Shown here: piece by piece, positions 1 to 64,000 of the stretch
How the letters are laid out: the number at the start of each line of letters is the position of its first letter
Numbering within the stretch: position 1 is the stretch's first letter
DNA from: an uncultured Acetatifactor sp.
GTDB lineage: Bacteria; Bacillota; Clostridia; Lachnospirales; Lachnospiraceae
Direction of reading: 5' to 3'
Assembly (NCBI GenBank): GCA_947630715.1
Contig: CANRIP010000005.1
Coordinates: 1-64,000, forward strand
Length of the DNA: 64,000 bases
Position numbers and translations under genes: made by a program
The notes under the pieces: model-generated
The model's database searches: none
The model's input: only the letters and a program-made list of their open reading frames with translations
Told to the model about the DNA's origin: nothing

Positions 1-86
1 AGATCAGATCTGACCGTTTGGACGAAGGGTTTTCCCCCAATCGGATCTGCCGGACGGAAGAAAATGGTATTTCTTTGAAAAAACAG

Positions 87-114
87 TTGACGAACGCAGG
101 ATTTATGCTATAAT
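87..114 (+). promoter_or_regulatory. sigma-A promoter of rpsU
   Basis: TTGACG (87-92) and TATAAT (109-114) are separated by 16 bp, with an extended TG motif just before the -10. The leader that follows holds a small hairpin (TCAGTC 158-163 with GACTGA 177-182) directly in front of the GGGAGG ribosome binding site at 184-189. I see nothing I can name in bases 1-86. Confidence 0.85.
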
Positions 115-198
115 GTTTCTTGTGTATGTGCGATTGCAATACATAATATTAACCCAATCAGTCAGTGTGCTTGAGGGACTGAAGGGAGGTCGGGTAGG

Positions 199-375
199 AT
201 GTCAAACGTTATCGTAAAGGAAAACGAGACTCTGGACAGCGCTCTGCGCCGTTTCAAGAGAAGCTGCGCCAAGGCTGGTATTCAGCAGGAAATTCGCAAG
301 CGTGAACACTACGAGAAACCAAGCGTCAGGCGCAAAAAGAAATCTGAGGCAGCCAGAAAGCGCAAATACAACTAA
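199..375 (+). CDS. rpsU: 30S ribosomal protein S21
   Basis: This 58-residue basic protein begins [19 protein letters not shown] and ends in a run of Arg/Lys, the usual size and layout of bacterial S21, a late-assembling small-subunit protein near the anti-Shine-Dalgarno region of 16S rRNA. The start is set by the ATG 9 nt after GGGAGG. It has its own strong promoter and its own terminator, so it looks monocistronic. Identification rests on the characteristic N-terminus and on the Arg/Lys-rich tail. Confidence 0.95.
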
Positions 376-396
376 TGCAGATGTGGAAATGAGCAG

Positions 397-421
397 ACCC
401 CGGTCATATGACCGGGGTTTT
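397..421 (+). terminator. rho-independent terminator of rpsU
   Basis: A perfect 9-bp stem, ACCCCGGTC (397-405) with GACCGGGGT (410-418), has a 4-nt ATAT loop and is followed by a short T run, 22 bp after the rpsU stop. Confidence 0.85.
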
Positions 422-549
422 CTGGTGCGGCGGCAGACCGGGGAACGGGGAAGGTTCTAAATCTTTTGCTGTTTCATATCATGTAACAAATGACGGCTGC
501 AAAACCCCGGCGGGGAATGCGGCCCGACACAGATCTGGAGTGACAGACC

Positions 550-1710
550 ATGTTTAGGAAAAGAACGTTTACGGTACTGTTGATCACGGTTTCCCTGTGG
601 TTTTGCACGATGCTGCCCGCCAAGGCCGCCGTTGCCGTTTCCTCCCCTTCGGTGATCCTGATCGAAAGCTCTACCGGGCAGGTGATTTATCAACAAAACG
701 CCACGGAGAGAAGGAGCCTTGCCAGCGTCACGAAGGTGATGACGCTGTTACTGACCTTTGAGGCCATCGATTCCGGAAAGGTAAGCCTGTCCGATCAGGT
801 GATCGTCAGCGAGCATGCCAGCTCCATGGGAGGCTCTCAGGTGTACCTGGCGCAGAACGAGACGCAGACTCTGGAAACGATGATCAAGTGCATTACGGTG
901 GCCTCGGGAAACGACGCCAGCGTTGCCGTGGCGGAACATATCGCCGGCAGCGAGGAAGCCTTCGTGGCGATGATGAACCAGAGGGCGGAGGAACTGGGGA
1001 TGACGGAGACGCATTTTGTGGACTGCAGCGGCCTGACCGAGTCCGCGGACCACTACTCCTGCGCCCGGGATATCGCCATTATGTCCAGGGAGCTTACGCT
1101 GCGGCATCCCGATATTTTTCATTACACCACCATATGGATGGAGGATATCACCCATGTGACCCCTCAGGGCACCAGCACCTTTACGCTGAGCAGCACCAAC
1201 AAGCTGCTGAAACAGTATCCCTATGCCACAGGCTTAAAGACCGGTTTTACCTCCCGGGCCATGTATTGCATTTCCGCTACCGCAAGTAAGGACGGCATTG
1301 ACCTGATTGCCGTGGTCATGGGTGCGCCCGACCGGGATACCAGAAATAAGGACGCGCAGACGCTTTTGACCTATGGCTTTAACGTGTGTAATCTGTACAT
1401 AGACGCCAACCAGGAGGAGCTGGCACCGCTCCCGGTGAAAAACGGCGTGGAGCAGGAGGCGCCCCTGGTCTTCTTCGGGGAATTCCGCTATCTGGACGTG
1501 CAGGGGGCGGATCTTTCCTCCGTAGCCAAGGTGCTGGATCTGCCGGAGAGCGTGGAGGCCCCCGTCAAGGAAGGGGCTCAGGCGGGAAAGGCCAGATATT
1601 ATTTAAACGGGGAGGAAATCGGAAGCGTTCCCATCCTGTTTGCGGAAACGGTGGAGAAGGCCAGTTACGCGGATTATCTGAAGAAAATCTGGAAACTTTT
1701 TCTTTTATAG
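550..1710 (+). CDS. dacF: D-alanyl-D-alanine carboxypeptidase (DacF/PBP5 type)
   Basis: This is a serine DD-peptidase (S11 family) that trims the terminal D-Ala from peptidoglycan stem peptides outside the membrane. The 386 residues start with a signal peptide (cleavage likely after AKA, about residue 26). The three active-site motifs follow in order: SVTK (S59, K62), SGN (119-121) and KTG (230-232). After about residue 290 comes a PBP5-like C-terminal domain and then a hydrophobic/basic tail that could act as the membrane anchor. ATG at 550 is preceded by GGAG. In spore formers DacF-type enzymes adjust cortex cross-linking; whether this one is sporulation-specific cannot be told from the sequence. 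A second, more divergent paralogue lies at 5054-6472. Confidence 0.93.
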   Translation: MFRKRTFTVLLITVSLWFCTMLPAKAAVAVSSPSVILIESSTGQVIYQQNATERRSLASVTKVMTLLLTFEAIDSGKVSLSDQVIVSEHASSMGGSQVYLAQNETQTLETMIKCITVASGNDASVAVAEHIAGSEEAFVAMMNQRAEELGMTETHFVDCSGLTESADHYSCARDIAIMSRELTLRHPDIFHYTTIWMEDITHVTPQGTSTFTLSSTNKLLKQYPYATGLKTGFTSRAMYCISATASKDGIDLIAVVMGAPDRDTRNKDAQTLLTYGFNVCNLYIDANQEELAPLPVKNGVEQEAPLVFFGEFRYLDVQGADLSSVAKVLDLPESVEAPVKEGAQAGKARYYLNGEEIGSVPILFAETVEKASYADYLKKIWKLFLL

Positions 1711-1791
1711 GTTCCGGCGTTATGATATACTGAAAAGAAAAGGACCCGCAGGAATTTCCTGCCGGGGCGGACAGACAGCGAAAGGAAGAAC

Positions 1792-2652
1792 ATGGCGGAC
1801 GTTTTGGCGGCGGCGGCGGTCATAGCGGCGCTCATTCTGGTATGGGTGATTCTCTATGACAGCAACCGCTTTGTGGTGCGGCAGCACCGTGTGACGGACA
1901 AAAGGATTATCAAACCGGCGAGAGCGGTGGTGCTTGCGGATCTGCACAACAAGCGCTACGGCCGCGACAACGTCCGGCTGCTGGAGGCGATACGCAGTCA
2001 GCGGCCGGACTTGATTCTGGTGGCGGGGGACATGATCAACGCAAGCCCGGGCAAAAGCCTGCGGCCGGCCCTGCATCTGCTGGAAGAACTGGCGAAGGAC
2101 TATCCGATCTGCTACGGGAACGGCAATCACGAACACCGGCTTTCGCTGTATCCTCAAACCTACGGGAACATGGCCCGGGAGTACGCGGAGGCGCTTGGGA
2201 AAACGGGGATCAGCCCTCTCGTCAATTCCCATGTGGATTTTTCCCAGTATGGGATTAACGTTTACGGCGCCCAGATTGACAAGGAGCTGTACCGCCGTTT
2301 CAGAAATTCCGTCATGCCGGACGGCTATATGACGGAGCTGCTGGGGCAGAAACAGGAGGGAAGATATACCGTGCTGCTGGCTCATCACCCCGATTATTTT
2401 GCGGAATATGCGGGCTGGGGCGCGGATCTGGTGCTGGCCGGACATGTACACGGCGGCGTGGTGCGGGTGCCGTTTTGGGGGAAGGGCGTGGTTTCGCCGT
2501 CCCTGCGGCTGTTTCCCCGCTATGACGGCGGCGTGTTTCAGGAGGGGAACGCGGTTATGATCGTCAGCCGGGGGCTGGGGGCCCATACGATTCCGATCCG
2601 CCTGTTCAATCCCGGGGAGCTGTGGGTAGTGGATTTTGAACCGGAAAGCTGA
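1792..2652 (+). CDS. membrane-anchored metallophosphoesterase
   Basis: The protein is a calcineurin-like phosphoesterase of 286 residues with an N-terminal membrane anchor (about residues 4-21) and the catalytic domain probably outside. Metal-binding motifs are in the family order: DLH (D50, H52), GD (79-80), GNHE (111-114), HH (198-199) and GHVH (217-220). Length and layout resemble the YkuE/YaeI-like group, some members of which hydrolyse UDP-2,3-diacylglucosamine or other phosphoesters. The substrate here is unknown. It follows dacF by about 80 bp; a weak TATACT at 1726-1731 might give it a promoter of its own. Confidence 0.88.
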   Translation: MADVLAAAAVIAALILVWVILYDSNRFVVRQHRVTDKRIIKPARAVVLADLHNKRYGRDNVRLLEAIRSQRPDLILVAGDMINASPGKSLRPALHLLEELAKDYPICYGNGNHEHRLSLYPQTYGNMAREYAEALGKTGISPLVNSHVDFSQYGINVYGAQIDKELYRRFRNSVMPDGYMTELLGQKQEGRYTVLLAHHPDYFAEYAGWGADLVLAGHVHGGVVRVPFWGKGVVSPSLRLFPRYDGGVFQEGNAVMIVSRGLGAHTIPIRLFNPGELWVVDFEPES

Positions 2653-2678
2653 CCCTTCCCTTTTCTTCTTTTCTCCCC

Positions 2679-2823
2679 AGCGGGAAAACGGCATTGCAAA
2701 GCGTGGTCAGGCGGACACAGAGAGATAGACGCCGGCATAGCGCGGTCAGGCAAAGCAGCGGGGAAACGGCATTGCACAGCGGCGGTCAGGCGGGAGCAGC
2801 GGGAAAACGGCATTGCACAGCGG
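2679..2823. repeat. intergenic tandem repeat, about 40-bp unit
   Basis: The unit AGCGGGAAAACGGCATTGCA followed by a GGTCAGGCGG-like tail starts at 2679, 2757 and 2798. A degenerate copy lies at about 2718-2751. Spacing is 39-41 bp. The array fills most of the gap between the phosphoesterase stop and the scpA promoter. I see no gene in it. Confidence 0.75.
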
Positions 2824-2853
2824 AGGCATCCGGGGCAGAATGTATGTTCTTCC

Positions 2854-2882
2854 TTGCAATACCCGGAGAAAAAAGGTAAAAT
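2854..2882 (+). promoter_or_regulatory. probable sigma-A promoter of the scpA-scpB operon
   Basis: TTGCAA (2854-2859) and TAAAAT (2877-2882) are separated by exactly 17 bp. The predicted start is about 60 nt upstream of the scpA ATG and directly follows the repeat array. Confidence 0.7.
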
Positions 2883-2949
2883 ATGTTTTCAGGGCCCACA
2901 GGCCCGGACAGGCCATTCCTTTATCCGGAGTGGACAGGGAGAGGAAATC

Positions 2950-3696
2950 ATGGCGATACCCGTAAAGCTGGAGGTGTTTGAGGGCCCTCTGGATCTTCTG
3001 CTGCATCTGATTGATAAAAATAAGGTAGATATTTACGATATTCCCATTGTGGAGATCACGGCTCAGTATCTGGACTATATCCGCCAGCTTGAGACGGAAG
3101 ACATGAACGTGATGAGTGAATTCCTTGTCATGGCGGCCACGCTCATCGACATCAAGTGCCGGATGCTTCTTCCCCGGGAAGTCACCGAGGAAGGGGAGGA
3201 GGAAGATCCGAGAGCGGAGCTGGTGCAGAAACTGCTGGAATATAAGATGTACAAGTATATGTCTTATGAACTGCGGGATCGTCAGGTGGACGCGGCGAAA
3301 AACCTATACAGACAACAGTCTCTCCCCCAGGAGGTGGCGGCATACAGGCAGCCTGTGGACTATGAGGAACTGATGGGGGATCTGACGCTGGTCAAGCTCC
3401 AGGAGATCTTCCGGTCGGTGATCCGAAAGCAGGAGGATAAGATCGACCCCATTCGCAGCCGGTACGGAACCATCGAAAAAGAAGAAATCGACATGGACGT
3501 GAAGACGCTTTATGTGGAGGCGTATGCCAGAGAGCATAAGCATTTCAGTTTCCGGCGGCTTCTGGAAAAACAGGAAAACAAAATGGAGATCATCGTCACC
3601 TTCCTGATTATTCTGGAGCTGATGAAGACGGGGCAGATTTCCGTCAGTCAGGAGCAGATTTTCGACGATATTATGATTACCTCCCATGTAGCCTGA
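2950..3696 (+). CDS. scpA: segregation and condensation protein A
   Basis: ScpA is the kleisin subunit of the SMC-ScpA-ScpB condensin that organises and separates replicated chromosomes. The 248-residue product begins MAIPVKLEVFEGPLDLLLHL, the family hallmark. It has the N-terminal SMC-neck-binding region, an acidic linker (EEGEEEDPRAE, about residues 80-90) and a C-terminal winged helix (about 190-248). I prefer ATG 2950 to the in-frame ATG 32 codons upstream because GGGAGAGG lies just before it and the family normally starts here. It is co-directional with scpB, with one small membrane-protein gene between them. Confidence 0.95.
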   Translation: MAIPVKLEVFEGPLDLLLHLIDKNKVDIYDIPIVEITAQYLDYIRQLETEDMNVMSEFLVMAATLIDIKCRMLLPREVTEEGEEEDPRAELVQKLLEYKMYKYMSYELRDRQVDAAKNLYRQQSLPQEVAAYRQPVDYEELMGDLTLVKLQEIFRSVIRKQEDKIDPIRSRYGTIEKEEIDMDVKTLYVEAYAREHKHFSFRRLLEKQENKMEIIVTFLIILELMKTGQISVSQEQIFDDIMITSHVA

Positions 3697-3715
3697 AAAA
3701 AGGAGCAAAACACAT

Positions 3716-4291
3716 ATGAACGGCAAAATTCTCCGAGTCCTTTTTCTCCTGCTCATTTTTCTGATCGCCGGGATGTTGCAGGCGGTTTTGGAGAAGAAAA
3801 AGAAAACAGAACGGCGGCGGGCGGCAAAAAAAGGAGCGACCGTTATGAGATTACACGCAGGGGCCGGTTATCTGCTGGCGGCGGTTGGCCTGGTGCTGCT
3901 TGGGGTGGTGGCCTTTTTTGCCATGGTCTGTTACACGACGGATCCTTCCCCCTGGGAGGAAGTGAAGGGAATGGTGCTGGTTTGTCTGGGACTGGCCCTT
4001 TTCATCGCCCTGACGGGCATCTGGCTGTGTTTGTGGCTGTATTACAAAAAGATCATTTTTGACGGGCAGGGAGTGGCTTTGGGCGCATTGTTCCACAGCA
4101 CCCGGAAGATTCCCTGGGAAAGTATGGGACGTATGGAGAAACAGGATCACCTGTGCCAGATTTTCGATAGAGAGGGGCGGATACTGTTTCGGGTGCCCGG
4201 CACAATGAGCGATTACGGGCTCTTTTGTGAAACCGCGGAAAAGATGATTTCCCCGGGAAACGGCCAAGCCGGGCCGAGACGGGAGTGGTGA
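3716..4291 (+). CDS. uncharacterised membrane protein with cytoplasmic PH-like tail
   Basis: I do not recognise a named family. The 191 residues contain three hydrophobic segments (about 7-25, 51-73, 84-110) with a very basic stretch between the first two. The following soluble region (IIFDGQGVALGALF ... IPWESMG) has the look of a bacterial PH-like domain. A second possible start is ATG 3845, which has AAAAGGAG eight bases upstream and would remove the first segment. The last codons (GNGQAGPRREW) are encoded by the first copy of a 50-bp tandem repeat, so the C-terminus has probably been altered by repeat expansion. It sits between scpA and scpB and is probably co-transcribed. Confidence 0.6.
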   Translation: MNGKILRVLFLLLIFLIAGMLQAVLEKKKKTERRRAAKKGATVMRLHAGAGYLLAAVGLVLLGVVAFFAMVCYTTDPSPWEEVKGMVLVCLGLALFIALTGIWLCLWLYYKKIIFDGQGVALGALFHSTRKIPWESMGRMEKQDHLCQIFDREGRILFRVPGTMSDYGLFCETAEKMISPGNGQAGPRREW

Positions 4292-4354
4292 AGGGCCGCG
4301 CCCTGCGAAACGGCCAGGCCGGGCCGAGACGGGAGCGGTGAAGGCCGCGCCCTG
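4255..4354. repeat. 50-bp tandem duplication overlapping a gene end
   Basis: Two nearly identical 50-51 bp copies (4255-4305 and 4305-4354) share the core GGCCGAGACGGGAG. The start of a third copy follows at GCGAAACGG. The first copy encodes the end of the upstream membrane protein and includes its stop codon. The second is non-coding and lies just before scpB. Confidence 0.8.
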
Positions 4355-4378
4355 CGAAACGGAAAGTGAGAGCGGATT

Positions 4379-4948
4379 ATGGAAAGAACCAGAGCGGAGG
4401 CAGTGATAGAAGCCGTCCTGTTCACCATGGGTGAGTCGGTGGAAGTGAGCAGACTGGCGGATGTCATAGAAGAAGATGTCAAGACCACCAACGCCATCCT
4501 GGACGGGATGGCGAAACGGTACCAGGAGGAAGACAGGGGGATTTCCCTGACCAGGTTTGACAACGCGGTGCAGTTGTGCACCAAGGCGGAAATGTACGAA
4601 TATCTGATCAAGATCGCCAAAGCGCCCAGAAAAATGACTCTGACGGACACGGTGCTGGAAACCCTGTCCATTATCGCCTATAAGCAGCCGGTCACAAGGC
4701 TGGAGGTGGAACAGATCCGGGGCGTAAGCTGCGACCACGCCATCAACAAGCTGCTGGAATATGATCTGATTACGGAACTGGGAAGGCTGGACGCGCCGGG
4801 AAGGCCTCTCCTGTTCGGCACAACGGAGCAGTTTTTAAGGAGCTTTGGGGTGGAGAGCCTGGAGGAACTGCCGGAGTTAAACCCGGTGCAGATGGAGGAA
4901 TTCAAGCAGCAGGCGGAGGCGGAAGTAGAGCTTAAGCTGGACATCTGA
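4379..4948 (+). CDS. scpB: segregation and condensation protein B
   Basis: ScpB dimerises and binds ScpA in the bacterial condensin complex. The 189-residue protein has the two winged-helix domains of the family. Typical signatures are EAVLFTMGE (about residues 11-19), LSIIAYKQPVTRLEVEQIRG (about 95-114) and GRPLLFGTTEQFLRSFG in the second domain. The C-terminal tail is acidic. The ribosome binding site before ATG 4379 is weak (GGAAAGTGAG), perhaps because the repeat copies end there. Pairing with scpA is the normal gene order, interrupted here by one small gene. Confidence 0.94.
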   Translation: MERTRAEAVIEAVLFTMGESVEVSRLADVIEEDVKTTNAILDGMAKRYQEEDRGISLTRFDNAVQLCTKAEMYEYLIKIAKAPRKMTLTDTVLETLSIIAYKQPVTRLEVEQIRGVSCDHAINKLLEYDLITELGRLDAPGRPLLFGTTEQFLRSFGVESLEELPELNPVQMEEFKQQAEAEVELKLDI

Positions 4949-5053
4949 TCTCCAAACGGGGGAATTCGGCCCCTCTGGAAAAACGGAAACATAAACGGAA
5001 ACGATACCCTCATATACTGTTGTAAATCCAGATCCTGATGCGGGAGAGAGCGG

Positions 5054-6472
5054 ATGAGAAAACGGATATGGGGTTTTTTTCTGTGCCTTTTGATAGGGTG
5101 CGCCTTCTGCGCCGGTACAGTGGGGGCATGGGACGCGGGAAACGGCGGGGAACAACAGAACACGGCCCAGGACCCGGCTGCGGAGCTATCCCTCTACGCC
5201 GGGGCGGCGGCGCTTTTGGACGCGGATTCCGGCCGGGTCCTCTATGGGAAAAACGCGGATACGCCCATGGCTATGGCAAGCACCACCAAGATTATGACCT
5301 GTATTCTGGTGTTGGAGAACGTTTCCCCGGAGGAGACGCTGACCGTTTCTGCCTACGCCGCCGGAATGCCGCAGGTCAAGCTGAACCTGAAAAAAGGAGA
5401 GGAGTACAGGGTGGGCGATCTGCTGTATTCGCTGATGCTGGAATCCCATAACGATTCGGCGGTGGCGCTGGCGGAGCATGTGGGAAAGAAATTTCTGGAT
5501 CCGGAGTCGGCGCAAAAGCCCGCCTGTGAATGCAGCACACAGGAGAGCCGCATGGCGGTGGCGGCCTTCGCGGCGCTGATGAATGAGAAGGCGGAGGCGC
5601 TGGGGTGCAGGAATACCTGGTTTATCACGCCCAACGGGCTGGACGCTGTGGAGGAAGTGGTGCAGCCGGACGGCAGCCTGCTGGAAAAGGAGCACTGTAC
5701 CACGGCCGCAGAGCTGGCGGCCATCATGGCTTACTGCATCAAAAAATCTCCCCAAAGCGGGGAATTCTTAAACATAACGCAAACCCCGTCTTACAGCTTT
5801 TACGCCAACGGGCGGAACTTTACCTGTGTCAACCACAACGCCTTTTTAAACATGATGGACGGGGCTTTGAGCGGCAAGACCGGTTTCACCAACAAGGCCG
5901 GGTACTGCTATGTGGGTGCGCTGGAAAGCGAGGGAAGGACGTTTGTGGTGGCGCTGCTGGCCTGCGGCTGGCCGAATCATAAGACATATAAATGGAGCGA
6001 TACGGCCAAGCTGATGGAGTATGGGAAACAACACTTTTTTTACCGCAGCTTTACGGAAAAAGGCGTGGCCTTCGACGCCGGACGCTTACAGCCCATTCCC
6101 GTAGAACGGGGCCGGACGGATGTTCTGGGGGCCGTGGCAAGGGTCGGGCTGGAGGTGGCGCAGCAGGCCGGAAAGGAAGACGGATCGAACGGCGGATCGG
6201 ACGGCGGGGAGAAAAACGCCGCCTGTACGGAGGGGCTTTTGCTGCGGGAGGATGAGCAGATCCAGGTGACCTGTACCGTGCAGGAGGCGCTGACGGCGCC
6301 GGTGCCGAAAGGGCAGACGGTGGGAAGGATCGAGTACAGTGTGAACGGAGTGGTCTACCGCAGCGAACCCATCGTGACCTCGGAGGCGGTGGAAGAAATC
6401 GATTTATTCTGGTGTCTGGAACAGGTGTTCCACAGGTTTTTGATCAGGGAAGGACAGCAAAACGGAGCATAA
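5054..6472 (+). CDS. D-alanyl-D-alanine carboxypeptidase, second paralogue
   Basis: This 472-residue S11-family DD-peptidase has a signal peptide (residues 1 to about 25), STTK (S76, K79), SHN (131-133, replacing the usual SGN) and KTG (275-277). About 30 residues are inserted between SHN and KTG compared with the dacF product (a Cys-containing EKPACECSTQ-like segment near 155-165). A Gly/Ser/Asp-rich insertion lies within the C-terminal domain (about 378-391). The C-terminus ends in a hydrophobic/amphipathic segment that could sit on the membrane. It should trim D-Ala from stem peptides; whether it serves growth or sporulation is unknown. A strong symmetrical hairpin overlaps its stop codon. 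Confidence 0.9.
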   Translation: MRKRIWGFFLCLLIGCAFCAGTVGAWDAGNGGEQQNTAQDPAAELSLYAGAAALLDADSGRVLYGKNADTPMAMASTTKIMTCILVLENVSPEETLTVSAYAAGMPQVKLNLKKGEEYRVGDLLYSLMLESHNDSAVALAEHVGKKFLDPESAQKPACECSTQESRMAVAAFAALMNEKAEALGCRNTWFITPNGLDAVEEVVQPDGSLLEKEHCTTAAELAAIMAYCIKKSPQSGEFLNITQTPSYSFYANGRNFTCVNHNAFLNMMDGALSGKTGFTNKAGYCYVGALESEGRTFVVALLACGWPNHKTYKWSDTAKLMEYGKQHFFYRSFTEKGVAFDAGRLQPIPVERGRTDVLGAVARVGLEVAQQAGKEDGSNGGSDGGEKNAACTEGLLLREDEQIQVTCTVQEALTAPVPKGQTVGRIEYSVNGVVYRSEPIVTSEAVEEIDLFWCLEQVFHRFLIREGQQNGA

Positions 6473-6494
6473 GCGTTGGCGAATGCTCCGTTTT
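6459..6494. terminator. bidirectional rho-independent terminator
   Basis: A 12-bp perfect stem, AAAACGGAGCAT (6459-6470) with ATGCTCCGTTTT (6483-6494), has a 12-nt loop. The T run on one side and A run on the other let it serve both the carboxypeptidase gene and the convergent minus-strand gene. The upstream stop codon lies inside the stem. Confidence 0.85.
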
Positions 6495-6500
6495 GTGGAT

Positions 6501-6719
6501 TCAGAAGGTATACTCTCTGGAAAGGTAGTGGAAGGTGTTAAGCTGCCTGTCGGCGTTATAGGTAACCACATAACACTCGTTTAGGCTTTCACCGCCGGCC
6601 GCCTGATCCAGCAGGTGACGGAAAGACTCGTTTCGGGAGCCGGAGCGGTCCTGGCCGGAGCGTCCCCTTTCCCGTTTTGTCTTTGCCGTCGGAGAAACCA
6701 TCTGAACCGGATACACCAT
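6501..6719 (-). CDS. small conserved-looking protein, start uncertain
   Basis: I do not recognise a function. The ORF from ATG 6719 encodes 72 residues, ending SREYTF, with a basic low-complexity middle (TAKTKRERGRSGQDRSG) and a compact end (ECYVVTYNADRQLNTFHYL). It is convergent with the carboxypeptidase and shares its terminator. In-frame protein-like sequence continues upstream of ATG 6719 (IRIQGGIHAANGFQSSF) without a stop. No ATG, GTG or TTG occurs there in frame. ATA at 6768-6770 has AAAGGA about 10 nt upstream, while ATG 6719 has no ribosome binding site. Either the start codon is unusual or the 5' end is damaged. Confidence 0.5.
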   Translation of the reverse strand: MVYPVQMVSPTAKTKRERGRSGQDRSGSRNESFRHLLDQAAGGESLNECYVVTYNADRQLNTFHYLSREYTF

Positions 6720-6877
6720 GAAACTGCTCTGAAATCCGTTTGCTGCGTGAATCCCTCCTTGGATGCGTATTTCAATAGTGTCCTTTGGTTCTTCATCTTT
6801 TATATCGGCAGAACCGGGGGAAAAATGAACCCGTCCAGCGCCTCATAAAAAAATTGGCAAAAATTGAAATTCGGCCT

Positions 6878-6905
6878 TTGCGAGTTGTACTTTTCGTGTT
6901 ATACT
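6878..6905 (+). promoter_or_regulatory. promoter of the decarboxylase operon
   Basis: TTGCGA (6878-6883) and TATACT (6900-6905) are 16 bp apart with an extended TGT before the -10. Predicted transcription starts about 85 nt upstream of the first ATG. Confidence 0.75.
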
Positions 6906-6914
6906 AGTAACGAT

Positions 6915-6960
6915 ATTAACCATGGGAGTATGTGCCGTTATGCTTTACTCCCCTGTTAAT
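6915..6960 (+). promoter_or_regulatory. long stem-loop in the decarboxylase operon leader
   Basis: Two nested arms pair across the leader: ATTAAC (6915-6920) with GTTAAT (6955-6960), and GGGAGTA (6924-6930) with TACTCCC (6946-6952). They are separated by a small 3/2 internal loop. The hairpin begins almost at the predicted +1 and ends about 20 nt before the GGAGG of the first gene. It could stabilise the mRNA or act in control; no known riboswitch class is recognised. Confidence 0.6.
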
Positions 6961-6996
6961 CTGCCTTTATCTAATAATAAACGGAGGATTGAGAGC

Positions 6997-8427
6997 ATGA
7001 GTACTACTTCAAAAGCGAGTCAAAGGATTAACGCCTTACTCGACGACAACAGTTTCGTTGAAATCGGCGGGCTTGTCACGGCAAGAGCCACCGATTTTAA
7101 TATGAAACCAAACGAAACCCCTTCCGACGGCTGTATTACCGGCTACGGCGTGATCAACGGAAAACCCGTCTATGTGTACAGTCAGGACGCATCCGTGATG
7201 AACGGCACCGTGGGAGAAATGCATGCCAAGAAAATTGTCAATGTTTATGAGCTTGCCATGAAAACCGGTTCTCCCGTGATCGGGCTGATTGATTCCGCGG
7301 GACTGCGGCTCCAGGAGGCCGCCGATGCCTTAAACGCGTTCGGAACCGTTTACCTGAAACAGACTCTTGCGTCCGGCGTCATTCCTCAGATTACGGCCAT
7401 TCTGGGAAGCTGCGGCGGCGGGCTTGCCCTGTTCCCCACCCTGACGGATTTCACCTTCATGGAGGAAAAGAACGCGAAACTGTTCGTGAACGCTCCTAAC
7501 GCTCTGGACGGCAACGTGATTTCCAAGTGCGATTCTTCCTCCGCCTCCTTCCAGTCCGAACAAAGCGGTATTGTGGACGTGGTGGGAGACGAGGCGTCCG
7601 TGATGGAAAAGATCCGGGAGCTGGTTGCTTTCCTGCCTTCCAACAACGGCGAGGGCAGCGATATTGTGGAATGCGAGGACGATTTGAACCGGGTCAGCCC
7701 TGAGCTGGCAAACTGCGCCGGCGATACCGGCATCGCCCTTTCCATCATCGCGGACGACAATCATTTCTTTGAGGTAAAATCCGCCTACGGAAAGGATATG
7801 GCCGTTGGCTTTTTGAAACTGGACGGCGTGACCGTGGGAGCCGTGGCCAACCGCAGCGAAATCTGCGACGAGGAGGGCAAAGTCAGCGAAAAGCTGGATG
7901 CCGTTCTGTCCGCGGAGGGCTGTGATAAGGCGGCGGATTTTGTAAACTTCTGCGACGCTTTTGACATTCCGGTTCTGACCCTGACCAACGTGAAAGGATA
8001 CAAGGCCACCATGGATTCCGAGAAAGCCATCGCCAAGGCGGCCGCCCGGCTGACCGCGGCGTTTGCGGGCGCTACCGTGCCGAAGGTGAACGTGATCGTG
8101 GGCAAGGCTCTGGGGACGGCCGGCATTGTGATGAACGCCAAGGCCATCGGCGCGGACATCACCATCGCTTGGCCGGATGCCGAGATCGGCACCATGGACG
8201 GCAAGCTGGCGGCAAAGATTATGTATGACGGCCAGGGCGCCGATGTGATTGAGAAAAAAGCGGCCGAGTATGACGCTCTGAAATTAAGCGCCGGCAGCGC
8301 TGCCCGCAGAGGATATGTGGATCAGATTGTGGAGGCGGCCGAAACCAGAAAATATGTGATCGGCGCATTCGAGATGCTCTTTACCAAGAGCGAGGACAGA
8401 CCTGCAAAAAAGCACGGAACCGTGTAG
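6997..8427 (+). CDS. acyl-CoA-type biotin carboxyltransferase (MmdA/PccB/12S-like)
   Basis: This 476-residue crotonase-fold carboxyltransferase moves CO2 between an acyl-CoA and carboxybiotin. N-terminal and C-terminal CT halves are recognisable. Each contains oxyanion-hole glycine loops (LGSCGGGLALFPTL near 160; GKALGTAGIVMNAKAIGAD near 375-393). An IDSAGLRLQEA motif lies near 100. It is shorter than typical MmdA/PccB (about 510). I chose ATG 6997 over ATG 6922 because it is preceded by CGGAGGA and the upstream codons lie inside the leader hairpin. It heads an operon with OadG-like, biotin carrier, OadB and OadA genes. The substrate (methylmalonyl-, malonyl- or glutaconyl-CoA) cannot be assigned from sequence alone. 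Confidence 0.85.
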   Translation: MSTTSKASQRINALLDDNSFVEIGGLVTARATDFNMKPNETPSDGCITGYGVINGKPVYVYSQDASVMNGTVGEMHAKKIVNVYELAMKTGSPVIGLIDSAGLRLQEAADALNAFGTVYLKQTLASGVIPQITAILGSCGGGLALFPTLTDFTFMEEKNAKLFVNAPNALDGNVISKCDSSSASFQSEQSGIVDVVGDEASVMEKIRELVAFLPSNNGEGSDIVECEDDLNRVSPELANCAGDTGIALSIIADDNHFFEVKSAYGKDMAVGFLKLDGVTVGAVANRSEICDEEGKVSEKLDAVLSAEGCDKAADFVNFCDAFDIPVLTLTNVKGYKATMDSEKAIAKAAARLTAAFAGATVPKVNVIVGKALGTAGIVMNAKAIGADITIAWPDAEIGTMDGKLAAKIMYDGQGADVIEKKAAEYDALKLSAGSAARRGYVDQIVEAAETRKYVIGAFEMLFTKSEDRPAKKHGTV

Positions 8428-8443
8428 AAAGGTTGATTGCAAG

Positions 8444-9268
8444 ATGAAGAAATTAGTGACATGGATATGTTTGATCGGCTGCATTTTCGGACTATCCGCC
8501 TGCGGAGGAGAGGGAGACTGGGTATCGGAACAGGATCTTGCGGCTGTTCCGGAAGAAGAACAGACCTATGAGCAGTGGAAACTTGACAATGCAATGCAGA
8601 TCGCGAAGGATGAGCTGATCCCCCTTTTGTCGGAATATATGAAAGAGGAAACCAATCAGGAAATCCAGGACCTGACCACGGAGGAAATTGCTTACAAGAT
8701 CAGCTCCGAGGAAGGGCTTGAGGTGGACGGTTACGCGTTTCAGACCGCCGCCGGCTCTTATCAGTCGGCAGCCGACAGTATGGGAGCCGTGCTTTCCGTC
8801 AAGGATGCGAAGGCGAAAATCGACGGCGATCAGATTATTGTAAACGTGGATGTGACAGGGGAGAAAAAAGACGCCGTGGCGGAAGTAATCCTGTCCAACG
8901 ACAGATTTTTCGTTATGGAATCGGCGGCGCTGAACCCGTCTTCCACCATGGGGGAGCTGATGACGGGAGCCGCTTTGAACACCCTGATCGGCATGGGGAC
9001 CGTGTTTGTGGTACTGATTCTGATCAGCGCCATCATTTCCTGTTTCCGGATCATTCCGAAACTGCAGGAAAAGGCGTCCGCCCGCAAGAAACAGGAAGAA
9101 ACACCCGCTTTGGCGGCTGCCGCACAGACACAGCCGGAGGAACCGGAGGCGGGAGAGCAGTCGGATGATCTGGAGCTGGCGGCGGTGATCGCAGCCGCTG
9201 TGGCGGCGTATGAAGGCTCCGGCTCCGCTGACGGGTTTGTGGTGCGCTCCATCCGCAGAAGGCGCTGA
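8444..9268 (+). CDS. OadG-like decarboxylase gamma subunit with lipoprotein N-terminus
   Basis: OadG-type subunits anchor and assemble sodium-pumping decarboxylases. Here the conserved part is C-terminal. A transmembrane segment (MGTVFVVLILISAIISCFRI, about residues 185-204) is followed by a charged linker and the typical tail (LELAAVIAAAVAAYEG ... RSIRRRR). In front of it is a 180-residue extracytoplasmic domain with a lipoprotein signal peptide (lipobox LSAC, Cys about residue 20). Ordinary OadG proteins are about 80-120 residues and lack this. The N-terminal domain resembles DUF3887-like stalk domains, but I cannot assign it. It lies 16 bp after the carboxyltransferase gene. Confidence 0.8.
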   Translation: MKKLVTWICLIGCIFGLSACGGEGDWVSEQDLAAVPEEEQTYEQWKLDNAMQIAKDELIPLLSEYMKEETNQEIQDLTTEEIAYKISSEEGLEVDGYAFQTAAGSYQSAADSMGAVLSVKDAKAKIDGDQIIVNVDVTGEKKDAVAEVILSNDRFFVMESAALNPSSTMGELMTGAALNTLIGMGTVFVVLILISAIISCFRIIPKLQEKASARKKQEETPALAAAAQTQPEEPEAGEQSDDLELAAVIAAAVAAYEGSGSADGFVVRSIRRRR

Positions 9269-9280
9269 CCGGGGAGCGGA

Positions 9281-9360
9281 AAACCGGAACCTGCAAACCG
9301 GAATCTGAAATCCGGAACCTGTAAACCGGAACCTGAAATCCAAAAACCGAAAACCGGAAA
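9281..9360. repeat. 14-bp tandem repeat between gamma subunit and biotin carrier
   Basis: Imperfect copies of AAACCGGAACCTG occur at 9281, 9295, 9308 and 9323, with decayed copies to 9360. Period is 13-15 bp. They lie within the operon between two cotranscribed genes. Confidence 0.8.
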
Positions 9361-9412
9361 AAGAAAATAAGATTGACTGGTAAAGCCGCTTAGACGGCAG
9401 AAGGAGAGAAAA

Positions 9413-9793
9413 ATGAAAAATTATACCATCACTGTTAATGGAAACGTATATGATGTGGTTGTGGAGGAAGGCGCATCTTCAGGCGCACCCGCTCCCGTGA
9501 AGGCTCCCGCGGCACCCAAGGCGGCTCCCGCGAAGGCTCCCGCCGCGGCTGCGGCTCCCAAGGCCTCCGGCGCGGCCGGCAGCGTTAAGATCGAAGCCGG
9601 CGCGGCAGGAAAGGTGTTTAAGATCGAGGCAAACGTGGGCCAGGCTGTCAAGGCCGGGGACGCTGTGGTGATCATCGAGGCCATGAAGATGGAAATCCCC
9701 GTTGTGGCGCCTCAGGACGGCACCGTGGCAAGCATCAATGTTTCCGTGGGCGACGCGGTTGAGGCCGGCGCTCTGCTTGCCACCATGAACTAA
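9413..9793 (+). CDS. biotin carboxyl carrier protein (1.3S / MmdC-like)
   Basis: This 126-residue protein carries the biotin that shuttles CO2 between carboxyltransferase and the membrane decarboxylase. A short N-terminal beta segment (MKNYTITVNGNVYDVVVEEG) leads to an Ala/Pro/Lys-rich flexible linker (about residues 21-56). The biotinyl domain follows, with EAMKMEI at 89-95 and K92 as the biotinylation site. The C-terminal GDAVEAGALLATMN ends the domain in the usual place. ATG 9413 is preceded by AAGGAGAG. Context in the decarboxylase operon makes the assignment firm. Confidence 0.94.
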   Translation: MKNYTITVNGNVYDVVVEEGASSGAPAPVKAPAAPKAAPAKAPAAAAAPKASGAAGSVKIEAGAAGKVFKIEANVGQAVKAGDAVVIIEAMKMEIPVVAPQDGTVASINVSVGDAVEAGALLATMN

Positions 9794-9852
9794 TCGCGAA
9801 GGATCTCAGAATTATGAAAGGCTGCCTTTGCGGCGGCGGAAAAGAGGAACAA

Positions 9853-11004
9853 ATGGATTATATAGGTTCTACGCTGAACAACCTGATTCACCAGACGGCG
9901 TTTTTTAACCTGACCTGGGGGAATTACGTCATGATAGCGGTTGCCTGTTTTTTCCTGTATCTGGCTATCCGGCATGAGTTTGAACCCCTGCTGTTGACGC
10001 CCATAGCCTTTGGAATGCTGCTGGTGAATATTTATCCCGATATCATGCTTCACGCAGAGGACGCGGCAAACGGCGCCGGCGGTCTGCTGTACTATTTTTA
10101 CAAACTGGATGAACTTGCGATTCTGCCGTCCCTGATCTTCATGGGAGTGGGCGCCATGACGGACTTCGGCCCCCTGATTGCCAACCCCAAGAGTTTCCTG
10201 CTGGGCGCGGCCGCGCAGTTCGGTATTTTTGCCGCGTATTTCGGCGCGATCGGAATGGGCTTTAACGACATGGCCGCGGCGGCTATCTCCATCATCGGAG
10301 GCGCGGACGGCCCTACGTCCATTTTCCTGGCGGGTAAGCTGGGACAGACCGCGATCCTGGGCCCCATCGCGGTGGCGGCATACTCCTATATGTCGCTGGT
10401 GCCGATTATACAGCCGCCGATTATGAAACTGCTGACCACCGAGAAGGAAAGAAAGATCAAGATGGGGCAGCTTCGTCCTGTCACCCGGCTGGAGAAGATT
10501 CTTTTCCCCATTATCGTTACCATCGTGGTCTGCCTGATCCTTCCCACCACCGCTCCTTTGGTGGGTATGCTGATGCTGGGAAATCTGTTCAGAGAGTCCG
10601 GCGTGGTGAGACAGTTGACGGAGACCGCGTCCAACGCGCTGATGTATATCGTTGTGATTCTGCTGGGTACTTCCGTGGGTGCGACCACCAGCGCGGAGGC
10701 GTTCTTAAATTTGGATACCCTGAAGATCGTGGCCCTGGGATTGATTGCGTTCATGTTCGGCACCGCCGCCGGCGTTCTCTTTGGAAAACTGATGTGTGTG
10801 ATCACAAAGGGAAAGGTGAATCCTCTGATCGGTTCCGCCGGCGTGTCCGCGGTTCCCATGGCGGCGCGTGTTTCCCAGAAGGTGGGCGCCCAGGCCGATC
10901 CTACCAACTTCCTGCTCATGCATGCCATGGGGCCCAATGTGGCGGGCGTGATCGGAACCGCGGTAGCCGCCGGAACGTTTATGGCCATCTTCGGAGTGTT
11001 CTAA
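9853..11004 (+). CDS. oadB: sodium-translocating decarboxylase beta subunit
   Basis: OadB/MmdB/GcdB is the integral membrane subunit that decarboxylates carboxybiotin and exports Na+. The 383-residue protein has multiple hydrophobic helices. It carries the family motif GGADGPTSIF (149-158; D152 corresponds to the essential Asp of the Klebsiella enzyme) and the conserved NPLIGSAGVSAVPMAARV near the C-terminus. ATG 9853 follows AGAGGAAC and matches the family start; an in-frame ATG 13 codons upstream has poorer support. The beta subunit is shared by oxaloacetate, methylmalonyl-CoA and glutaconyl-CoA pumps, so it does not fix the substrate. Confidence 0.93.
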   Translation: MDYIGSTLNNLIHQTAFFNLTWGNYVMIAVACFFLYLAIRHEFEPLLLTPIAFGMLLVNIYPDIMLHAEDAANGAGGLLYYFYKLDELAILPSLIFMGVGAMTDFGPLIANPKSFLLGAAAQFGIFAAYFGAIGMGFNDMAAAAISIIGGADGPTSIFLAGKLGQTAILGPIAVAAYSYMSLVPIIQPPIMKLLTTEKERKIKMGQLRPVTRLEKILFPIIVTIVVCLILPTTAPLVGMLMLGNLFRESGVVRQLTETASNALMYIVVILLGTSVGATTSAEAFLNLDTLKIVALGLIAFMFGTAAGVLFGKLMCVITKGKVNPLIGSAGVSAVPMAARVSQKVGAQADPTNFLLMHAMGPNVAGVIGTAVAAGTFMAIFGVF

Positions 11005-11050
11005 GACCGGCGTAAAACGCTGATTAAAATCAATATGGAGGAAAACGCAA

Positions 11051-12478
11051 ATGTCTGAACAAGTGAAAAAACCGATTCAAATAACGGAAACCGTTCTGCG
11101 TGACGCGCACCAGTCCCTGATTGCCACCAGAATGCCTACCGAATTTATGCTCCCCATCGCGGAAAAAATGGACCAGGTGGGCTATCATTCCGTAGAGTGC
11201 TGGGGCGGCGCAACCTTTGACGCATCCCTTCGTTTCCTGAAGGAAGATCCCTGGGACCGTCTCCGCAAGCTGCGCGACCGTTTCAAGAAAACCAAGCTGC
11301 AGATGCTGTTCCGCGGCCAGAATATCCTGGGATACAGACCCTATGCGGACGATGTGGTGGACGCGTTTGTGCAGAAATCCATCGCAAACGGCATCGACAT
11401 TATCCGTATTTTCGACTGCTTAAACGATCTGCGCAATCTGCAGGAGGCCGTGAACGCCACCAACAGAATGAAACAGCAGGAGGGCAGAGGCCACGCGCAG
11501 GTGGCGTTGTCCTACACGCTGGGAGACGCTTACACACTGGAATACTGGACCGATATGGCAAGGAAAATTGAGGAGATGGGAGCGGATTCCATCTGCATCA
11601 AGGATATGGCCGGGCTGCTGGTTCCCTATAAGGCGTCTGAGCTGATTTCCGCCATGAAAAGCGCCACAAAGCTTCCCATTCAACTGCACACCCATTACAC
11701 CTCCGGCGTTGCCGGCATGACCTATCTGAAGGCCGTGGAGGCGGGCGTGGACGTGATTGATACCGCTATGAGCCCCTTTGCCATGGGAACCTCCCAGCCC
11801 GCAACAGAGGTTATGGTGGAAACCTTCAAGGGAACCCCTTACGATACAGGGTTCGACCAGAATCTGCTGGCCGAGATCGCGGATTATTTCCGGCCTTACA
11901 GAGACGAGTGCTTAAAGAACGGCCTTCTCAATCCCAAGGTGATGGGCGTCGATATCAAGACGCTTCTGTATCAGGTGCCCGGCGGTATGCTTTCCAACAT
12001 GGTAAGCCAGTTAAAGGAGCAGAACGCGGAGGACAGATACTACGACGTGCTGAAGGAAATCCCTCAGGTGCGCAAGGATCTGGGCGAGCCCCCTCTGGTG
12101 ACTCCTTCCTCTCAGATCGTTGGTACCCAGGCGGTGTTCAACGTGCTGATGGGCGAGAGATACAAGATGGCCACCAAAGAGACGAAGGCGGTTCTGCGGG
12201 GCGAATATGGCCAGACCGTAAAGCCCATGAATCAGGAAGTGATCGACAAGGTAATCCCCGGCGAGACCCGCATTACCTGCCGCTACGCGGATATGCTTGA
12301 CAACGAGATGGATAAGCTGGAGGGCGAGATGAAGGAATGGAAACAGCAGGATGAGGACGTTTTGAGCTACGCGCTGTTCCCTCAGGTGGCAACCGACTTT
12401 TTCAAGTATCGTCAGGCACAGCAGGAAAAGGTGGATATGACCCAGGCGGACACGAAGAACGGGGCGTATCCTGTCTGA
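11051..12478 (+). CDS. oadA: oxaloacetate decarboxylase alpha / pyruvate carboxylase B-type carboxyltransferase (5S)
   Basis: This 475-residue TIM-barrel carboxyltransferase acts between oxaloacetate/pyruvate and carboxybiotin. Conserved motifs are ETVLRDAHQSL (13-23, with metal ligand D18), GATFDASLRFL (53-63), KDMAG (184-188, catalytic Lys) and HTHYTSG (213-219, metal His pair). The C-terminal conserved region of the family is present. There is no biotin domain, because biotin is supplied by the separate carrier encoded upstream. GGAGG lies 8-12 nt before ATG 11051. It is the last gene of the operon and is followed by a strong terminator. Confidence 0.93.
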   Translation: MSEQVKKPIQITETVLRDAHQSLIATRMPTEFMLPIAEKMDQVGYHSVECWGGATFDASLRFLKEDPWDRLRKLRDRFKKTKLQMLFRGQNILGYRPYADDVVDAFVQKSIANGIDIIRIFDCLNDLRNLQEAVNATNRMKQQEGRGHAQVALSYTLGDAYTLEYWTDMARKIEEMGADSICIKDMAGLLVPYKASELISAMKSATKLPIQLHTHYTSGVAGMTYLKAVEAGVDVIDTAMSPFAMGTSQPATEVMVETFKGTPYDTGFDQNLLAEIADYFRPYRDECLKNGLLNPKVMGVDIKTLLYQVPGGMLSNMVSQLKEQNAEDRYYDVLKEIPQVRKDLGEPPLVTPSSQIVGTQAVFNVLMGERYKMATKETKAVLRGEYGQTVKPMNQEVIDKVIPGETRITCRYADMLDNEMDKLEGEMKEWKQQDEDVLSYALFPQVATDFFKYRQAQQEKVDMTQADTKNGAYPV

Positions 12479-12540
12479 AACGGGGAAAAGGGCCTGAACA
12501 GGCGCATCCCGTACAAAGGACCATAGGTATGAGTTTTTAC

Positions 12541-12568
12541 AGGCGCCGGGATTTTCCCGGCGCCTTTT
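12541..12568 (+). terminator. rho-independent terminator of the decarboxylase operon
   Basis: A 10-bp GC-rich stem, AGGCGCCGGG (12541-12550) with CCCGGCGCCT (12556-12565), has an ATTTT loop and ends in TTTT. Confidence 0.9.
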
Positions 12569-12623
12569 GCATCGGGTTTCTGGCGGCACTGTTTGCATCA
12601 GGCGGATCCCGGCGGCTTTTTAC

Positions 12624-12652
12624 TTGACAAGCGCCCGGAATATCAGTAAAAT
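12624..12652 (+). promoter_or_regulatory. sigma-A promoter before the TetR gene
   Basis: Consensus TTGACA (12624-12629), a 17-bp spacer and TAAAAT (12647-12652). It probably serves the TetR gene and, by read-through, the long run of genes that follows. Confidence 0.8.
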
Positions 12653-12659
12653 AACAAGT

Positions 12660-12676
12660 GTTATAAACCTGATAAC
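12660..12676. promoter_or_regulatory. possible TetR operator
   Basis: The inverted repeat GTTAT-N7-ATAAC lies at the predicted transcription start, a usual place for an autoregulatory TetR operator. The arms are short, so this is suggestive only. Confidence 0.3.
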
Positions 12677-12759
12677 CATTTGCAACCAACGGCAGCGGAA
12701 CCGATGCCCGCCGGAGAGAGGGCGGTACGCGCGGTTTGCGGGAAACGGAAGGATCGAAT

Positions 12760-13317
12760 ATGGCTCGAAAGGAATCGATTACCATGCAGTTGATTCTGGA
12801 TACTGCGTTCGCAATGACCAGACAGGAGGGCTTTGCCAATGTGACGGCCAGGAAGGTGGCGGCGCAGGCAGGCTGTTCTACACAGCCCATTTTTCGCGTA
12901 TATAAGAATATGGACGAGTTGTGGGACGCGGTTTATGACCGGGCGGCGGCCTTTTTCCAGGATTATTACGGACTGTATCCCAGAATGGGGAAAGCCCCTT
13001 TTGTCAACCTGGGGATGGCGTATATCGCTTTTGCCAGAGAGGAAAAGCACCTGTTTGAATTGCTTTTTGCGTCGGATCAGGAAAACAGAAAGAGTATGTA
13101 CGAGCTGTTAAACGGGGCGAACGGAAACGTGGTTTCCGAGATCAATCTTGCGAAAGCGGCGGGCTGTCCGGATCCCGGGGACCTGTTTATGAAAATGTGG
13201 ATCTTTATTCATGGAGCCGCCTGCATGACGCTGACGGGCGATTATGATCTGTCCGAGGTGCAGACGCTGGCTCTTTTGGAGCGCTCCTATGAAGCGTTTG
13301 CGGCGGCGCACCGGTAA
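12760..13317 (+). CDS. TetR-family transcriptional regulator
   Basis: This 185-residue protein has the N-terminal TetR helix-turn-helix: ITMQLILDTAFAMTRQEGF, then VTARKVAAQAGCSTQPIFRV and YKNMDELW (about residues 6-55). A helical ligand domain follows. ATG 12760 lies 7 nt after CGGAAGGA and gives the normal family length; an upstream TTG would be poorly spaced. The ligand is unknown. It lies just downstream of the decarboxylase terminator and upstream of an RpiR gene, so it may control itself, the downstream operon or a distant target. Confidence 0.88.
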   Translation: MARKESITMQLILDTAFAMTRQEGFANVTARKVAAQAGCSTQPIFRVYKNMDELWDAVYDRAAAFFQDYYGLYPRMGKAPFVNLGMAYIAFAREEKHLFELLFASDQENRKSMYELLNGANGNVVSEINLAKAAGCPDPGDLFMKMWIFIHGAACMTLTGDYDLSEVQTLALLERSYEAFAAAHR

Positions 13318-13365
13318 AGGAAACGGGCCGGCGCCGCAGAGGGCTATGGTGCGGAAGGACTGGGA

Positions 13366-14307
13366 ATGGAAAAACAGTATGACATATTGAGCAGAATATC
13401 CGAACGCTACGGCAAAATGAGCAAGAGCCATAAGGCGATTGCCAATTATATTTCCGAACATTACGACCAGGCGGTCTTTATGACGGCGGCAAAGCTTGGG
13501 GAAACGCTTGGGATCAGCGAATCGACGGTGGTACGGTTTGCCGCCGGGATCGGCTACGAGGGGTATCCGCAGTTTCAGAAGGCGCTGGAGGAGTGCGTCA
13601 GGGGAAAGTTAAACAGTATCCAGAGGATGGACGCGAAATACGGCCACAGCACCCAGTCGGAGGTGCTTACCTCCGTGATGACCGCGGACATTGAAAAAAT
13701 ACGTTATACCATTGAAAATCTGGATCCGGCGGCTTTTGAATCCGCGGTGAATACCATCCTGGAGGCGGAAACCATCTATGTGATGGGGCTTCGCAGCAAC
13801 GAGCCGCTGGCGGAATTTCTGCATTTCTATCTGAATATGATCCGGGGCGGCGTGGTGCTGCTCAAAACCACCAGCGTCAGCGAAACCTTCGAGCAGATGA
13901 TACGCATCCATGAAAAGGACTGCTTTATCGGGATCAGCTTTCCCAGGTATTCCATGCGTACTTTGAAAGCCATGGAATTTGCCAACGACAGGAACGCCAA
14001 GGTGATCGCCATTACGGATTCCACCCATTCTCCCATGAGCCTGTATTCCTCCTGTAATCTGCTTGCCAGGAGCGATATGGTTTCCATTGTGGATTCTCTG
14101 GTGGCGCCGTTAAGCGTGATCAATGCCCTGGTGGTGGCGCTGTGCCTGAAATGCCCTCAGGATGTGAGGATCAATCTGGAGACGCTGGAAGACGTCTGGA
14201 ATAATTATCAGGTATACTTAAACGACGAAATTAATTTTATAGACGATGAGCCGATCCTTAATTATTCCCTCTGGAGGGAGCAGGATGATGGAAACAAAAA
14301 ACGATAG
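13366..14307 (+). CDS. RpiR-family (MurR-like) transcriptional regulator
   Basis: The 313-residue protein has the N-terminal RpiR HTH (KSHKAIANYI ... MTAAKLGETLGISESTVVRFA, about residues 20-60). A C-terminal SIS phosphosugar-binding domain follows (about 130-265; VMGLRSNEPLAEFL and AITDSTHSPMSLYS). Such proteins sense sugar phosphates or amino-sugar phosphates. No sugar-use genes lie next to it, so the effector is unknown. It is 48 bp after the TetR gene. Its 3' end overlaps the next gene by 23 bp, which implies translational coupling. Confidence 0.88.
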   Translation: MEKQYDILSRISERYGKMSKSHKAIANYISEHYDQAVFMTAAKLGETLGISESTVVRFAAGIGYEGYPQFQKALEECVRGKLNSIQRMDAKYGHSTQSEVLTSVMTADIEKIRYTIENLDPAAFESAVNTILEAETIYVMGLRSNEPLAEFLHFYLNMIRGGVVLLKTTSVSETFEQMIRIHEKDCFIGISFPRYSMRTLKAMEFANDRNAKVIAITDSTHSPMSLYSSCNLLARSDMVSIVDSLVAPLSVINALVVALCLKCPQDVRINLETLEDVWNNYQVYLNDEINFIDDEPILNYSLWREQDDGNKKR

Positions 14308-15619
14308 AGTCATCGTGGTGGGAGGAGGCGCCGCAGGCATGATGGCGGCGGCCACGGCGGCCGCTTTGGGGGCGCGGGTTACCCTGATCGAAAAAAACGA
14401 GAAACTGGGGAAAAAGCTGTTTCTCACCGGAAAAGGGCGCTGTAACGTCACCAACGCGGCGGGGCGGGAGGCTTTCTTCGCCAATCTGTGCGTCAACGGC
14501 AAATTTCTGTACAGCGCTTTTTCGGATTTTGACTGCCAGGCGATTGAGGATTTTTTGACCAGGGCGGGCTGCCCTTTAAAAACAGAGCGGGGAGACAGGG
14601 TGTTTCCCCGGTCGGATCATTCCTCGGATGTGATCGCCGCCTTCAGCAGAGAACTGGCGGCGCGGGGAGTGGAGGTGTTTCTTAAGACCAGGGTGTCAAA
14701 GCTTTTGTGGAAGGAAAGCGCCGGGGCAGAACCGGCGGGACAAAAACAGATCACAGGCGTTGTCCTATCGGATGGCAGAAACCTGGAGGCATCCGCCGTC
14801 ATTCTCTGCACCGGAGGGCTTTCCTATCCTTCCACCGGCTCCACGGGGGACGGATATGCCTTTGCGGCAGAGGCCGGACATTCCGTGACGGCGTTGAGCC
14901 CCGGGCTGGTTCCCCTGCGTATCCGGGAGAGCTGGTGCGCGGAGCTGATGGGCCTTTCCCTTCGGAATGTGGAGGCATGTCTGAGAGAGGACGGGCGGGA
15001 GGTGTTCCGGGGTTTCGGGGAATTGCTGTTTACCCATTTCGGGGTCAGCGGGCCGTTAATCCTTTCCGCCAGCAGCCGGCTGGGCCGGGGAGACGGAACC
15101 GGGAAAAAGGGCCGGAAAACGGAAAAAACCCTGTCCATCGACCTGAAACCGGCTCTGGACATGGAACAGTTGGACAGGAGGCTGCTGCGGGATTTCGGAG
15201 AAAACAGCGGCCGGCAGTTTAAAAATGCGCTGGGGGATCTGCTCCCTGCCAGATTGATTCCCGTGATGGTCAGACTGTCGGGGATCGATCCTCAAACCCG
15301 GGTGAATGAGATCACCAGGCAGACGCGGAGGGCGTTCGCGGATCTTGTGAAACATCTGCCCCTTACCGTGGAGGGAACCGCCGGATATGAGGAGGCGGTT
15401 ATCACCAGGGGAGGCGTTTCCGTCAGGGAAGTCAATCCTTCCACCATGGAATCCAAAAAGGCAAAGGGGCTGTACTTTGCGGGGGAAGTGCTGGATCTGG
15501 ACGCCATGACCGGGGGGTTCAATCTGCAGATCGCCTGGTCCACCGGCCATCTGGCGGGACAAAGCAGCGTTTCCCGCTTTTCAGGGAAACAGAATGGATC
15601 AAAAGGAGAAATCAAATGA
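14285..15619 (+). CDS. FAD-dependent oxidoreductase, HI0933/BaiN-like
   Basis: This 444-residue flavoprotein has the dinucleotide-binding motif VVGGGAAGMMAA (11-22) and the family signature LFLTGKGRCNVTN (about 47-59). The second FAD motif near the C-terminus is AGEVLDLDAMTGGFNLQ. Family members are conserved flavoproteins of mostly unknown role; BaiN is linked to bile acid 7-dehydroxylation in some gut clostridia, but the family is far broader. ATG 14285 is preceded by GGAGGGAG and lies inside the end of the RpiR gene. Its stop overlaps the cmk start (ATGA). The baiN-like/cmk/ispH order is common in Clostridia. Confidence 0.88.
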   Translation: MMETKNDRVIVVGGGAAGMMAAATAAALGARVTLIEKNEKLGKKLFLTGKGRCNVTNAAGREAFFANLCVNGKFLYSAFSDFDCQAIEDFLTRAGCPLKTERGDRVFPRSDHSSDVIAAFSRELAARGVEVFLKTRVSKLLWKESAGAEPAGQKQITGVVLSDGRNLEASAVILCTGGLSYPSTGSTGDGYAFAAEAGHSVTALSPGLVPLRIRESWCAELMGLSLRNVEACLREDGREVFRGFGELLFTHFGVSGPLILSASSRLGRGDGTGKKGRKTEKTLSIDLKPALDMEQLDRRLLRDFGENSGRQFKNALGDLLPARLIPVMVRLSGIDPQTRVNEITRQTRRAFADLVKHLPLTVEGTAGYEEAVITRGGVSVREVNPSTMESKKAKGLYFAGEVLDLDAMTGGFNLQIAWSTGHLAGQSSVSRFSGKQNGSKGEIK

Positions 15620-16284
15620 GTTTTAATGTGGCGGTAGACGGACCCGCGGGCGCGGGCAAAAGCACCATCGCGAGAGCGGCAGCGAAACGGCTGCATCTGA
15701 TTTATGTGGACACGGGAGCCATGTATCGGGCCATGGGACTGTTTGTCCTGCAAAGCGGCATCGATCCGGAAGATACGGAGGCGGTGGCCGAGCTGTGCGG
15801 GCGGGCCGACATCTCCATCCGCTATCAGGGCGGAGAGCAGGTGGTGCTGTTAAACGGGGAGAATGTCAACGATCAACTGCGCACCGGCGAGGTGAGCGGC
15901 GTTTCTTCCGTGATCAGCACGGTGCCTCAGGTGCGGGCCAAGATGGTGAGTCTCCAGAAAAAACTGGCGGCTCAGTGCGATTGTATCATGGACGGCAGGG
16001 ACATTGGCACCTGTGTGCTGCCGGACGCGCAGTTGAAGGTTTATCTGACCGCAGACAGCGGGGTAAGGGCGAAACGGCGCTTTGACGAGCTGACCCAAAA
16101 GGGGCAGGACTGCAGCCTGGAGCAGATCCGGAAGGACATGGAGGAAAGGGATTACAGGGACATGCACAGGGAGATTTCCCCCTTGCGGCAGGCGCCGGAC
16201 GCGGTTTTGCTGGACACTTCCCACATGACTCCGGAGGAAGCGACGGAGCGGCTGACCGATCTGTGCAGGGAAAAAATGGGATAG
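15616..16284 (+). CDS. cmk: cytidylate kinase
   Basis: CMP/dCMP kinase phosphorylates CMP with ATP in nucleotide recycling. The 222-residue protein has the P-loop DGPAGAGKST (8-17), the IYVDTGAMYRA substrate-binding motif (about 31-41) and MDGRDIGTCVLPDA (about 126-139). The CMP-kinase insert with RRFDELTQKG lies near 155. ATG 15616 overlaps the previous stop as ATGA. The next gene, ispH, follows within 51 bp. Confidence 0.95.
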   Translation: MSFNVAVDGPAGAGKSTIARAAAKRLHLIYVDTGAMYRAMGLFVLQSGIDPEDTEAVAELCGRADISIRYQGGEQVVLLNGENVNDQLRTGEVSGVSSVISTVPQVRAKMVSLQKKLAAQCDCIMDGRDIGTCVLPDAQLKVYLTADSGVRAKRRFDELTQKGQDCSLEQIRKDMEERDYRDMHREISPLRQAPDAVLLDTSHMTPEEATERLTDLCREKMG

Positions 16285-16334
16285 GGCCGGGGCTGGACGG
16301 CGGATCAACACCGGAGATGGGAGAGAGGCGGGAC

Positions 16335-17183
16335 ATGGAGACAAGACTGGCCCAGCATGCGGGCTTTTGCTTTGGGGTCCGCAGGGCGGTGGACACTGTG
16401 TATGAACAGGTAAAAACTGGGAAAACTATTTATACCTACGGGCCGATCGTACACAATGAGGAAGTGATCCGGGAGTTGGAGAAACTGGGGGTCAAGACCA
16501 TAAAATCCCGGCAGGATCTGGAAACCCTATCTTCCGGTATCGTGATTGTGCGGGCTCACGGAGCGCCTCCGGACGTTTTCAGGCTGTTGGAGGAAAAAGG
16601 AATCCAGTGCGTCGACGCCACATGCCCTTTTGTGAAAAGGATCCACCGGATTGTGGAGCGGGAGAAAGCGGAGGGAAAGCATATTGTGGTGGTGGGAGAC
16701 GCCAGGCATCCCGAAGTGGAAGGGATCGTGGGCCGGTGCGCCGGAGACGTTACCGTCCTGGAGGAACCGGAGGACGCGGAAAGGTTTGTTCCTCCCCAGG
16801 GGAAAAAGCTTTGCGTGGTCGCTCAAACGACATATAACTACAATAAATTTCATTATATAGTTGAAATTTTTGAAAAAAAAGGTTACAATAGTAGTACTGT
16901 CAATACTATATGTAATGCGACACAGGAACGGCAGCAAGCGGCAGGAGAACTGGCGTCGGTGGCTGACGTGATGATTGTCATAGGAGGAAAGCACAGCTCC
17001 AATACCAGAAAGCTCTATGATATCTGTAAAAAGGAATGTGCGCAGACCTATTTTATACAGACGCTGGATGACCTGCATATGGAACTGCCGGAATCCGTTC
17101 GGCTGGTGGGTATTACGGCGGGGGCTTCCACCCCAAATAAAATAATCGAGGAGGTTCAAAATTATGTCAGAATTAACTTTTGA
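16335..17183 (+). CDS. ispH: 4-hydroxy-3-methylbut-2-enyl diphosphate reductase
   Basis: IspH catalyses the last step of the MEP isoprenoid pathway, reducing HMBPP to IPP and DMAPP with a [4Fe-4S] cluster. The 282-residue protein has the three cluster cysteines in family positions: C12 (HAGFCFGVRRA), C97 (DATCPF) and C193 (TICNAT). It also has VRAHGAPP and GITAGAST. ATG 16335 (after GAGAGGCGGG) is preferred over an upstream ATG because the family starts a few residues before GFCFGV. Bases 16825-16922 are strikingly AT-rich compared with the rest and contain a promoter-like sequence. The 3' end overlaps rpsA by 20 bp. Confidence 0.95.
   Translation: METRLAQHAGFCFGVRRAVDTVYEQVKTGKTIYTYGPIVHNEEVIRELEKLGVKTIKSRQDLETLSSGIVIVRAHGAPPDVFRLLEEKGIQCVDATCPFVKRIHRIVEREKAEGKHIVVVGDARHPEVEGIVGRCAGDVTVLEEPEDAERFVPPQGKKLCVVAQTTYNYNKFHYIVEIFEKKGYNSSTVNTICNATQERQQAAGELASVADVMIVIGGKHSSNTRKLYDICKKECAQTYFIQTLDDLHMELPESVRLVGITAGASTPNKIIEEVQNYVRINF
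16861..16889 (+). promoter_or_regulatory. internal promoter within ispH, reading toward rpsA
   Basis: TTGAAA (16861-16866), a 17-bp spacer and TACAAT (16884-16889) lie inside the ispH coding region, in a patch of about 100 bp that is much more AT-rich than its surroundings. It would start a transcript about 270 nt upstream of rpsA. Confidence 0.65.
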
Positions 17184-18303
17184 ACAAATGCTGGAGGAAT
17201 CTTGTAAACCAATACATGCGGGAGAGGTAGTCGAAGGCACGGTGATCGATGTGAAACCGGACGAGATCGTTTTGAATATCGGTTACAAGTCGGACGGTAT
17301 TCTGACAAAGAACGAATATACCAATGATTCCAGCGTTGATCTGACGGCGGCGGTAAAGCCGGGAGACACTATGGAAGTAAAGGTTTTGAAGGTAAACGAC
17401 GGTGAGGGACAGGTGGCGTTGACCTATAAGCGCCTGGCCGCCGACAGAGGGAACAAGAGAATCGAGGAAGCGTATAACAGCCATGAAGTCCTGAAGGCTA
17501 CCGTAGCTCAGGTGCTGGAGGGCGGGTTAAGCGTGATTGTGGACGAGGTGAGAATCTTTATCCCCGCCAGCCTTGTATCCGATACCTATGAGAAGGATCT
17601 GACAAAGTACGCCGGTCAGGAGATCGAGTTTGTGATCAGCGAGTACAATCCCAGGAGAAGGAGATACATCGGGGACAGAAGACAACTGCTGGCGGCGAGA
17701 AAGGCGGAACTTCAGAAAGAACTGTTCGAGAGGATCAAAGAGGGCGATGTGGTGGAAGGCGTGGTCAAAAATGTGACCGACTTCGGCGCGTTTGTGGATT
17801 TGGGAGGCGTGGACGGACTTCTGCACATTTCCGAAATGTCCTGGGGACGGGTGGAGCATCCGAAAAAAGTGTTTAAGGTGGGAGACAAGCTGAAGGTGCT
17901 GATCAAGGAAATCAGCGGCAGCAAGATTGCCCTTTCCCTGAAATTTGAGGATGCAAATCCCTGGAAGAACGCGGCGCAAAAATATGCGGCTGGAAATATT
18001 GTGACGGGTAAAGTGGCAAGAATGACGGATTTCGGCGCGTTTATTGAGTTGGAGCCCGGCGTGGACGCCCTGCTGCACGTTTCCCAGATCGCAAAAGAGC
18101 ATGTGGAGAAACCTTCCGATGTTTTGAGCGTCGGCCAGGAAATTACCGCGAAGGTAGTGGACTTTAATGAGAACGACAAAAAGATCTCTTTGAGCATCAA
18201 GGCTATGGCGGCAAGCGAGCATGAGGAGGATGCGGACGAGGTGGCTGTTGACATTGGAGCCGTGATCGCTCAGGAGAATGACGAGGCAGAAAGCAATTCA
18301 TAA
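17164..18303 (+). CDS. rpsA: 30S ribosomal protein S1 (four S1 domains)
   Basis: S1 binds mRNA and helps translation initiation. The 379-residue protein has four S1/OB domains at about residues 19-89, 105-170, 191-260 and 275-348. The last two carry the strongest motif (TDFGAFVDL; TDFGAFIEL). The protein is shorter than the six-domain proteobacterial S1, as is normal for Firmicutes. The tail is acidic. The start ATG lies 20 bp inside ispH, with GAGGAGG upstream. In some clostridia ispH and rpsA are fused; here they are separate but overlapping. Confidence 0.93.
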   Translation: MSELTFEQMLEESCKPIHAGEVVEGTVIDVKPDEIVLNIGYKSDGILTKNEYTNDSSVDLTAAVKPGDTMEVKVLKVNDGEGQVALTYKRLAADRGNKRIEEAYNSHEVLKATVAQVLEGGLSVIVDEVRIFIPASLVSDTYEKDLTKYAGQEIEFVISEYNPRRRRYIGDRRQLLAARKAELQKELFERIKEGDVVEGVVKNVTDFGAFVDLGGVDGLLHISEMSWGRVEHPKKVFKVGDKLKVLIKEISGSKIALSLKFEDANPWKNAAQKYAAGNIVTGKVARMTDFGAFIELEPGVDALLHVSQIAKEHVEKPSDVLSVGQEITAKVVDFNENDKKISLSIKAMAASEHEEDADEVAVDIGAVIAQENDEAESNS

Positions 18304-18316
18304 ATAAATCGACAGG

Positions 18317-19105
18317 ATGGATCTGACCATGGCTTATGATTACGAGTACTTTAAGAAAGAAGTGCTGGCGCTGACGGCGATTGATTTAAACTGTTATAAG
18401 GAAAAACAGATGAAACGCCGCATCGACACATTGATCGCAAAGCACAAGATCGAAGGCTATGATAAATATGTACAGGGATTGAAAACCGAAAAGCCGCTGT
18501 TTGACGAGTTTGTCAACTATATCACCATCAATGTGTCGGAGTTTTACCGCAATCCGGAACAGTGGAAACTGATGGATCAGCAGGTGATACCGGAGCTGGT
18601 GGGGAAGTTTGGGAAGAACCTGAAAATATGGAGCGCGGCGTGTTCCACAGGGGATGAGCCGTATTCCCTGGTGATGGCGCTGTCCAGGCATATTCCGTTG
18701 AGCAACATTAAAATTTACGCAACCGATCTGGATAAGCAGGTCATAGCCAAGGCAAAGGTTGGCGTCTATGCGGAAAAGAGCGTTGCGGCGGTGCCGGATG
18801 ATTTGAAGTCCAAATACTTTACCAAGGTGGGCCCGTCTTACAAGATTGCGGATGAGGTCAAGGCGCGGGTGGAATTTAAGGAACATAATCTGTTAAAGGA
18901 TACCTACCCCACGGATTATCATATGATCGTATGCCGGAATGTGCTGATTTATTTCACGGAGGAGGCAAAGGACGAGGTATTCCGCAAGTTTTATAAATCC
19001 TTGGCAAAGGGAGGCGTATTGTTCATCGGAAGCACCGAGCAGATCATCAATTACAAAGAGATCGGATATGAGAGAAAGAATTCTTTCTTCTATCAGAAAC
19101 CCTAA
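18317..19105 (+). CDS. cheR: CheR-type protein-glutamate methyltransferase
   Basis: CheR methylates glutamates of chemoreceptors using S-adenosylmethionine. The 262-residue protein has the N-terminal helical CheR_N domain (YEYFKKEVLALTAIDL ... MKRRI). The SAM-binding domain follows, with WSAACSTGDEPYSL (about residues 97-110), IYATDLDKQVI and MIVCRNVLIYF. A second possible start is ATG 18329 (four codons later). It follows rpsA by 13 bp, in the same direction. No other chemotaxis gene is in the window, so its partner receptors are elsewhere or it has another role. The stop codon lies inside a 14-bp repeat. Confidence 0.9.
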   Translation: MDLTMAYDYEYFKKEVLALTAIDLNCYKEKQMKRRIDTLIAKHKIEGYDKYVQGLKTEKPLFDEFVNYITINVSEFYRNPEQWKLMDQQVIPELVGKFGKNLKIWSAACSTGDEPYSLVMALSRHIPLSNIKIYATDLDKQVIAKAKVGVYAEKSVAAVPDDLKSKYFTKVGPSYKIADEVKARVEFKEHNLLKDTYPTDYHMIVCRNVLIYFTEEAKDEVFRKFYKSLAKGGVLFIGSTEQIINYKEIGYERKNSFFYQKP

Positions 19106-19134
19106 GACGGAACCCCTAAGACGGAACCCCTAAG
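19101..19134. repeat. 14-bp repeat over the cheR stop codon
   Basis: CCTAAGACGGAACC starts at 19101 and 19115, with a partial third copy at 19129. The TAA of the first copy is the cheR stop. Downstream, TCTGAC(A/C)GGGGAA-like segments recur three times to about 19222. Confidence 0.75.
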
Positions 19135-19261
19135 AGATTCTGACCGGGAAGTTTCCATCCAGGAATCCTTCTGACAGGGGAATCCGGACAGGGAAAATTT
19201 GAGCAAAGGATCTGACAGGGAAGGAACAAAGAGTTTACATATTGCGATTTTCAGCGAAATC

Positions 19262-19287
19262 AAAAGGAACCCTAACGGGTTCCTTTT
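19262..19287. terminator. rho-independent terminator after cheR
   Basis: An 11-bp stem, AAAAGGAACCC (19262-19272) with GGGTTCCTTTT (19277-19287), has a TAAC loop and runs into a T tract. The A run on the left suggests it also ends the convergent gene. Confidence 0.88.
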
Positions 19288-19335
19288 TATGGTAAGATCC
19301 AATGCGGATTTCCCTTTTCCTCGCGGGATCAGGCC

Positions 19336-20439
19336 TTAATATGTGGACGCCATCATTCCCAGCACATGGGAGGCGTACTCGGAAAAGGCTCTGCGGTCCC
19401 GTTTCATCTCGTCCGTCAGTTCAAAAAACAATTCGCTGCTTTTGTAATCCCGCTTGAAGAAGGGCTCAAAGAGTACGCTCCACTGAGGAAGGTAACTGGA
19501 AAACTTCCTGGTATAGCAGTTGGCGGGAGAGGCGGGAACCCGGTGATCCTTTTCCACAAAGCTGGCCACGGATTTATGTAACGCCACATCCTCGTCGGGA
19601 AGATAGTAATAATCGTGGAAGTTGGAGTAAAAGTATTTCAGCTCCTCCTGGTAAATAGGGATTTTCAAGGTAGCCTGCGTCCCCTCGCCCCGGAAAAAGC
19701 AGTCGTTGGCGCTGGTGAGCAGCGGCTTGGGAAGGGGCTGATCCAGAACCAGCGTTATCAACAGCTCTTTCCGCACACCCCCGTTGACATCCCGGTAGGT
19801 ATTGGCCTGTACTTTTTTGGCCCGCACCGGGTGATTGAACAGGTCATAGTAAGCCAGTATGGGAAGGGTTTCCAGCATGCCTCTGAGATCGTCCGCGTTG
19901 TGCAGGAACAGGGCGTTTTCCGAAAACTCGGAAGGATTTTTGACATAGTCGTGGTAAATGCCGATCAGTTCGCCGCCGGTGAACACGTCCTTGCGGTTGA
20001 TCCCCAGGAACTGTTCCAGGGTTTTCTGCTTGCAGTTGGGGAGCCGCAAAAAGAATTTGTAGGGCGAAATCCGCCTGTATAGATCGATTCCCTGAAAATT
20101 TTCAAAGCTGTAAGGCAGGGAATATTGGGTGCATTTCTGGGTGATGAAGGGGAGATCGAAGTTGTTGCCGTTATAGTGGATCAAAAAGCGGTAGTGCTTT
20201 GCAAAATCGAAAAAGGCTTTCAGAATTTCTTCCTCCTGCCCGTAATTTTCCGCCATCCATTGAATGGTACGCCATTTTCCGGCCAGATGGTACGCGCAGC
20301 CGATCAGGTAAAGGTAAGAGGAACGAGCGGTAAAGCCGGTGGTTTCGATATCCAGGAACAGGACCCGCTCCATGGGGGCAAGCCTCTCCAGGGGGTAAGC
20401 TATGGTAAAGTTTTCCAGAGTCTCCTCACATATTCTCAT
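19336..20439 (-). CDS. RNase H-fold 3'-5' exonuclease-like protein (YprB type)
   Basis: This 367-residue protein has a DnaQ/RNase H-like exonuclease core. Metal ligands are in FLDIETTGF (D30, E32) and HYNGNNFDLPFI (88-99, D95); a later acidic site (HNADDLRGML) fits the third motif. A C-terminal half of unknown fold follows. It matches the YprB/RNase_H_2 group of Firmicutes, whose substrate is not established. The start is ATG 20439 because ACGGAGGA lies 5 nt upstream; two earlier in-frame ATGs lack a site. It is transcribed toward cheR and away from the rnf operon. Confidence 0.82.
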   Translation of the reverse strand: MRICEETLENFTIAYPLERLAPMERVLFLDIETTGFTARSSYLYLIGCAYHLAGKWRTIQWMAENYGQEEEILKAFFDFAKHYRFLIHYNGNNFDLPFITQKCTQYSLPYSFENFQGIDLYRRISPYKFFLRLPNCKQKTLEQFLGINRKDVFTGGELIGIYHDYVKNPSEFSENALFLHNADDLRGMLETLPILAYYDLFNHPVRAKKVQANTYRDVNGGVRKELLITLVLDQPLPKPLLTSANDCFFRGEGTQATLKIPIYQEELKYFYSNFHDYYYLPDEDVALHKSVASFVEKDHRVPASPANCYTRKFSSYLPQWSVLFEPFFKRDYKSSELFFELTDEMKRDRRAFSEYASHVLGMMASTY

Positions 20440-20666
20440 AAAATCCTCCGTAGAATTTACAAACCGTTTCATTGACGCTGCTGATTTTGCGGGCTGAAAG
20501 CCCCAAAAACAGGCATGTGATACAGATTCAAACATATCATAGCACAAATTTCAAATAAACAGTAGTATTTTATCAAAAAAAATAGTATATTTAACTGAGG
20601 AAGGCCTGCATACTTCGACAAAAACCGGCGTTGTGCGGCAGGGCCGGAAAGGAAAGGGAACGCTGT

Positions 20667-21983
20667 ATGGCAAAACTGACATTTACAGGGGGAATTCATC
20701 CCTATGACGGGAAGGCGATGTCCAAGGATAAACCCATCCAGGATATTCCGCCGGGAGCGGAATTGGTTTATCCCCTGTCCCAGCATATCGGTGCGCCGGC
20801 GAAGGCTGTCTGCGCCAAAGGGGACAGGGTGCTCGCGGGTCAAAAGATCGCGGAAGCCGGCGGCTTTGTATCCGCGCCCGTATACGCATCGGTTTCGGGC
20901 ACGGTCAAGGCGGTGGAGCCGAGACGGGTCGTCACCGGGGATATGGTGATGAGTATTGTGGTGGAAAATGACGGGCTGTATGAAGATACGGGCTTTTATC
21001 CTGTGGCTCCCTTGGAAAAGCTGAGCCGGGAAGAAATTCTGGACATTATCCGGGAGGCCGGTATCGTGGGAATGGGCGGCGCGGGTTTCCCCACCCATGT
21101 GAAACTTTCTCCCAAGGAACCGAAAAAGATCGAATATGTGATTGCAAACTGCGCGGAGTGCGAGCCGTATCTCACGTCCGACTACCGGAGGATGCTGGAG
21201 GAACCGGAAAAACTGATCCAGGGCCTGAAGATTATCCTGCGGCTGTTTGAAAACGCAAACGGCATTCTCGCGGTGGAGGACAACAAACCGGACTGCGTCC
21301 GGCTGCTCAGGCAGTTGACCAGGGATGAGCCCCGGATCAGCGTCAAGGCCCTGAAGACCAAATACCCTCAGGGGGGAGAGCGGACGCTGATTTACGCCGT
21401 CACCGGTAGGAAGATCAATTCCACCATGCTCCCGGCGGACGTGGGGTGCGTGGTGAACAATGTGGATACCATCGTGGCGGTGTACAGGGCGGTGATGGAA
21501 GGCCGGCCGCTGATGGAACGGATTATCACCGTCACGGGGGATGCGGTGGCCGCTCCCGGAAATTTCCGGGTCAAGATCGGCACCAGCTATCAGGATATTC
21601 TGGAGGCGGCGGGCGGTTTCCGGACAAAGCCGGAAAAGATCGTGTGCGGCGGGCCTATGATGGGTTTCGCCATGTTTGATCTGAACGTTCCCTCCACCAA
21701 AACGTCCACAGCGCTCCTGGGTCTGACGAAGGACGAGGTATCGGCCATGGAACCGGGGCCCTGCATCAACTGCGGGCGGTGCGCGGAGGTATGTCCCGGC
21801 CGGGTGGTCCCCAGCAGGCTGGCGGATGATGCGGAGCGCTTTGAAGAACAGGCTTTTCTGGACCATTACGGGATGGAATGCTGCGAATGCGGCTGCTGCA
21901 GCTTTATCTGTCCGGCCAGAAGGCCGCTGACACAGGAGATTAAGTCCATGCGCAAGATCCTGCTTGCAAAACGAAAGAAATAG
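20667..21983 (+). CDS. rnfC: Rnf complex subunit C
   Basis: RnfC is the peripheral NADH/FMN-interacting subunit of the ferredoxin:NAD+ oxidoreductase. The 438-residue protein begins with the barrel-sandwich region (TFTGGIHPYDGKAMSKD). It has the glycine-rich motif GIVGMGGAGFPTHVKL and two [4Fe-4S] motifs (CINCGRCAEVCP and CCECGCCSFICP) near the C-terminus. ATG 20667 follows GGAAAGGG. It is the first gene of rnfCDGEAB in the standard order. I could not find a convincing sigma-A promoter in the 120 AT-rich bases upstream. Confidence 0.95.
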   Translation: MAKLTFTGGIHPYDGKAMSKDKPIQDIPPGAELVYPLSQHIGAPAKAVCAKGDRVLAGQKIAEAGGFVSAPVYASVSGTVKAVEPRRVVTGDMVMSIVVENDGLYEDTGFYPVAPLEKLSREEILDIIREAGIVGMGGAGFPTHVKLSPKEPKKIEYVIANCAECEPYLTSDYRRMLEEPEKLIQGLKIILRLFENANGILAVEDNKPDCVRLLRQLTRDEPRISVKALKTKYPQGGERTLIYAVTGRKINSTMLPADVGCVVNNVDTIVAVYRAVMEGRPLMERIITVTGDAVAAPGNFRVKIGTSYQDILEAAGGFRTKPEKIVCGGPMMGFAMFDLNVPSTKTSTALLGLTKDEVSAMEPGPCINCGRCAEVCPGRVVPSRLADDAERFEEQAFLDHYGMECCECGCCSFICPARRPLTQEIKSMRKILLAKRKK

Positions 21984-21993
21984 GAGGAAGATC

Positions 21994-22935
21994 ATGAGCG
22001 GATTGTTTCAGGTTTCATCCAATCCCCATATCCGGTCCAAGGCGACGACAGCCGGCATTATGCTGGCGGTGATCGTTGCGCTGATGCCGGCCGCCGGTTA
22101 CGGGATCTATCATTTCGGGCCGAGAGCGCTTGCCGTCATACTGGTGACCATTGCAAGTACGGTGCTGACAGAGTTTCTCTTTGGGCTGTATCGGAAGAAA
22201 ATGACGATCACGGATCTGTCGGCGGTGGTGACGGGGCTTTTGCTGGCGCTGAATCTGCCGGTGACCATACCGCTTTGGATGGCGGCGCTGGGCGGCGTGT
22301 TTGCCATATTGGTGGTGAAAATGCTGTTCGGAGGACTGGGGCAGAACTTTATGAACCCGGCTCTGGCGGCCAGGTGTTTTCTGCTGATTTCCTTTCCTAC
22401 CCAGATGACCGCGTTTGACTGCGACGCCTGGACGGGGGCTACGCCCCTGGCGCTGCTGAAGGCGGGAGAGCAGGTGAACGTTCTGGATATGGTATGGGGG
22501 CGCACGGGTGGCACCATCGGTGAGACTTCGGTGGTAGCGCTTGTGGTGGGCGCCTGTTTCCTGATTCTGCTGGGGGTGATCGACTTGCGGATTCCCGGCA
22601 GCTATCTGGTAAGCTTTGTCCTGTTTGTGGGGCTGTTCGGAGGCAGGGGATTCGATCCCGCGTATCTCTCCGCTCAGTTGGCCGGCGGCGGCCTGATGCT
22701 GGGAGCGTTCTTTATGGCCACGGATTATGTCACCCGGCCGATTACGGTGAAGGGACAGTATATCTTCGGCGTATTTCTGGGGATTATGACAGGCATTTTC
22801 CGGATCTTCGGCCCCGGGGCCGAGGGCGTGTCCTATGCCATTATATTGGGAAATCTGCTGGTTCCTCTGATTGAAAAATTTACGATGCCGGTGGCCTTTG
22901 GGTATCGGAGGGGAGGTGCGCGCCATGCAAAATAA
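21994..22935 (+). CDS. rnfD: Rnf complex subunit D
   Basis: RnfD is an integral membrane subunit (313 residues, about eight or nine hydrophobic helices) that carries covalent FMN on a threonine. The flavinylation motif is seen as TGATPLALL. The start has TAGGAGGAAGATC immediately upstream. Its last codons overlap rnfG by 11 bp, so the two are translationally coupled. Confidence 0.95.
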   Translation: MSGLFQVSSNPHIRSKATTAGIMLAVIVALMPAAGYGIYHFGPRALAVILVTIASTVLTEFLFGLYRKKMTITDLSAVVTGLLLALNLPVTIPLWMAALGGVFAILVVKMLFGGLGQNFMNPALAARCFLLISFPTQMTAFDCDAWTGATPLALLKAGEQVNVLDMVWGRTGGTIGETSVVALVVGACFLILLGVIDLRIPGSYLVSFVLFVGLFGGRGFDPAYLSAQLAGGGLMLGAFFMATDYVTRPITVKGQYIFGVFLGIMTGIFRIFGPGAEGVSYAIILGNLLVPLIEKFTMPVAFGYRRGGARHAK

Positions 22936-23596
22936 CAACGCTGTCAGAACCATGCTGAAGGAAGCGGGAATTTTGTTTGGCATTACGCTGATCGCCGGAC
23001 TGCTGCTGGGAGTGGTAAACGAGCTGACCAAGGATCCCATCCGCCGGCAGCAGGAAAAAGCCATCCGGGAAGCCTGTGAGACGGTGTTTGCCTCATCCGA
23101 TGGCCGGCAGTTTGCGTTTACGCCGGTGGACTATACGCTGGACGAAACCCTGACGGCAGAACTTGCAGAGGACGGCGTGGAGATCGGCACGGTGTATCAG
23201 GTGACGGACGCAAACGGCGGGACGGAAAATCCGGAAGGATATGTGGCGGAAGTGGTATCCAAGGAGGGATACGGCGGGGACATTGTGCTTTATGTGGGAG
23301 TGGATTCGGAAAAAACGGTGAAGGGCGTATCCATTCTGGAGCTGTCCGAGACGGCGGGACTGGGAATGGAGGCTCCCAAGGTGCTGGTTCCCCAGTTCGC
23401 GGGAAGGAATGTGGAAAGCTTTGTCTACACGAAGACAGGAGCCACCGCGCCCAATGAGGTGGACGCCATTACCAGCGCAACCGTCACCACGTCGGCGGTG
23501 GTGAGCGGAGTCAACGGCGGGATCCGCGCCATACGGTACCTGCTGGAGCACCCGGAACAGGCGCATCAAAGGACGGGAGGTGCCGTAAATGAATAA
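22925..23596 (+). CDS. rnfG: Rnf complex subunit G
   Basis: RnfG is a single-span membrane protein whose outer FMN-binding domain carries covalent FMN. The 223-residue protein has one N-terminal helix (about residues 13-31) and the flavinylation site ITSATVTTSAVVSGVN near residues 182-197. Ribosome binding site GGGAGGTG precedes the ATG. It overlaps rnfD by 11 bp and rnfE by 8 bp. Confidence 0.94.
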   Translation: MQNNNAVRTMLKEAGILFGITLIAGLLLGVVNELTKDPIRRQQEKAIREACETVFASSDGRQFAFTPVDYTLDETLTAELAEDGVEIGTVYQVTDANGGTENPEGYVAEVVSKEGYGGDIVLYVGVDSEKTVKGVSILELSETAGLGMEAPKVLVPQFAGRNVESFVYTKTGATAPNEVDAITSATVTTSAVVSGVNGGIRAIRYLLEHPEQAHQRTGGAVNE

Positions 23597-24350
23597 AGCT
23601 GGAGAGAGACTTTATAACGGTCTGGTGAAGGAAAACCCTACCTTTGTCCTGACGCTGGGAATGTGTCCCACGCTTGCGGTGACCACCTCCGCCATCAACG
23701 GGCTGGGGATGGGGCTTACCACGATGGCGGTGCTGGCCATGAGCAATCTGCTGATATCCCTTCTTCGGAAACTGATTCCCGACAGAGTCAGGATTCCGGC
23801 GTTCATTGTGGTGATCGCCTCTTTTGTCACGGCGGTGCAGCTACTGCTGGAGGGATATCTGCCCGAGCTGAACAAGTCGCTGGGGGTGTATATTCCGCTG
23901 ATCGTGGTCAACTGCATCATTCTGGGGAGGGCGGAAAGCTACGCCTACTCCAATCCGCCCATTCCCTCTCTGTTTGACGGGATCGGCATGGGACTGGGCT
24001 TTACGGTGGCTCTGACCTGCATCGGCGCCGTCCGGGAGATCCTGGGAGCGGGAGAACTGTTTGGACACAGGCTGATGCCTGACGCCTATGTGCCCATCCG
24101 CATTTTCGGCCAGGCGCCGGGAGCGTTTCTGGTGCTGGCGGCGCTGGTGGCCCTTCAGAACTTTGTGAAGGAAAGACGCAAGGCGGCGGGGAAATCCTAT
24201 GAAAAAATCGGATCCGGCTGCAGCGAGGACTGCATGAATTGTTCCGACACCGGGTGTAAGAGACGTTTTTACGGGGAATCGGGAAAAGGGGAAGGGAAGG
24301 TTCCCCAGGAGGAACTGGAGATTGTGAATCTGGAAGAAGGGGGAGAGTAA
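23589..24350 (+). CDS. rnfE: Rnf complex subunit E with Cys-rich tail
   Basis: RnfE is a six-helix membrane subunit of the Rnf core, homologous to RnfA and NqrD. The 253-residue protein shows the conserved LGMCPTLAVTTSA near the N-terminus and VVNCIILGRAESYA in the middle, both containing membrane Cys that bind a [2Fe-2S] cluster shared with RnfA. After the last helix is a soluble extension of about 55 residues containing CSEDCMNCSDTGC (four Cys), absent from proteobacterial RnfE. It is followed directly by rnfA with no gap. Confidence 0.93.
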   Translation: MNKAGERLYNGLVKENPTFVLTLGMCPTLAVTTSAINGLGMGLTTMAVLAMSNLLISLLRKLIPDRVRIPAFIVVIASFVTAVQLLLEGYLPELNKSLGVYIPLIVVNCIILGRAESYAYSNPPIPSLFDGIGMGLGFTVALTCIGAVREILGAGELFGHRLMPDAYVPIRIFGQAPGAFLVLAALVALQNFVKERRKAAGKSYEKIGSGCSEDCMNCSDTGCKRRFYGESGKGEGKVPQEELEIVNLEEGGE

Positions 24351-24935
24351 ATGGAAAACGTAAAGGATCTGCTCTTGCTTTTGGTTGCATCCTCTCTGGT
24401 CAGCAATGTGGTGCTGAGCCAGTTCCTTGGACTTTGCCCGTTCCTGGGAGTGTCGAAGAAAATCAACACCGCCGCCGGGATGGGGGCGGCTGTGATCTTT
24501 GTCATCACGCTGGCCAGCGCGGTGACGGGTGTAATTGATCAGTATGTGCTGCAAAAACTGCATGTGGAGTATCTGGAAACCATTGTGTTTATTCTGGTCA
24601 TTGCGGCGCTGGTTCAGTTTGTGGAAATGTTCCTGAAAAAAACCATGCCCGGGCTGTACCGGGCGCTGGGGGTGTATCTGCCCCTGATCACCACAAACTG
24701 CGCGGTGCTGGGCGTAGCGCTTACCAATGTTCAGAAGGAATATGGGATTCTGACGGGCATTGTAAACGGATTTGCCACGGCGGTGGGATTCACGGTGGCG
24801 ATTGTGATCCTGGCCGGCATCCGGGAAAAGCTGGAGCATAACGATATCCCCAAGCCTTTCCGGGGAATGCCCGTGGTTTTGCTGACGGCGGGGCTTATGG
24901 CCATTGCTTTCTGCGGTTTTTCAGGACTGTTATAG
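24351..24935 (+). CDS. rnfA: Rnf complex subunit A
   Basis: RnfA (194 residues, six helices) is the NqrE homologue that pairs with RnfE around an intramembrane iron-sulfur cluster. Conserved motifs are SQFLGLCPFLGVSKK near the N-terminus and LPLITTNCAVLGVAL in the middle. The ATG follows the rnfE stop immediately. Confidence 0.95.
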   Translation: MENVKDLLLLLVASSLVSNVVLSQFLGLCPFLGVSKKINTAAGMGAAVIFVITLASAVTGVIDQYVLQKLHVEYLETIVFILVIAALVQFVEMFLKKTMPGLYRALGVYLPLITTNCAVLGVALTNVQKEYGILTGIVNGFATAVGFTVAIVILAGIREKLEHNDIPKPFRGMPVVLLTAGLMAIAFCGFSGLL

Positions 24936-24947
24936 GAGGACGAGCGC

Positions 24948-25745
24948 ATGAGTGTGACGGGAATCGCCGCCGCCGCTGTGGTGGTGGGAACGGTTGGAAT
25001 TTTTGTGGGGCTTTTTCTCGGCGTCGCCGGCATTCGGTTTCAGGTCAAAACGGATGAAAAGGAGGAGGCGGTGCTTGCAGCGCTTCCGGGGAATAACTGC
25101 GGCGGATGCGGTTATGCGGGCTGCTCCGGCCTGGCGGCCGCCATTGCCAAGGGTGAGGCCGCCGTCAACGCCTGTCCGGTAGGCGGCGAGCCGGTGAGTA
25201 AAAAAATCGCGTCCATTATGGGGGTTGAGGCCGGAAATACCCAGCGTATGACCGCCTATGTGGCCTGTCAGGGCACCTGCGACAAGGCGGGAACGGATTA
25301 TCAGTATACCGGCGCCCAGGACTGCCGTCTGATGAGCTTTGTGCCCGGCGGCGGAGCGAAAAGCTGTAAAAACGGCTGTCTGGGATATGGCACCTGTGTT
25401 TCCGTCTGCCCCTTCGACGCCATCCATGTGGTGGACGGCGTGGCGGTGGTGGACCGGGAGGCATGCAAGGCGTGTGGCAAGTGTGTGGAAATCTGCCCCA
25501 GGCATCTGATCAGCCTGATTCCCTATCAGGCGAAGTTTGCGGCGGCCTGTCAGTCGGCGGATAAGGGGCCTGTGACCATGAAAGCCTGCTCGGCCGGATG
25601 TATCGGGTGCGGCCTGTGTGTGAAGGCCTGTCCCTCCCAGGCGGTTACCGTTCAGAATTTTCACGCCGTGATCGATCAGGAAAAATGCACCGGCTGCGGC
25701 GCCTGTGCGGAGAAGTGCCCGAAAAAAGCCATTGTAAAGCTTTGA
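24948..25745 (+). CDS. rnfB: Rnf complex subunit B, multi-cluster ferredoxin subunit
   Basis: RnfB accepts electrons from reduced ferredoxin. The 265-residue protein has one N-terminal membrane helix, then the Fe-S domain NNCGGCGYAGC. Four ferredoxin-like motifs follow: CLGYGTCVSVCP, CKACGKCVEICP, CIGCGLCVKACP and CTGCGACAEKCP. The extra ferredoxin pairs compared with E. coli RsxB are typical of clostridial Rnf. Ribosome binding site TAGGAGGACGAGC precedes the ATG. Confidence 0.95.
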   Translation: MSVTGIAAAAVVVGTVGIFVGLFLGVAGIRFQVKTDEKEEAVLAALPGNNCGGCGYAGCSGLAAAIAKGEAAVNACPVGGEPVSKKIASIMGVEAGNTQRMTAYVACQGTCDKAGTDYQYTGAQDCRLMSFVPGGGAKSCKNGCLGYGTCVSVCPFDAIHVVDGVAVVDREACKACGKCVEICPRHLISLIPYQAKFAAACQSADKGPVTMKACSAGCIGCGLCVKACPSQAVTVQNFHAVIDQEKCTGCGACAEKCPKKAIVKL

Positions 25746-25773
25746 GGGAGAGCGGGGAAAGGAGGAGCGCCGT

Positions 25774-26856
25774 ATGCGGCTGCCGGAAAATTACGACGAT
25801 CATTCGGGAATGTCGCCGGCTGTGGTCATGACGATTGTGGCCGTGACTTTTTTTGTGGCGGCCATACTGGTGATCGTCCTGATTCTGAACCATGAGGGGA
25901 ATCGTCAGCCATCCGCCCCGCAGCAGGAATCCTCGCCGGTTATCCTGGAAAGCGAAACCGTGGACGATCTGGTATCGGAAAGCGGCCTAAGACCCGGCGA
26001 TCTTGATTTCTGGGACATGTATCCGCCGGAGGAGCCGGAGGAAGAACCGGTGGAGACGGAGCCGCCGAAGGAAACGGTGGAAAGCGATCCGTCCACCGAC
26101 GGCAGACATACGCTGGTGGAAAAGGCGGACGGTACGCAGGAATGGGTTCTGATCAGCCCCTATCTTCCCAAGAATGATTATGATTTTACCAAGTTGGTGT
26201 GCCAGTCCGACAGGATGAAATATTATGAGAACGGCGTCCAGGTTTCCTATGAGGGAATCGACGTTTCCGAGGTGCAGGATTATATTGATTTTGCCGCGGT
26301 CCGCAAATCGGGGATCGATTTTGTGATGCTCCGGGTGGGGGCGAGGGGCTATGGCAGCGGCCAGTTGATCCTGGACGATTACTTTGCGGACAATCTGAAA
26401 CGGGCCACCGATGCGGGGCTGGATGTGGGCGTTTATTTCTTCTCCCAGGCTGTGACCCGCCAGGAGGCGGTTGAGGAAGCCAATATGGTCATAGAAAATC
26501 TGGGGGATTACGGGATCACCTATCCGGTGGCCTATGATATGGAGCGCATCAGCACCGATTCCGCCAGAACGGATTCTCTGAGCAAGTCGGAGCGGACGGA
26601 TCTGGCCAAAGCCTTTCTGGAGACGATTGAGAACGCAGGGTATAAAACGCTGCTCTATGGGAACAAGGAGTGGCTGATCGAGCAGATCGACATGTCCAAG
26701 CTGACTTCCTATGACGTCTGGCTGTCTCAGTCGGCGGATATTCCGGATTATCCCTATCAGTTTACCATGTGGCAGTATAACAGGAGCGCCACTGTGGACG
26801 GAGTGTCCGGCCCCGTGAACCTGAATATCAGCTTTGTGGATTATTCGGAGAAATAG
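25774..26856 (+). CDS. membrane-anchored GH25 lysozyme-like muramidase
   Basis: GH25 enzymes cut the MurNAc-GlcNAc bond of peptidoglycan. The 360-residue protein has an N-terminal transmembrane helix (about residues 16-38) and an acidic Pro/Glu-rich linker (about 45-110). The GH25 barrel (about 160-355) has GIDVSEVQ (D163) and the catalytic DxE in AYDMERIS (D255, E257). It is 28 bp after rnfB and probably shares its transcript. Its last 29 bases overlap the convergent minus-strand gene. The cellular role (growth, division or sporulation) cannot be told. Confidence 0.88.
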   Translation: MRLPENYDDHSGMSPAVVMTIVAVTFFVAAILVIVLILNHEGNRQPSAPQQESSPVILESETVDDLVSESGLRPGDLDFWDMYPPEEPEEEPVETEPPKETVESDPSTDGRHTLVEKADGTQEWVLISPYLPKNDYDFTKLVCQSDRMKYYENGVQVSYEGIDVSEVQDYIDFAAVRKSGIDFVMLRVGARGYGSGQLILDDYFADNLKRATDAGLDVGVYFFSQAVTRQEAVEEANMVIENLGDYGITYPVAYDMERISTDSARTDSLSKSERTDLAKAFLETIENAGYKTLLYGNKEWLIEQIDMSKLTSYDVWLSQSADIPDYPYQFTMWQYNRSATVDGVSGPVNLNISFVDYSEK

Positions 26857-27682
26857 GCTGGGGACGGCATTTCGCCAGCTTGGGGGAAATCTGTACGGCG
26901 GTATAGATCTCCGCGTACCGGCTGGCGGGCAGCCCATCGATGTAATTGGGGATAAATTTTTTCTGGAATCCGTTTTTTCTCAGGACGTCTATCGCCTTGT
27001 TATAGGCGATGGCGGCTTCGATCCGGTCGGCGTAGCGTCCGACCAGGTAATTGCCTTTTACATGAATGCGGACAGTATATGGGTACTGTCCCTTTTTTTG
27101 TTCCACGGTGACCCCGTGATATACGTTCAGAATCTCAAGATTTTCCCGGCGGAAATCCGTAGGATCCCCGTTGATAAAACGGAAATCGATTCCCTCTCTG
27201 GCGTAGGCCTTGATGCCATATCGGCCGGCGATGCTGATCTGCATGCCGTAATCCGCCACAAAATAATGGGATCCGCGCCGCATGATCCGGTGGGAGGAAT
27301 AGTAAAACAGATCCTCCGCGTCAAATTTCAGGACGAGGGAGGGGGAGAGATAGTAATACAGGATCCGGGATCCCGCATAGATGGGGTTGCCGATATAGAT
27401 GCCGTTGTCCCGGTAGTTGATCAGGCTCACCCATTTGGAAAAGGGCAGAGGGGAGGTTTCGGAAAATTTTTCCAGCGTATACCTGTGATCGGACAGAAGG
27501 GCCCGTCCCTCCAGATACGCCAGGTGGGCCAGCTCCGGGGTGGCATAGCTTCCAAGGCTGATGTGCTTGCGCCGGCAGGTCAGGGAAGAACGGAAATAGA
27601 GGTCGCCGTTTTTCTTCCGTGCGGCGAAAACACCTTCCGGATATTCGGTATTTCGGTTCTGTTTCCTGGGTTGATTTTTCAA
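26828..27682 (-). CDS. AP2/HNH-like DNA-binding protein (homing-endonuclease relative)
   Basis: I assign this by motif only. The 284-residue product has an HNH-type core FINGDPTDFRRENLEIL (about 169-185). An AP2-like region follows (about 190-240; GVTVEQKKGQYPYTVRI ... GRYADRIEAAIAYNKAID). A second AP2-like segment lies near the N-terminus (about 16-62; GVFAARKKNGDLYFRSSL ... LGSYATPELAHLAYLE). This resembles AP2-HNH endonucleases of phages and clostridia, but an intact HNH catalytic set is not obvious, so it may be a domesticated DNA-binding protein. The start is TTG 27682, 7 nt after GGGAGGCG; an ORF extension upstream crosses the promoter. It overlaps the GH25 gene by 29 bp tail to tail. 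Confidence 0.6.
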   Translation of the reverse strand: MKNQPRKQNRNTEYPEGVFAARKKNGDLYFRSSLTCRRKHISLGSYATPELAHLAYLEGRALLSDHRYTLEKFSETSPLPFSKWVSLINYRDNGIYIGNPIYAGSRILYYYLSPSLVLKFDAEDLFYYSSHRIMRRGSHYFVADYGMQISIAGRYGIKAYAREGIDFRFINGDPTDFRRENLEILNVYHGVTVEQKKGQYPYTVRIHVKGNYLVGRYADRIEAAIAYNKAIDVLRKNGFQKKFIPNYIDGLPASRYAEIYTAVQISPKLAKCRPQPISPNNPQS

Positions 27683-27714
27683 GAAAACGCCTCCCGTGGG
27701 ATATCTGTGATCCC

Positions 27715-27744
27715 AGTATAGCATTTTCCCGCCGTTTTTCGCAA
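27715..27744 (-). promoter_or_regulatory. promoter of the AP2/HNH-like gene
   Basis: On the minus strand TTGCGA (27744-27739), an 18-bp spacer and TATACT (27720-27715), with TGC just before the -10. It lies 33 nt from the TTG start. Confidence 0.7.
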
Positions 27745-27832
27745 GAGAGAGATATATTTTCAGGGCTTGTCTCATATATTGATATATCGGACAGGCTAAG
27801 CTGTCCCCAGGGAGGATACGGGAGGACGGTAT

Positions 27833-28519
27833 ATGGGATATCAAAAAGCGGCGGGGCTTATGGCGCTTGTCAATCTGATCTTTCTCACGGCGGTGCTGTG
27901 CGTGAAGGGAACGAGCACACTGTGGGCGTGGACAACCCCTGTGGAGCTGGTGCAGGAGGAACCCTCCGGTGAAACAGAGGCGAAAAAGGAGGCGGTGATC
28001 CTGGGGGACGCACCCGCCGTCCAGGAGGAGACGGGACAGGAACAGGCGGCAGCGGTTTCCCAGACGGTGGCGGCGGTTTCAGGACAGCGGGTGTTGGTCT
28101 GCGAGCCGCCGGAACAGCCGGAAAATGAGATCCAGTTGTCCGGGGAGGAGCTGGAGACGCTTCTGCGGATTGTGGAGGCGGAGGCCGGCAGCGAGGATGA
28201 GGACGGAAGGCTTTTGGTGGCCAATGTGGTGTTGAACAGGGTGAAAAATGATAAATTCCCGGCTACGGTGACGGAGGTGGTCTTTCAGCAGTCGGACGGG
28301 GTGACCCAGTTTTCCCCTGTGGCAAGCGGCAGATATTATACGGTGGAGATCAGCGACGAGACAGAGGCGGCGGTACAGAGGGCTCTGCAAGGGGAGGATA
28401 TCTCTCAGGGAGCCCTGTACTTCGCGTCGCGAAAGTACGCGGGCAGCGAGAAAATGAGATGGTTTGACAGAAAGCTTACCTTTTTATTTGAACACGGAGG
28501 CCATGAATTTTTCAAGTAA
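27833..28519 (+). CDS. SleB-type cell wall hydrolase
   Basis: This Hydrolase_2/SleB-family protein acts on peptidoglycan, as germination lytic transglycosylases or amidases do. The 228 residues contain an N-terminal signal/anchor helix (about 8-24) and an acidic linker. The C-terminal catalytic domain has LLRIVEAEAGSEDEDGRLLV (with the catalytic-type Glu), ANVVLNRV, FSPVASGRYY and ALYFASRKYA. It lacks the N-terminal peptidoglycan-binding repeat of classical SleB, so a vegetative or sporulation role is open. It is flanked by the opposed AP2/HNH-like gene and a MATE gene. Confidence 0.85.
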   Translation: MGYQKAAGLMALVNLIFLTAVLCVKGTSTLWAWTTPVELVQEEPSGETEAKKEAVILGDAPAVQEETGQEQAAAVSQTVAAVSGQRVLVCEPPEQPENEIQLSGEELETLLRIVEAEAGSEDEDGRLLVANVVLNRVKNDKFPATVTEVVFQQSDGVTQFSPVASGRYYTVEISDETEAAVQRALQGEDISQGALYFASRKYAGSEKMRWFDRKLTFLFEHGGHEFFK

Positions 28520-28620
28520 GGCGTGAGTTTTGGAGGGCGCAGGCGCAACAGGGCGCCGGGGAATTCCTTTCGGAGAATGATTTTTTGGCGGTTTTTATAG
28601 ATAGCGGAGGGAAAGTGTGA

Positions 28621-28626
28621 TACAAT
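28621..28626 (+). promoter_or_regulatory. possible extended -10 promoter before the MATE gene
   Basis: TGATACAAT forms an extended -10, but no good -35 is seen 17 bp upstream. It lies about 50 nt before the start codon. Confidence 0.35.
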
Positions 28627-28678
28627 ATGTCCTGTCCGCGCTGGAGGAAGATTCCCGTGGGGCGAAGGAGCAGGTGTA

Positions 28679-30097
28679 ATGTACAAAAAAGAGGACGATC
28701 AAACATTCTTATGGGGGCCGTTTCTGAAGAAACTGGCGGTTATCGCCATACCGGTGGCGGTGCAGAATCTGCTCACCACAACGGCCAGCATGGTGGATAC
28801 CATGATGGTGGCTCCCATGGGGGAGATGGCGGTGGGCGCGCTGGGGCTGTGCGCGCAGTTTTCCTCCCTGATGTTCTCCGGATACTGGGGATTTTTCGGG
28901 GGAGGCATGCTGTTTATTTCCCAATACTGGGGCTCTCGGGACGATGAGGGCATTCAGCGCTCCTACGGCATGACATGGGTCTGCATGATGACGGTGGCGC
29001 TGCTGTTCGGATCCCTTGCGATTTTTGCGCCGGGCCTTGTGATGCGAATTTACACGGACAAGCCGCTGCTGCAGGAAATCGGGGCTTCCTATCTGCATAT
29101 TGTGGGCTTCGCGTATTTCCTTCAGGTGTTTTCCATGGCCATGAGCTGCCTGCTGCGTTCCACGGAGCGGGTGTGGGTTCCCATGGCGGCCTCTGTGGCC
29201 TCTGTGGCGGTCAATCTTTTCCTGAACTGGGTCCTGATTTATGGCAATCTGGGAGCGCCGGCCATGGGGATCAGAGGGGCGGCGCTGGCCACCACATGCG
29301 CGGCGGCGGTGAACGTGCTTGTGATTTATCTGCTGGCCTGGCGCAGCGGCCATCCCTATCTGTTTCGGCTGCGCGGTCATTTCCGGTGGGACCGGGTGCA
29401 TCTGAAAGAATTCTTTCTCAAATGTTTTCCCATTCTCTGTAACGAAATTCTGGTGGGAATCGGCAATATGGCCATCAATGTAACCTTTGGGCGGCAGCCG
29501 GAGTCGGTCATTGCCGCTATCGCGGTTTTCCGGACCCTGGAGGGACTGATCATCGGGTTCTTCGCGGGATTTTCCAACGCGGCCTCCGTTCTGGTGGGGA
29601 AGTGCGTGGGGGCGGGCGAGCTGGACACGGCGTATGAACGGGCGAAACGCCTGGTCTATCTGTGCAGCGCGGTGATTTTTGGGGCCAATCTGATCCTGTT
29701 TGCGATGCACCGGCCGATTCTGACCCGTATGAGCCTTTCCGGCGCATCCTATGAAGCGGGGGTGAGGATGCTCCTGATTTACGGGGTTGTCTCCGTGATC
29801 CGCATGGGTAACTGGATCCAGAACGATACCTACCGGGCGGCCGGGGACGCGGTCTACGGGACGGTGCTGGAGATCGTCTTCCTGTATGTGATGGTGCTGC
29901 CCTGTGTGCTGCTGTCCGGGTTTGTGTTCCGGCTTCCCTATTGGATGGTCTTTTTGTGCTGTTATATCGATGAACCCATCCGTTATGTGCTGATGCAGAT
30001 CCATCTATACTCGGCAAAATGGGTGAAACCGGTCACGGAGAACGGAAAGGCTGCTCTGCCGCGGTTTTGGGAGGCCCGGCGGAAAAAGACGGGATAA
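28679..30097 (+). CDS. MATE-family multidrug/metabolite exporter
   Basis: The 472-residue polytopic protein has about twelve hydrophobic segments in two similar halves, as in MATE antiporters that use Na+ or H+ to export cations and drugs. The N-terminal half includes IPVAVQNLLTTTASMVDTMM and the following loop MGEMAVGALGLCAQF; FFAGFSNAASVLVGKCVGAG marks the second half. ATG 28679 follows AAGGAGCAGG. The substrate is unknown. It stands alone between the SleB-type gene and thrC. Confidence 0.88.
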   Translation: MYKKEDDQTFLWGPFLKKLAVIAIPVAVQNLLTTTASMVDTMMVAPMGEMAVGALGLCAQFSSLMFSGYWGFFGGGMLFISQYWGSRDDEGIQRSYGMTWVCMMTVALLFGSLAIFAPGLVMRIYTDKPLLQEIGASYLHIVGFAYFLQVFSMAMSCLLRSTERVWVPMAASVASVAVNLFLNWVLIYGNLGAPAMGIRGAALATTCAAAVNVLVIYLLAWRSGHPYLFRLRGHFRWDRVHLKEFFLKCFPILCNEILVGIGNMAINVTFGRQPESVIAAIAVFRTLEGLIIGFFAGFSNAASVLVGKCVGAGELDTAYERAKRLVYLCSAVIFGANLILFAMHRPILTRMSLSGASYEAGVRMLLIYGVVSVIRMGNWIQNDTYRAAGDAVYGTVLEIVFLYVMVLPCVLLSGFVFRLPYWMVFLCCYIDEPIRYVLMQIHLYSAKWVKPVTENGKAALPRFWEARRKKTG

Positions 30098-30141
30098 GGG
30101 GCCGGCCCGCCGCAGGATTTGGCGGTTCGCAGGATTTCCGC

Positions 30142-30169
30142 TTGCAAAAGGCATGGGTTCTGTTATAAT
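30142..30169 (+). promoter_or_regulatory. sigma-A promoter of thrC
   Basis: TTGCAA (30142-30147), 16 bp, TATAAT (30164-30169), with TGT before the -10. Transcription would start about 65 nt before the thrC ATG. Confidence 0.82.
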
Positions 30170-30240
30170 GAAAAGCGTGGCTGGAAATGACAACCGACAA
30201 CGGGGCTGCTGGATCAGGGCAGCCGGAAAATGAGGAGATC

Positions 30241-31743
30241 ATGGAAATTTTATACCGCAGTACAAGAACGGAGGGGAGCGCAGTCACTGCCTCCCAGGCA
30301 ATTTTACAGGGGCTTGCCGACGACGGAGGGCTGTTTGTGCCGGAGAGGATTCCGGCGCTGGACGTAAGCCTTGGCAGGCTGGCTCAAATGGATTACCGGC
30401 AGACGGCCTATGAAGTGATGAAACTGTTCCTTACCGATTTTACCAGGGAGGAGCTTACGGCCTGTATTGAGAGCGCGTACGATTCCAAGTTTGACACGGA
30501 GGAAATTGCGCCCATACGGGAGGCGGACGGGGTCTTTTATCTGGAGCTGTTTCACGGCGCCACCATCGCGTTTAAGGATATGGCGCTTTCCATTCTGCCG
30601 CATCTGATGATTACCGCCGCCCGGAAGAACCGGATGCAGGAGGAAATTGTGATCCTGACCGCCACCTCGGGGGACACGGGGAAAGCGGCGCTGGCGGGTT
30701 TCGCGGGAGTAAAGGGAACCAAAATCATTGTTTTTTACCCGAAAAACGGAGTCAGTCCCATTCAGGAAAAACAGATGGTGACCCAGAAGGGAGACAATAC
30801 CCTGGTGGTGGGGATCCACGGGAACTTTGACGATGCGCAGACAGGGGTCAAGAAGATTTTTTCCGATCAGGCGCTCAGGGAGGAAATGGCACGGAAGGGA
30901 TTTCGGTTTTCTTCCGCAAACTCCATCAACATCGGCCGCCTTGTGCCCCAGATCTGCTATTATGTGTACGGGTACGCCAGGCTGCTGGCCCAGGGCAAAA
31001 TCGCGGAGGGCGAACAGATCGACGTTACGGTTCCCACCGGCAATTTTGGCAATATCCTGGCCGCGTATTATGCGAAACAAATGGGGCTCCCCATTCGCAG
31101 GCTGATCTGCGCCTCCAATGAAAATAAGGTTCTGTACGATTTCTTCCGCACGGGAACTTATGACAGAAACAGGGAATTTGTGCTGACCCAGTCCCCGTCC
31201 ATGGATATTCTGATCTCCAGCAACCTGGAGCGTATGATTTATCACATAGCGGGCGACGATCCCAGGGTGAACAGGGATTTGATGGAACAGTTAAACAGCC
31301 GCGGCGCTTACGGGATTACGCCCCAGATGCGGGAAGGGCTGCGGGATTTCTGCGGTTTTTACGCAAGCGAGGAGGAAACGTCCGCGGAGATCAGGCGGCT
31401 GTATGAAACCTGCGGCTATGTGATGGATACCCATACCGCCGTGGCCTCCGCCGCCTATCGGAAGTTTTGGAACCAGGCCCGGGAGAGCGGGGACGAACCC
31501 TGCAAAAAGGCGCTGATCGTATCCACCGCCAGTCCCTTTAAATTTACCCGCAGCGTCATGAAAGCGCTGGATCCCAAATATGACGCCATGGGAGACTTTG
31601 AACTGGCGGATGAGCTGTCCGCGCTTTCCGGCGTGAAGGTGCCGAAAGCCATTGAGGAAATCCGCTCCGCTCCGGTGGTGCATGACAGACAGTGCGACGT
31701 GGCCGATATGAAACATGTGGTCAGGGATTTCCTGCATCTATAA
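30241..31743 (+). CDS. thrC: threonine synthase
   Basis: Threonine synthase converts O-phosphohomoserine to threonine with PLP. The 500-residue protein has the PLP-lysine motif HGATIAFKDMAL (K112), the ATSGDTGKAAL phosphate-binding loop and VPTGNFGNILAAYYA. The length matches the long, E. coli/yeast-like class. ATG 30241 (after GAGGAGATC) is preferred over an ATG 18 codons upstream without a site. It probably forms a transcript with deoC (56 bp downstream) and the aminopeptidase gene. Confidence 0.94.
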   Translation: MEILYRSTRTEGSAVTASQAILQGLADDGGLFVPERIPALDVSLGRLAQMDYRQTAYEVMKLFLTDFTREELTACIESAYDSKFDTEEIAPIREADGVFYLELFHGATIAFKDMALSILPHLMITAARKNRMQEEIVILTATSGDTGKAALAGFAGVKGTKIIVFYPKNGVSPIQEKQMVTQKGDNTLVVGIHGNFDDAQTGVKKIFSDQALREEMARKGFRFSSANSINIGRLVPQICYYVYGYARLLAQGKIAEGEQIDVTVPTGNFGNILAAYYAKQMGLPIRRLICASNENKVLYDFFRTGTYDRNREFVLTQSPSMDILISSNLERMIYHIAGDDPRVNRDLMEQLNSRGAYGITPQMREGLRDFCGFYASEEETSAEIRRLYETCGYVMDTHTAVASAAYRKFWNQARESGDEPCKKALIVSTASPFKFTRSVMKALDPKYDAMGDFELADELSALSGVKVPKAIEEIRSAPVVHDRQCDVADMKHVVRDFLHL

Positions 31744-31798
31744 TGGATTCCGGCCGTTTGCAGCAGACGGCGCCGGGATGGGAATAGGGGAGGACAGT

Positions 31799-32470
31799 AT
31801 GACGTTGGAAGAAATGCTTGCCAGGGTGGAACATACGCAGTTGAAAGCCTTCGCAACCTGGGAGGACATGCAGAAACTTTGTGAGGAGGCGCTGGAATTT
31901 CATACCGCCGGCGTCTGTGTGCCGCCGGCTTATGTGAAACGGATCCGGGATACCTACGGGGATCGGATTCTCATCTGCACGGTGGTAGGGTTCCCTCTGG
32001 GGTACAGCGTGACCGCGGCGAAGGCCGCGGAGGTCAGGCAGGCCCTTGCGGACGGCTGCGACGAGATCGACATGGTGGTCAATATCGGAGATGTGAAAAA
32101 CGGCCTTTATGACAAGGTGGAGCAGGAGATCCGCACCTTGAAACAAATCTGCGGGAACCATGTTTTGAAGGTGATTGTCGAAACCTGTTATCTGACCCGG
32201 GAGGAAAAAATCGCCATGTGCAGGGCGGTTACCGCCGCCGGGGCGGATTACATCAAAACGTCCACCGGTTTCGGGACGGCCGGCGCCACAAAGGAAGACG
32301 TGGAGCTGTTCAGGGAGCATATCGGCCCGGACGTCAAGATCAAGGCGGCGGGTGGCATTTCCACGCTCCAGGAGCTGGAGATGTTTCTGAACCTGGGCTG
32401 CGACCGCATCGGCACCTCCCGGGCGGTGGGGCTGTGCAGGGAGCAAAGATCCGGCGGCTCCGGCGTCTAA
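31799..32470 (+). CDS. deoC: deoxyribose-phosphate aldolase
   Basis: DeoC splits 2-deoxyribose-5-phosphate into glyceraldehyde-3-phosphate and acetaldehyde. The 223-residue TIM barrel carries the Schiff-base lysine in ADYIKTSTGF (K153), the proton-relay Asp in EIDMVVNIG (D91), and the second lysine in VKIKAAGGI (K182). ATG 31799 follows GGGGAGGACAGT; the longer reading frame starts inside thrC and is rejected. No other nucleoside-catabolism genes adjoin it. Confidence 0.94.
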   Translation: MTLEEMLARVEHTQLKAFATWEDMQKLCEEALEFHTAGVCVPPAYVKRIRDTYGDRILICTVVGFPLGYSVTAAKAAEVRQALADGCDEIDMVVNIGDVKNGLYDKVEQEIRTLKQICGNHVLKVIVETCYLTREEKIAMCRAVTAAGADYIKTSTGFGTAGATKEDVELFREHIGPDVKIKAAGGISTLQELEMFLNLGCDRIGTSRAVGLCREQRSGGSGV

Positions 32471-32502
32471 GGAAGGGCCGGGAACAGAGAGAAGGGAAGA
32501 AC

Positions 32503-34338
32503 ATGGAAAACAAGGTGATTTTGGGGCGGCTGGCGGCGCTGCGCCATGAGATGCAGACCAGAGGGATCGACTATTATATGATTCCCTCCGGGGATTTTCA
32601 CAACTCCGAATATGTGAGCGATTATTTTAAAGCCAGGGAGTATTTCTGCGGGTTTACAGGCTCTAACGGCACATTGGTGGTGTGGCGGGAGGGCGCCGGG
32701 CTGTGGACGGACGGCAGATACTTTATTCAGGCGCAGAAGGAGCTGGAGGGGACCGGCGTCACCCTGTTCCGCATGCAGGACGAGGGCGTTCCCACCATAG
32801 AGGAATTTTTGTCCCGGGAGATGCAGAAAGGACAGACCCTGGGCTTTGACGGCCGGGTGGTAACCGCCGGAGAGGGGAAACGGCTGGAAAAAGCCCTGAA
32901 GGAGAAGGAGATCCGGTTTTATGACAGGGAAGATCTCTCCCTGGCGATTTGGACGGACCGCCCCGCTTTTCCCGCCGGGAAGGTTACGGCGCTGGACGAG
33001 GCTTTAACGGGAGAGAGCGTGGAACAAAAAATCAAACGCACCATGGAGCGGGTCCGGCAGGAGGGGGCGGACGCCTTTTTCCTGACCAGGCTGGACGATC
33101 TGATGTGGCTGTTTAACATCAGGGGGTGCGACGTGGAATGCAACCCGGTGGCGATGGCCTATGGGTATCTGGAGCAGGACCGTACCATCCTGTTTATTCA
33201 GAAACAGGCACTCTCGGAGGAAACGATGGGGTTCCTGGAGGAAAAGGGGGTGCAGTTGGAGGAATACGCGGACGCGGCCGGTTTTCTGGAACGCCTCCCC
33301 GGGGAGAAAAAAGTGCTGCTGGATCTTCGCTACGCCAGCTACCTTGTGTACCGGATTTTGTCACAACGCCTGGAAATCGTGGGGAAGAAGAATCCTACGG
33401 AGCTGTTCAAGGCCATCAAAAATCCTGTGGAGCTCTCCCACATGGAAACCGTTTACTTAAAGGACAGCGTGGCTGTGACAAAATTGATCTACTGGCTGAA
33501 AACGAACATTGGGAAAATCCCCATCACGGAGATTTCAGCGGCGGATTATCTGGAACAGAAACGCCGGGAGATCCCGGCATTTTTGGATCTTTCCTTCCCC
33601 ACGATCGCGGGGTACCGGGCAAACGCGGCCATGATGCACTATGAGGCGGCTCCCGATAGCTGCGCGGAGCTGAAACCCGAGGGAATGCTGCTGGTGGACT
33701 CCGGGGGACAGTATCTGGGCGGGACCACGGACGTGACCAGGACCATTGTGCTTGGCCCTGTCACGGAGGAGGAAAAACTGCACTATACGTCGGTGGCGGC
33801 GGGCATGCTGGAGCTTTCGGCCGCCCGGTGGCTCTACGGCTGCACCGGTCGGAATCTGGATATCCTGGCCCGCAGGCCCATCTGGAATATAGGCCTTGAC
33901 TACAAATGCGGCACCGGACACGGGGTGGGATATATTCTGAACGTCCACGAAGGGCCTCAGGGACTCCGCTGGCGCTATGTGGAGGGGGCGGACGAGGCTG
34001 TGCTGGAGCCGGGCATGGATGTGACAAACGAGCCTGGCATTTACATCGAAGGCAGCCATGGCATCCGCATTGAAAACGTGATGGTGGCGGAAAACGATGT
34101 CAAAAACGAGTACGGCCAGTTCATGCACTTTCATACCTTGACATGGGTGCCTCTGGATATGGAGGCCATCGATGAAAGGCATATGACGGAGGTTCAAAGG
34201 GCGCTGCTGTACGCGTACCAGAGGAAGGTCTATGAAAAAATATCGCCCTATCTGACCCAGGAGGAAGCGGAGTGGCTCAAAAAAGAGACGCGGGCGGATC
34301 AGACGGCGATTTTGGAGATGAACAAAGAAAAGGGCTGA
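32503..34338 (+). CDS. Xaa-Pro aminopeptidase (M24B, long form)
   Basis: This 611-residue enzyme removes N-terminal residues before proline. It has two creatinase-type N-terminal domains (about residues 1-300) and a C-terminal pita-bread M24 domain. Metal ligands are in LLVDSGGQYLGGTTDVTRT (two Asp), CGTGHGVGYILNVHEG (His) and NEPGIYIE ... IRIENV (two Glu). Where eukaryotic APP1 has YLHGTGHG, this protein has YKCGTGHG, so one active-site His is Cys. ATG 32503 follows AAGGGAAG; the upstream frame lies within deoC and is not used. Probably last in the thrC-deoC transcript. Confidence 0.9.
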   Translation: MENKVILGRLAALRHEMQTRGIDYYMIPSGDFHNSEYVSDYFKAREYFCGFTGSNGTLVVWREGAGLWTDGRYFIQAQKELEGTGVTLFRMQDEGVPTIEEFLSREMQKGQTLGFDGRVVTAGEGKRLEKALKEKEIRFYDREDLSLAIWTDRPAFPAGKVTALDEALTGESVEQKIKRTMERVRQEGADAFFLTRLDDLMWLFNIRGCDVECNPVAMAYGYLEQDRTILFIQKQALSEETMGFLEEKGVQLEEYADAAGFLERLPGEKKVLLDLRYASYLVYRILSQRLEIVGKKNPTELFKAIKNPVELSHMETVYLKDSVAVTKLIYWLKTNIGKIPITEISAADYLEQKRREIPAFLDLSFPTIAGYRANAAMMHYEAAPDSCAELKPEGMLLVDSGGQYLGGTTDVTRTIVLGPVTEEEKLHYTSVAAGMLELSAARWLYGCTGRNLDILARRPIWNIGLDYKCGTGHGVGYILNVHEGPQGLRWRYVEGADEAVLEPGMDVTNEPGIYIEGSHGIRIENVMVAENDVKNEYGQFMHFHTLTWVPLDMEAIDERHMTEVQRALLYAYQRKVYEKISPYLTQEEAEWLKKETRADQTAILEMNKEKG

Positions 34339-34375
34339 ACGGATCCTAAAATAAAAATAAATTTCCGCGGCTTTC

Positions 34376-34404
34376 TTGACTTTTAAAGTCATGTCTGAGA
34401 TAAT
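34376..34404 (+). promoter_or_regulatory. sigma-A promoter of pckA with overlapping palindrome
   Basis: TTGACT (34376-34381), 17 bp, GATAAT (34399-34404). The 15-bp perfect palindrome TGACTTT-T-AAAGTCA (34377-34391) covers the -35 and the start of the spacer, a good place for a repressor site. An A/T-rich stretch lies just upstream. Confidence 0.78.
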
Positions 34405-34491
34405 ACAAAAGATGTTAAAAAAAGGGAATCCCCCGCCGTCGGGAGGCGCCCTGAAAAACCCGATCAAAAAATAAGAAAAGAGGTAAAAAAG

Positions 34492-36096
34492 ATGGCAGAG
34501 ATGAATTTGACCAAGTACGGTATCAACGGCACGACTGAAATCGTACACAATCCTTCTTATGAGATGCTTTTTGAAGAGGAGACCAAGCCCGGACTGGAGG
34601 GGTATGAAAAAGGCCAGGTCAGCGAGCTGGGAGCGGTGAACGTTATGACAGGTATCTATACCGGCCGTTCTCCCAAAGACAAGTACATTGTGATGGACGC
34701 AAATTCCAAAAACACCGTATGGTGGACCAGCGACGAGTATAAAAACGACAACCATCCCATGTCTGAGGAAACCTGGGCTGTGGTAAAGGATATCGCCAAA
34801 AAGGAGCTCTCCAACAAGAGACTGTTTGTAGTGGACGCTTTCTGCGGCGCCAACAAGGATACCAGAATGGCCGTGCGTTTCATCATGGAAGTGGCATGGC
34901 AGGCTCATTTCATCAAAAATATGTTTATCCAGCCCTCCAAGGAGGAGCTTGAGAACTTTGAGCCCGATTTCGTGGTATATAACGCCTCCAAGGCAAAGGT
35001 GGAGAATTTCAAGGAGCTGGGCCTGAATTCCGAGACCTGCGTGGCTTTCAACATCACCAGCCGCGAGCAGGTGATTATCAATACCTGGTACGGCGGAGAG
35101 ATGAAGAAGGGCATGTTCTCCATGATGAACTATTATCTGCCGTTAAAGGGCATTGCCTCCATGCACTGCTCCGCCAATACCGATATGAGCGGAAAGAATA
35201 CCGCTATTTTCTTCGGCCTTTCCGGAACCGGCAAAACCACCTTGTCCACAGACCCTAAGCGTCTGCTGATCGGCGATGACGAGCACGGCTGGGACGACAA
35301 CGGCGTATTCAACTTCGAGGGCGGCTGCTATGCGAAGGTGATCAATCTGGATAAGGATTCCGAGCCCGACATCTACAATGCCATCAAGAGAAACGCTCTG
35401 CTGGAGAACGTCACTCTGGACGCGGCGGGCAAGATCGATTTCAACGATAAGAGCGTTACCGAGAATACCCGTGTTTCCTATCCGATCAACCATATTGAGA
35501 AGATTGTGCAGCCCGTTTCCTCCGGCCCTGCCGCAAAGAACGTAATTTTCCTGTCGGCGGATGCTTTCGGCGTACTGCCTCCCGTATCCGTTCTGACCCC
35601 CGAACAGACCCAGTATTATTTCCTGTCCGGTTTCACGGCAAAGCTGGCCGGCACCGAGAGAGGAATTACCGAGCCTACGCCCACCTTCTCCGCTTGTTTC
35701 GGACAGGCGTTCCTGGAGCTGCATCCCACCAAGTATGCGGAGGAGCTGGTTAAGAAGATGGAGGCCAACGGAGCGAAGGCTTATCTGGTCAACACCGGAT
35801 GGAACGGCACCGGCAAGCGTATCTCCATTAAGGATACCCGCGGTATTATCGATGCGATCTTAAACGGCGATATCGCAAAGGCGTCCACCAAGAAGATTCC
35901 TTACTTCAACTTTGAGGTTCCCACAGAGCTTCCCGGAGTGGACACCAATATCCTGGATCCCCGGAATACTTATGCAGACGCCTCCGAGTGGGAGACAAAG
36001 GCAAAGGATCTCTGCCAGAGATTCATCAAAAACTTTGCCAAATATGAGAGCAACGACGCCGGTAAAGCGCTGGTGGCGGCTGGCCCTCAGATCTAA
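34492..36096 (+). CDS. pckA: phosphoenolpyruvate carboxykinase (ATP)
   Basis: ATP-dependent PEPCK interconverts oxaloacetate + ATP and PEP + CO2 + ADP. In gut anaerobes it often runs in the CO2-fixing, ATP-forming direction. The 534-residue protein has the kinase-1a P-loop GLSGTGKTT (242-250), the kinase-2 metal site [10 protein letters not shown] (258-267, D262/D263) and the substrate-binding [10 protein letters not shown] (56-65). ATG 34492 follows AAAAGAGG. It has its own promoter and terminator. Codon use is that of a highly expressed gene (few rare codons, many AAG and CTG). Confidence 0.96.
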
Positions 36097-36120
36097 AAAA
36101 ACAAAAACGGAAGACGGTTC

Positions 36121-36149
36121 AGGCGCGGCGCAGGCCGCGCCTGTTTTTT
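36121..36149 (+). terminator. rho-independent terminator of pckA
   Basis: A 9-bp stem, AGGCGCGGC (36121-36129) with GCCGCGCCT (36134-36142), GCAG loop, then GTTTTTTG. Confidence 0.92.
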
Positions 36150-36362
36150 GCCCGAAACTTGAGTTCTGCTTTCTGCCGGAATTTTGGGCTCTGTTTTCTG
36201 CGGGAAATTGGGGCTCTGCTTTCTGCCGAATTTTGGGCTCTGCTTTCTGCCGGAATTTTGGGCTCTGTTTTCTGCGGGAACTTGGGGATCTGCTTTCTGC
36301 CGAAATGTGGGTTCTGCTTTCTGCGGAAATGTGGGATCCGTTTTTTGCCCGGAATGTGAGAT
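36141..36362. repeat. 24-25 bp tandem repeat array after pckA
   Basis: Nine units of 24-25 bp start at 36141, 36166, 36191, 36216, 36240, 36265, 36290, 36314 and 36338. The consensus is CTGCTTTCTGCCGGAA followed by TTTTGGGCT. Units alternate CTGCTTTCTGCCG and CTGTTTTCTGCGG forms. The first and last share a divergent GTTTTTTGCCCG, and the first unit overlaps the pckA terminator T-run. This array fills most of the 345-bp gap between pckA and GH43. Repeats are contiguous, with no spacers. Confidence 0.9.
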
Positions 36363-36367
36363 CCGTC

Positions 36368-36410
36368 TTGCTTTTCCCGCAAAAAGACGATATGCTATAA
36401 GAAAAGCATA
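36368..36410 (+). promoter_or_regulatory. possible promoter and inverted repeat before GH43
   Basis: TTGCTT (36368-36373), 17 bp, TATGCT (36391-36396). The inverted repeat TATGCT-N8-AGCATA (36391-36410) covers the -10 and the start site and could be an operator. Confidence 0.45.
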
Positions 36411-36441
36411 AAAAGCTGTGCATAGAAAGGAGGAAACAGGT

Positions 36442-37839
36442 TTGAAAAAACAGGCGTTTAACCCGTATCTGCCGTCCTGGGAGTACATACCGGACGGGGA
36501 GCCTTATGTGTTTGGAGACAGAGTTTATATCTACGGCTCCCACGATCTGTATAACGGTCATGTTTTCTGCCTGGGGGATTATGTCTGCTGGTCTGCGCCG
36601 GTGGATGATCTGGGAAACTGGCGTTATGAAGGGGTGATCTACCCCAAAACCTCGGATCCTCTGAATCCTCAGGGAAAGATGTGCCTGTACGCGCCGGATG
36701 TCACGGTGGGGCCGGACGGAAGGTATTATCTGTATTATGTGCTGGATCATGTGTCCGTGGTGTCGGTGGCCGTCTGTGACACGCCGGCGGGACGATATGA
36801 ATTTTACGGCTATGTCCGCCATCAGGACGGCACCCGGCTGGGAGAGCGGGAGGGCGATCAGCCCCAGTTTGACCCGGGCGTTCTCACGGAGGGAAGGAAA
36901 ACCTATCTTTACACCGGTTTCTGCGGCCGGGGCGACAAATCCCGGAAGGGCTCCATGGCCGCCGTGCTGGGGGAGGATATGCTGACCATCCAGGAAGAAC
37001 CTGTGCTGGTGGCGCCGGGCTGTGAGTACAGCCGGGGAACCAGCTTTGAGGGACATCCCTTCTTTGAGGCGTCCTCCATCCGAAAAATCGGGGACACTTA
37101 TTATTTCATTTATTCTTCCTCCGTGATGCATGAGCTTTGCTACGGCGTGAGCAAAAGCCCCACCTCCGGATTTCGCTACGGCGGAGTGCTGATCAGCAAC
37201 TGCGATCTTCATATCGACACTTACAAAAAACCGGATCAGCCCATGGCGTATGGGGCCAATAACCATGGAAGCATTGTGCAGATCAGGGATCAGTGGTATG
37301 TTTTTTACCACCGTCACACAAACGGAACCTGGTACAGCAGACAGGGCTGCGCGGAGCCGCTTACGATTCTTCCGGACGGATCCATTCCCCAGGCGGAGCT
37401 TACCTCCTGCGGCCTGAACGGGGGGCCGCTTTCCGGGAAGGGAGAATATCCCGCTTACATCGCCTGTCATTTGTTCTGCGATGAGCCGTCCGTCTATGTG
37501 GGAGGCGACCGTTTCCCAAAAATCATGCAGGATGGGCGGGACGGCGACGAGGAACCGGGATATATCGGAAACATTCAAAATTCCGCTACCGCGGGGTTTA
37601 AGTATTTTACATGCAGGGGCGTGAAGAAAATCAGCATCCGGGTCAGAGGGTATGCGGACGGGGTTTTTGAGGTGCGCACCTCCTGGGACGGCCCGGCGCT
37701 GGCGGCAATTCAGGTGCAGTATTCCAATGTGTGGGAGGAATATTCTGCGGCCCTTGACATGCCGGACGGGAAACAGGCCGTTTATCTGACATACCGGGGC
37801 GACGGAAATGCGGATCTGCTGTCATTTACTCTGGAGTAG
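36442..37839 (+). CDS. family 43 glycoside hydrolase
   Basis: GH43 enzymes are mostly alpha-L-arabinofuranosidases and beta-xylosidases of hemicellulose breakdown. The 465-residue protein has the five-blade beta-propeller features: EPYVFGDRVYIYGSHD near the N-terminus, YAPDVTVGPDGRYYLYYV (pKa-tuning Asp) and FFEASSIRKIGDTYYFIYSS (acid Glu). A C-terminal beta-sandwich-like region follows (about 330-465) that may bind carbohydrate. There is no signal peptide, so it acts in the cytoplasm on imported oligosaccharides. The start is TTG 36442, 8 nt after AAAGGAGG; the in-frame ATG at 36418 lies before that site. An esterase gene follows within 57 bp. Confidence 0.88.
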   Translation: MKKQAFNPYLPSWEYIPDGEPYVFGDRVYIYGSHDLYNGHVFCLGDYVCWSAPVDDLGNWRYEGVIYPKTSDPLNPQGKMCLYAPDVTVGPDGRYYLYYVLDHVSVVSVAVCDTPAGRYEFYGYVRHQDGTRLGEREGDQPQFDPGVLTEGRKTYLYTGFCGRGDKSRKGSMAAVLGEDMLTIQEEPVLVAPGCEYSRGTSFEGHPFFEASSIRKIGDTYYFIYSSSVMHELCYGVSKSPTSGFRYGGVLISNCDLHIDTYKKPDQPMAYGANNHGSIVQIRDQWYVFYHRHTNGTWYSRQGCAEPLTILPDGSIPQAELTSCGLNGGPLSGKGEYPAYIACHLFCDEPSVYVGGDRFPKIMQDGRDGDEEPGYIGNIQNSATAGFKYFTCRGVKKISIRVRGYADGVFEVRTSWDGPALAAIQVQYSNVWEEYSAALDMPDGKQAVYLTYRGDGNADLLSFTLE

Positions 37840-37896
37840 GGACCGCGCCCTGCAATATGGATACCATCGGGCTTGAGTCCCGAAGAAGGAGGCAGT

Positions 37897-38679
37897 ATGG
37901 CTGTTGCAAGTATGGAATTTTATTCCCAGTGTCTGAGAAGAAACACGGCGTTTCGCGTGATCGTGCCAAACGACGGGGACGAAAAGGACGCGGAGCCTAT
38001 GAAAACGCTGATGCTTCTGCACGGGTATAACGGGGGATGCTCCGACTGGCTGTGGAACAGCAATATCGTTGATCTGGCTCAGGAGCATCATCTCTGCATT
38101 GTTCTGCCAAACGGAGAAAACAGCTTTTATCTGGACGGCGAGGCCACCGGCAGACAGTACGGCACTTATGTGGGAGACGAGCTGCTCCGATATGTCAGAA
38201 AGACGTTTCGGCTGTCTGAGCGGAGAGAGGATACCTATGTGGCGGGATTTTCCATGGGAGGGTTCGGAGCCGTGCATACGGCATGCCAGTTCCCGGACAA
38301 TTACGCCGGAGCGGCAGCCCTTTCTTCCGCGCTGTTGGCAGACCGTCTGGGGGATATGAAACCGGGAGACGATAACGGGATCGCCAATTATGAGTATTAC
38401 CGCCTGATGTTCGGGGATCTGGAAAAGGCGAAGGAAAGGGATGTGAATCCCACCGTATTGCTGCGGAAACTCTGCGCCGGCAAAAAGCGGATTCCCAAAT
38501 TTTATGTGGCCTGCGGCGAACAGGATTTCCTGCTGCAGCCCAACCGGCAGTTTGCCGCTTTCCTGCGGGAGCAGGGCATAGAACACCTGTATACGGAAGG
38601 GCCGGGGGAACACAATTTTGAGTACTGGAACCGCCACATCGGCCCCGGCGTCAAGTGGCTGTTGGAAAACTGCTCATAA
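37897..38679 (+). CDS. alpha/beta-hydrolase esterase (EstA/esterase D family)
   Basis: This 260-residue alpha/beta-hydrolase has the nucleophile elbow GFSMGGFGA, the catalytic Asp in CGEQDFLL and the His in GPGEHNFEYW. Relatives are tributyrin esterases and acetyl/feruloyl esterases that remove ester groups. Its position right after a GH43 gene suggests deacylation of substituted hemicellulose oligosaccharides. No signal peptide is seen. ATG 37897 follows AAGAAGGAGG; an ATG eight codons upstream lacks a site. Confidence 0.87.
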   Translation: MAVASMEFYSQCLRRNTAFRVIVPNDGDEKDAEPMKTLMLLHGYNGGCSDWLWNSNIVDLAQEHHLCIVLPNGENSFYLDGEATGRQYGTYVGDELLRYVRKTFRLSERREDTYVAGFSMGGFGAVHTACQFPDNYAGAAALSSALLADRLGDMKPGDDNGIANYEYYRLMFGDLEKAKERDVNPTVLLRKLCAGKKRIPKFYVACGEQDFLLQPNRQFAAFLREQGIEHLYTEGPGEHNFEYWNRHIGPGVKWLLENCS

Positions 38680-38727
38680 AACAAGGCCTGGAGGAACGGG
38701 AAAAACTGAAAATTCCAAATTTTGCTG

Positions 38728-38756
38728 TTGTATTATGGGGAAGGATTCGTTATAAT
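38728..38756 (+). promoter_or_regulatory. promoter of the 6S RNA gene
   Basis: TTGTAT (38728-38733), 17 bp, perfect TATAAT (38751-38756). The predicted start is near 38763, where the structured RNA begins. Confidence 0.82.
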
Positions 38757-38762
38757 AATAGT

Positions 38763-39006
38763 AACCTGAGATGTGCGATAACTCCTGTTCATTTTTGAAC
38801 CTACATTTTGTTGAAACGGGATTCCTATATCGCCAGACGGCTGTCAAGCCCTCACTTCTTTGGCCCTGGGCCGGGGATGGATTGGAAGGGAAGGCAAAAG
38901 CCTGGCTGCGGTTACCCACCTGGCTTTGCTGGGAGTCAAAAAACAGGAGGCGGCATTTCGGGGATCAAGACAGAAGAAAAGAGCAGTCCTGAGGGGCTGC
39001 TCTTTT
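38763..39006 (+). ncRNA. ssrS: 6S RNA, with its terminator
   Basis: 6S RNA mimics an open promoter and binds sigma-A RNA polymerase. A closing stem pairs CCTGAGATGTGCG (from 38765) with CGGCATTTCGGGG (38951-38963). CTCCTGTT (38782-38789) pairs with AACAGGAG just inside. Between them a long interrupted hairpin with a central unpaired region (around TTGTTGAAACGGGATTCC and GGGAGTCAAAA) gives the 6S shape. The RNA proper is about 200 nt, followed by a terminator (38977-39006). It has its own strong promoter. Assignment is from structure, promoter and resemblance to clostridial 6S; a covariance search was not run. Confidence 0.78.
38977..39006 (+). terminator. rho-independent terminator of 6S RNA
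   Basis: A 10-bp stem, AAAAGAGCAG (38977-38986) with CTGCTCTTTT (38997-39006). Confidence 0.88.
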
Positions 39007-39041
39007 ATGGCCTGATTTCGGCTTTTCAGGAGGCAGCGGAT

Positions 39042-41018
39042 TTGAAAGACAGATGGGGTCTTACCAAGTCACAACGGATGCAACTGAAGGCGTTTATCTG
39101 CCTTTTGGGACTGATACTGCTGGCGGTGCTGTTTGTGGGAGCGCTTTTTTCGGCAGCCTTAAGAAAAGAACCGGAGAAGGAAGGAGCGGCCGGCTCCTCC
39201 GGCGTTTCCGATCCACCGCTGGAGCAGGTTTTTTCCAATGTGTGGATTCTGGAGGAGGAAACGGACGGACTGGTGATTTTCCGGGAAGGTAACAGGGAGC
39301 GGTATCCCTACGGGGAAACCGTGGAAATCGAAGACCGGGGAGCCGGAGGGCCGAAAAGGTCCGTCAGGGAACAACTGGCCGATCTGTATCTGACGGAGGG
39401 AGCCGTTACCGGCATCAGCTTAAAGACGGAGAAAATCAGCGGGAAAATCCTTGGTATGGACGAAGGCGGCGTGGAAGTGGAGGGGTACGGCAGGATGCCC
39501 CTTGCCCCGGACTGGCAGGGATACAGGCTTTATCAAAGCCCCGCCATGTGCGGGGAAAGGGATCTTCCCATCGGCTGCGAAAACGCGGATTTCTGCCTGG
39601 AAGACGGACAGATCTGCGGGATCCTCTTAACGGGGGAGGAGGCCATGGAATACATAAGGGTGCTGATCAAAAGCAGCGATTACGCGGATCTGTACCATTC
39701 CCGGCTGGTCTTTACTTCGGATACAGGCTTTACCATCTCCTACGGCGCATATGAGGACAGACAGACGCAATCCTACGGCCCCGGGGAGGAAGCGGTGATC
39801 GACCCGTCCGGCGTTTATTTTCAGGGGGACCGGGTCACGGTGACGCCAAAGGCTCTCACCGGGAAACTGACCATCCAAAACCTGGCCAGGAGCCAGGGGA
39901 CGCCTTCGTACAGGGGGCGGTTTGAACTGATGCTGACCGAAAAGGGGATTGTGGCCGTCAACGAGGTGGCCCTGGAGGAATACCTGTACAGCGTCGTACC
40001 CAGCGAAATGCCGGCGGGGTATCCGGCGGAGGCGCTGAAAGCGCAGGCAATCTGCGCCAGGACCTACGCTTACAGCCATATGGAGCATGCGGGATATCCG
40101 GAGTACGGCGCCCATGTGGACGACAGTACCTCTTACCAGGTGTATAACAACATTCTGGAGCAGGAAAGCTCCACCCAGGCGGTGAAGGAAACCTACGGGC
40201 AGCTTTTGTATACGAAACAGGGGGAACCGGCCTCCGTGTTTTATTATTCCACTTCCTGCGGGGTAGGGAGCGACGCTACCGTCTGGAAGACGGGAGATTC
40301 TCCGGATCTGCCCTATCTGCGGGCAAAGCGTATCAGCAAAACCGCCATGGCCCGGCAGACCCAGGCCGCCGTCCAGGAGGGGACGGGACTGGGGGAAGAT
40401 GGGGGAGAGGCGCTGAAGGAGGAAGAAACCTTCCGGGACTTCATCAGCCGGACGGATCCTGACGACTTTGAATCGAACCAGGCATGGTACCGATGGACAT
40501 ACAGCGCGGGCGCGCCGGACAGCGGCCGGATGAGCAGGGTTCTCCAGGCCAGATACCAGGCGAACGAAAACCTGGTCCTGACCTGGAAGGACGGGGAATT
40601 TGTCAGCCAGACAATCGGTGAAATCGGCGCGGTGACGGAAATCTGCGTGACAAAACGGGGAGCCGGAGGCGTGGCGGAAGAACTGGTGATCCGGGCGAAA
40701 AACGGCGTTTATCAGGTGATTTCCGAATACAATATCCGCTGTGTGCTGTGCGACGGAGCCAGTAAGGCGGTGAGACAGGACGGCAGCCAGGTGAGCTGTC
40801 CCACCCTTCTGCCAAGCGGTTTTTTTGTGATCGATACGGAAACCTCGTTGAAGGGCCTGGTAACCGGGTATACGCTGACCGGGGGAGGGTTTGGCCACGG
40901 CGTGGGAATGAGCCAGAACGGAGCCGGACAGATGGCTGAAAACGGCTGTTCCGCCGGGGAAATCCTGACGTTTTTCTTTGAAGGGTGCCGTGTGGAAACC
41001 GTATACGGTACTCATTGA
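39042..41018 (+). CDS. SpoIID/LytB-domain membrane protein
   Basis: SpoIID-type proteins are lytic transglycosylases that thin peptidoglycan, classically during engulfment. The 658-residue product has an N-terminal membrane helix (about residues 15-38) and an outside region of about 260 residues of unknown fold. The SpoIID domain follows (EVALEEYLYSVVPSEMPAGY, ALKAQAICARTYAYSHME, STSCGVGSDATVW, and the final GGGFGHGVGMSQNGAGQMA). It is longer than B. subtilis SpoIID (about 340). The start is TTG 39042, 7 nt after CAGGAGG; the longer frame runs back into the 6S RNA and is rejected. Confidence 0.85.
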   Translation: MKDRWGLTKSQRMQLKAFICLLGLILLAVLFVGALFSAALRKEPEKEGAAGSSGVSDPPLEQVFSNVWILEEETDGLVIFREGNRERYPYGETVEIEDRGAGGPKRSVREQLADLYLTEGAVTGISLKTEKISGKILGMDEGGVEVEGYGRMPLAPDWQGYRLYQSPAMCGERDLPIGCENADFCLEDGQICGILLTGEEAMEYIRVLIKSSDYADLYHSRLVFTSDTGFTISYGAYEDRQTQSYGPGEEAVIDPSGVYFQGDRVTVTPKALTGKLTIQNLARSQGTPSYRGRFELMLTEKGIVAVNEVALEEYLYSVVPSEMPAGYPAEALKAQAICARTYAYSHMEHAGYPEYGAHVDDSTSYQVYNNILEQESSTQAVKETYGQLLYTKQGEPASVFYYSTSCGVGSDATVWKTGDSPDLPYLRAKRISKTAMARQTQAAVQEGTGLGEDGGEALKEEETFRDFISRTDPDDFESNQAWYRWTYSAGAPDSGRMSRVLQARYQANENLVLTWKDGEFVSQTIGEIGAVTEICVTKRGAGGVAEELVIRAKNGVYQVISEYNIRCVLCDGASKAVRQDGSQVSCPTLLPSGFFVIDTETSLKGLVTGYTLTGGGFGHGVGMSQNGAGQMAENGCSAGEILTFFFEGCRVETVYGTH

Positions 41019-41101
41019 TTTTTGCATCATATCGTGTTATCATCAGGGAAAGCGCTGTACGGCGGAAGGTTCAGAACAGGCTGTACAGAGGGAGGATCAC
41101 A

Positions 41102-41917
41102 GTGATTCGAGAGCTTTATCGGAATTTCAAAAGCTTTTCCGCACAGATGAGAAAGCAGAATATCAATGCCTTTGCGGCCAGCATTGCCTTTTTCTTTTTC
41201 CTTTCGGTGGTGCCTATGCTGATTTTGGTCTGTACCATTATCCCGTATACTCCCCTGACCGAAGAAGATCTGGTGACCGCGGTGACGGATGTTACCCCGG
41301 ATGTGGTGGATCCGCTGGCGGAAAGCGTGATCGGGGACGTGTACAACAGATCAGCGGGCATTCTGTCCATTGCGGCGGTGGCCACCGTCTGGTCCGCGGC
41401 GAAGGGGGTCATGGCGCTGATGCAGGGCTTAAACGCGATCAACGGGGTGGAGGATACCCGGAATTATTTTGTGATCCGGCTGATTGCGTCCTTTTATACC
41501 CTGGTGATGCTGGTGGTGATCATCTTGTCCCTGTTCCTCATGGTCTTTGGAAATCAGCTTGTGACGCTGACGCTGCACAGGATTCCGGAGCTGGAATCGG
41601 TAGTGGCCTTTTTTATGAATTTCCGGTTTGTGCTGGTCTGGGCGATTCTCTCCTTTCTGTTTGCGGCTGTATACGCCTATGTGCCGGATCTGAAACTGAA
41701 ATGGAAGGAGCAGATCCCCGGAGCCGTCTTTTCCGCCGTGGTGTGGAGCATTTTCTCCTGGGGGTTCTCCCTGTACCTGACATACGGCAACGCCTACGGC
41801 GTGTATGGCAGCCTGTCCATTATCATCATCGTACTTTTATGGATGTACTTTTGTATGTATATTGTCATGATCGGAGCCTGCCTGAACCGGTACCTGAATT
41901 CCGGCGGCAGATCGTGA
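41102..41917 (+). CDS. YihY/virulence factor BrkB family membrane protein
   Basis: This 271-residue protein has about six hydrophobic segments and the family pattern NAFAASIAFFFFLSVVPMLI near the N-terminus. GSLSIIIIVLLWMYFCMYIVMIGACLN is near the C-terminus. The family is of unknown function; the old name RNase BN came from an unrelated gene. The start is GTG 41102, 6 nt after GGGAGG; ATGs upstream in frame overlap the SpoIID gene and lack a site. Confidence 0.85.
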   Translation: MIRELYRNFKSFSAQMRKQNINAFAASIAFFFFLSVVPMLILVCTIIPYTPLTEEDLVTAVTDVTPDVVDPLAESVIGDVYNRSAGILSIAAVATVWSAAKGVMALMQGLNAINGVEDTRNYFVIRLIASFYTLVMLVVIILSLFLMVFGNQLVTLTLHRIPELESVVAFFMNFRFVLVWAILSFLFAAVYAYVPDLKLKWKEQIPGAVFSAVVWSIFSWGFSLYLTYGNAYGVYGSLSIIIIVLLWMYFCMYIVMIGACLNRYLNSGGRS

Positions 41918-41936
41918 GAAGGATTGGCAAAAAGGC

Positions 41937-41965
41937 TTGATTTTTTTCCGGTTCCTCAGTAAGAT
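41937..41965 (+). promoter_or_regulatory. probable promoter of the pheS operon
   Basis: TTGATT (41937-41942), 17 bp, TAAGAT (41960-41965). A leader of about 260 nt follows, with GTCTGC/GCAGAC pairing near 42030-42060. I find no T-box motif in it. Confidence 0.55.
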
Positions 41966-42083
41966 AGGGTAGGAGCCGTGAAATGGGAAGGGCTTTTTTA
42001 TTTCCGCGGGCCGCAAGCCTGCGCTTTGTCTGCCGGGAAATAGGACGGTAAGCAGACGGGATCATGTGCAGAAAGAGGGTAGT

Positions 42084-42115
42084 GTGAAAAATAAGCTTGA
42101 TAGCTTATTTTTCAC
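42084..42115 (+). promoter_or_regulatory. 13-bp perfect hairpin in the pheS leader
   Basis: GTGAAAAATAAGC (42084-42096) pairs perfectly with GCTTATTTTTCAC (42103-42115) around a TTGATA loop. With U-rich right arm it could be an attenuator, or a processing or boundary structure. It ends 1 nt before the repeated element. Confidence 0.7.
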
Positions 42116-42116
42116 A

Positions 42117-42234
42117 AAACGAACCTTGTTCGTTTGGGAGTTTATGCCGGAGCGTCACAAACTCCTCTGATGACAGACGCGAATTTGAGATTCGCGTCGC
42201 CCCGTCGCGAAAACGCTCCGGAATGGAGAGTAAT
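42117..42234 (+). promoter_or_regulatory. structured leader element, copy 1 (pheS)
   Basis: Three hairpins and a long-range pairing are seen. H1: AAACGAAC/GTTCGTTT (42117-42135). H2: GGAGTTTATG/CACAAACTCC (42137-42165) with 9-nt loop CCGGAGCGT (42147-42155). H3: GACGCGAAT/ATTCGCGTC (42176-42198). The H2 loop is perfectly complementary to ACGCTCCGG (42213-42221), which ends 3 nt before the GGAG of pheS, so a pseudoknot is predicted. The right arm of H3 can instead pair with CGCGAA (42206-42211). A nearly identical copy precedes pheT. It matches no riboswitch or T-box I know. Confidence 0.7.
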
Positions 42235-43272
42235 ATGAAAGAAAAGCTGGAAAAACTTTTGCGGGAAGGCGAGGCGGCCATCCGCAGCACGAAGAACGAA
42301 ACGGAGCTTCAGGAGGTCAAGGGATCGATTCTGGGGAAACAGGGGGCGCTGACGGAGTTTTTAAAGGAAATTCCCAAGCTGGCCGCTGAACTGCGCCCGG
42401 AAATGGGACGTGTGGTCAACGAGGCCAAGACAAAATTCAACAGCATGATCGAGGCCAGAAGGGAGGAACTGAAGCTGAAGGCGGCGGAGGTTCCGGCGGA
42501 TTTCGACTATACCCTTCCGGGCATTGCGCCTTCCATGGGAGGCCTGCATCCCATCACCCAGATGCGCTACGATCTGGACGACGCTTTCCGTTCCATGGGG
42601 TTTGAAATCTATCAGGAAGACGATATCACCAGTGAACTGTATGCTTTCGACAAGCTGAACTTTCCGCCCAATCATCCGGCCCGGGAGAGTATGGACACCT
42701 ATTGGCTGGAAGGGCACGATAAAGGGGACGCCGGGGATAAGCTCTGCCTGCGGCCTCATTTGACAGGAGGGAGCGTTCGCTATCTGCAAACCCATAAACC
42801 TCCGTACCGGTTTGTGTATCCCGGCAGGGTATACCGCAACGAGACTACCGACGCACGGCATGAGAGGGCCTTTTTTCAGTATGAGGCGCTGATTGTGGAC
42901 CGTGATTTTACCTTTACCGCCGGAAAGGTTATGATCAAGAGCATCCTTTCCAAAGTGTTCGGACGGGACGTGCCCGTTCGCATGAGAGCCGGCTTTTTCC
43001 CGTTTGTAGAGCCGGGCTTTGAGATCGATATGGGATGCCTGGTCTGCGGCGGAAAGGGCTGCAGCGTCTGCAAGCATGTGGGGTGGATCGAGATTATGCC
43101 CGGCGGAACCCCTCATCCCAATGTACTGCGGGCCGCAGGGCTCGATCCGGACGAATTCACCGGTTTTTATGTGAACATCGGTCTGGACAGGCTGGTAATG
43201 ATGCGTTACGGCGTGGACGACGTACGGCTTTTCCACAGCGCGGATCTTCGTTTCCTGCAGCAGTTCCACTGA
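42235..43272 (+). CDS. pheS: phenylalanyl-tRNA synthetase alpha subunit
   Basis: PheS carries the catalytic site of the class II alpha2-beta2 enzyme charging tRNA-Phe. The 345-residue protein has an N-terminal coiled coil (about 1-75), motif 1 around GLHPITQMRYDL, motif 2 around VYRNETTDARHERAFFQYE and motif 3 around GFYVNIGLDRLVMMRYG. A four-Cys segment (CLVCGGKGCSVC, about residues 264-275) is inserted before motif 3 and could bind zinc. The start is ATG 42235 after GGAG; the open frame upstream runs through the structured leader and is not PheS-like. Confidence 0.95.
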   Translation: MKEKLEKLLREGEAAIRSTKNETELQEVKGSILGKQGALTEFLKEIPKLAAELRPEMGRVVNEAKTKFNSMIEARREELKLKAAEVPADFDYTLPGIAPSMGGLHPITQMRYDLDDAFRSMGFEIYQEDDITSELYAFDKLNFPPNHPARESMDTYWLEGHDKGDAGDKLCLRPHLTGGSVRYLQTHKPPYRFVYPGRVYRNETTDARHERAFFQYEALIVDRDFTFTAGKVMIKSILSKVFGRDVPVRMRAGFFPFVEPGFEIDMGCLVCGGKGCSVCKHVGWIEIMPGGTPHPNVLRAAGLDPDEFTGFYVNIGLDRLVMMRYGVDDVRLFHSADLRFLQQFH

Positions 43273-43324
43273 CAAACGGAAAGGTTTTACAAAAATCGGG
43301 CCGCGAATGGCGGCATGGGGAAAA

Positions 43325-43442
43325 AAACGAACTTTGTTCGTTTGAGAATTTGTGCCGGAGCGTCACAAATTCCCTTGATGGCAGACGCGAATTTGAGATT
43401 CGCGTCGCCCCGTCGCGAAAACGCTCCGGAATGGAGAATAAG
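43325..43442 (+). promoter_or_regulatory. structured leader element, copy 2 (pheT)
   Basis: The same architecture as the pheS copy. H1: AAACGAAC/GTTCGTTT (43325-43343). H2: GAATTTGTG/CACAAATTC (43346-43372) with the identical loop CCGGAGCGT (43355-43363). H3: GACGCGAAT/ATTCGCGTC (43384-43406). The loop partner ACGCTCCGG is at 43421-43429. Compared with copy 1 the H2 stem has one G-C to A-T double change and an A.C mismatch restored to G-C, while loop and partner are unchanged. About 10 of 118 positions differ. Confidence 0.7.
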
Positions 43443-45884
43443 ATGAAAGTATCCCTGAACTGGTTGAAGGATTATGTAAAGCTCCCCGAGGATATGGATC
43501 TGAAAAAGCTGGCCTTTGACCTGACCATGTCCACGGTGGAGGTGGAGAATGTTACGGAACTTGCCCGGCAGTTTGACGGTATCCTGGTTGGCGAGCTGAA
43601 GGAGGTGCAGCCGCATCCCAACGCGGACCGGCTGCGGGTTTGTAAAGTGGATATCGCGGACGGTGAGATCCACGATATTGTATGCGGCGGGTCCAACCTT
43701 GTCCCGGGGATGAAGGTGGCCGTGGCCTGTCCCGGATCCTGGGTGCGCTGGCACGGAGAGGGCGAGCCGGTGGAAATCAAGAATACCAAGCTGCGGGGCG
43801 TGGCCAGCTACGGCATGATCTGCGCCTCCGTTGAGGTGGGGCTTGCGGAACTGTTCCCGGCGGAGGAGGAAACGCAGATCCTGGATCTGTCGGATTTTGA
43901 CGCTCCGGCCGGAACGCCTCTTTCCAAAGCTTTGGATCTGGAGGATGTGATTCTGGAAATCGACAATAAGTCCATGACGAACCGACCCGATCTGTGGGGA
44001 CACTATGGCATTGCCCGGGAGATCTCGGCTTTGTACCAGCTCCCTCTGGCGGACTGGAAACCCTTTGCGCCGGGGGACGTGGCGGAATTTCCGGTGGTCA
44101 TCCAGGATCCGGACCGATGCCCCCGCTATATCGGCGTCAAGCTGGAGGGAATCGAGGTAAAACCAGCTCCCTTCTATATGCGCAGCAGAATCTGGCGGGT
44201 GGGGATGAGGCCCATTAACGCCCTGGTGGATATCACCAACTATGTGATGCTGGCTCTGGGGCAGCCCACCCATGTGTTTGACTCCAACCAAATTACGGAT
44301 TATATCTGTGTGCGCCGGGCGCAGGAGAAGGAAGAACTTCTTCTGCTCAACGACAGGACGCTTGCGCTGACAAAGGAAGATCTTGTGATCGCGGACAGCG
44401 AGGGGGCCGTGGCCCTTGCGGGGGTGATGGGCGGCGCAAGAGACTCTGTGCTGCCGGAAACCACAAGCGTTATTCTGGAGGTGGCAAATTTTGAGGCGGC
44501 GGGAGTGCGCAGCACTGCGCTTCGTTTCGATAACCGTACGGAGGCCTCGGCCCGGTATGAAAAATCCGTGGATCCCGAGCGGTGCGATCCGGCGCTTTCC
44601 ATGGCCATGAGCCTGTTTGCGGAAATTTATCCTTCCGTGAAGGTGACCGCCTTTTCGGATCATTATGTGAAAAAGCTGGCGAGGAAGGAGCTGGATGTGG
44701 AGCTGGATTGGTTGAACCGCAGGCTCGGCAAGCGGATTCCCAACCAGCAGATCGCCGCAAAGTTAAAGCTCCTTGGGTTTGACATCAGCTTTACCAGCGA
44801 CGTGATGCATATTGTGGTTCCCACCTGGCGGTCCACGGGGGATGTGGGGATCAAGGCGGACATCATGGAAGAAGTGGCCCGGATGTACGGCTATGAAAAC
44901 TTTGAGCCCACCACCATCGTCACCAGCTTTGAAGGGGCCGTCAACCAGCTTGACATGGATTTGGTCAGGAAAATCAAGGAGTACCTGGCGTTTCGCTGCG
45001 GTCTTTGGGAGGTGTTTACCTATCCCTGGATGGAGGATGAAACCGTAAACGCCGTTCTTCAGAGCACGGAGGGGATCCTAAAGCTTTCCACTCCCCCCGC
45101 GCCCAACGAAAGCTATATCCGTTCCTCCCTTCTTCCCAACCTTTGCAGGGCGGTGGCGGAAAATGAAAGATATTTCAGCGAATTCAGTATTTTTGAGGAG
45201 GCCCAGGTCTTTCACGACTCGGACTACCAAAGCCCTTATGACGAGCGGGAAAAGCTGCCCTCCCAGCGGCGGAATCTGGCGGCCGCTTTCGCCGGCAGCG
45301 GGGAAAAGGTTCAGGAATTGTTCCGAAGGGCGAAGGGCGTGGTGGAAAACATGCCCCGCCTGACCCATATGGAAGCATTTTCCATGCGCCGCGTGGAAAA
45401 ACCGGTATGGGCGGATGACACGGTATGGCTGAATCTGTACCTGGGGGAGCAGAGGGTAGGCAATCTGGCCCTGCTTTCCCGGAAAGTATCCATGGCCGTG
45501 GGGATCAAAAATCTTGCCGCCGTGTTCTTTGAACTGGATCTGGACGCCTTAAAACCCCTGCGGTCCCGTACCAATGAATTCAGCCACCTGGCGGAGTACC
45601 CTATGATCGACTACGATTTGTCCATGCTGTTCGACGCGCAGATCAAGTGGGAGAACATCGAGGAATCGGCGCTGAAACGAAAGAACCGGGAAAGCTATTT
45701 GCAGAAGGTGGCGTTTGTGGACGAATACAAGGGAGCGCAGATCCCTGCCGGGAAAAAATCCGTCACCATCCGGCTGACCATCGGCTCTGAGGAAAAAACC
45801 TTAAAGTCGGAGGAAATCGAAAAATGCGCGGACAGCGTGATCAAACAGTTGGAAAAGGATCTGAAGGGCGAACTTCGCAGATAA
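43443..45884 (+). CDS. pheT: phenylalanyl-tRNA synthetase beta subunit
   Basis: PheT holds tRNA-binding and editing domains. The 813-residue protein begins MKVSLNWLKDYVKLPED and has the EMAP-type tRNA-binding domain (about 40-150; VQPHPNADRLRVCKV). The B3/B4 editing region follows (YVMLALGQPTHVFD, AGVMGG), then B5 (VELDWLNRRLGKRI), a catalytic-like core and a C-terminal anticodon-binding ferredoxin-fold domain (LAEYPMIDYDLSML). The start is ATG 43443 after GGAATGGAG. The long frame upstream crosses the structured element and the pheS end. Downstream genes apeB, queA and vanZ run on in the same direction. Confidence 0.96.
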   Translation: MKVSLNWLKDYVKLPEDMDLKKLAFDLTMSTVEVENVTELARQFDGILVGELKEVQPHPNADRLRVCKVDIADGEIHDIVCGGSNLVPGMKVAVACPGSWVRWHGEGEPVEIKNTKLRGVASYGMICASVEVGLAELFPAEEETQILDLSDFDAPAGTPLSKALDLEDVILEIDNKSMTNRPDLWGHYGIAREISALYQLPLADWKPFAPGDVAEFPVVIQDPDRCPRYIGVKLEGIEVKPAPFYMRSRIWRVGMRPINALVDITNYVMLALGQPTHVFDSNQITDYICVRRAQEKEELLLLNDRTLALTKEDLVIADSEGAVALAGVMGGARDSVLPETTSVILEVANFEAAGVRSTALRFDNRTEASARYEKSVDPERCDPALSMAMSLFAEIYPSVKVTAFSDHYVKKLARKELDVELDWLNRRLGKRIPNQQIAAKLKLLGFDISFTSDVMHIVVPTWRSTGDVGIKADIMEEVARMYGYENFEPTTIVTSFEGAVNQLDMDLVRKIKEYLAFRCGLWEVFTYPWMEDETVNAVLQSTEGILKLSTPPAPNESYIRSSLLPNLCRAVAENERYFSEFSIFEEAQVFHDSDYQSPYDEREKLPSQRRNLAAAFAGSGEKVQELFRRAKGVVENMPRLTHMEAFSMRRVEKPVWADDTVWLNLYLGEQRVGNLALLSRKVSMAVGIKNLAAVFFELDLDALKPLRSRTNEFSHLAEYPMIDYDLSMLFDAQIKWENIEESALKRKNRESYLQKVAFVDEYKGAQIPAGKKSVTIRLTIGSEEKTLKSEEIEKCADSVIKQLEKDLKGELRR

Positions 45885-45921
45885 ATGCAGCGCACGGCGC
45901 GGACAGGAGAGGGAAGGCAAA

Positions 45922-47352
45922 ATGGAAAGAAGTAATGTCTGGAAAAATTACAGTCAAAAGCAGGTCAAGGAGCTGGAAAGGCTGAATCTGGAGTACCGCG
46001 AATTCCTGGACAACGGTAAAACCGAACGGGAGTGCATCGACACCATTGTCAACACGATTGAAAAAGAAGGGTACCGGGAGCTGGACAGTCTGATCAGGGA
46101 CGGGAAGACTCTGAAGGAGGGGGACAAGGTTTACAGCGTCTGGATGAATAAGTCCATCGCCATGTTCCGGCTGGGGGAAAAGCCTCTTTCCGAGGGAATG
46201 AACATCCTGGGCGCTCATATTGACAGTCCCAGGCTGGATGTGAAACAGAATCCTCTTTATGAGGAGGGCGGATTTGCCTATCTGGATACGCACTATTACG
46301 GCGGCGTCAAGAAATATCAGTGGGTGACCATTCCGCTGGCGCTGCACGGGGTCATTGTGAAAAAGGACGGTTCCACCGTGGAGATCAATATCGGAGAGGA
46401 TCCGGACGATCCGGTGTTCTTTGTCTCCGATCTTCTGGTTCACCTGGCCGGAGAACAGATGGAGAAAAAGGCGGCAAAGGTGATCGAGGGGGAGGCTCTG
46501 GATCTGATTGTGGGAAACCGGCCTCTTGTCATTGACGGCAAACAAAAGAAAGCGGGAGAAACGCCCAAGGAACAGGCCAAAGAGGAAGTGAAGGCCGGTG
46601 TGCTGCATCTTCTGAAGGAAACCTATGGGGTGGAGGAAGAAGACTTCCTTTCCGCGGAGCTTGAGATCGTACCCGCCGGAAAGGCCAGGGAAGCAGGACT
46701 GGACCGCAGCATGATTCTGGCCTACGGCCAGGACGACAGGGTATGCGCCTTTACCTCCATGCGGGCCATGCTGGACGGCAGGAATTTCAGCCGCACCGCC
46801 TGCTGTATCCTGGTGGATAAGGAGGAAATCGGATCCGTGGGAGCAACGGGAATGCAGTCCCGGTTTTTTGAAAACGCGGTGGCGGAGCTGATGAATCTCT
46901 GCGGGGATTACAGCGAGCTGAACCTGCGCCGGTGCCTGGCCCATAGCTGTATGCTTTCCTCCGACGTAAGCGCAGGGTTCGATCCCGCTTACGCGTCGTG
47001 CTTTGAAAAGAAGAACGCGGCGTTTCTGGGGAACGGGATGGTGTTTAATAAATTTACCGGCTCCAGGGGAAAAAGCGGCTCCAACGACGCCAACGCGGAG
47101 TATCTGGCCCATCTTCGGGACGTGCTGGAAAAAAGAAAGGTCTGCTATCAGACGGCGGAGCTTGGAAAAGTGGACGTGGGCGGAGGCGGAACCATCGCTT
47201 ATATCCTGGCTTTGTACGGCATGAACGTGGTGGACAGCGGCGTCGCGGTTTTGAATATGCATGCGCCCTGGGAGGCCACCAGCAAGGCGGATGTTTATGA
47301 GGCGTACCGGGGATATATCGCCTTTGTGGAAGAGGCATCGATGGGATGCTGA
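45922..47352 (+). CDS. apeB: M18 family aminopeptidase
   Basis: M18 enzymes are large oligomeric zinc aminopeptidases favouring acidic or aromatic N-termini. The 476-residue protein has the metal-binding motif [18 protein letters not shown]. The acidic site [15 protein letters not shown] and a [10 protein letters not shown] region follow, with the last ligand His in [13 protein letters not shown]. It starts with ATG after GGAGAGGGAAGG. Its stop overlaps the queA start by 7 bp. Confidence 0.93.
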
Positions 47353-48374
47353 AAAAATCTGACTTTTACTATGAACTGCCTCCGGAGCTGATCGCCCAGG
47401 ATCCGCTGGAGGACCGGGCCGCCTCCAGGCTGATGACCCTGGATAAGCATACCGGCCGGACGGGGCATCACGTTTTCCGGGAAATCGTGGATTTCCTCCA
47501 GCCCGGGGACTGCCTGGTGCTCAATGACACGAAGGTCATTCCCGCCAGGCTCCTGGGGGAGAAGGAGGGATCCGGCGGCCGTGTGGAGGTGCTGTTGCTC
47601 AAGCGGCAGGAAACGGATCTGTGGGAGACGCTGGTCAAGCCCGGCAAGCGCTGTAAGCCCGGGACGCGGCTTTCCTTTGGGGACGGGATTCTGAAGGGGC
47701 AGGTGCTGGAAACGCTGGAGGACGGGAACCGGCTGATTCGCTTTTCCCATGATGGGATTTTTGAAGAAATTCTGGATCGTCTGGGAGAAATGCCTCTGCC
47801 GCCCTATATTACCCACAAGCTGAAGGACCGTGACAGATATCAGACCGTTTACGCCAGGTATGAGGGGTCGGCGGCGGCTCCCACGGCGGGCCTGCACTTT
47901 ACGGAGGAACTGTTGAAACAAATCCAGGAAAAGGGCGTACAGGTGGTTTATGTCACCCTCCATGTGGGGCTGGGTACCTTTCGGCCCGTAAAGGAAGAAA
48001 ACATCACGGATCATCATATGCACTCCGAGTTTTACCAGGTTTCCGAACAGGCCGCGGAACGGATCCGCCAGGCAAAGGAAGCCGGGAAAAGGGTGATCTG
48101 TGTGGGAACCACGGCCTGCCGGACGCTGGAGAGCGCGGCGGACGAAAGCGGCAGGGTGCGTCCCGGCAGCGGAAATACGGAAATTTTTATTTACCCCGGA
48201 TATCGGTTCAGGGTTTTGGACGGATTGATCACCAATTTTCATCTGCCCGAGTCCACGCTGATTATGCTGGTCAGCGCTCTTGCCGGCAGGGAGAACGTGC
48301 TGCGGGCTTACGAGGAGGCAGTGAGAGAGAAGTATCGATTTTTCAGCTTTGGGGACGCCATGTTCATTTCCTGA
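47346..48374 (+). CDS. queA: tRNA preQ1 ribosyltransferase-isomerase
   Basis: QueA moves ribosyl from S-adenosylmethionine to preQ1 in tRNA, giving epoxyqueuosine. The 342-residue protein has [50 protein letters not shown] and [11 protein letters not shown], all family signatures. The start overlaps the apeB stop. No tgt is seen in the window, so the rest of queuosine synthesis lies elsewhere. Confidence 0.96.
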
Positions 48375-48422
48375 GAAAAAGGCGGAAACGGCGGCGGGGG
48401 CAAAACAAGGATAAGGGAAACC

Positions 48423-48992
48423 ATGAGACAGTCAGAAACCGGAGAAAACAGAAAAAAGCTATTTCGTTCGTTTCCCGCGGCGATCCTGCTGGCGGCGCTT
48501 TATCGTCTGATTTTCGGGTTTTCTGCCCAGGACGGGGAGCATTCCGGAAATTTAAGCCTGCGCATTTCCCAGGGCGTGGTGGAGGCATTGGATTTTTTGT
48601 CGGCGCGGCGGATCAGCCGGCAGAGCCAGGGCAGATATCTGCTGGAGGAATTGGCTTTGTTTTTTGAACATCCCATCAGGAAACTGGCTCATTTCAGCGA
48701 GTACGCCTGTATGGGGATTCTGCTGTACTGGCTTTTACGCCCCTGGATGGAACGAGGGAAGAAGATGTATTTGTTGATTGTGCTATGGGTTTTCCTTTCC
48801 GGAGCGCTGGATGAGTTTCATCAGATTTTTGTGCCGGACAGATGGGGCAGCCCGGCGGACGTACTTCTTGACACCCTGGGCGGTATGTTCGGGCTGTTTC
48901 TCTGCGCAGCCGCCTCAAGGCTGTGGCGGCGTTTCGGCAAAAAGGACGGACAGGCCCCTTCCCTGCGAAACCGGCGAAAGGCGGACTCCTGA
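48423..48992 (+). CDS. VanZ-family membrane protein
   Basis: The 189-residue protein has four probable membrane segments. The VanZ signature is IRKLAHFSEYACMGILLY with LSGALDEFHQIFVPDR and ADVLLDTLGG. VanZ itself gives low-level teicoplanin resistance, but most family members have no known role, so resistance should not be assumed. It is the last plus-strand gene before the opposed tyrA, whose stop lies 27 bp away. Confidence 0.85.
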   Translation: MRQSETGENRKKLFRSFPAAILLAALYRLIFGFSAQDGEHSGNLSLRISQGVVEALDFLSARRISRQSQGRYLLEELALFFEHPIRKLAHFSEYACMGILLYWLLRPWMERGKKMYLLIVLWVFLSGALDEFHQIFVPDRWGSPADVLLDTLGGMFGLFLCAAASRLWRRFGKKDGQAPSLRNRRKADS

Positions 48993-49019
48993 GGGCGTCT
49001 TTGGCCCGGCCGCGGGAGT

Positions 49020-50120
49020 TTAATCCCGGCTGTGTACGCAGTAGCCGGCCTCCTGCAAAAGCCGGATCCCCTCCTTCATGGAGCTTTCCTGATAGAATTC
49101 CACACGCAGTACGCCATCCTCCGATTCCCGGTTGTGAGAGATGGCGATATTTTTTATGCTCAACTGACGATCCGCGAGCAGGGTGACAATATGCGCCAGC
49201 GCGCCGGCCCGGTCCGCAATGTCCACATGGATGCTGAAGGAGCGCTTGATGGGCCCGCTGGAGGCGTCGGCAAAGGAATCCCGGTAGATGCGGGCGCCGT
49301 TAAACAGCCGGTAAAGCAGATCCTCGTCCCGGTTGTCGATGGCGGCTTTAAATTCCGTGAGAGAATCGATATAGCGGGAGAGAATCGCGGAAATATTGTC
49401 GCCGTTGGCCAGACAGATATTCTGCCACATCACGGAGGACGAGGAGGCAATCCGGGTGATATCCTTGAATCCCCCCGCCGCGATGGTCCGCATAATGCCA
49501 TCCGGCGAATCGTTGTCCCGGATCAGGTTGACCAGGGAGGCGGCTGCCACATGGGGAAGATGGCTGACGGCGGCGGTCACGGCGTCATGGGCCTGAGGAT
49601 TCAGGATCATGGGAATGGCGTTCATTTTTTCCACCAGCAGGCGGAACCGATCCACCTTTTCCCGGGGAACCGCGGGGGACGGCGTCAGGATATAATAAGC
49701 GTTTTCCAAAAGCGAAGCCTTGGAATTGGCGTATCCCACCCGTTCGCTGCCGGTCATGGGATGTCCGCCGATAAAACAGTGGGAAAGGCCGGCCTTCGCT
49801 ACCGTGCGGTGGATGGAGGCCTTTACGCTTCCCACGTCCGTCAGGATGCAGTCGGGGGAGAGATCCTCCCGGATGGTTTCCAGATTCTGGTCGTTGCTCC
49901 GGACGGGAGCGCACAGGAACAGGTAATCGCAGTGGGAAAAGCTGTGCTCCATGGTTTTGGCAGCCACGTCCACTACGCCCTCCCGGCAGGCGGCGGCGAC
50001 CGCCTCCCCGTTTGTGTCATACGCCGTGATCCAAAGCTCCGGCACGGACTGGCGCAGCGCTTTGGCGATGGAGCCGCCGATCAGGCCCAGGCCGATAAAA
50101 CCGCATCGTAACTGTGACAT
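49020..50120 (-). CDS. tyrA: prephenate dehydrogenase with C-terminal ACT domain
   Basis: TyrA oxidatively decarboxylates prephenate to 4-hydroxyphenylpyruvate for tyrosine synthesis. The 366-residue protein has the NAD-binding motif GLGLIGGS (10-17) and the substrate-binding HPMTGSE. It has a helical dimerisation domain (HDAVTAAVSHLPHVAAASL) and an ACT-type C-terminus (about 293-366), probably for feedback control by tyrosine. AAGGAAGGG precedes the ATG. It has its own promoter and runs opposite to both neighbours. Confidence 0.92.
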   Translation of the reverse strand: MSQLRCGFIGLGLIGGSIAKALRQSVPELWITAYDTNGEAVAAACREGVVDVAAKTMEHSFSHCDYLFLCAPVRSNDQNLETIREDLSPDCILTDVGSVKASIHRTVAKAGLSHCFIGGHPMTGSERVGYANSKASLLENAYYILTPSPAVPREKVDRFRLLVEKMNAIPMILNPQAHDAVTAAVSHLPHVAAASLVNLIRDNDSPDGIMRTIAAGGFKDITRIASSSSVMWQNICLANGDNISAILSRYIDSLTEFKAAIDNRDEDLLYRLFNGARIYRDSFADASSGPIKRSFSIHVDIADRAGALAHIVTLLADRQLSIKNIAISHNRESEDGVLRVEFYQESSMKEGIRLLQEAGYCVHSRD

Positions 50121-50184
50121 ACTCGTCCCTTCCTTTTTGAAGATTCGGGACAGCTTTCTCCCGGGGAGAGGCTGTTCCCTTCAC

Positions 50185-50213
50185 ACTATAACACTTTAAA
50201 GCACGAAAAGCAA
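50185..50213 (-). promoter_or_regulatory. promoter of tyrA
   Basis: On the minus strand TTGCTT (50213-50208), 17 bp, TATAGT (50190-50185), about 65 nt from the ATG. Confidence 0.72.
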
Positions 50214-50258
50214 GATGGGCCGTGAGGATGAAAAATCGGAAAATACAACAACAATATC

Positions 50259-50287
50259 TTGTAAAAAGGAAGAATGTTTAGTAAAAT
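50259..50287 (+). promoter_or_regulatory. promoter of the EF-G-like gene
   Basis: TTGTAA (50259-50264), 17 bp, TAAAAT (50282-50287). It is divergent from the tyrA promoter, with 45 bp between the two -35 boxes. Confidence 0.7.
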
Positions 50288-50363
50288 ATCCTTATGGGAG
50301 CGGAAAAATCCGGCCATGGATATGGCAATATACCCTAAAATCAATTAATCGGAGGAATCTCAT

Positions 50364-52457
50364 ATGAAAGTTTACACAACCGACAAGATTCGCAACGTGG
50401 TGCTGCTGGGGCATGGAGGCAGCGGAAAGACCAGTCTTGCGGAGGCCATGGCGTACCTTTCCGGCGTCACCTCCAGAATGGGAAAGATATCGGATAAAAA
50501 CACAATCAGCGATTACGGCAAGGAAGAACAGAAACGCCAGTTTTCCATCAGCACCTCGGTGATCCCCATCGAATGGGAGGGCTGTAAGATCAATATCCTG
50601 GATACGCCCGGCTATTTTGACTTTGTAGGGGAGGTGGAGGAGGCTGTCAGCGCGGCGGGCGCGGCGGTTATTGTGGTCAACGGGAAATCCGGCATTGAGG
50701 TCGGCACCCAGAAGGCCTGGGAGTTGTGTGAGAAATACAAGCTGCCCCGGTTCGTGTATGTGTCCAACATGGACGTGGACAACGCGTCCTTCCGCCAGGT
50801 GGTGGAGGACATGACCGCCATGTACGGCAAGAAAATGGCCCCTTTTCATCTGCCTATCCGTGAGAGCGAAAAATTTGTGGGCTATGTAAACGTGGTGTCG
50901 GAAACCGGAAACCGCTGGCAGGGCAAGGAAGTGGTTCCCTGCGAGATTCCCGAGTACAACAGGGCAAACCTGGAGATCTGCCGGAACACCTTGATGGAGG
51001 CGGTGGCCGAAACCAGCGAGGAAATGATGGAGCGGTATTTCGCCGGGGAGACTTTCTCCGAGGCGGAAATCAGGGCCGCTCTGCGCACCAACGTGTGCGA
51101 CTGCGACATTTTTCCCATGACCATGGGCTCCAACGTTCTCTGCCAGGGCGTGTATACGCTGCTGGATGATATTGTAAAATATATGCCCAGCCCCGAGAAC
51201 CGCAAGGTGGCGGGCATCCAGATGAAGACCAACGAGATTTACAACGGGGATTACGATTTTGCAAAGGCCAAGTCCGCGTACATCTGGAAAACCATTGTGG
51301 ATCCCTTTATCGGCAAATATTCCCTGATTAAAGTGAATTCCGGCGTTTTAAAAACCGACGATCTGCTCTACAACGTGGATAAGGATATCGAGGAAAAGAT
51401 CGGGAAGCTGTATGTGCTTCAGGGCAACCACCCCCAGGAGGTGCCGGAGCTGCATGCGGGGGATATCGGCGCTCTGGCAAAGCTGACGGGCGCCCGCACG
51501 GGCGACAGCCTTTCCACAAAGACGACTCCCATCAAGTTCGGCAGATTTGAGATTTCCACGCCCTATACTTACATGCGCTATAAGCCGAAGAACAAAGGGG
51601 ATGTGGATAAAATCTCCCAGGCCCTTCAGAAGATCACCCATGAGGATCTGACCGTCCGGGTGGTAAACGATTCCGACAACCGCCAGATGCTTTTGTACGG
51701 CATGGGAGATCAGCATCTGGAGATCATAGCCAGCCGGCTGCAGAACGAGTATAAGGTGGAAGTGGAGCTGGATCGGCCCAAGATCGCCTATCGGGAGACG
51801 ATCAAGAAACAGTCGGACGTGGAGTACAAATACAAGAAACAGTCCGGCGGACACGGCCAGTACGGCCATGTGAAAATGCGGTTCTCCCCCTCCAACGATC
51901 TGGAGAAACCCTATGTATTTGAGCAGGAGGTTGTGGGCGGAGCAGTGCCTAAGAATTATTATCCCGCCGTGGAGAAGGGTCTGCAGGAATCCGTGCAGCG
52001 CGGGCCGTTAGCGGCTTATCCCGTGGTGGGCGTGAAGGCGGTGCTGTATGACGGATCCTACCATCCGGTGGATTCCTCGGAGCAGGCATTCAAGGTGGCG
52101 GCTGTCCAGGCTTTCCGGAAGGGATTCATGGAGGCGGGGCCGGTTTTGTTAGAGCCGATCGCGTCTTTGAAGGTCACGGTGCCTGACGCTTACACGGGGG
52201 ATGTGATGGGAGATCTGAATAAGCGCAGAGGCCGGGTGCTTGGCATGACTCCGGTGCTGGGAGGCAGACAGATCATTGAGGCGGATATTCCCATGAGCAG
52301 CCTTTACGGGTATTGTACCGATCTGCGTTCCATGACCGGCGGCAGAGGCGAGTATTCCTATGAATTTGCCCGCTATGAGCAGGCTCCCTCCGATGTGCAG
52401 GAGAAAGAGGTGGCCGAAAGAGCGGCCAAGGTGGCTGAAAATAACGGCGAAGATTAA
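50364..52457 (+). CDS. EF-G-like translational GTPase (second EF-G type)
   Basis: This 697-residue protein has EF-G domains I-V but differs from canonical EF-G. The P-loop is GHGGSGKT (16-23) rather than AHIDAGKT, the G3 motif is DTPG (80-83), and the G4 motif is SNMD where EF-G has NKMD. Domain IV is present (GGHGQYGHVKMRFSP) and the C-terminal domain has RRGRVLGMTP. It therefore resembles the EF-G2/EF-G-like paralogues of Firmicutes, whose role (stress, ribosome rescue or regulation) is not settled. CGGAGGA precedes the ATG. Confidence 0.88.
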   Translation: MKVYTTDKIRNVVLLGHGGSGKTSLAEAMAYLSGVTSRMGKISDKNTISDYGKEEQKRQFSISTSVIPIEWEGCKINILDTPGYFDFVGEVEEAVSAAGAAVIVVNGKSGIEVGTQKAWELCEKYKLPRFVYVSNMDVDNASFRQVVEDMTAMYGKKMAPFHLPIRESEKFVGYVNVVSETGNRWQGKEVVPCEIPEYNRANLEICRNTLMEAVAETSEEMMERYFAGETFSEAEIRAALRTNVCDCDIFPMTMGSNVLCQGVYTLLDDIVKYMPSPENRKVAGIQMKTNEIYNGDYDFAKAKSAYIWKTIVDPFIGKYSLIKVNSGVLKTDDLLYNVDKDIEEKIGKLYVLQGNHPQEVPELHAGDIGALAKLTGARTGDSLSTKTTPIKFGRFEISTPYTYMRYKPKNKGDVDKISQALQKITHEDLTVRVVNDSDNRQMLLYGMGDQHLEIIASRLQNEYKVEVELDRPKIAYRETIKKQSDVEYKYKKQSGGHGQYGHVKMRFSPSNDLEKPYVFEQEVVGGAVPKNYYPAVEKGLQESVQRGPLAAYPVVGVKAVLYDGSYHPVDSSEQAFKVAAVQAFRKGFMEAGPVLLEPIASLKVTVPDAYTGDVMGDLNKRRGRVLGMTPVLGGRQIIEADIPMSSLYGYCTDLRSMTGGRGEYSYEFARYEQAPSDVQEKEVAERAAKVAENNGED

Positions 52458-52584
52458 CGGGAGAACGGATCGGGCCAGGGACGCCGCCCGGCAGATCCTA
52501 TCCGGCGGCGTCACCTCCAAGGCCGCAATGATGCAGGAATCTCTCCGGCCGTAATGCAGGAAACTTTCCGGCGGTAATTACTCC

Positions 52585-52613
52585 TTGACAGAAAACGCTA
52601 AAACGGATAAAAT
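52585..52613 (+). promoter_or_regulatory. sigma-A promoter of leuS
   Basis: Perfect TTGACA (52585-52590), 17 bp, TAAAAT (52608-52613). Transcription would begin near 52620, giving a leader of about 220 nt. Confidence 0.85.
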
Positions 52614-52651
52614 AAGTACAGTTTTTTTGGAATCCTATCCGGCGGCGGATC

Positions 52652-52707
52652 AGAGCGGTACCACGGTAAGAGAGCCCTTTCGTCTCTGAATGGCGAGAGG
52701 GCTTTTT
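52652..52707 (+). promoter_or_regulatory. T-box-like antiterminator and terminator before leuS
   Basis: The antiterminator pairs AGAG (52652-52655) with CTCT (52684-52687) and ACG with CGT around the bulge CGGTACC, the arrangement of a T-box where consensus is TGGTACC. The competing terminator pairs AGCCCTTTCG (52673-52682) with CGAGAGGGCT (52694-52703) and ends in TTTTT. Only about 30 nt separate the predicted transcription start from this module, so there is no room for Stem I with a specifier codon. The rest of the 385-bp gap between the EF-G-like gene and leuS holds the promoter and a 16-bp direct repeat, and no gene that I can see. Confidence 0.7.
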
Positions 52708-52842
52708 CCTGTGAAGGGGCGTGGGGCGGCCAAGGATGCCGGGAAGGGATGGCGCCGCATGTTTTTCAGCCTGGGAGGGGCCCAAGCGGCGGTTTGGCGG
52801 TTCGGGCGCGGATCCGGAGGGCGCGGCAGAGAGGAGATTGTT

Positions 52843-55254
52843 ATGACGGCACTTTACAACCATCATGAGGTGGAAAACAAATGGCAGACGATCTGGGATG
52901 AGGAAAAGGCGTTCCGCACGTCGGACGATCATTCCAAACCCAAATATTACGCTTTGGTGGAATTTCCCTATCCCTCGGGACAGGGGCTGCATGTGGGACA
53001 CCCAAGGCCGTATACGGCTTTGGATATCGTGGCGAGAAAGCGCAGGATGCAGGGCTATAATGTGCTGTATCCCATGGGATGGGACGCTTTCGGCCTTCCC
53101 ACGGAAAACTACGCCATCAAGAATCATATCCATCCCAGAATTGTGACAAAGAACAATGTGGAGCGGTTTAGAAATCAGCTTCATGCGCTGGGATATTCCT
53201 TTGACTGGGAAAGAGAAGTCAACACCACGGATCCGGAGTATTACAAATGGACCCAGTGGATCTTTTTAAAGCTGTTCAAGGCGGGGCTGGCTTACAAGTC
53301 CGAAATGCCTATTAACTGGTGTACCTCCTGCAAGGTGGGGCTTGCCAACGAGGAAGTGGTCAACGGCGTATGCGAGCGCTGCGGCTCTCCAGTGGTCCGC
53401 AGGGTCAAGAGCCAGTGGATGCTCAAAATCACAGAGTATGCGGATAAGCTGATCCAGGGGCTGGACACGGTGGACTATATTGAACGGGTCAAGGTTTCCC
53501 AGAGAAACTGGATTGGAAAATCCCAGGGCGCGGAGGTGGATTTTGCCATCACGGGCAAGGAGGATAAGCTGCGGATTTATACCACCCGCCCCGACACGCT
53601 GTTTGGAGTCACTTACATGGTAGTGTCCCCGGAGCATCCCATGATTGAGAAATACAAGGATGAGATTTCCAATTACAGCCAGTTGGCGGAGTACCGGGAA
53701 CAGGCCGCCAGAAAATCCGATTTTGAGCGGACGGAATTAGCCAAGGACAAAACGGGCGTACAGATCCAGGGACTGACGGCCACAAACCCCGTTAACGGCA
53801 GCGAAATTCCGATCTGGGTTTCCGATTATGTGCTGATGACATACGGAACCGGCGCAATTATGGCGGTTCCCGCCCACGATGAAAGGGACTGGGATTTTGC
53901 CAAGAAATTTCATCTGCCGATCATTGAGGTGGTGGCCGGCAGCCCTGTGAGCGTACAGGAGCAGGTTTATACCGACGTGGCCACAGGCACCCTGGTTCAT
54001 TCCGGTTTCCTCGACGGCCTTTCCGTGGAGGAAGCCAAGAAGAAGATCACGGAATATCTGGAGGAAAAGGGGATCGGCCACAGCAAAACCAATTTTAAAC
54101 TCAGAGACTGGGTGTTTTCCAGACAGCGTTACTGGGGAGAGCCGATTCCCATTGTCCATTGCCCCAAATGCGGCTATGTGCCAATCGACGAGAGCGAACT
54201 GCCCCTGATGCTTCCGGAGGTGGAGAGCTATGAACCCACGGATAACGGGGAATCCCCTCTTGCGGCCATGGAGGAATGGGTGAACACCACCTGCCCCTGC
54301 TGTAAGGGACCGGCTAAGAGGGAGACCGATACCATGCCCCAGTGGGCCGGGTCTTCCTGGTATTTCCTCCGTTACACGGATCCTCACAACAAAGAGGCGC
54401 TTGCCAGCAGGGAGGCGCTGGAATACTGGCTGCCTGTGGACTGGTACAACGGGGGAATGGAGCATACCACCCTGCACCTTTTGTATTCCAGGTTCTGGCA
54501 CCGGTTTTTGTACGACCAGGGATATGTGCCCTGCCCGGAGCCTTATCAAAAGCGCACCAGCCACGGCATGATTCTGGGCTCCAACGGCGAGAAGATGTCA
54601 AAATCCAGGGGGAACGTGGTCAATCCGGATGATATTGTCCGGGATTACGGCGCGGATACGCTGCGCACCTATGAAATGTTTATCGGCGCGTTTGATCTGA
54701 GCGCGTCCTGGAGCGAGGACGGAGTCAAGGGATGCAGAAGATTCCTGGAGAGGGTATGGAAACTGCAGGATATTCTCACCCAGGAGGAAGGGTACAGCAA
54801 GGATCTGGAAACCAGAATGCACCAGACCATCAAGAAAGTGTCCTCGGATTACGAAAACCTGAAATACAATACCGCCATCGCGGCTATGATGTCTCTGCTC
54901 AACGATTTTTATAAAAAGAACGGGGTCACCCGGGGAGAGTACAAAACGCTGCTGACCCTGTTAAATCCCGTGGCGCCCCACATCACCGAAGAATTATGGC
55001 AGACCGCCGGGTTTGAGGGCAGGCTGTACCAGACTTCCTGGCCGGAGTATGACGAAGAAAAAACCCAGGAAAGCACGGTGGAAATCGGCGTCCAAGTCAA
55101 CGGGAAAATGCGGGCGGCGGTTGTGGTTCAAAAGGATGAGGAAAAGGAACAGGTGCTCCAGGCGGCCAGACAGGCCCTGGGAGATAAGCTGAGCGGGACC
55201 GTGGTAAAGGAAATCTATGTTCCCGGACGGCTGGTCAATTTTGTGGTCAAATAA
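52843..55254 (+). CDS. leuS: leucyl-tRNA synthetase
   Basis: LeuRS is the class Ia enzyme charging tRNA-Leu. The 803-residue protein has the HIGH motif as HVGH (50-53), a zinc-type Cys cluster ([13 protein letters not shown] ... CERCG) and the CP1 editing domain ([36 protein letters not shown]). KMSKS is in [14 protein letters not shown]. The C-terminal anticodon domain ends [14 protein letters not shown] 52843 follows AGAGGAGATTG; the longer upstream frame starts inside the terminator. Confidence 0.96.
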
Positions 55255-55299
55255 AAAACAAACATCACAGGTGACGGATATCTGGAAACGTCCAAGGAG

Positions 55300-55339
55300 A
55301 CGGCTCTGAAGACGGGGATCCCCCGGTCTTCGGAGCCGT
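55300..55339. terminator. long hairpin between leuS and the convergent genes
   Basis: ACGGCTCTGAAGAC (55300-55313) pairs with GTCTTCGGAGCCGT (55326-55339), 14 bp with one wobble. The loop can itself pair (GGGG/CCCC). Only a short TTT follows, so termination is likely but not certain. Confidence 0.65.
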
Positions 55340-55354
55340 TTGGCTTCCCGGAAA

Positions 55355-55642
55355 TTATCTGGGAATTTCTTTTGCCTTTTGCAGAATGTTGTCGATCTGC
55401 TTTTGTTCCTCCTCGCTGCTGTGGCTGCGGATGGCGGCCACGGCGGCTCCCATTTCCTGGGGAGTGAAGGACAGTTTTTCCTGTCTGGCCCTGTTCATCA
55501 GGGGAAGGAGGGAGGCCATCAGCGCCTGTCTGCTTTTTCCCTGGCTTTCCGCAAAGACTTGTTTTAAAAATTCCAGTTTTTTCTCCGGAATGTCCTTTAC
55601 AAGCGGGTCATCCATCCAGGCGGGTCTGTTCTGATCTTCCAT
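55355..55642 (-). CDS. uncharacterised small helical protein
   Basis: I do not recognise a function. The 95-residue, highly charged, helix-rich protein includes DDPLVKDIPEKKLEFLKQVF and LSFTPQEMGAAVAAIRSHSS. There is no signal or membrane segment. The start is ATG 55642, 6 nt after GGAG. It lies 75 bp downstream of another unknown gene on the same strand and is probably co-transcribed with it. Both may belong with the Cys-rich putative spore protein gene further upstream. Confidence 0.65.
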   Translation of the reverse strand: MEDQNRPAWMDDPLVKDIPEKKLEFLKQVFAESQGKSRQALMASLLPLMNRARQEKLSFTPQEMGAAVAAIRSHSSEEEQKQIDNILQKAKEIPR

Positions 55643-55717
55643 TTTCATCTCCAATCTGCGCTGTTTATCGGCGCATAACAAGTTTGTGTCAGGCGGGGCT
55701 TTGCCGGGTGTGGCGGC

Positions 55718-56275
55718 TTAGGAACCGTCCTCCGGCCGGAAATTCTGAAACATCTGGAGCATCTGAAGGATCGCGTCCGCATCCGGCATCCCCGAAACGC
55801 CGCCCAATCCCGGCCCGTCCGATCCCGGGGAAGCGGTTCCGGCGTCTGTGAAGGGCCCCATCCCTTCCGGAAACATCTCCTTGAACAGATCCGCCATGGC
55901 CATGATTTCCCGGATGCGTCCAAAGCTTGTCAGTAAGTTTTTCATGCTTTGGATCCGTGCGCATTCTTCGGAGGTTCCAAAGGGCATCAGCTCATCCAGA
56001 AGCGAAACCACCCCGTCCAGATTTCCTTCGCCGGAGCCCATGGCTTGAAAAAAGGCGGGGGTCAGGATGGGGGAACGGTCTGAAAAGACGGGGGCGTTGG
56101 GGAAATCCCGGGCCCGCCGGAGGGCATATCGAAACTCGGACAGCTTGATATAGACCGCAAGGCCGTTTTGCTGCTCCGGGGCAAGGTAGGAGAGGAATAC
56201 CTTCATCATCTGAATATGATTGTTGGTCAGTGTTTTGTCGAATGCCGCGACTGTTTCCTTTCCTTTTTCCACCAT
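55718..56275 (-). CDS. uncharacterised protein with Gly/Met-rich C-terminus
   Basis: I do not recognise a function. The 185-residue protein is helix-rich over its first 140 residues (FDKTLTNNHIQMMKVFLSYL; YIKLSEFRYALRRARDF). It ends in a Gly/Pro/Ser-rich linker and a short helix, DAILQMLQMFQNF. There is no signal or membrane segment. AGGAAGGG lies about 11 nt before ATG 56275. It is the first of two minus-strand unknown genes and lies 144 bp downstream of the Cys-rich gene. Confidence 0.6.
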   Translation of the reverse strand: MVEKGKETVAAFDKTLTNNHIQMMKVFLSYLAPEQQNGLAVYIKLSEFRYALRRARDFPNAPVFSDRSPILTPAFFQAMGSGEGNLDGVVSLLDELMPFGTSEECARIQSMKNLLTSFGRIREIMAMADLFKEMFPEGMGPFTDAGTASPGSDGPGLGGVSGMPDADAILQMLQMFQNFRPEDGS

Positions 56276-56373
56276 GGCAAATCAAACCCTTCCTGCCGGA
56301 CGTTCACGGCCTGGCTGTTTTATCCTATGATTTTGTATCTGAACTTATGTTTGTCCGTTTTGGCCCGCCGCCC

Positions 56374-56395
56374 GGCGGGTCCCGAGGGACCCGCC
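56374..56395. terminator. GC-rich perfect hairpin after the Cys-rich gene
   Basis: GGCGGGTCCC (56374-56383) pairs with GGGACCCGCC (56386-56395) with only two loop bases. There is no T run on the minus strand, so it may stall polymerase or stabilise the 3' end rather than terminate. Confidence 0.5.
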
Positions 56396-56419
56396 TGACG
56401 GAGAGCATACAGATGGGCT

Positions 56420-56698
56420 TTAGTTGTTGCAGCCGCAGCCGTTGCCGCCGCAGACACTGGAGAGCAGAAGGATGATGATCAGCCAGTCACAGCAGCTTCC
56501 GCCGTTGTTGAACAGGCTGATGCCGTTGTTGCAGCCACAGCCGCAGCCGTTGCCGCTTCTGCCGAACCCATTGCCGTTGAGGAAGAACAGCAGGATCAGA
56601 ATCCAGATCCAGCTAGAGCATCCTCCGTTGCTGTTAGCGGTGTTTACGCCGTTGCAGGAATCGTTGCATCCGCAGTTGGTAGCAGTCAAATCGCTCAT
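56420..56698 (-). CDS. Cys/Gly/Asn-rich small protein, putative spore surface protein
   Basis: The 92-residue protein has 14 Cys in CGC- and CNN-type clusters (NCGCNDSCNG; GNGCGCGCNNG; GNGCGCNN). They alternate with two hydrophobic stretches (SWIWILILLFFL; CDWLIIILLLSSV). Such Cys-rich proteins, sometimes labelled chorion-like in databases, are often associated with spore coats or exosporium. This is an inference supported by a sigma-K/E-like promoter upstream. The start is ATG 56698, 8 nt after GGAGG; an ATG five codons earlier precedes that site. Confidence 0.7.
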   Translation of the reverse strand: MSDLTATNCGCNDSCNGVNTANSNGGCSSWIWILILLFFLNGNGFGRSGNGCGCGCNNGISLFNNGGSCCDWLIIILLLSSVCGGNGCGCNN

Positions 56699-56728
56699 AA
56701 TGATATCCTCCATGGATTATTTATGGTT

Positions 56729-56756
56729 TATTGTATGCGCCGCTGCCTGTCAATGT
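56729..56756 (-). promoter_or_regulatory. sporulation-type (sigma-K/E-like) promoter of the Cys-rich gene
   Basis: On the minus strand ACA (56756-56754), 16 bp, CATACAATA (56737-56729). This fits the sigma-K consensus (AC, 16-17 bp, CATAnnnTA), and the -10 also fits sigma-E. It lies about 30 nt from the ATG. Confidence 0.5.
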
Positions 56757-56815
56757 TTCATGGGGCCGCATAAATTTATCCGGGCGCAGGGAACCCCCAA
56801 AAAACCTGAAAACGC

Positions 56816-56844
56816 TTGAAGAAAGAAGGAGTTTGTGATAGTAT
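56816..56844 (+). promoter_or_regulatory. probable promoter of the sortase-BspA operon
   Basis: TTGAAG (56816-56821), 17 bp, TAGTAT (56839-56844), with TGA before the -10. It lies about 25 nt before the ATG. Confidence 0.55.
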
Positions 56845-56869
56845 GACTGTGGGAAGGTTTTGACGGATT

Positions 56870-57952
56870 ATGACGCAGACTGACTACACAGTGGAGGGCC
56901 GGCATTTTCGGACAAAGGTGGATTATGCCAGAGCCGTACATGATAAGCAGATCATGGATCGGCTTCGCAGGGAAACCGATCTGACGGACCGCAGGCAGCT
57001 AGAAAGGCTGAAACGGGATTTAAAAGACGGGAAATATAAATTTTTCACTCTGCTGGGAGAGGACTTTCTGGAGGAAGTGGAGGAATACATCCTGGACGCC
57101 TCCGGCAGAAGCGGAAAGAAACTGGAGGCGTACGCCCGCGCAGAGCTGGAAAAGCGGGAAAGGCGCCGAAGGATTTCCGTGCTTGCCTTTAGTCTGGCGG
57201 CGGCGGTCTGCCTGGGGTATCTGGGAATTTATTCCTGGCATGCCAAACATTCGGACAGCGCCTATGACCAGTTGAGCAAGCGTCTGGAGGACGAGGAGGC
57301 GGAAACCTACGGGGAGACGCCGGTTCCCACGGCGCAGTTTACGCTGGACGAAAAGCAGGCGCCCGGAGAAGTGCTGGAGAAATTTAAAAATTTATTAAAT
57401 CAGTACGAAGGGCTAATCGGCTGGATTCAAATTGACGATACAAATATAGATTACCCTGTCATGCAGACTGACGACAACGAGTATTATCTCACCCATAATA
57501 CAGAGGGGGAATATGACAGGAACGGATCGATTTTTCTGGATAAGGACTGCGACATTCAAAAGCCCAGCATGAACCTGATCCTGTACGGACATCACATGCG
57601 AAGCGGCAGGATGTTTGCGGGGCTTGAAAATTATGAAAAAAAGGCTTACTGGGAGAAACATCCCGTCATAGAGTTTGACACGATCTATGAGGAAGCGGAA
57701 TGGGAGGTTATGTATGTGTTCCGTTCCCATGTGTTCAGCCAGGAAGAAATAGCATTCAAGTATTATCAGTTTATTGACGCAAACAGTGAACAGGAATTTG
57801 AGTCCAACATGCAGGAGATGGCGAATATGTCCCTGTACGATACGGGCGTAACGGCCCGGTACGGCGATCAACTGCTGACCCTGTCCACCTGCGATTATGA
57901 AGAAAAAAACGGACGTTTTGTGGTAGTGGCGAAAAAAGTCGCAAAGGAGTAG
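56870..57952 (+). CDS. srtB: class B sortase
   Basis: Sortases cut surface proteins at a sorting motif and link them to peptidoglycan. The 360-residue protein has a charged cytoplasmic N-terminal region (1-101), a membrane helix (about 102-122) and an outside sortase domain. The catalytic triad is H241 (LYGHHM), C341 (TLSTC) and R349 (NGRFVVVAKK). Spacing fits class B. The N-terminal cytoplasmic part of about 100 residues is longer than usual and predicted helical. The next gene, 4 bp away, encodes a protein with a PKTGD sorting signal, its likely substrate. Confidence 0.92.
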   Translation: MTQTDYTVEGRHFRTKVDYARAVHDKQIMDRLRRETDLTDRRQLERLKRDLKDGKYKFFTLLGEDFLEEVEEYILDASGRSGKKLEAYARAELEKRERRRRISVLAFSLAAAVCLGYLGIYSWHAKHSDSAYDQLSKRLEDEEAETYGETPVPTAQFTLDEKQAPGEVLEKFKNLLNQYEGLIGWIQIDDTNIDYPVMQTDDNEYYLTHNTEGEYDRNGSIFLDKDCDIQKPSMNLILYGHHMRSGRMFAGLENYEKKAYWEKHPVIEFDTIYEEAEWEVMYVFRSHVFSQEEIAFKYYQFIDANSEQEFESNMQEMANMSLYDTGVTARYGDQLLTLSTCDYEEKNGRFVVVAKKVAKE

Positions 57953-57956
57953 AACA

Positions 57957-60900
57957 ATGGCTGGTACGGAAATGAAAAAGACAGGCAAGAGGGAGAAACC
58001 GAAGACGGGCAGACGGTTAAAGAGATCCGTCCGGAAAACGCTGGGAGCGCTGTTCCTTGCGTCCGCCATCGCCGTGGCGGCGATTCCCACGGACGGGCTG
58101 AAAGCCCAGAGCACAACCGCCAATGACGTGGACTGGGGCACCCTGGAAAAGAACATGGGGAAGGATGTCAGCGGTATCCCGGAGGTGCAGAAGGGAGAAA
58201 TGATCTATACCACCGGAGACGGAACGTTCCAGTTCGCTTATGTGCAGCCCCAGGGCTCCGGCAACAACGTGGCCGTGATCCTGGGCTATGATAAGGACGG
58301 CTCCCTGCCTAACGGAGAGCTGGAGATTCCCAACACCGTAAACGCCTACGCCAGAAGAACCGGTAACCTGGGAACCGGGAACGGATATACCGCCATCAAT
58401 AAAAAGGGCAATTTCCTTTACTATAAGGAGGACAGACAGGAGCAGCAGACGGATGAAGTCACCGGCGAGCCGAAATGGCAGGACGAAGACAAAACCGTTC
58501 CGCTGATGCACACCGTATCCTATTATTATCCCTGCGATTACGATAGGTTAAACGAATGGTTTTACGAGGCCGGAAATCCCGGCACGGAACGGGATCTGAA
58601 GGATTTTTATTACTATAATGAGGATTCCGACATAAACCATGAGCACCCCATCCAGACCACCCTGACGGACGATCAGTGGATTAAAAACATTGCGGTCCGC
58701 TATATCGGCAACCAGTATCTGAGTGAGAAATCGGACGGATCGGGCTGGGAGGTGGCCGGCACGGTGGACTTTTCCAACAAGGATACCGCGGGCTGTTTTG
58801 CCCAGGCCGGCAATATCGTAACCCTGAAGGTGGGCGACGAGCTGAGCGGCATCGGCGATTACGCCTTTTACGGCTGCACCAACTTAAGCAGCATCCGCCT
58901 GAACAACGGCCTGAATACCATCGGTGTGGGCGCGTTTGCTCAGTGTATCAATATGAGCCGCGCGGACATCGACGTACATTCCCAGGTGAAGGTGATCGGC
59001 GACTATGCTTTTTATTATTGCCGGGCACTGGGATCCTTTACCGTACCCAACCAGGTGAGCCGGATCGGCAATTCCGCCTTTGAAAACTGCGAATCCCTGA
59101 CCACCTTTGGGATGGGGGTCATAGGCCCGGACGGCACCGAGGAAAACGGGCTGTTGAACAGCCTGGGAGCGAGAGTGTTCCGAAACTGCTCCAGCCTGAG
59201 GAATATCTGCTTTAAGAGCCAGTTTACGGAGGAAATTCCTCTTTCCACCTTTGAAAACTGCAGTTCCTTGGAGTATATCGAGGTTTCCAATAATCTGGTT
59301 AATTTTAAGGCGGACAGTTGCACCTTTGAGATGTTTAAAAGCCAGGTGCTGCCTACCTTTTACTTTAAGGGGCCCAAGGACGGGGCGCTGCATAAGACCG
59401 CAACGGACAATCAGGTGGCGTACAGCTATTTTGATAACGCTCTGCAAAAGGACGTCTATGAATTAACCATCACGGAAGATGGGGGACGAAAGATTGTATA
59501 CCGGGTGGACGATGACGACAATCTGGTTTACTGCGGCAGCGGAGACGGCAATCCCAAGCTGCCGGAGACGGTGACCCTGCCGGAAACCATCGGGCCCAAC
59601 CATATCAGCGTGATCGATACCAAGACGTTCCAGAACAAGTGCGAGCTGACCAGCATTACGATTCCCTCCTCGATTCTCCGGATTGATCCGGAGGCTTTCA
59701 AGGGATGCCATAACCTGAAGTGGGTATTTTTTAACAATCCGAACAGCGAGCTGACCATCGGAGCCCATGCCTTTTTGACGCAGGAGAAAATCTGCGGTGA
59801 TGTTTTGGAGGAACAGCCCGAGCTGAACTTTGTGGGGCCGATCTCTTACAGCTCGGAGCCCTTTGACTATGCGATGCGCAGGGAGGAAACCATCGACAAC
59901 GGCGATCAGCCTACCACCTATATCACCTATTACAGCGGCTGGCCTTCCCATTTGAAGGTGCAGTATAATCCGGTGAAAGATGAAAATGAGCTGATCGATT
60001 ATCCCACGCTGTCCGGACTTGTGGATTATAATACCTCCACTTACAAGTATCTGACGGAGGAACAGGCCGCGGCCATGTCCTCCGCGCTCACCAAGTATAA
60101 AGCGAATTTGGCGGCCCCCGGCCGGGAGATTCTCACAACCAACGAACAAGCGGCCATCGATGCCGCGCTGAATCTGGTGCTCCCGGAAGGAATCGAAAGC
60201 TTTAAGGAAAATCTGTTCGTGGAAAAGGAACAGGAGGAGCTGACGGCGGGAGATAAGAAAATTACGGCTGCCAGTTTGCAGGAAATAGACGATTACGCCT
60301 TTAAGGGGCACAAGAACCTGGTACAGATCGATCTGACCGATTCCACCACGTCCATCGGCACTCACGCGTTTGAGGGATGCAGTAAGCTCAGCATCGTCAA
60401 TCTGCCCGGAACGGTGGAAAAGCTGGGAACCCGTCCCTTTGCGGGATGTTCCTCGCTGGCCAATGTCAGTTTCGGAGGCGGCCCCTATTTTGTCTGCGAC
60501 GGCGGCATTGTGTATGAACTGGACGGCTCCGGCGCAAAGGATAAGCTGGTAGAACTGCTGGAGGGAAGAAAGAGCTCGGTGGTTTTGGCCAAGGAGACGG
60601 AGGGCATTTCACAGGTGTATCCGGAAGCGTTTATGGGGACGCAGGTGCTTCAGGTGGATCTGGGGAACTCCAGGATCAGCGTAGTGCCTGAGAAAGCGTT
60701 TGCGGACACTTCCCACCTTGCCATCGTCACCCTTCCCAGGACAATGGACAGCGGAAGAATCGAAACCAGCGCGTTCCAGAACAGCAGCGTGGAAATTCTG
60801 ACGATTCCGGGAAAATACGTCAACGTGACGGAGAAATCCTTCAGCGATGCGGAAGGGGGCAATGTGGCTCCTCATTTTGACGACGGCTCCCTGATGATTA

Positions 60901-62516
60901 TCTGCGAAGAAGACAGCATGGCGCAGCAGTTTGCGATCCAGAATGATCTTCAGTATTCCAATCAGGCGCCGGAAATCTATTACAAAGTGAATTTCTATTA
61001 CTATGACGACGACAGGGTGGCCCATCAGATCGGCGACACCCAGGAGGTGCAGGTAGGACAGAGCGCCGTGGAGCCGGAGCTGCCTCCGGAGGCGTTAAAG
61101 GAGGGTTATACCTTCGACGGATGGCTGCCGGATACCTGGCAGGCGGTAACGGGGCCTGTGGACACCTATGCGCAGTTTGTGCAGAACGCGGCGGTGAAAT
61201 ACACGGTGATTTTTCAGGACGATGACGGCCGGGAGCTGAGCAGGCAGACCGTGGAAAAGGGCGGTTCCGCCGTAGTGCCTCAGAATCCTGTGAAAAGCGG
61301 TTATATTTTCCTGGGGTGGGTATTGTCCGGCGGCGACGGTTCCTTTGTCACCTCCCTTGCCAATGTGCAGGCGGATATGACCTTGCTGGCCCGGTACCGG
61401 CTGGCGCAGTCGGGTGAAGACGATGGGACGGACGGTTCCGAGTCCCCGGGAACGTCGGGCACTCCGGGCGCGTCGGGAACCCCTGGCGCATCTGGCACCC
61501 CGGGAGCCTCTGGGACTCCCGGCGCATCGGGAACCCCTGGCGCCTCAGGCACTCCCGGCGCCTCTGGCACTCCTGGCGCCTCAGGCACTCCGGGAACAGG
61601 CAGCAATACGTTTTACACCCTGACGGTTCAAAACGGCAGCGGTTCCGGCAGTTATCTGGCGGGAGCGCAGCCGGTGATCATCGCCAACGATCCCGCCAGC
61701 GGTCAGGCGTTCGATTACTGGTCCGTCAGTCCTTCGGATGTCAAGATCGCAAGCACGGTTTTGTCCGCATCCGTCATCACCATGCCGGCAAAGGATGTGA
61801 CGGTGACGGCCCATTATAAGGCGGCGTCCTCCGGCGGCGGTTCCGGGTCCGGCAGCACGGGCAGCGGAAACAATAACAGAAGGCCCAACGGTACGCTGCA
61901 AAATACCTCGGATGGCGGCACCACGGTGGTGATCGACAAAAACGGTCTTTCCAATACGGGCGTCGTGTCGGTTACCGTCAACGGATCCTCCGACGATTTC
62001 ACGGTTAAGATTTCGGAATCCGCGGAGGCCACGGAAGCAGCGCTGCGCGCTTTGATGGCGGAGTACGGTGACAACCTGGAGAATATCAAATACTTCCCCA
62101 TGGACATTTCGCTGTATGATTCCACGGGAACCAATAAGATTACGGATACTACGGGGCTTTCGGTCAGCATTACGCTGCCTCTGCCGGATTCTCTGATCGC
62201 CTACGCGGGCAATAACAGAGTGGCCGGAGTGGTGAACGAACGGCTGGACCGCCTGTCCGCTAAATTTACCACGATTCAGGGCGTATCCTGCGTGACCTTT
62301 ACGGCGGAGCATTTTTCACCCTATGTCATTTATGTGGATCTGGGGAATCTTTCCTCCGGACTGGTATCGGACGAGACGCCCAAGACGGGAGATTTCCTGC
62401 ACCCGAAATGGTTCCTCGCCATCGCTCTTGCCTGCCTGTCCTTTGTATTCTTTATGCAGAAGGATACGCCGGACAATAAGAAAAAACAAAAGGTGAAAGT
62501 CAGAACCGGAAAATAG
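57957..62516 (+). CDS. BspA-like LRR surface protein with PKTGD sorting signal
   Basis: The 1519-residue protein has a signal peptide (about residues 27-50) after a very basic N-terminus. Several blocks of BspA/TpLRR repeats (leucine-rich repeat 5) follow, with the pattern IGDYAFYYCRALGSFTVP. Two Listeria-Bacteroides/InlB-type repeats (about 1010-1150; GYTFDGWLPD, GYIFLGWVLS) lead to a collagen-like (GASGTP)n stretch and a further beta domain. The C-terminal sorting signal is TPKTGD (PKTG at 1475-1478), a membrane helix and a Lys-rich tail. It is therefore wall-anchored, probably by the sortase next to it. BspA relatives bind host or matrix proteins; no ligand can be named here. Confidence 0.9.
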   Translation: MAGTEMKKTGKREKPKTGRRLKRSVRKTLGALFLASAIAVAAIPTDGLKAQSTTANDVDWGTLEKNMGKDVSGIPEVQKGEMIYTTGDGTFQFAYVQPQGSGNNVAVILGYDKDGSLPNGELEIPNTVNAYARRTGNLGTGNGYTAINKKGNFLYYKEDRQEQQTDEVTGEPKWQDEDKTVPLMHTVSYYYPCDYDRLNEWFYEAGNPGTERDLKDFYYYNEDSDINHEHPIQTTLTDDQWIKNIAVRYIGNQYLSEKSDGSGWEVAGTVDFSNKDTAGCFAQAGNIVTLKVGDELSGIGDYAFYGCTNLSSIRLNNGLNTIGVGAFAQCINMSRADIDVHSQVKVIGDYAFYYCRALGSFTVPNQVSRIGNSAFENCESLTTFGMGVIGPDGTEENGLLNSLGARVFRNCSSLRNICFKSQFTEEIPLSTFENCSSLEYIEVSNNLVNFKADSCTFEMFKSQVLPTFYFKGPKDGALHKTATDNQVAYSYFDNALQKDVYELTITEDGGRKIVYRVDDDDNLVYCGSGDGNPKLPETVTLPETIGPNHISVIDTKTFQNKCELTSITIPSSILRIDPEAFKGCHNLKWVFFNNPNSELTIGAHAFLTQEKICGDVLEEQPELNFVGPISYSSEPFDYAMRREETIDNGDQPTTYITYYSGWPSHLKVQYNPVKDENELIDYPTLSGLVDYNTSTYKYLTEEQAAAMSSALTKYKANLAAPGREILTTNEQAAIDAALNLVLPEGIESFKENLFVEKEQEELTAGDKKITAASLQEIDDYAFKGHKNLVQIDLTDSTTSIGTHAFEGCSKLSIVNLPGTVEKLGTRPFAGCSSLANVSFGGGPYFVCDGGIVYELDGSGAKDKLVELLEGRKSSVVLAKETEGISQVYPEAFMGTQVLQVDLGNSRISVVPEKAFADTSHLAIVTLPRTMDSGRIETSAFQNSSVEILTIPGKYVNVTEKSFSDAEGGNVAPHFDDGSLMIICEEDSMAQQFAIQNDLQYSNQAPEIYYKVNFYYYDDDRVAHQIGDTQEVQVGQSAVEPELPPEALKEGYTFDGWLPDTWQAVTGPVDTYAQFVQNAAVKYTVIFQDDDGRELSRQTVEKGGSAVVPQNPVKSGYIFLGWVLSGGDGSFVTSLANVQADMTLLARYRLAQSGEDDGTDGSESPGTSGTPGASGTPGASGTPGASGTPGASGTPGASGTPGASGTPGASGTPGTGSNTFYTLTVQNGSGSGSYLAGAQPVIIANDPASGQAFDYWSVSPSDVKIASTVLSASVITMPAKDVTVTAHYKAASSGGGSGSGSTGSGNNNRRPNGTLQNTSDGGTTVVIDKNGLSNTGVVSVTVNGSSDDFTVKISESAEATEAALRALMAEYGDNLENIKYFPMDISLYDSTGTNKITDTTGLSVSITLPLPDSLIAYAGNNRVAGVVNERLDRLSAKFTTIQGVSCVTFTAEHFSPYVIYVDLGNLSSGLVSDETPKTGDFLHPKWFLAIALACLSFVFFMQKDTPDNKKKQKVKVRTGK
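61449..61592 (+). repeat. 18-bp coding repeat, collagen-like hexapeptide
   Basis: Eight consecutive 18-bp units encode GTSGTP once and GASGTP seven times. Third positions differ between units while the peptide stays constant, so selection acts on the protein. The array forms a flexible stalk in the BspA-like protein. Confidence 0.92.
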
Positions 62517-62556
62517 ATTGGGCGGGCCGTGACAAAAACGGCCCGAGAAGAAGGTT

Positions 62557-64000
62557 ATGATGAAAAAAGGGAAACGGCTGTCCGGCGTCATCCTGGTGAT
62601 TCTGGCGTTGATCATGATGCAGCTTCCCATATCGGAAGCAGACGCGGCCTCGTCGCCTGTTTCCGATTTTAAAATGGAGGGAAGCACTCTTGTAAAGTAC
62701 AGAGGCACGGAAAAAAACGTGTCTATTCCCGATACGGTGGAAGTGATCGGAGAAGGGGCCTTCGAGGACAATACCAATGTGGAGCTGGTGGTCATCCCCA
62801 ATTCGGTCAAACGGATTGACCCTTACGCGTTTTGGGGCTGTGAGCATCTGGATACGGTGGTGCTTGGCAGAGGACTGACCATGGTGGGGGACTATGCGTT
62901 TGCGGGATGCAGCGGCCTGGAACAGATGACCATTCCGTCCAATGTAACCTCTATCGGCGTTCAGGCGTTCGGAAACTGCGTCCAGTTGAAGGACATTTCC
63001 ATCCCGTCCGAAACCACCTCCATTCATGAGACGGCTTTTGACGGCTGCTACCAGCTCACCATTCACTGCGACAAGGGGAGCGCGGCGGATCTGTTTGCGG
63101 CCGCCTTTTATGAGAAACAGAAGGAAACGGCGGAATATCAGGACGTGCCGGGGTATGCGGACCCGGAGCAGACAAAGGAGCCGGAGCCGACAAAGGAGCC
63201 GGAGCCGACAGAAGCACCGGAGCCGACCTATACGCCCGCACCGGATGCGGTGCCGGGAGAGGAAATCGGTTCTTCCAGGATTGTAGGGAACAGGGCGGTG
63301 ATTTTTATCGACGGTTCCGCCCTGCAAGTATATGACGGGCAAAATCCGGCGCCGGCCGTGACGCAGCCTCCTGTGGAAGATTTCAACGGGGAGACCGGGG
63401 AGAACGGTCCGGCAAAATATACCCTGGTGGACGGGACCGTGATAGCGGATCAGGCGTATTACCGGGACGGGGAGCTTGAGGATCTGACGCTGCCCGAAGG
63501 GGTCAGGGAAATCGGACAGTTTGCGTTTGCCAGAAGCTCGCTGCGCAGCATCACGATGCCGGACGGCCTGGAAACCATTTCCTACGGAGCGTTTTATCAC
63601 TGTGATGATCTCAGGGAGCTGGAGCTGCCGGATACGGTTATGCTGGTGGAACCCCGGGCTTTTTCCTATACCGGGTGGCTCAGTGATTTTCAAAGCGGCG
63701 GCGCGGGAGAGGGGGATTTCCTGATCAGCGGCGGCGTGTTGGTGGCATATCGGGGAAACGATACGGCCAGGGTGGTTTTGCCGGAAGGGGTCCGGGTCAT
63801 TGCCGGGGAGGCGTTTCTGGGGCATGAGGAAATCAAATCCGTGACCATGCCCGACAGCCTTCAGGTGATCGGGGAAGGGGCCTTTGAAGATTGTACGGGG
63901 CTTACGGATATCCGGCTGAATGTGGGCCTCAGGCAGATAAAGGACAGAGCCTTTTTCAACTGCGGGGCAGAGACGATCAAGGTTCCGTCCACGGTACAGG
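62557..64000 (+). CDS. BspA-like LRR protein, 3' end beyond the window
   Basis: The reading frame is open to the window edge (481 codons). A signal peptide (LSGVILVILALIMMQLP ... ADAAS, about residues 8-32) is followed by LRR-5 units (VEVIGEGAFEDNTNVELVVI; GDYAFAGCSGLEQMTIP). A Pro/Glu/Thr linker with TKEPEP repeats lies near 207-230. A second LRR block follows (REIGQFAFARSSLRSITMP; VIGEGAFEDCTGLTDI). It is a paralogue of the preceding gene, 40 bp downstream of it, probably in the same operon. Whether it ends in a sorting signal cannot be seen. A small hairpin (GGGCCGT/ACGGCCC, 62524-62544) separates the two genes. Confidence 0.88.
   Translation, partial: MMKKGKRLSGVILVILALIMMQLPISEADAASSPVSDFKMEGSTLVKYRGTEKNVSIPDTVEVIGEGAFEDNTNVELVVIPNSVKRIDPYAFWGCEHLDTVVLGRGLTMVGDYAFAGCSGLEQMTIPSNVTSIGVQAFGNCVQLKDISIPSETTSIHETAFDGCYQLTIHCDKGSAADLFAAAFYEKQKETAEYQDVPGYADPEQTKEPEPTKEPEPTEAPEPTYTPAPDAVPGEEIGSSRIVGNRAVIFIDGSALQVYDGQNPAPAVTQPPVEDFNGETGENGPAKYTLVDGTVIADQAYYRDGELEDLTLPEGVREIGQFAFARSSLRSITMPDGLETISYGAFYHCDDLRELELPDTVMLVEPRAFSYTGWLSDFQSGGAGEGDFLISGGVLVAYRGNDTARVVLPEGVRVIAGEAFLGHEEIKSVTMPDSLQVIGEGAFEDCTGLTDIRLNVGLRQIKDRAFFNCGAETIKVPSTVQ

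Follow-up and report, generated by a model that had tools for sequence, protein, structure and literature searches.

A probable new family of short, apparently mobile elements placed at start codons in Acetatifactor and related Lachnospiraceae

Folded RNA next to a Shine-Dalgarno (SD) sequence is familiar from translational riboswitches and ribosomal leaders, and REP elements with their RAYT (Y1) transposases are structured single-strand repeats. Group II introns have a GTGTG-like left end. We know of no small interspersed repeats that aim at start codons, and we found no description of such an element by title or abstract in the open-access literature. As described in PMC3049150, the BOX and RUP repeats of Streptococcus pneumoniae have terminal inverted repeats, and BOX, RUP and SPRITE repeats are also found within pseudogenes and regulatory sequences. 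Set against those descriptions, the family reported here is defined by its start-codon position, an SD of its own and a covarying pseudoknot. It is like MITEs, as the same source defines them, in its non-autonomous look, high copy number, base pairing and species-specific sites; it is unlike them in that we saw no terminal inverted repeats, no short duplication of the target at the two sites with clean junctions and no partner IS. It is a structured repeat as REP elements are, but unlike the REP/RAYT system, a Y1 transposase is missing from several element-rich genomes. It also differs from translational riboswitches and ribosomal leaders in its unrelated genes, its species-specific sites and the lack of an Rfam match. 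The element shares the general look of small interspersed repeats and fails the MITE, Y1 and Rfam features that we tested.

The window is the whole stretch of DNA that we analyzed, 64,000 nucleotides from an uncultured Acetatifactor sp. (genome G000, 2.50 Mb in 71 contigs, 86.9% complete). It holds a 126-nt direct repeat (42116-42241 and 43324-43449, 92% identical) that reaches the ATG of pheS (42235) and of pheT (43443). The initial annotation had described one element before both genes, and the duplicate is real, with two copies of about 120 nt. Its outline was right about the extent up to both genes and missed hairpin H0 (42083-42116) in copy 1, and the complementarity that it saw between the 9-nt loop of hairpin H2 and a downstream partner is exact in both copies. 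The features are listed here, with a slash marking a junction.

42070-42079, + strand: probable retained native SD of pheS, AGAAAGAGGG, now 5' of the element (the element-less relatives G123 and G110 read GCAGAAAGAGGTCAAAT/ATGAAAGAAAAG)
42084-42234, + strand: element copy 1, the whole inserted unit before pheS, from NTGAAAAAT to GGAGAGTAAT; left end inferred from the argG and arcC empty sites
42083-42116, + strand: hairpin H0 of copy 1, a perfect 15-nt inverted repeat whose outer stem covaries in relatives
42117-42135, + strand: hairpin H1 of copy 1, optional, from folding
42137-42165, + strand: hairpin H2 of copy 1, with the 9-nt loop CCGGAGCGT at 42147-42155, from folding and covariation
42169-42206, + strand: hairpin H3 of copy 1, from folding and covariation
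42213-42221, + strand: pseudoknot partner ACGCTCCGG of copy 1, from pairing and covariation in relatives
42225-42228, + strand: SD GGAG supplied by copy 1, 6 nt 5' of the pheS ATG
42235-43272, + strand: pheS (PF01409, 7e-74; PF02912, 3.9e-17)
43325-43442, + strand: element copy 2 before pheT, without H0, from the direct repeat and a covariance-model match
43345-43373, + strand: hairpin H2 of copy 2, with the loop CCGGAGCGT at 43355-43363, from folding and covariation
43377-43414, + strand: hairpin H3 of copy 2, from folding and covariation
43421-43429, + strand: pseudoknot partner ACGCTCCGG of copy 2, the exact complement of the H2 loop, with covariation
43433-43436, + strand: SD GGAG supplied by copy 2, from its spacing to the start
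43443-45884, + strand: an open reading frame that, with its translation, we take to be pheT because of its position behind pheS and features of its sequence

Compared with dinucleotide shuffles, the folds of copies 1 and 2 had z scores of -3.26 and -3.56, and equally good shuffles numbered 1 of 200 and 0 of 200. In the 64-kb window the covariance model matched the two copies with E values of 2.9e-30 and 1.8e-28 and also gave two weak antisense echoes of them (E 0.011 and 0.084). Rfam 15 gave three chance-level matches in 41000-47000, none of them on the elements. In eight relative loci no Rfam match reached its gathering score, the best being 26 bits against a preQ1-II cut-off of 47 and lying outside the elements of locus L395. 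Over these stretches, the earlier view that no named RNA family is present holds.

There is selection on the RNA structure of the element, as had been claimed from the start. We aligned 105 distinct sequences, using a model from which the pseudoknot was absent. The full structure with the pseudoknot was paired in 95.9% of cells (83.9% when shuffled), two-sided cells numbered 377 (111.5 in shuffles) and two-sided changes were present at 24 of 34 pairs. When the partners were slid by 1-3 columns as a control, pairing fell to 26-47%. The initial annotation had proposed looking among homologues for covariation in H2, H3 and the loop-partner pairing, and all three have it. For the loop and its partner, 96.6% of cells were paired, with two-sided changes at five of the nine pairs, and at least eight of the nine were kept in 101 of the 105 sequences; variants include CCGAAGCGT with ACGCTTCGG (L132), CGCAGGCGC with GCGTCTGCG (L054) and TTCTGAGCGA with TCGCTCAGAA (L141). 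At one H3 position the commonest pair is U-G (73 of 105), which points to RNA rather than single-stranded DNA as what selection acts on. H1 was found in only part of the family. H0 is the weakest-supported helix: of 167 parsed copies, 101 had all of its outer four pairs complementary (alternatives include GTGT/ACAC, GATT/AATC, GTAT/ATAC, GCTT/AAGC and GGGG/CCCC), from a parser that took the best-scoring hairpin without a shuffle control and left 80 of 247 sequences unparsed.

Two further foldings bear on access to the SD. A CUCC-GGAG hairpin that would cover it was 95.2% paired, with covariation no greater than in shuffles. The second fold that had been proposed for H3, through CGCGAA, is not conserved, being fully paired in just 10 of the 105 relatives. 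In nested folding, H2 competes with a long helix; where this helix forms, H2 is open and the SD covered, and for the pheT copy it was slightly favored (-38.3 vs -36.8 kcal/mol). Pairing all nine bases of a hairpin loop that has no linker puts it under steric strain. It is probable that H2 and the full pseudoknot do not form completely together, and we therefore expect partial forms or two states. Given the strained loop and the SD-covering nested fold, it is a guess that the pseudoknot serves to keep the SD open.

The element is not confined to pheS and pheT. With copy 1 as the query we found 14 copies in its own genome at E below 1e-16 and several remnants, and covariance model R1, which was built from 19 cores and contains the ATG columns, likewise found 14. 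Beyond pheS, the genes behind the copies include those for argininosuccinate synthase, an amino-acid-kinase family protein (presumably carbamate kinase), an MFS transporter, a PucR-type regulator, a CPBP/Rce1-like protein, an ABC permease, DUF951 and an epimerase; to judge from their sequences, pheT and Tex are also among them. The covariance-model search of the genome and its relatives that the initial annotation had suggested returned dispersed copies before unrelated genes, and the tie to the phe genes falls away. The element is not phe-specific, and we ruled out phe-specific control on these grounds. The downstream genes have no common pathway of the kind that a metabolite riboswitch would have. 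At some genes (L023, L024, L210) only right-end pieces such as ACGCTCCGGAATGGAGAACATATG are found and the rest of the element is gone, as if only the supplied SD had been kept.

What the copies do share is their position. They are in sense orientation between a native-looking SD and the start codon of the gene, with a new GGAG from the 3' end of the element mostly 6 nt before the ATG, and the pseudoknot partner is the nine bases just 5' of this new SD. A pattern scan of named genomes gave at least 115 stretches; the pattern made no demand for a start codon but did demand a CGGAATGG end. From 115 of these loci we took 116 copies. In 103 of them a start codon (ATG, GTG or TTG) follows the GGAG after 3-9 nt and opens a frame that runs for 60 codons or more, or for 40 or more up to the end of the contig; the distance was exactly 6 nt in 88. 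Three of the 13 misses run into another copy or H0 (L155, L195, L243), eight have a start at the right distance whose frame falls below these lengths or is broken off at the contig end (L147, L171, L198, L217, L234, L236, L237, L250), and two have no start codon at that distance (L162, L204). As controls from the first 80 loci, 680 of 7900 random positions (8.6%) and 975 of 6305 random GGAGs passed. We also took 60 stretches of G119, G129, G124 and G115 from the covariance-model listing; this sample leans towards copies with a start codon, since the model includes the ATG columns. Of the 71 model matches in it, 59 passed the start test, and nine of the remaining 12 are followed directly by another copy or its H0. 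We also considered and rejected leader-peptide coupling: an H0 start was parsed in 44 of 81 copies, and with its frame relative to the gene evenly split (15/15/14) and stops scattered, a small frame is not kept.

Empty sites in relatives helped to place the ends. Among 128 other genomes with an argG match we read 29 relatives, and the element that G000 has at argG is missing from all of them. The nearest relatives read CGGAGGCTCATACT/ATGAAAG and CGGAGGCTCATATT/ATGAAAG, and the filled site reads CGGAGGCTCATAGT/GTGAAAAATC...GGAGAGTAAG/ATGAAAG. At arcC the empty site is CGGAGGAATCTT/ATG and the filled site CGGAGGAATCGT/GTGAACC... These are our best junctions, with the native SD and spacer nearly intact, GTGAAAAAT or GTGAACCAT replacing the ATG, then the element and the old ATG. 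At such clean sites the native SD stays upstream and the element starts with NTG-AAA at the former start codon. By eye, the argG and arcC junctions have no short target duplication relative to the empty sites. Extra or rearranged upstream sequence obscures the left junction at the CPBP gene, tex, potB, DUF951, the epimerase gene and pheT. Four copies have identical flanks of 15-23 nt (G110 at L218/L031, AATGGAGACTAGTGTGAAAAA; G119 pheS at L060; L174; L188), which a simple insertion model does not predict.

For nine further genes, we read 50 relative loci among the 86 matches listed and none has the element at the gene start, while in three (arcC of G121 and G124, the epimerase gene of G127) the SD resembles the element's 3' end. 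A model search of 92 loci, covering these nine genes, argG and pheS, found two copies only: one at pheS of G119 and one at the tex locus of G122, on the other strand and away from the tex start. At pheS, the element is absent and an SD is close before the ATG in G050, G123, G110 and G049 (92-94% protein identity) and in G121 (92% over a partial gene), and seven more distant relatives (78% PheS) are also without it. The copy at the G119 pheS (91%) is of another H3 type and was probably inserted independently. The core was in none of 11 relatives with a visible pheT start. In one pair of sites, filled in G110 and empty in G123, the flanks are 94-96% identical. Where we could compare them, the sites are species-specific.

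The pheS region differs among relatives in other ways. The initial annotation saw no T-box, and our search agrees, with no RF00230 match up to E 10 in 41000-47000. A T-box is present 5' of pheS in five relatives (L056-L060) and was undetected in our genome at 41900-42080; this leader stands before pheS as the element does, but its structure is different, and G119 (L060) has both together. Using window positions 42235-43272 (L055-L084), the PheS type of the window (78-100% identical) was seen in 14 of 130 genus genomes with a match, and the remaining PheS are about 32-41% identical, with one fragment at 51%. Two PheS types in the genus suggest replacement of pheS by transfer.

The genomes that we compared are mostly drafts assembled from metagenomes. 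Copy 1 had BLAST matches in 40 of 138 genomes of the genus and model R1 in 60, the own genome included in both and R1 run on the best 29 or fewer candidates per genome. In G119 all 29 scored candidates matched. With the best 10 or fewer candidates per genome, matches were found in 56 of 396 genomes and 47 of 307 genera drawn from the family, in 37 of 392 from the order (three in another family) and in 4 of 393 from the class, all in the own family. Among the pattern-scan matches listed, labels were mostly Lachnospiraceae, Acetatifactor, Eisenbergiella, Roseburia or Lachnospira bins, and some were broad or odd, such as Eubacteriales, Clostridium and Bacillus. Up to dozens of copies per genome are present in many gut bacteria. 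Viral contigs gave no match to one exact pattern, and plasmids gave no match. Three Bacteriophage sp. records from human feces (MT838414, MT836788, MT837007; L432-L434) have the element in whole or in part. We examined one of them, which has what we take to be MBOAT-type bacterial genes and seems to be a bacterial fragment, and we did not count these records as phage copies.

Copies also stand head to tail, at L178, L195, L366, L379, L399 and eight G129 loci. G129 has a second subfamily (L392-L406) with the loop TCAGAGC and the partner GCTCTGA, and the two subfamilies occur head to tail before genes in both orders (L398 vs L406), so each can enter beside the other. Since the element begins with NTG-AAA behind the old SD and finishes with SD-N6, an SD-NTG site is recreated at each end by an insertion, and this would account for the arrays.

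By eye, the ends have no terminal inverted repeats: the left end is NTGAAAAATCAC or NTGAAAAATAAG and the right end GGAATGGAGATTAAT, and they are not complementary. Left ends are often GTGTG and also GATTG, GTATG or GGGGG. We found no longer parent or autonomous element in 283 partly overlapping loci (1.43 Mb). The one mobilizer family that we searched for, Y1 transposase (PF01797), is in 49 of 138 genus genomes. It is present in the element-rich G011, G091, G108 and G124 and in G000, and absent from the element-rich G119, G129, G115, G117, G120 and G121, which rules it out as a general mobilizer. Without visible inverted ends, and with the argG and arcC sites free of a short target duplication, the element does not fit any standard mechanism of insertion.

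We think it likely that these copies make up a new family of elements that are short (about 105-155 nt), do not code for protein, appear to be mobile and target start codons, and in which the pseudoknot probably keeps the SD usable. Copies would arrive by insertion aimed at the start codon, and with the element's own SD an insertion may do little harm. The pseudoknot may pack the upstream sequence compactly so that the SD stays open, may be the form recognized during movement of the element, or both. An alternative is a riboswitch-like or protein-binding leader that marks out a regulon and switches SD access by means of the pseudoknot, with copies retained wherever a single signal controlling translation is of use. 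It too would have a strongly conserved structure beside the SD, in sense before genes, and the SD-covering alternative in nested folding is in its favor. However, the genes are unrelated (PheS, PheT, argininosuccinate synthase, amino-acid-kinase, MFS, CPBP/Rce1-like, Tex, ABC permease, DUF951, epimerase), the sites are species-specific where compared, the SD hairpin has no covariation and the CGCGAA fold is in 10 of 105 relatives, so we consider a regulon unlikely. The initial annotation had left a choice between a translational switch and a dispersed repeat with its own ribosome binding site; the repeat stands, and a switch is possible but meets the same two structural objections.

An ordinary MITE- or REP-type repeat could insert at any place and survive only where it does no harm, which would leave the copies just before starts. 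Such a repeat would be dispersed, hairpin-rich, patchy in distribution and found in arrays, as these copies are. Harmless intergenic sites away from start codons should then fill too, yet 103 of 116 copies are at ORF starts, and among the 13 others three lead into another copy; we also saw no inverted ends, no short target duplication at argG and arcC and no consistent Y1 link, and we regard this reading as quite unlikely. We give very little credence to an intervening sequence cut out of the mRNA, whose removal would bring the native SD and the ATG back together at their original distance. SD-like sequences do mostly remain 5' of H0 at ordinary spacing, and many left ends are GTGTG, resembling group II introns. 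But the element is too short and has no group II intron match in Rfam over the stretches searched, its start is variable (GATTG, GTATG and GGGGG as well) and not a constant GUGYG, and it keeps a well-spaced SD of its own that excision would make needless.

For the family of start-codon-targeted elements that we favor, joining at an SD-NTG motif would recreate the motif at both ends of the element. It is possible, though we hold this with less than even confidence, that this is a wholly new kind of mobile element, in which a structured RNA unit recognizes a translation start, inserts there in sense, replaces the initiation signals and recreates its target at both ends. Recognition of SD plus NTG might involve mRNA on the initiating ribosome, or an exposed DNA strand.

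In annotation, a frame that is open through an element can extend the predicted N-terminus of a protein, as does the ORF at 42097-43272, which stays open through copy 1 into pheS. A family aimed at start codons, and numbering up to dozens of copies in a genome, would change how translation begins at many genes together. It would offer a ready system for studying how SD access is kept or controlled, and it would pose a sharp question about how a mobile unit recognizes a translation start.
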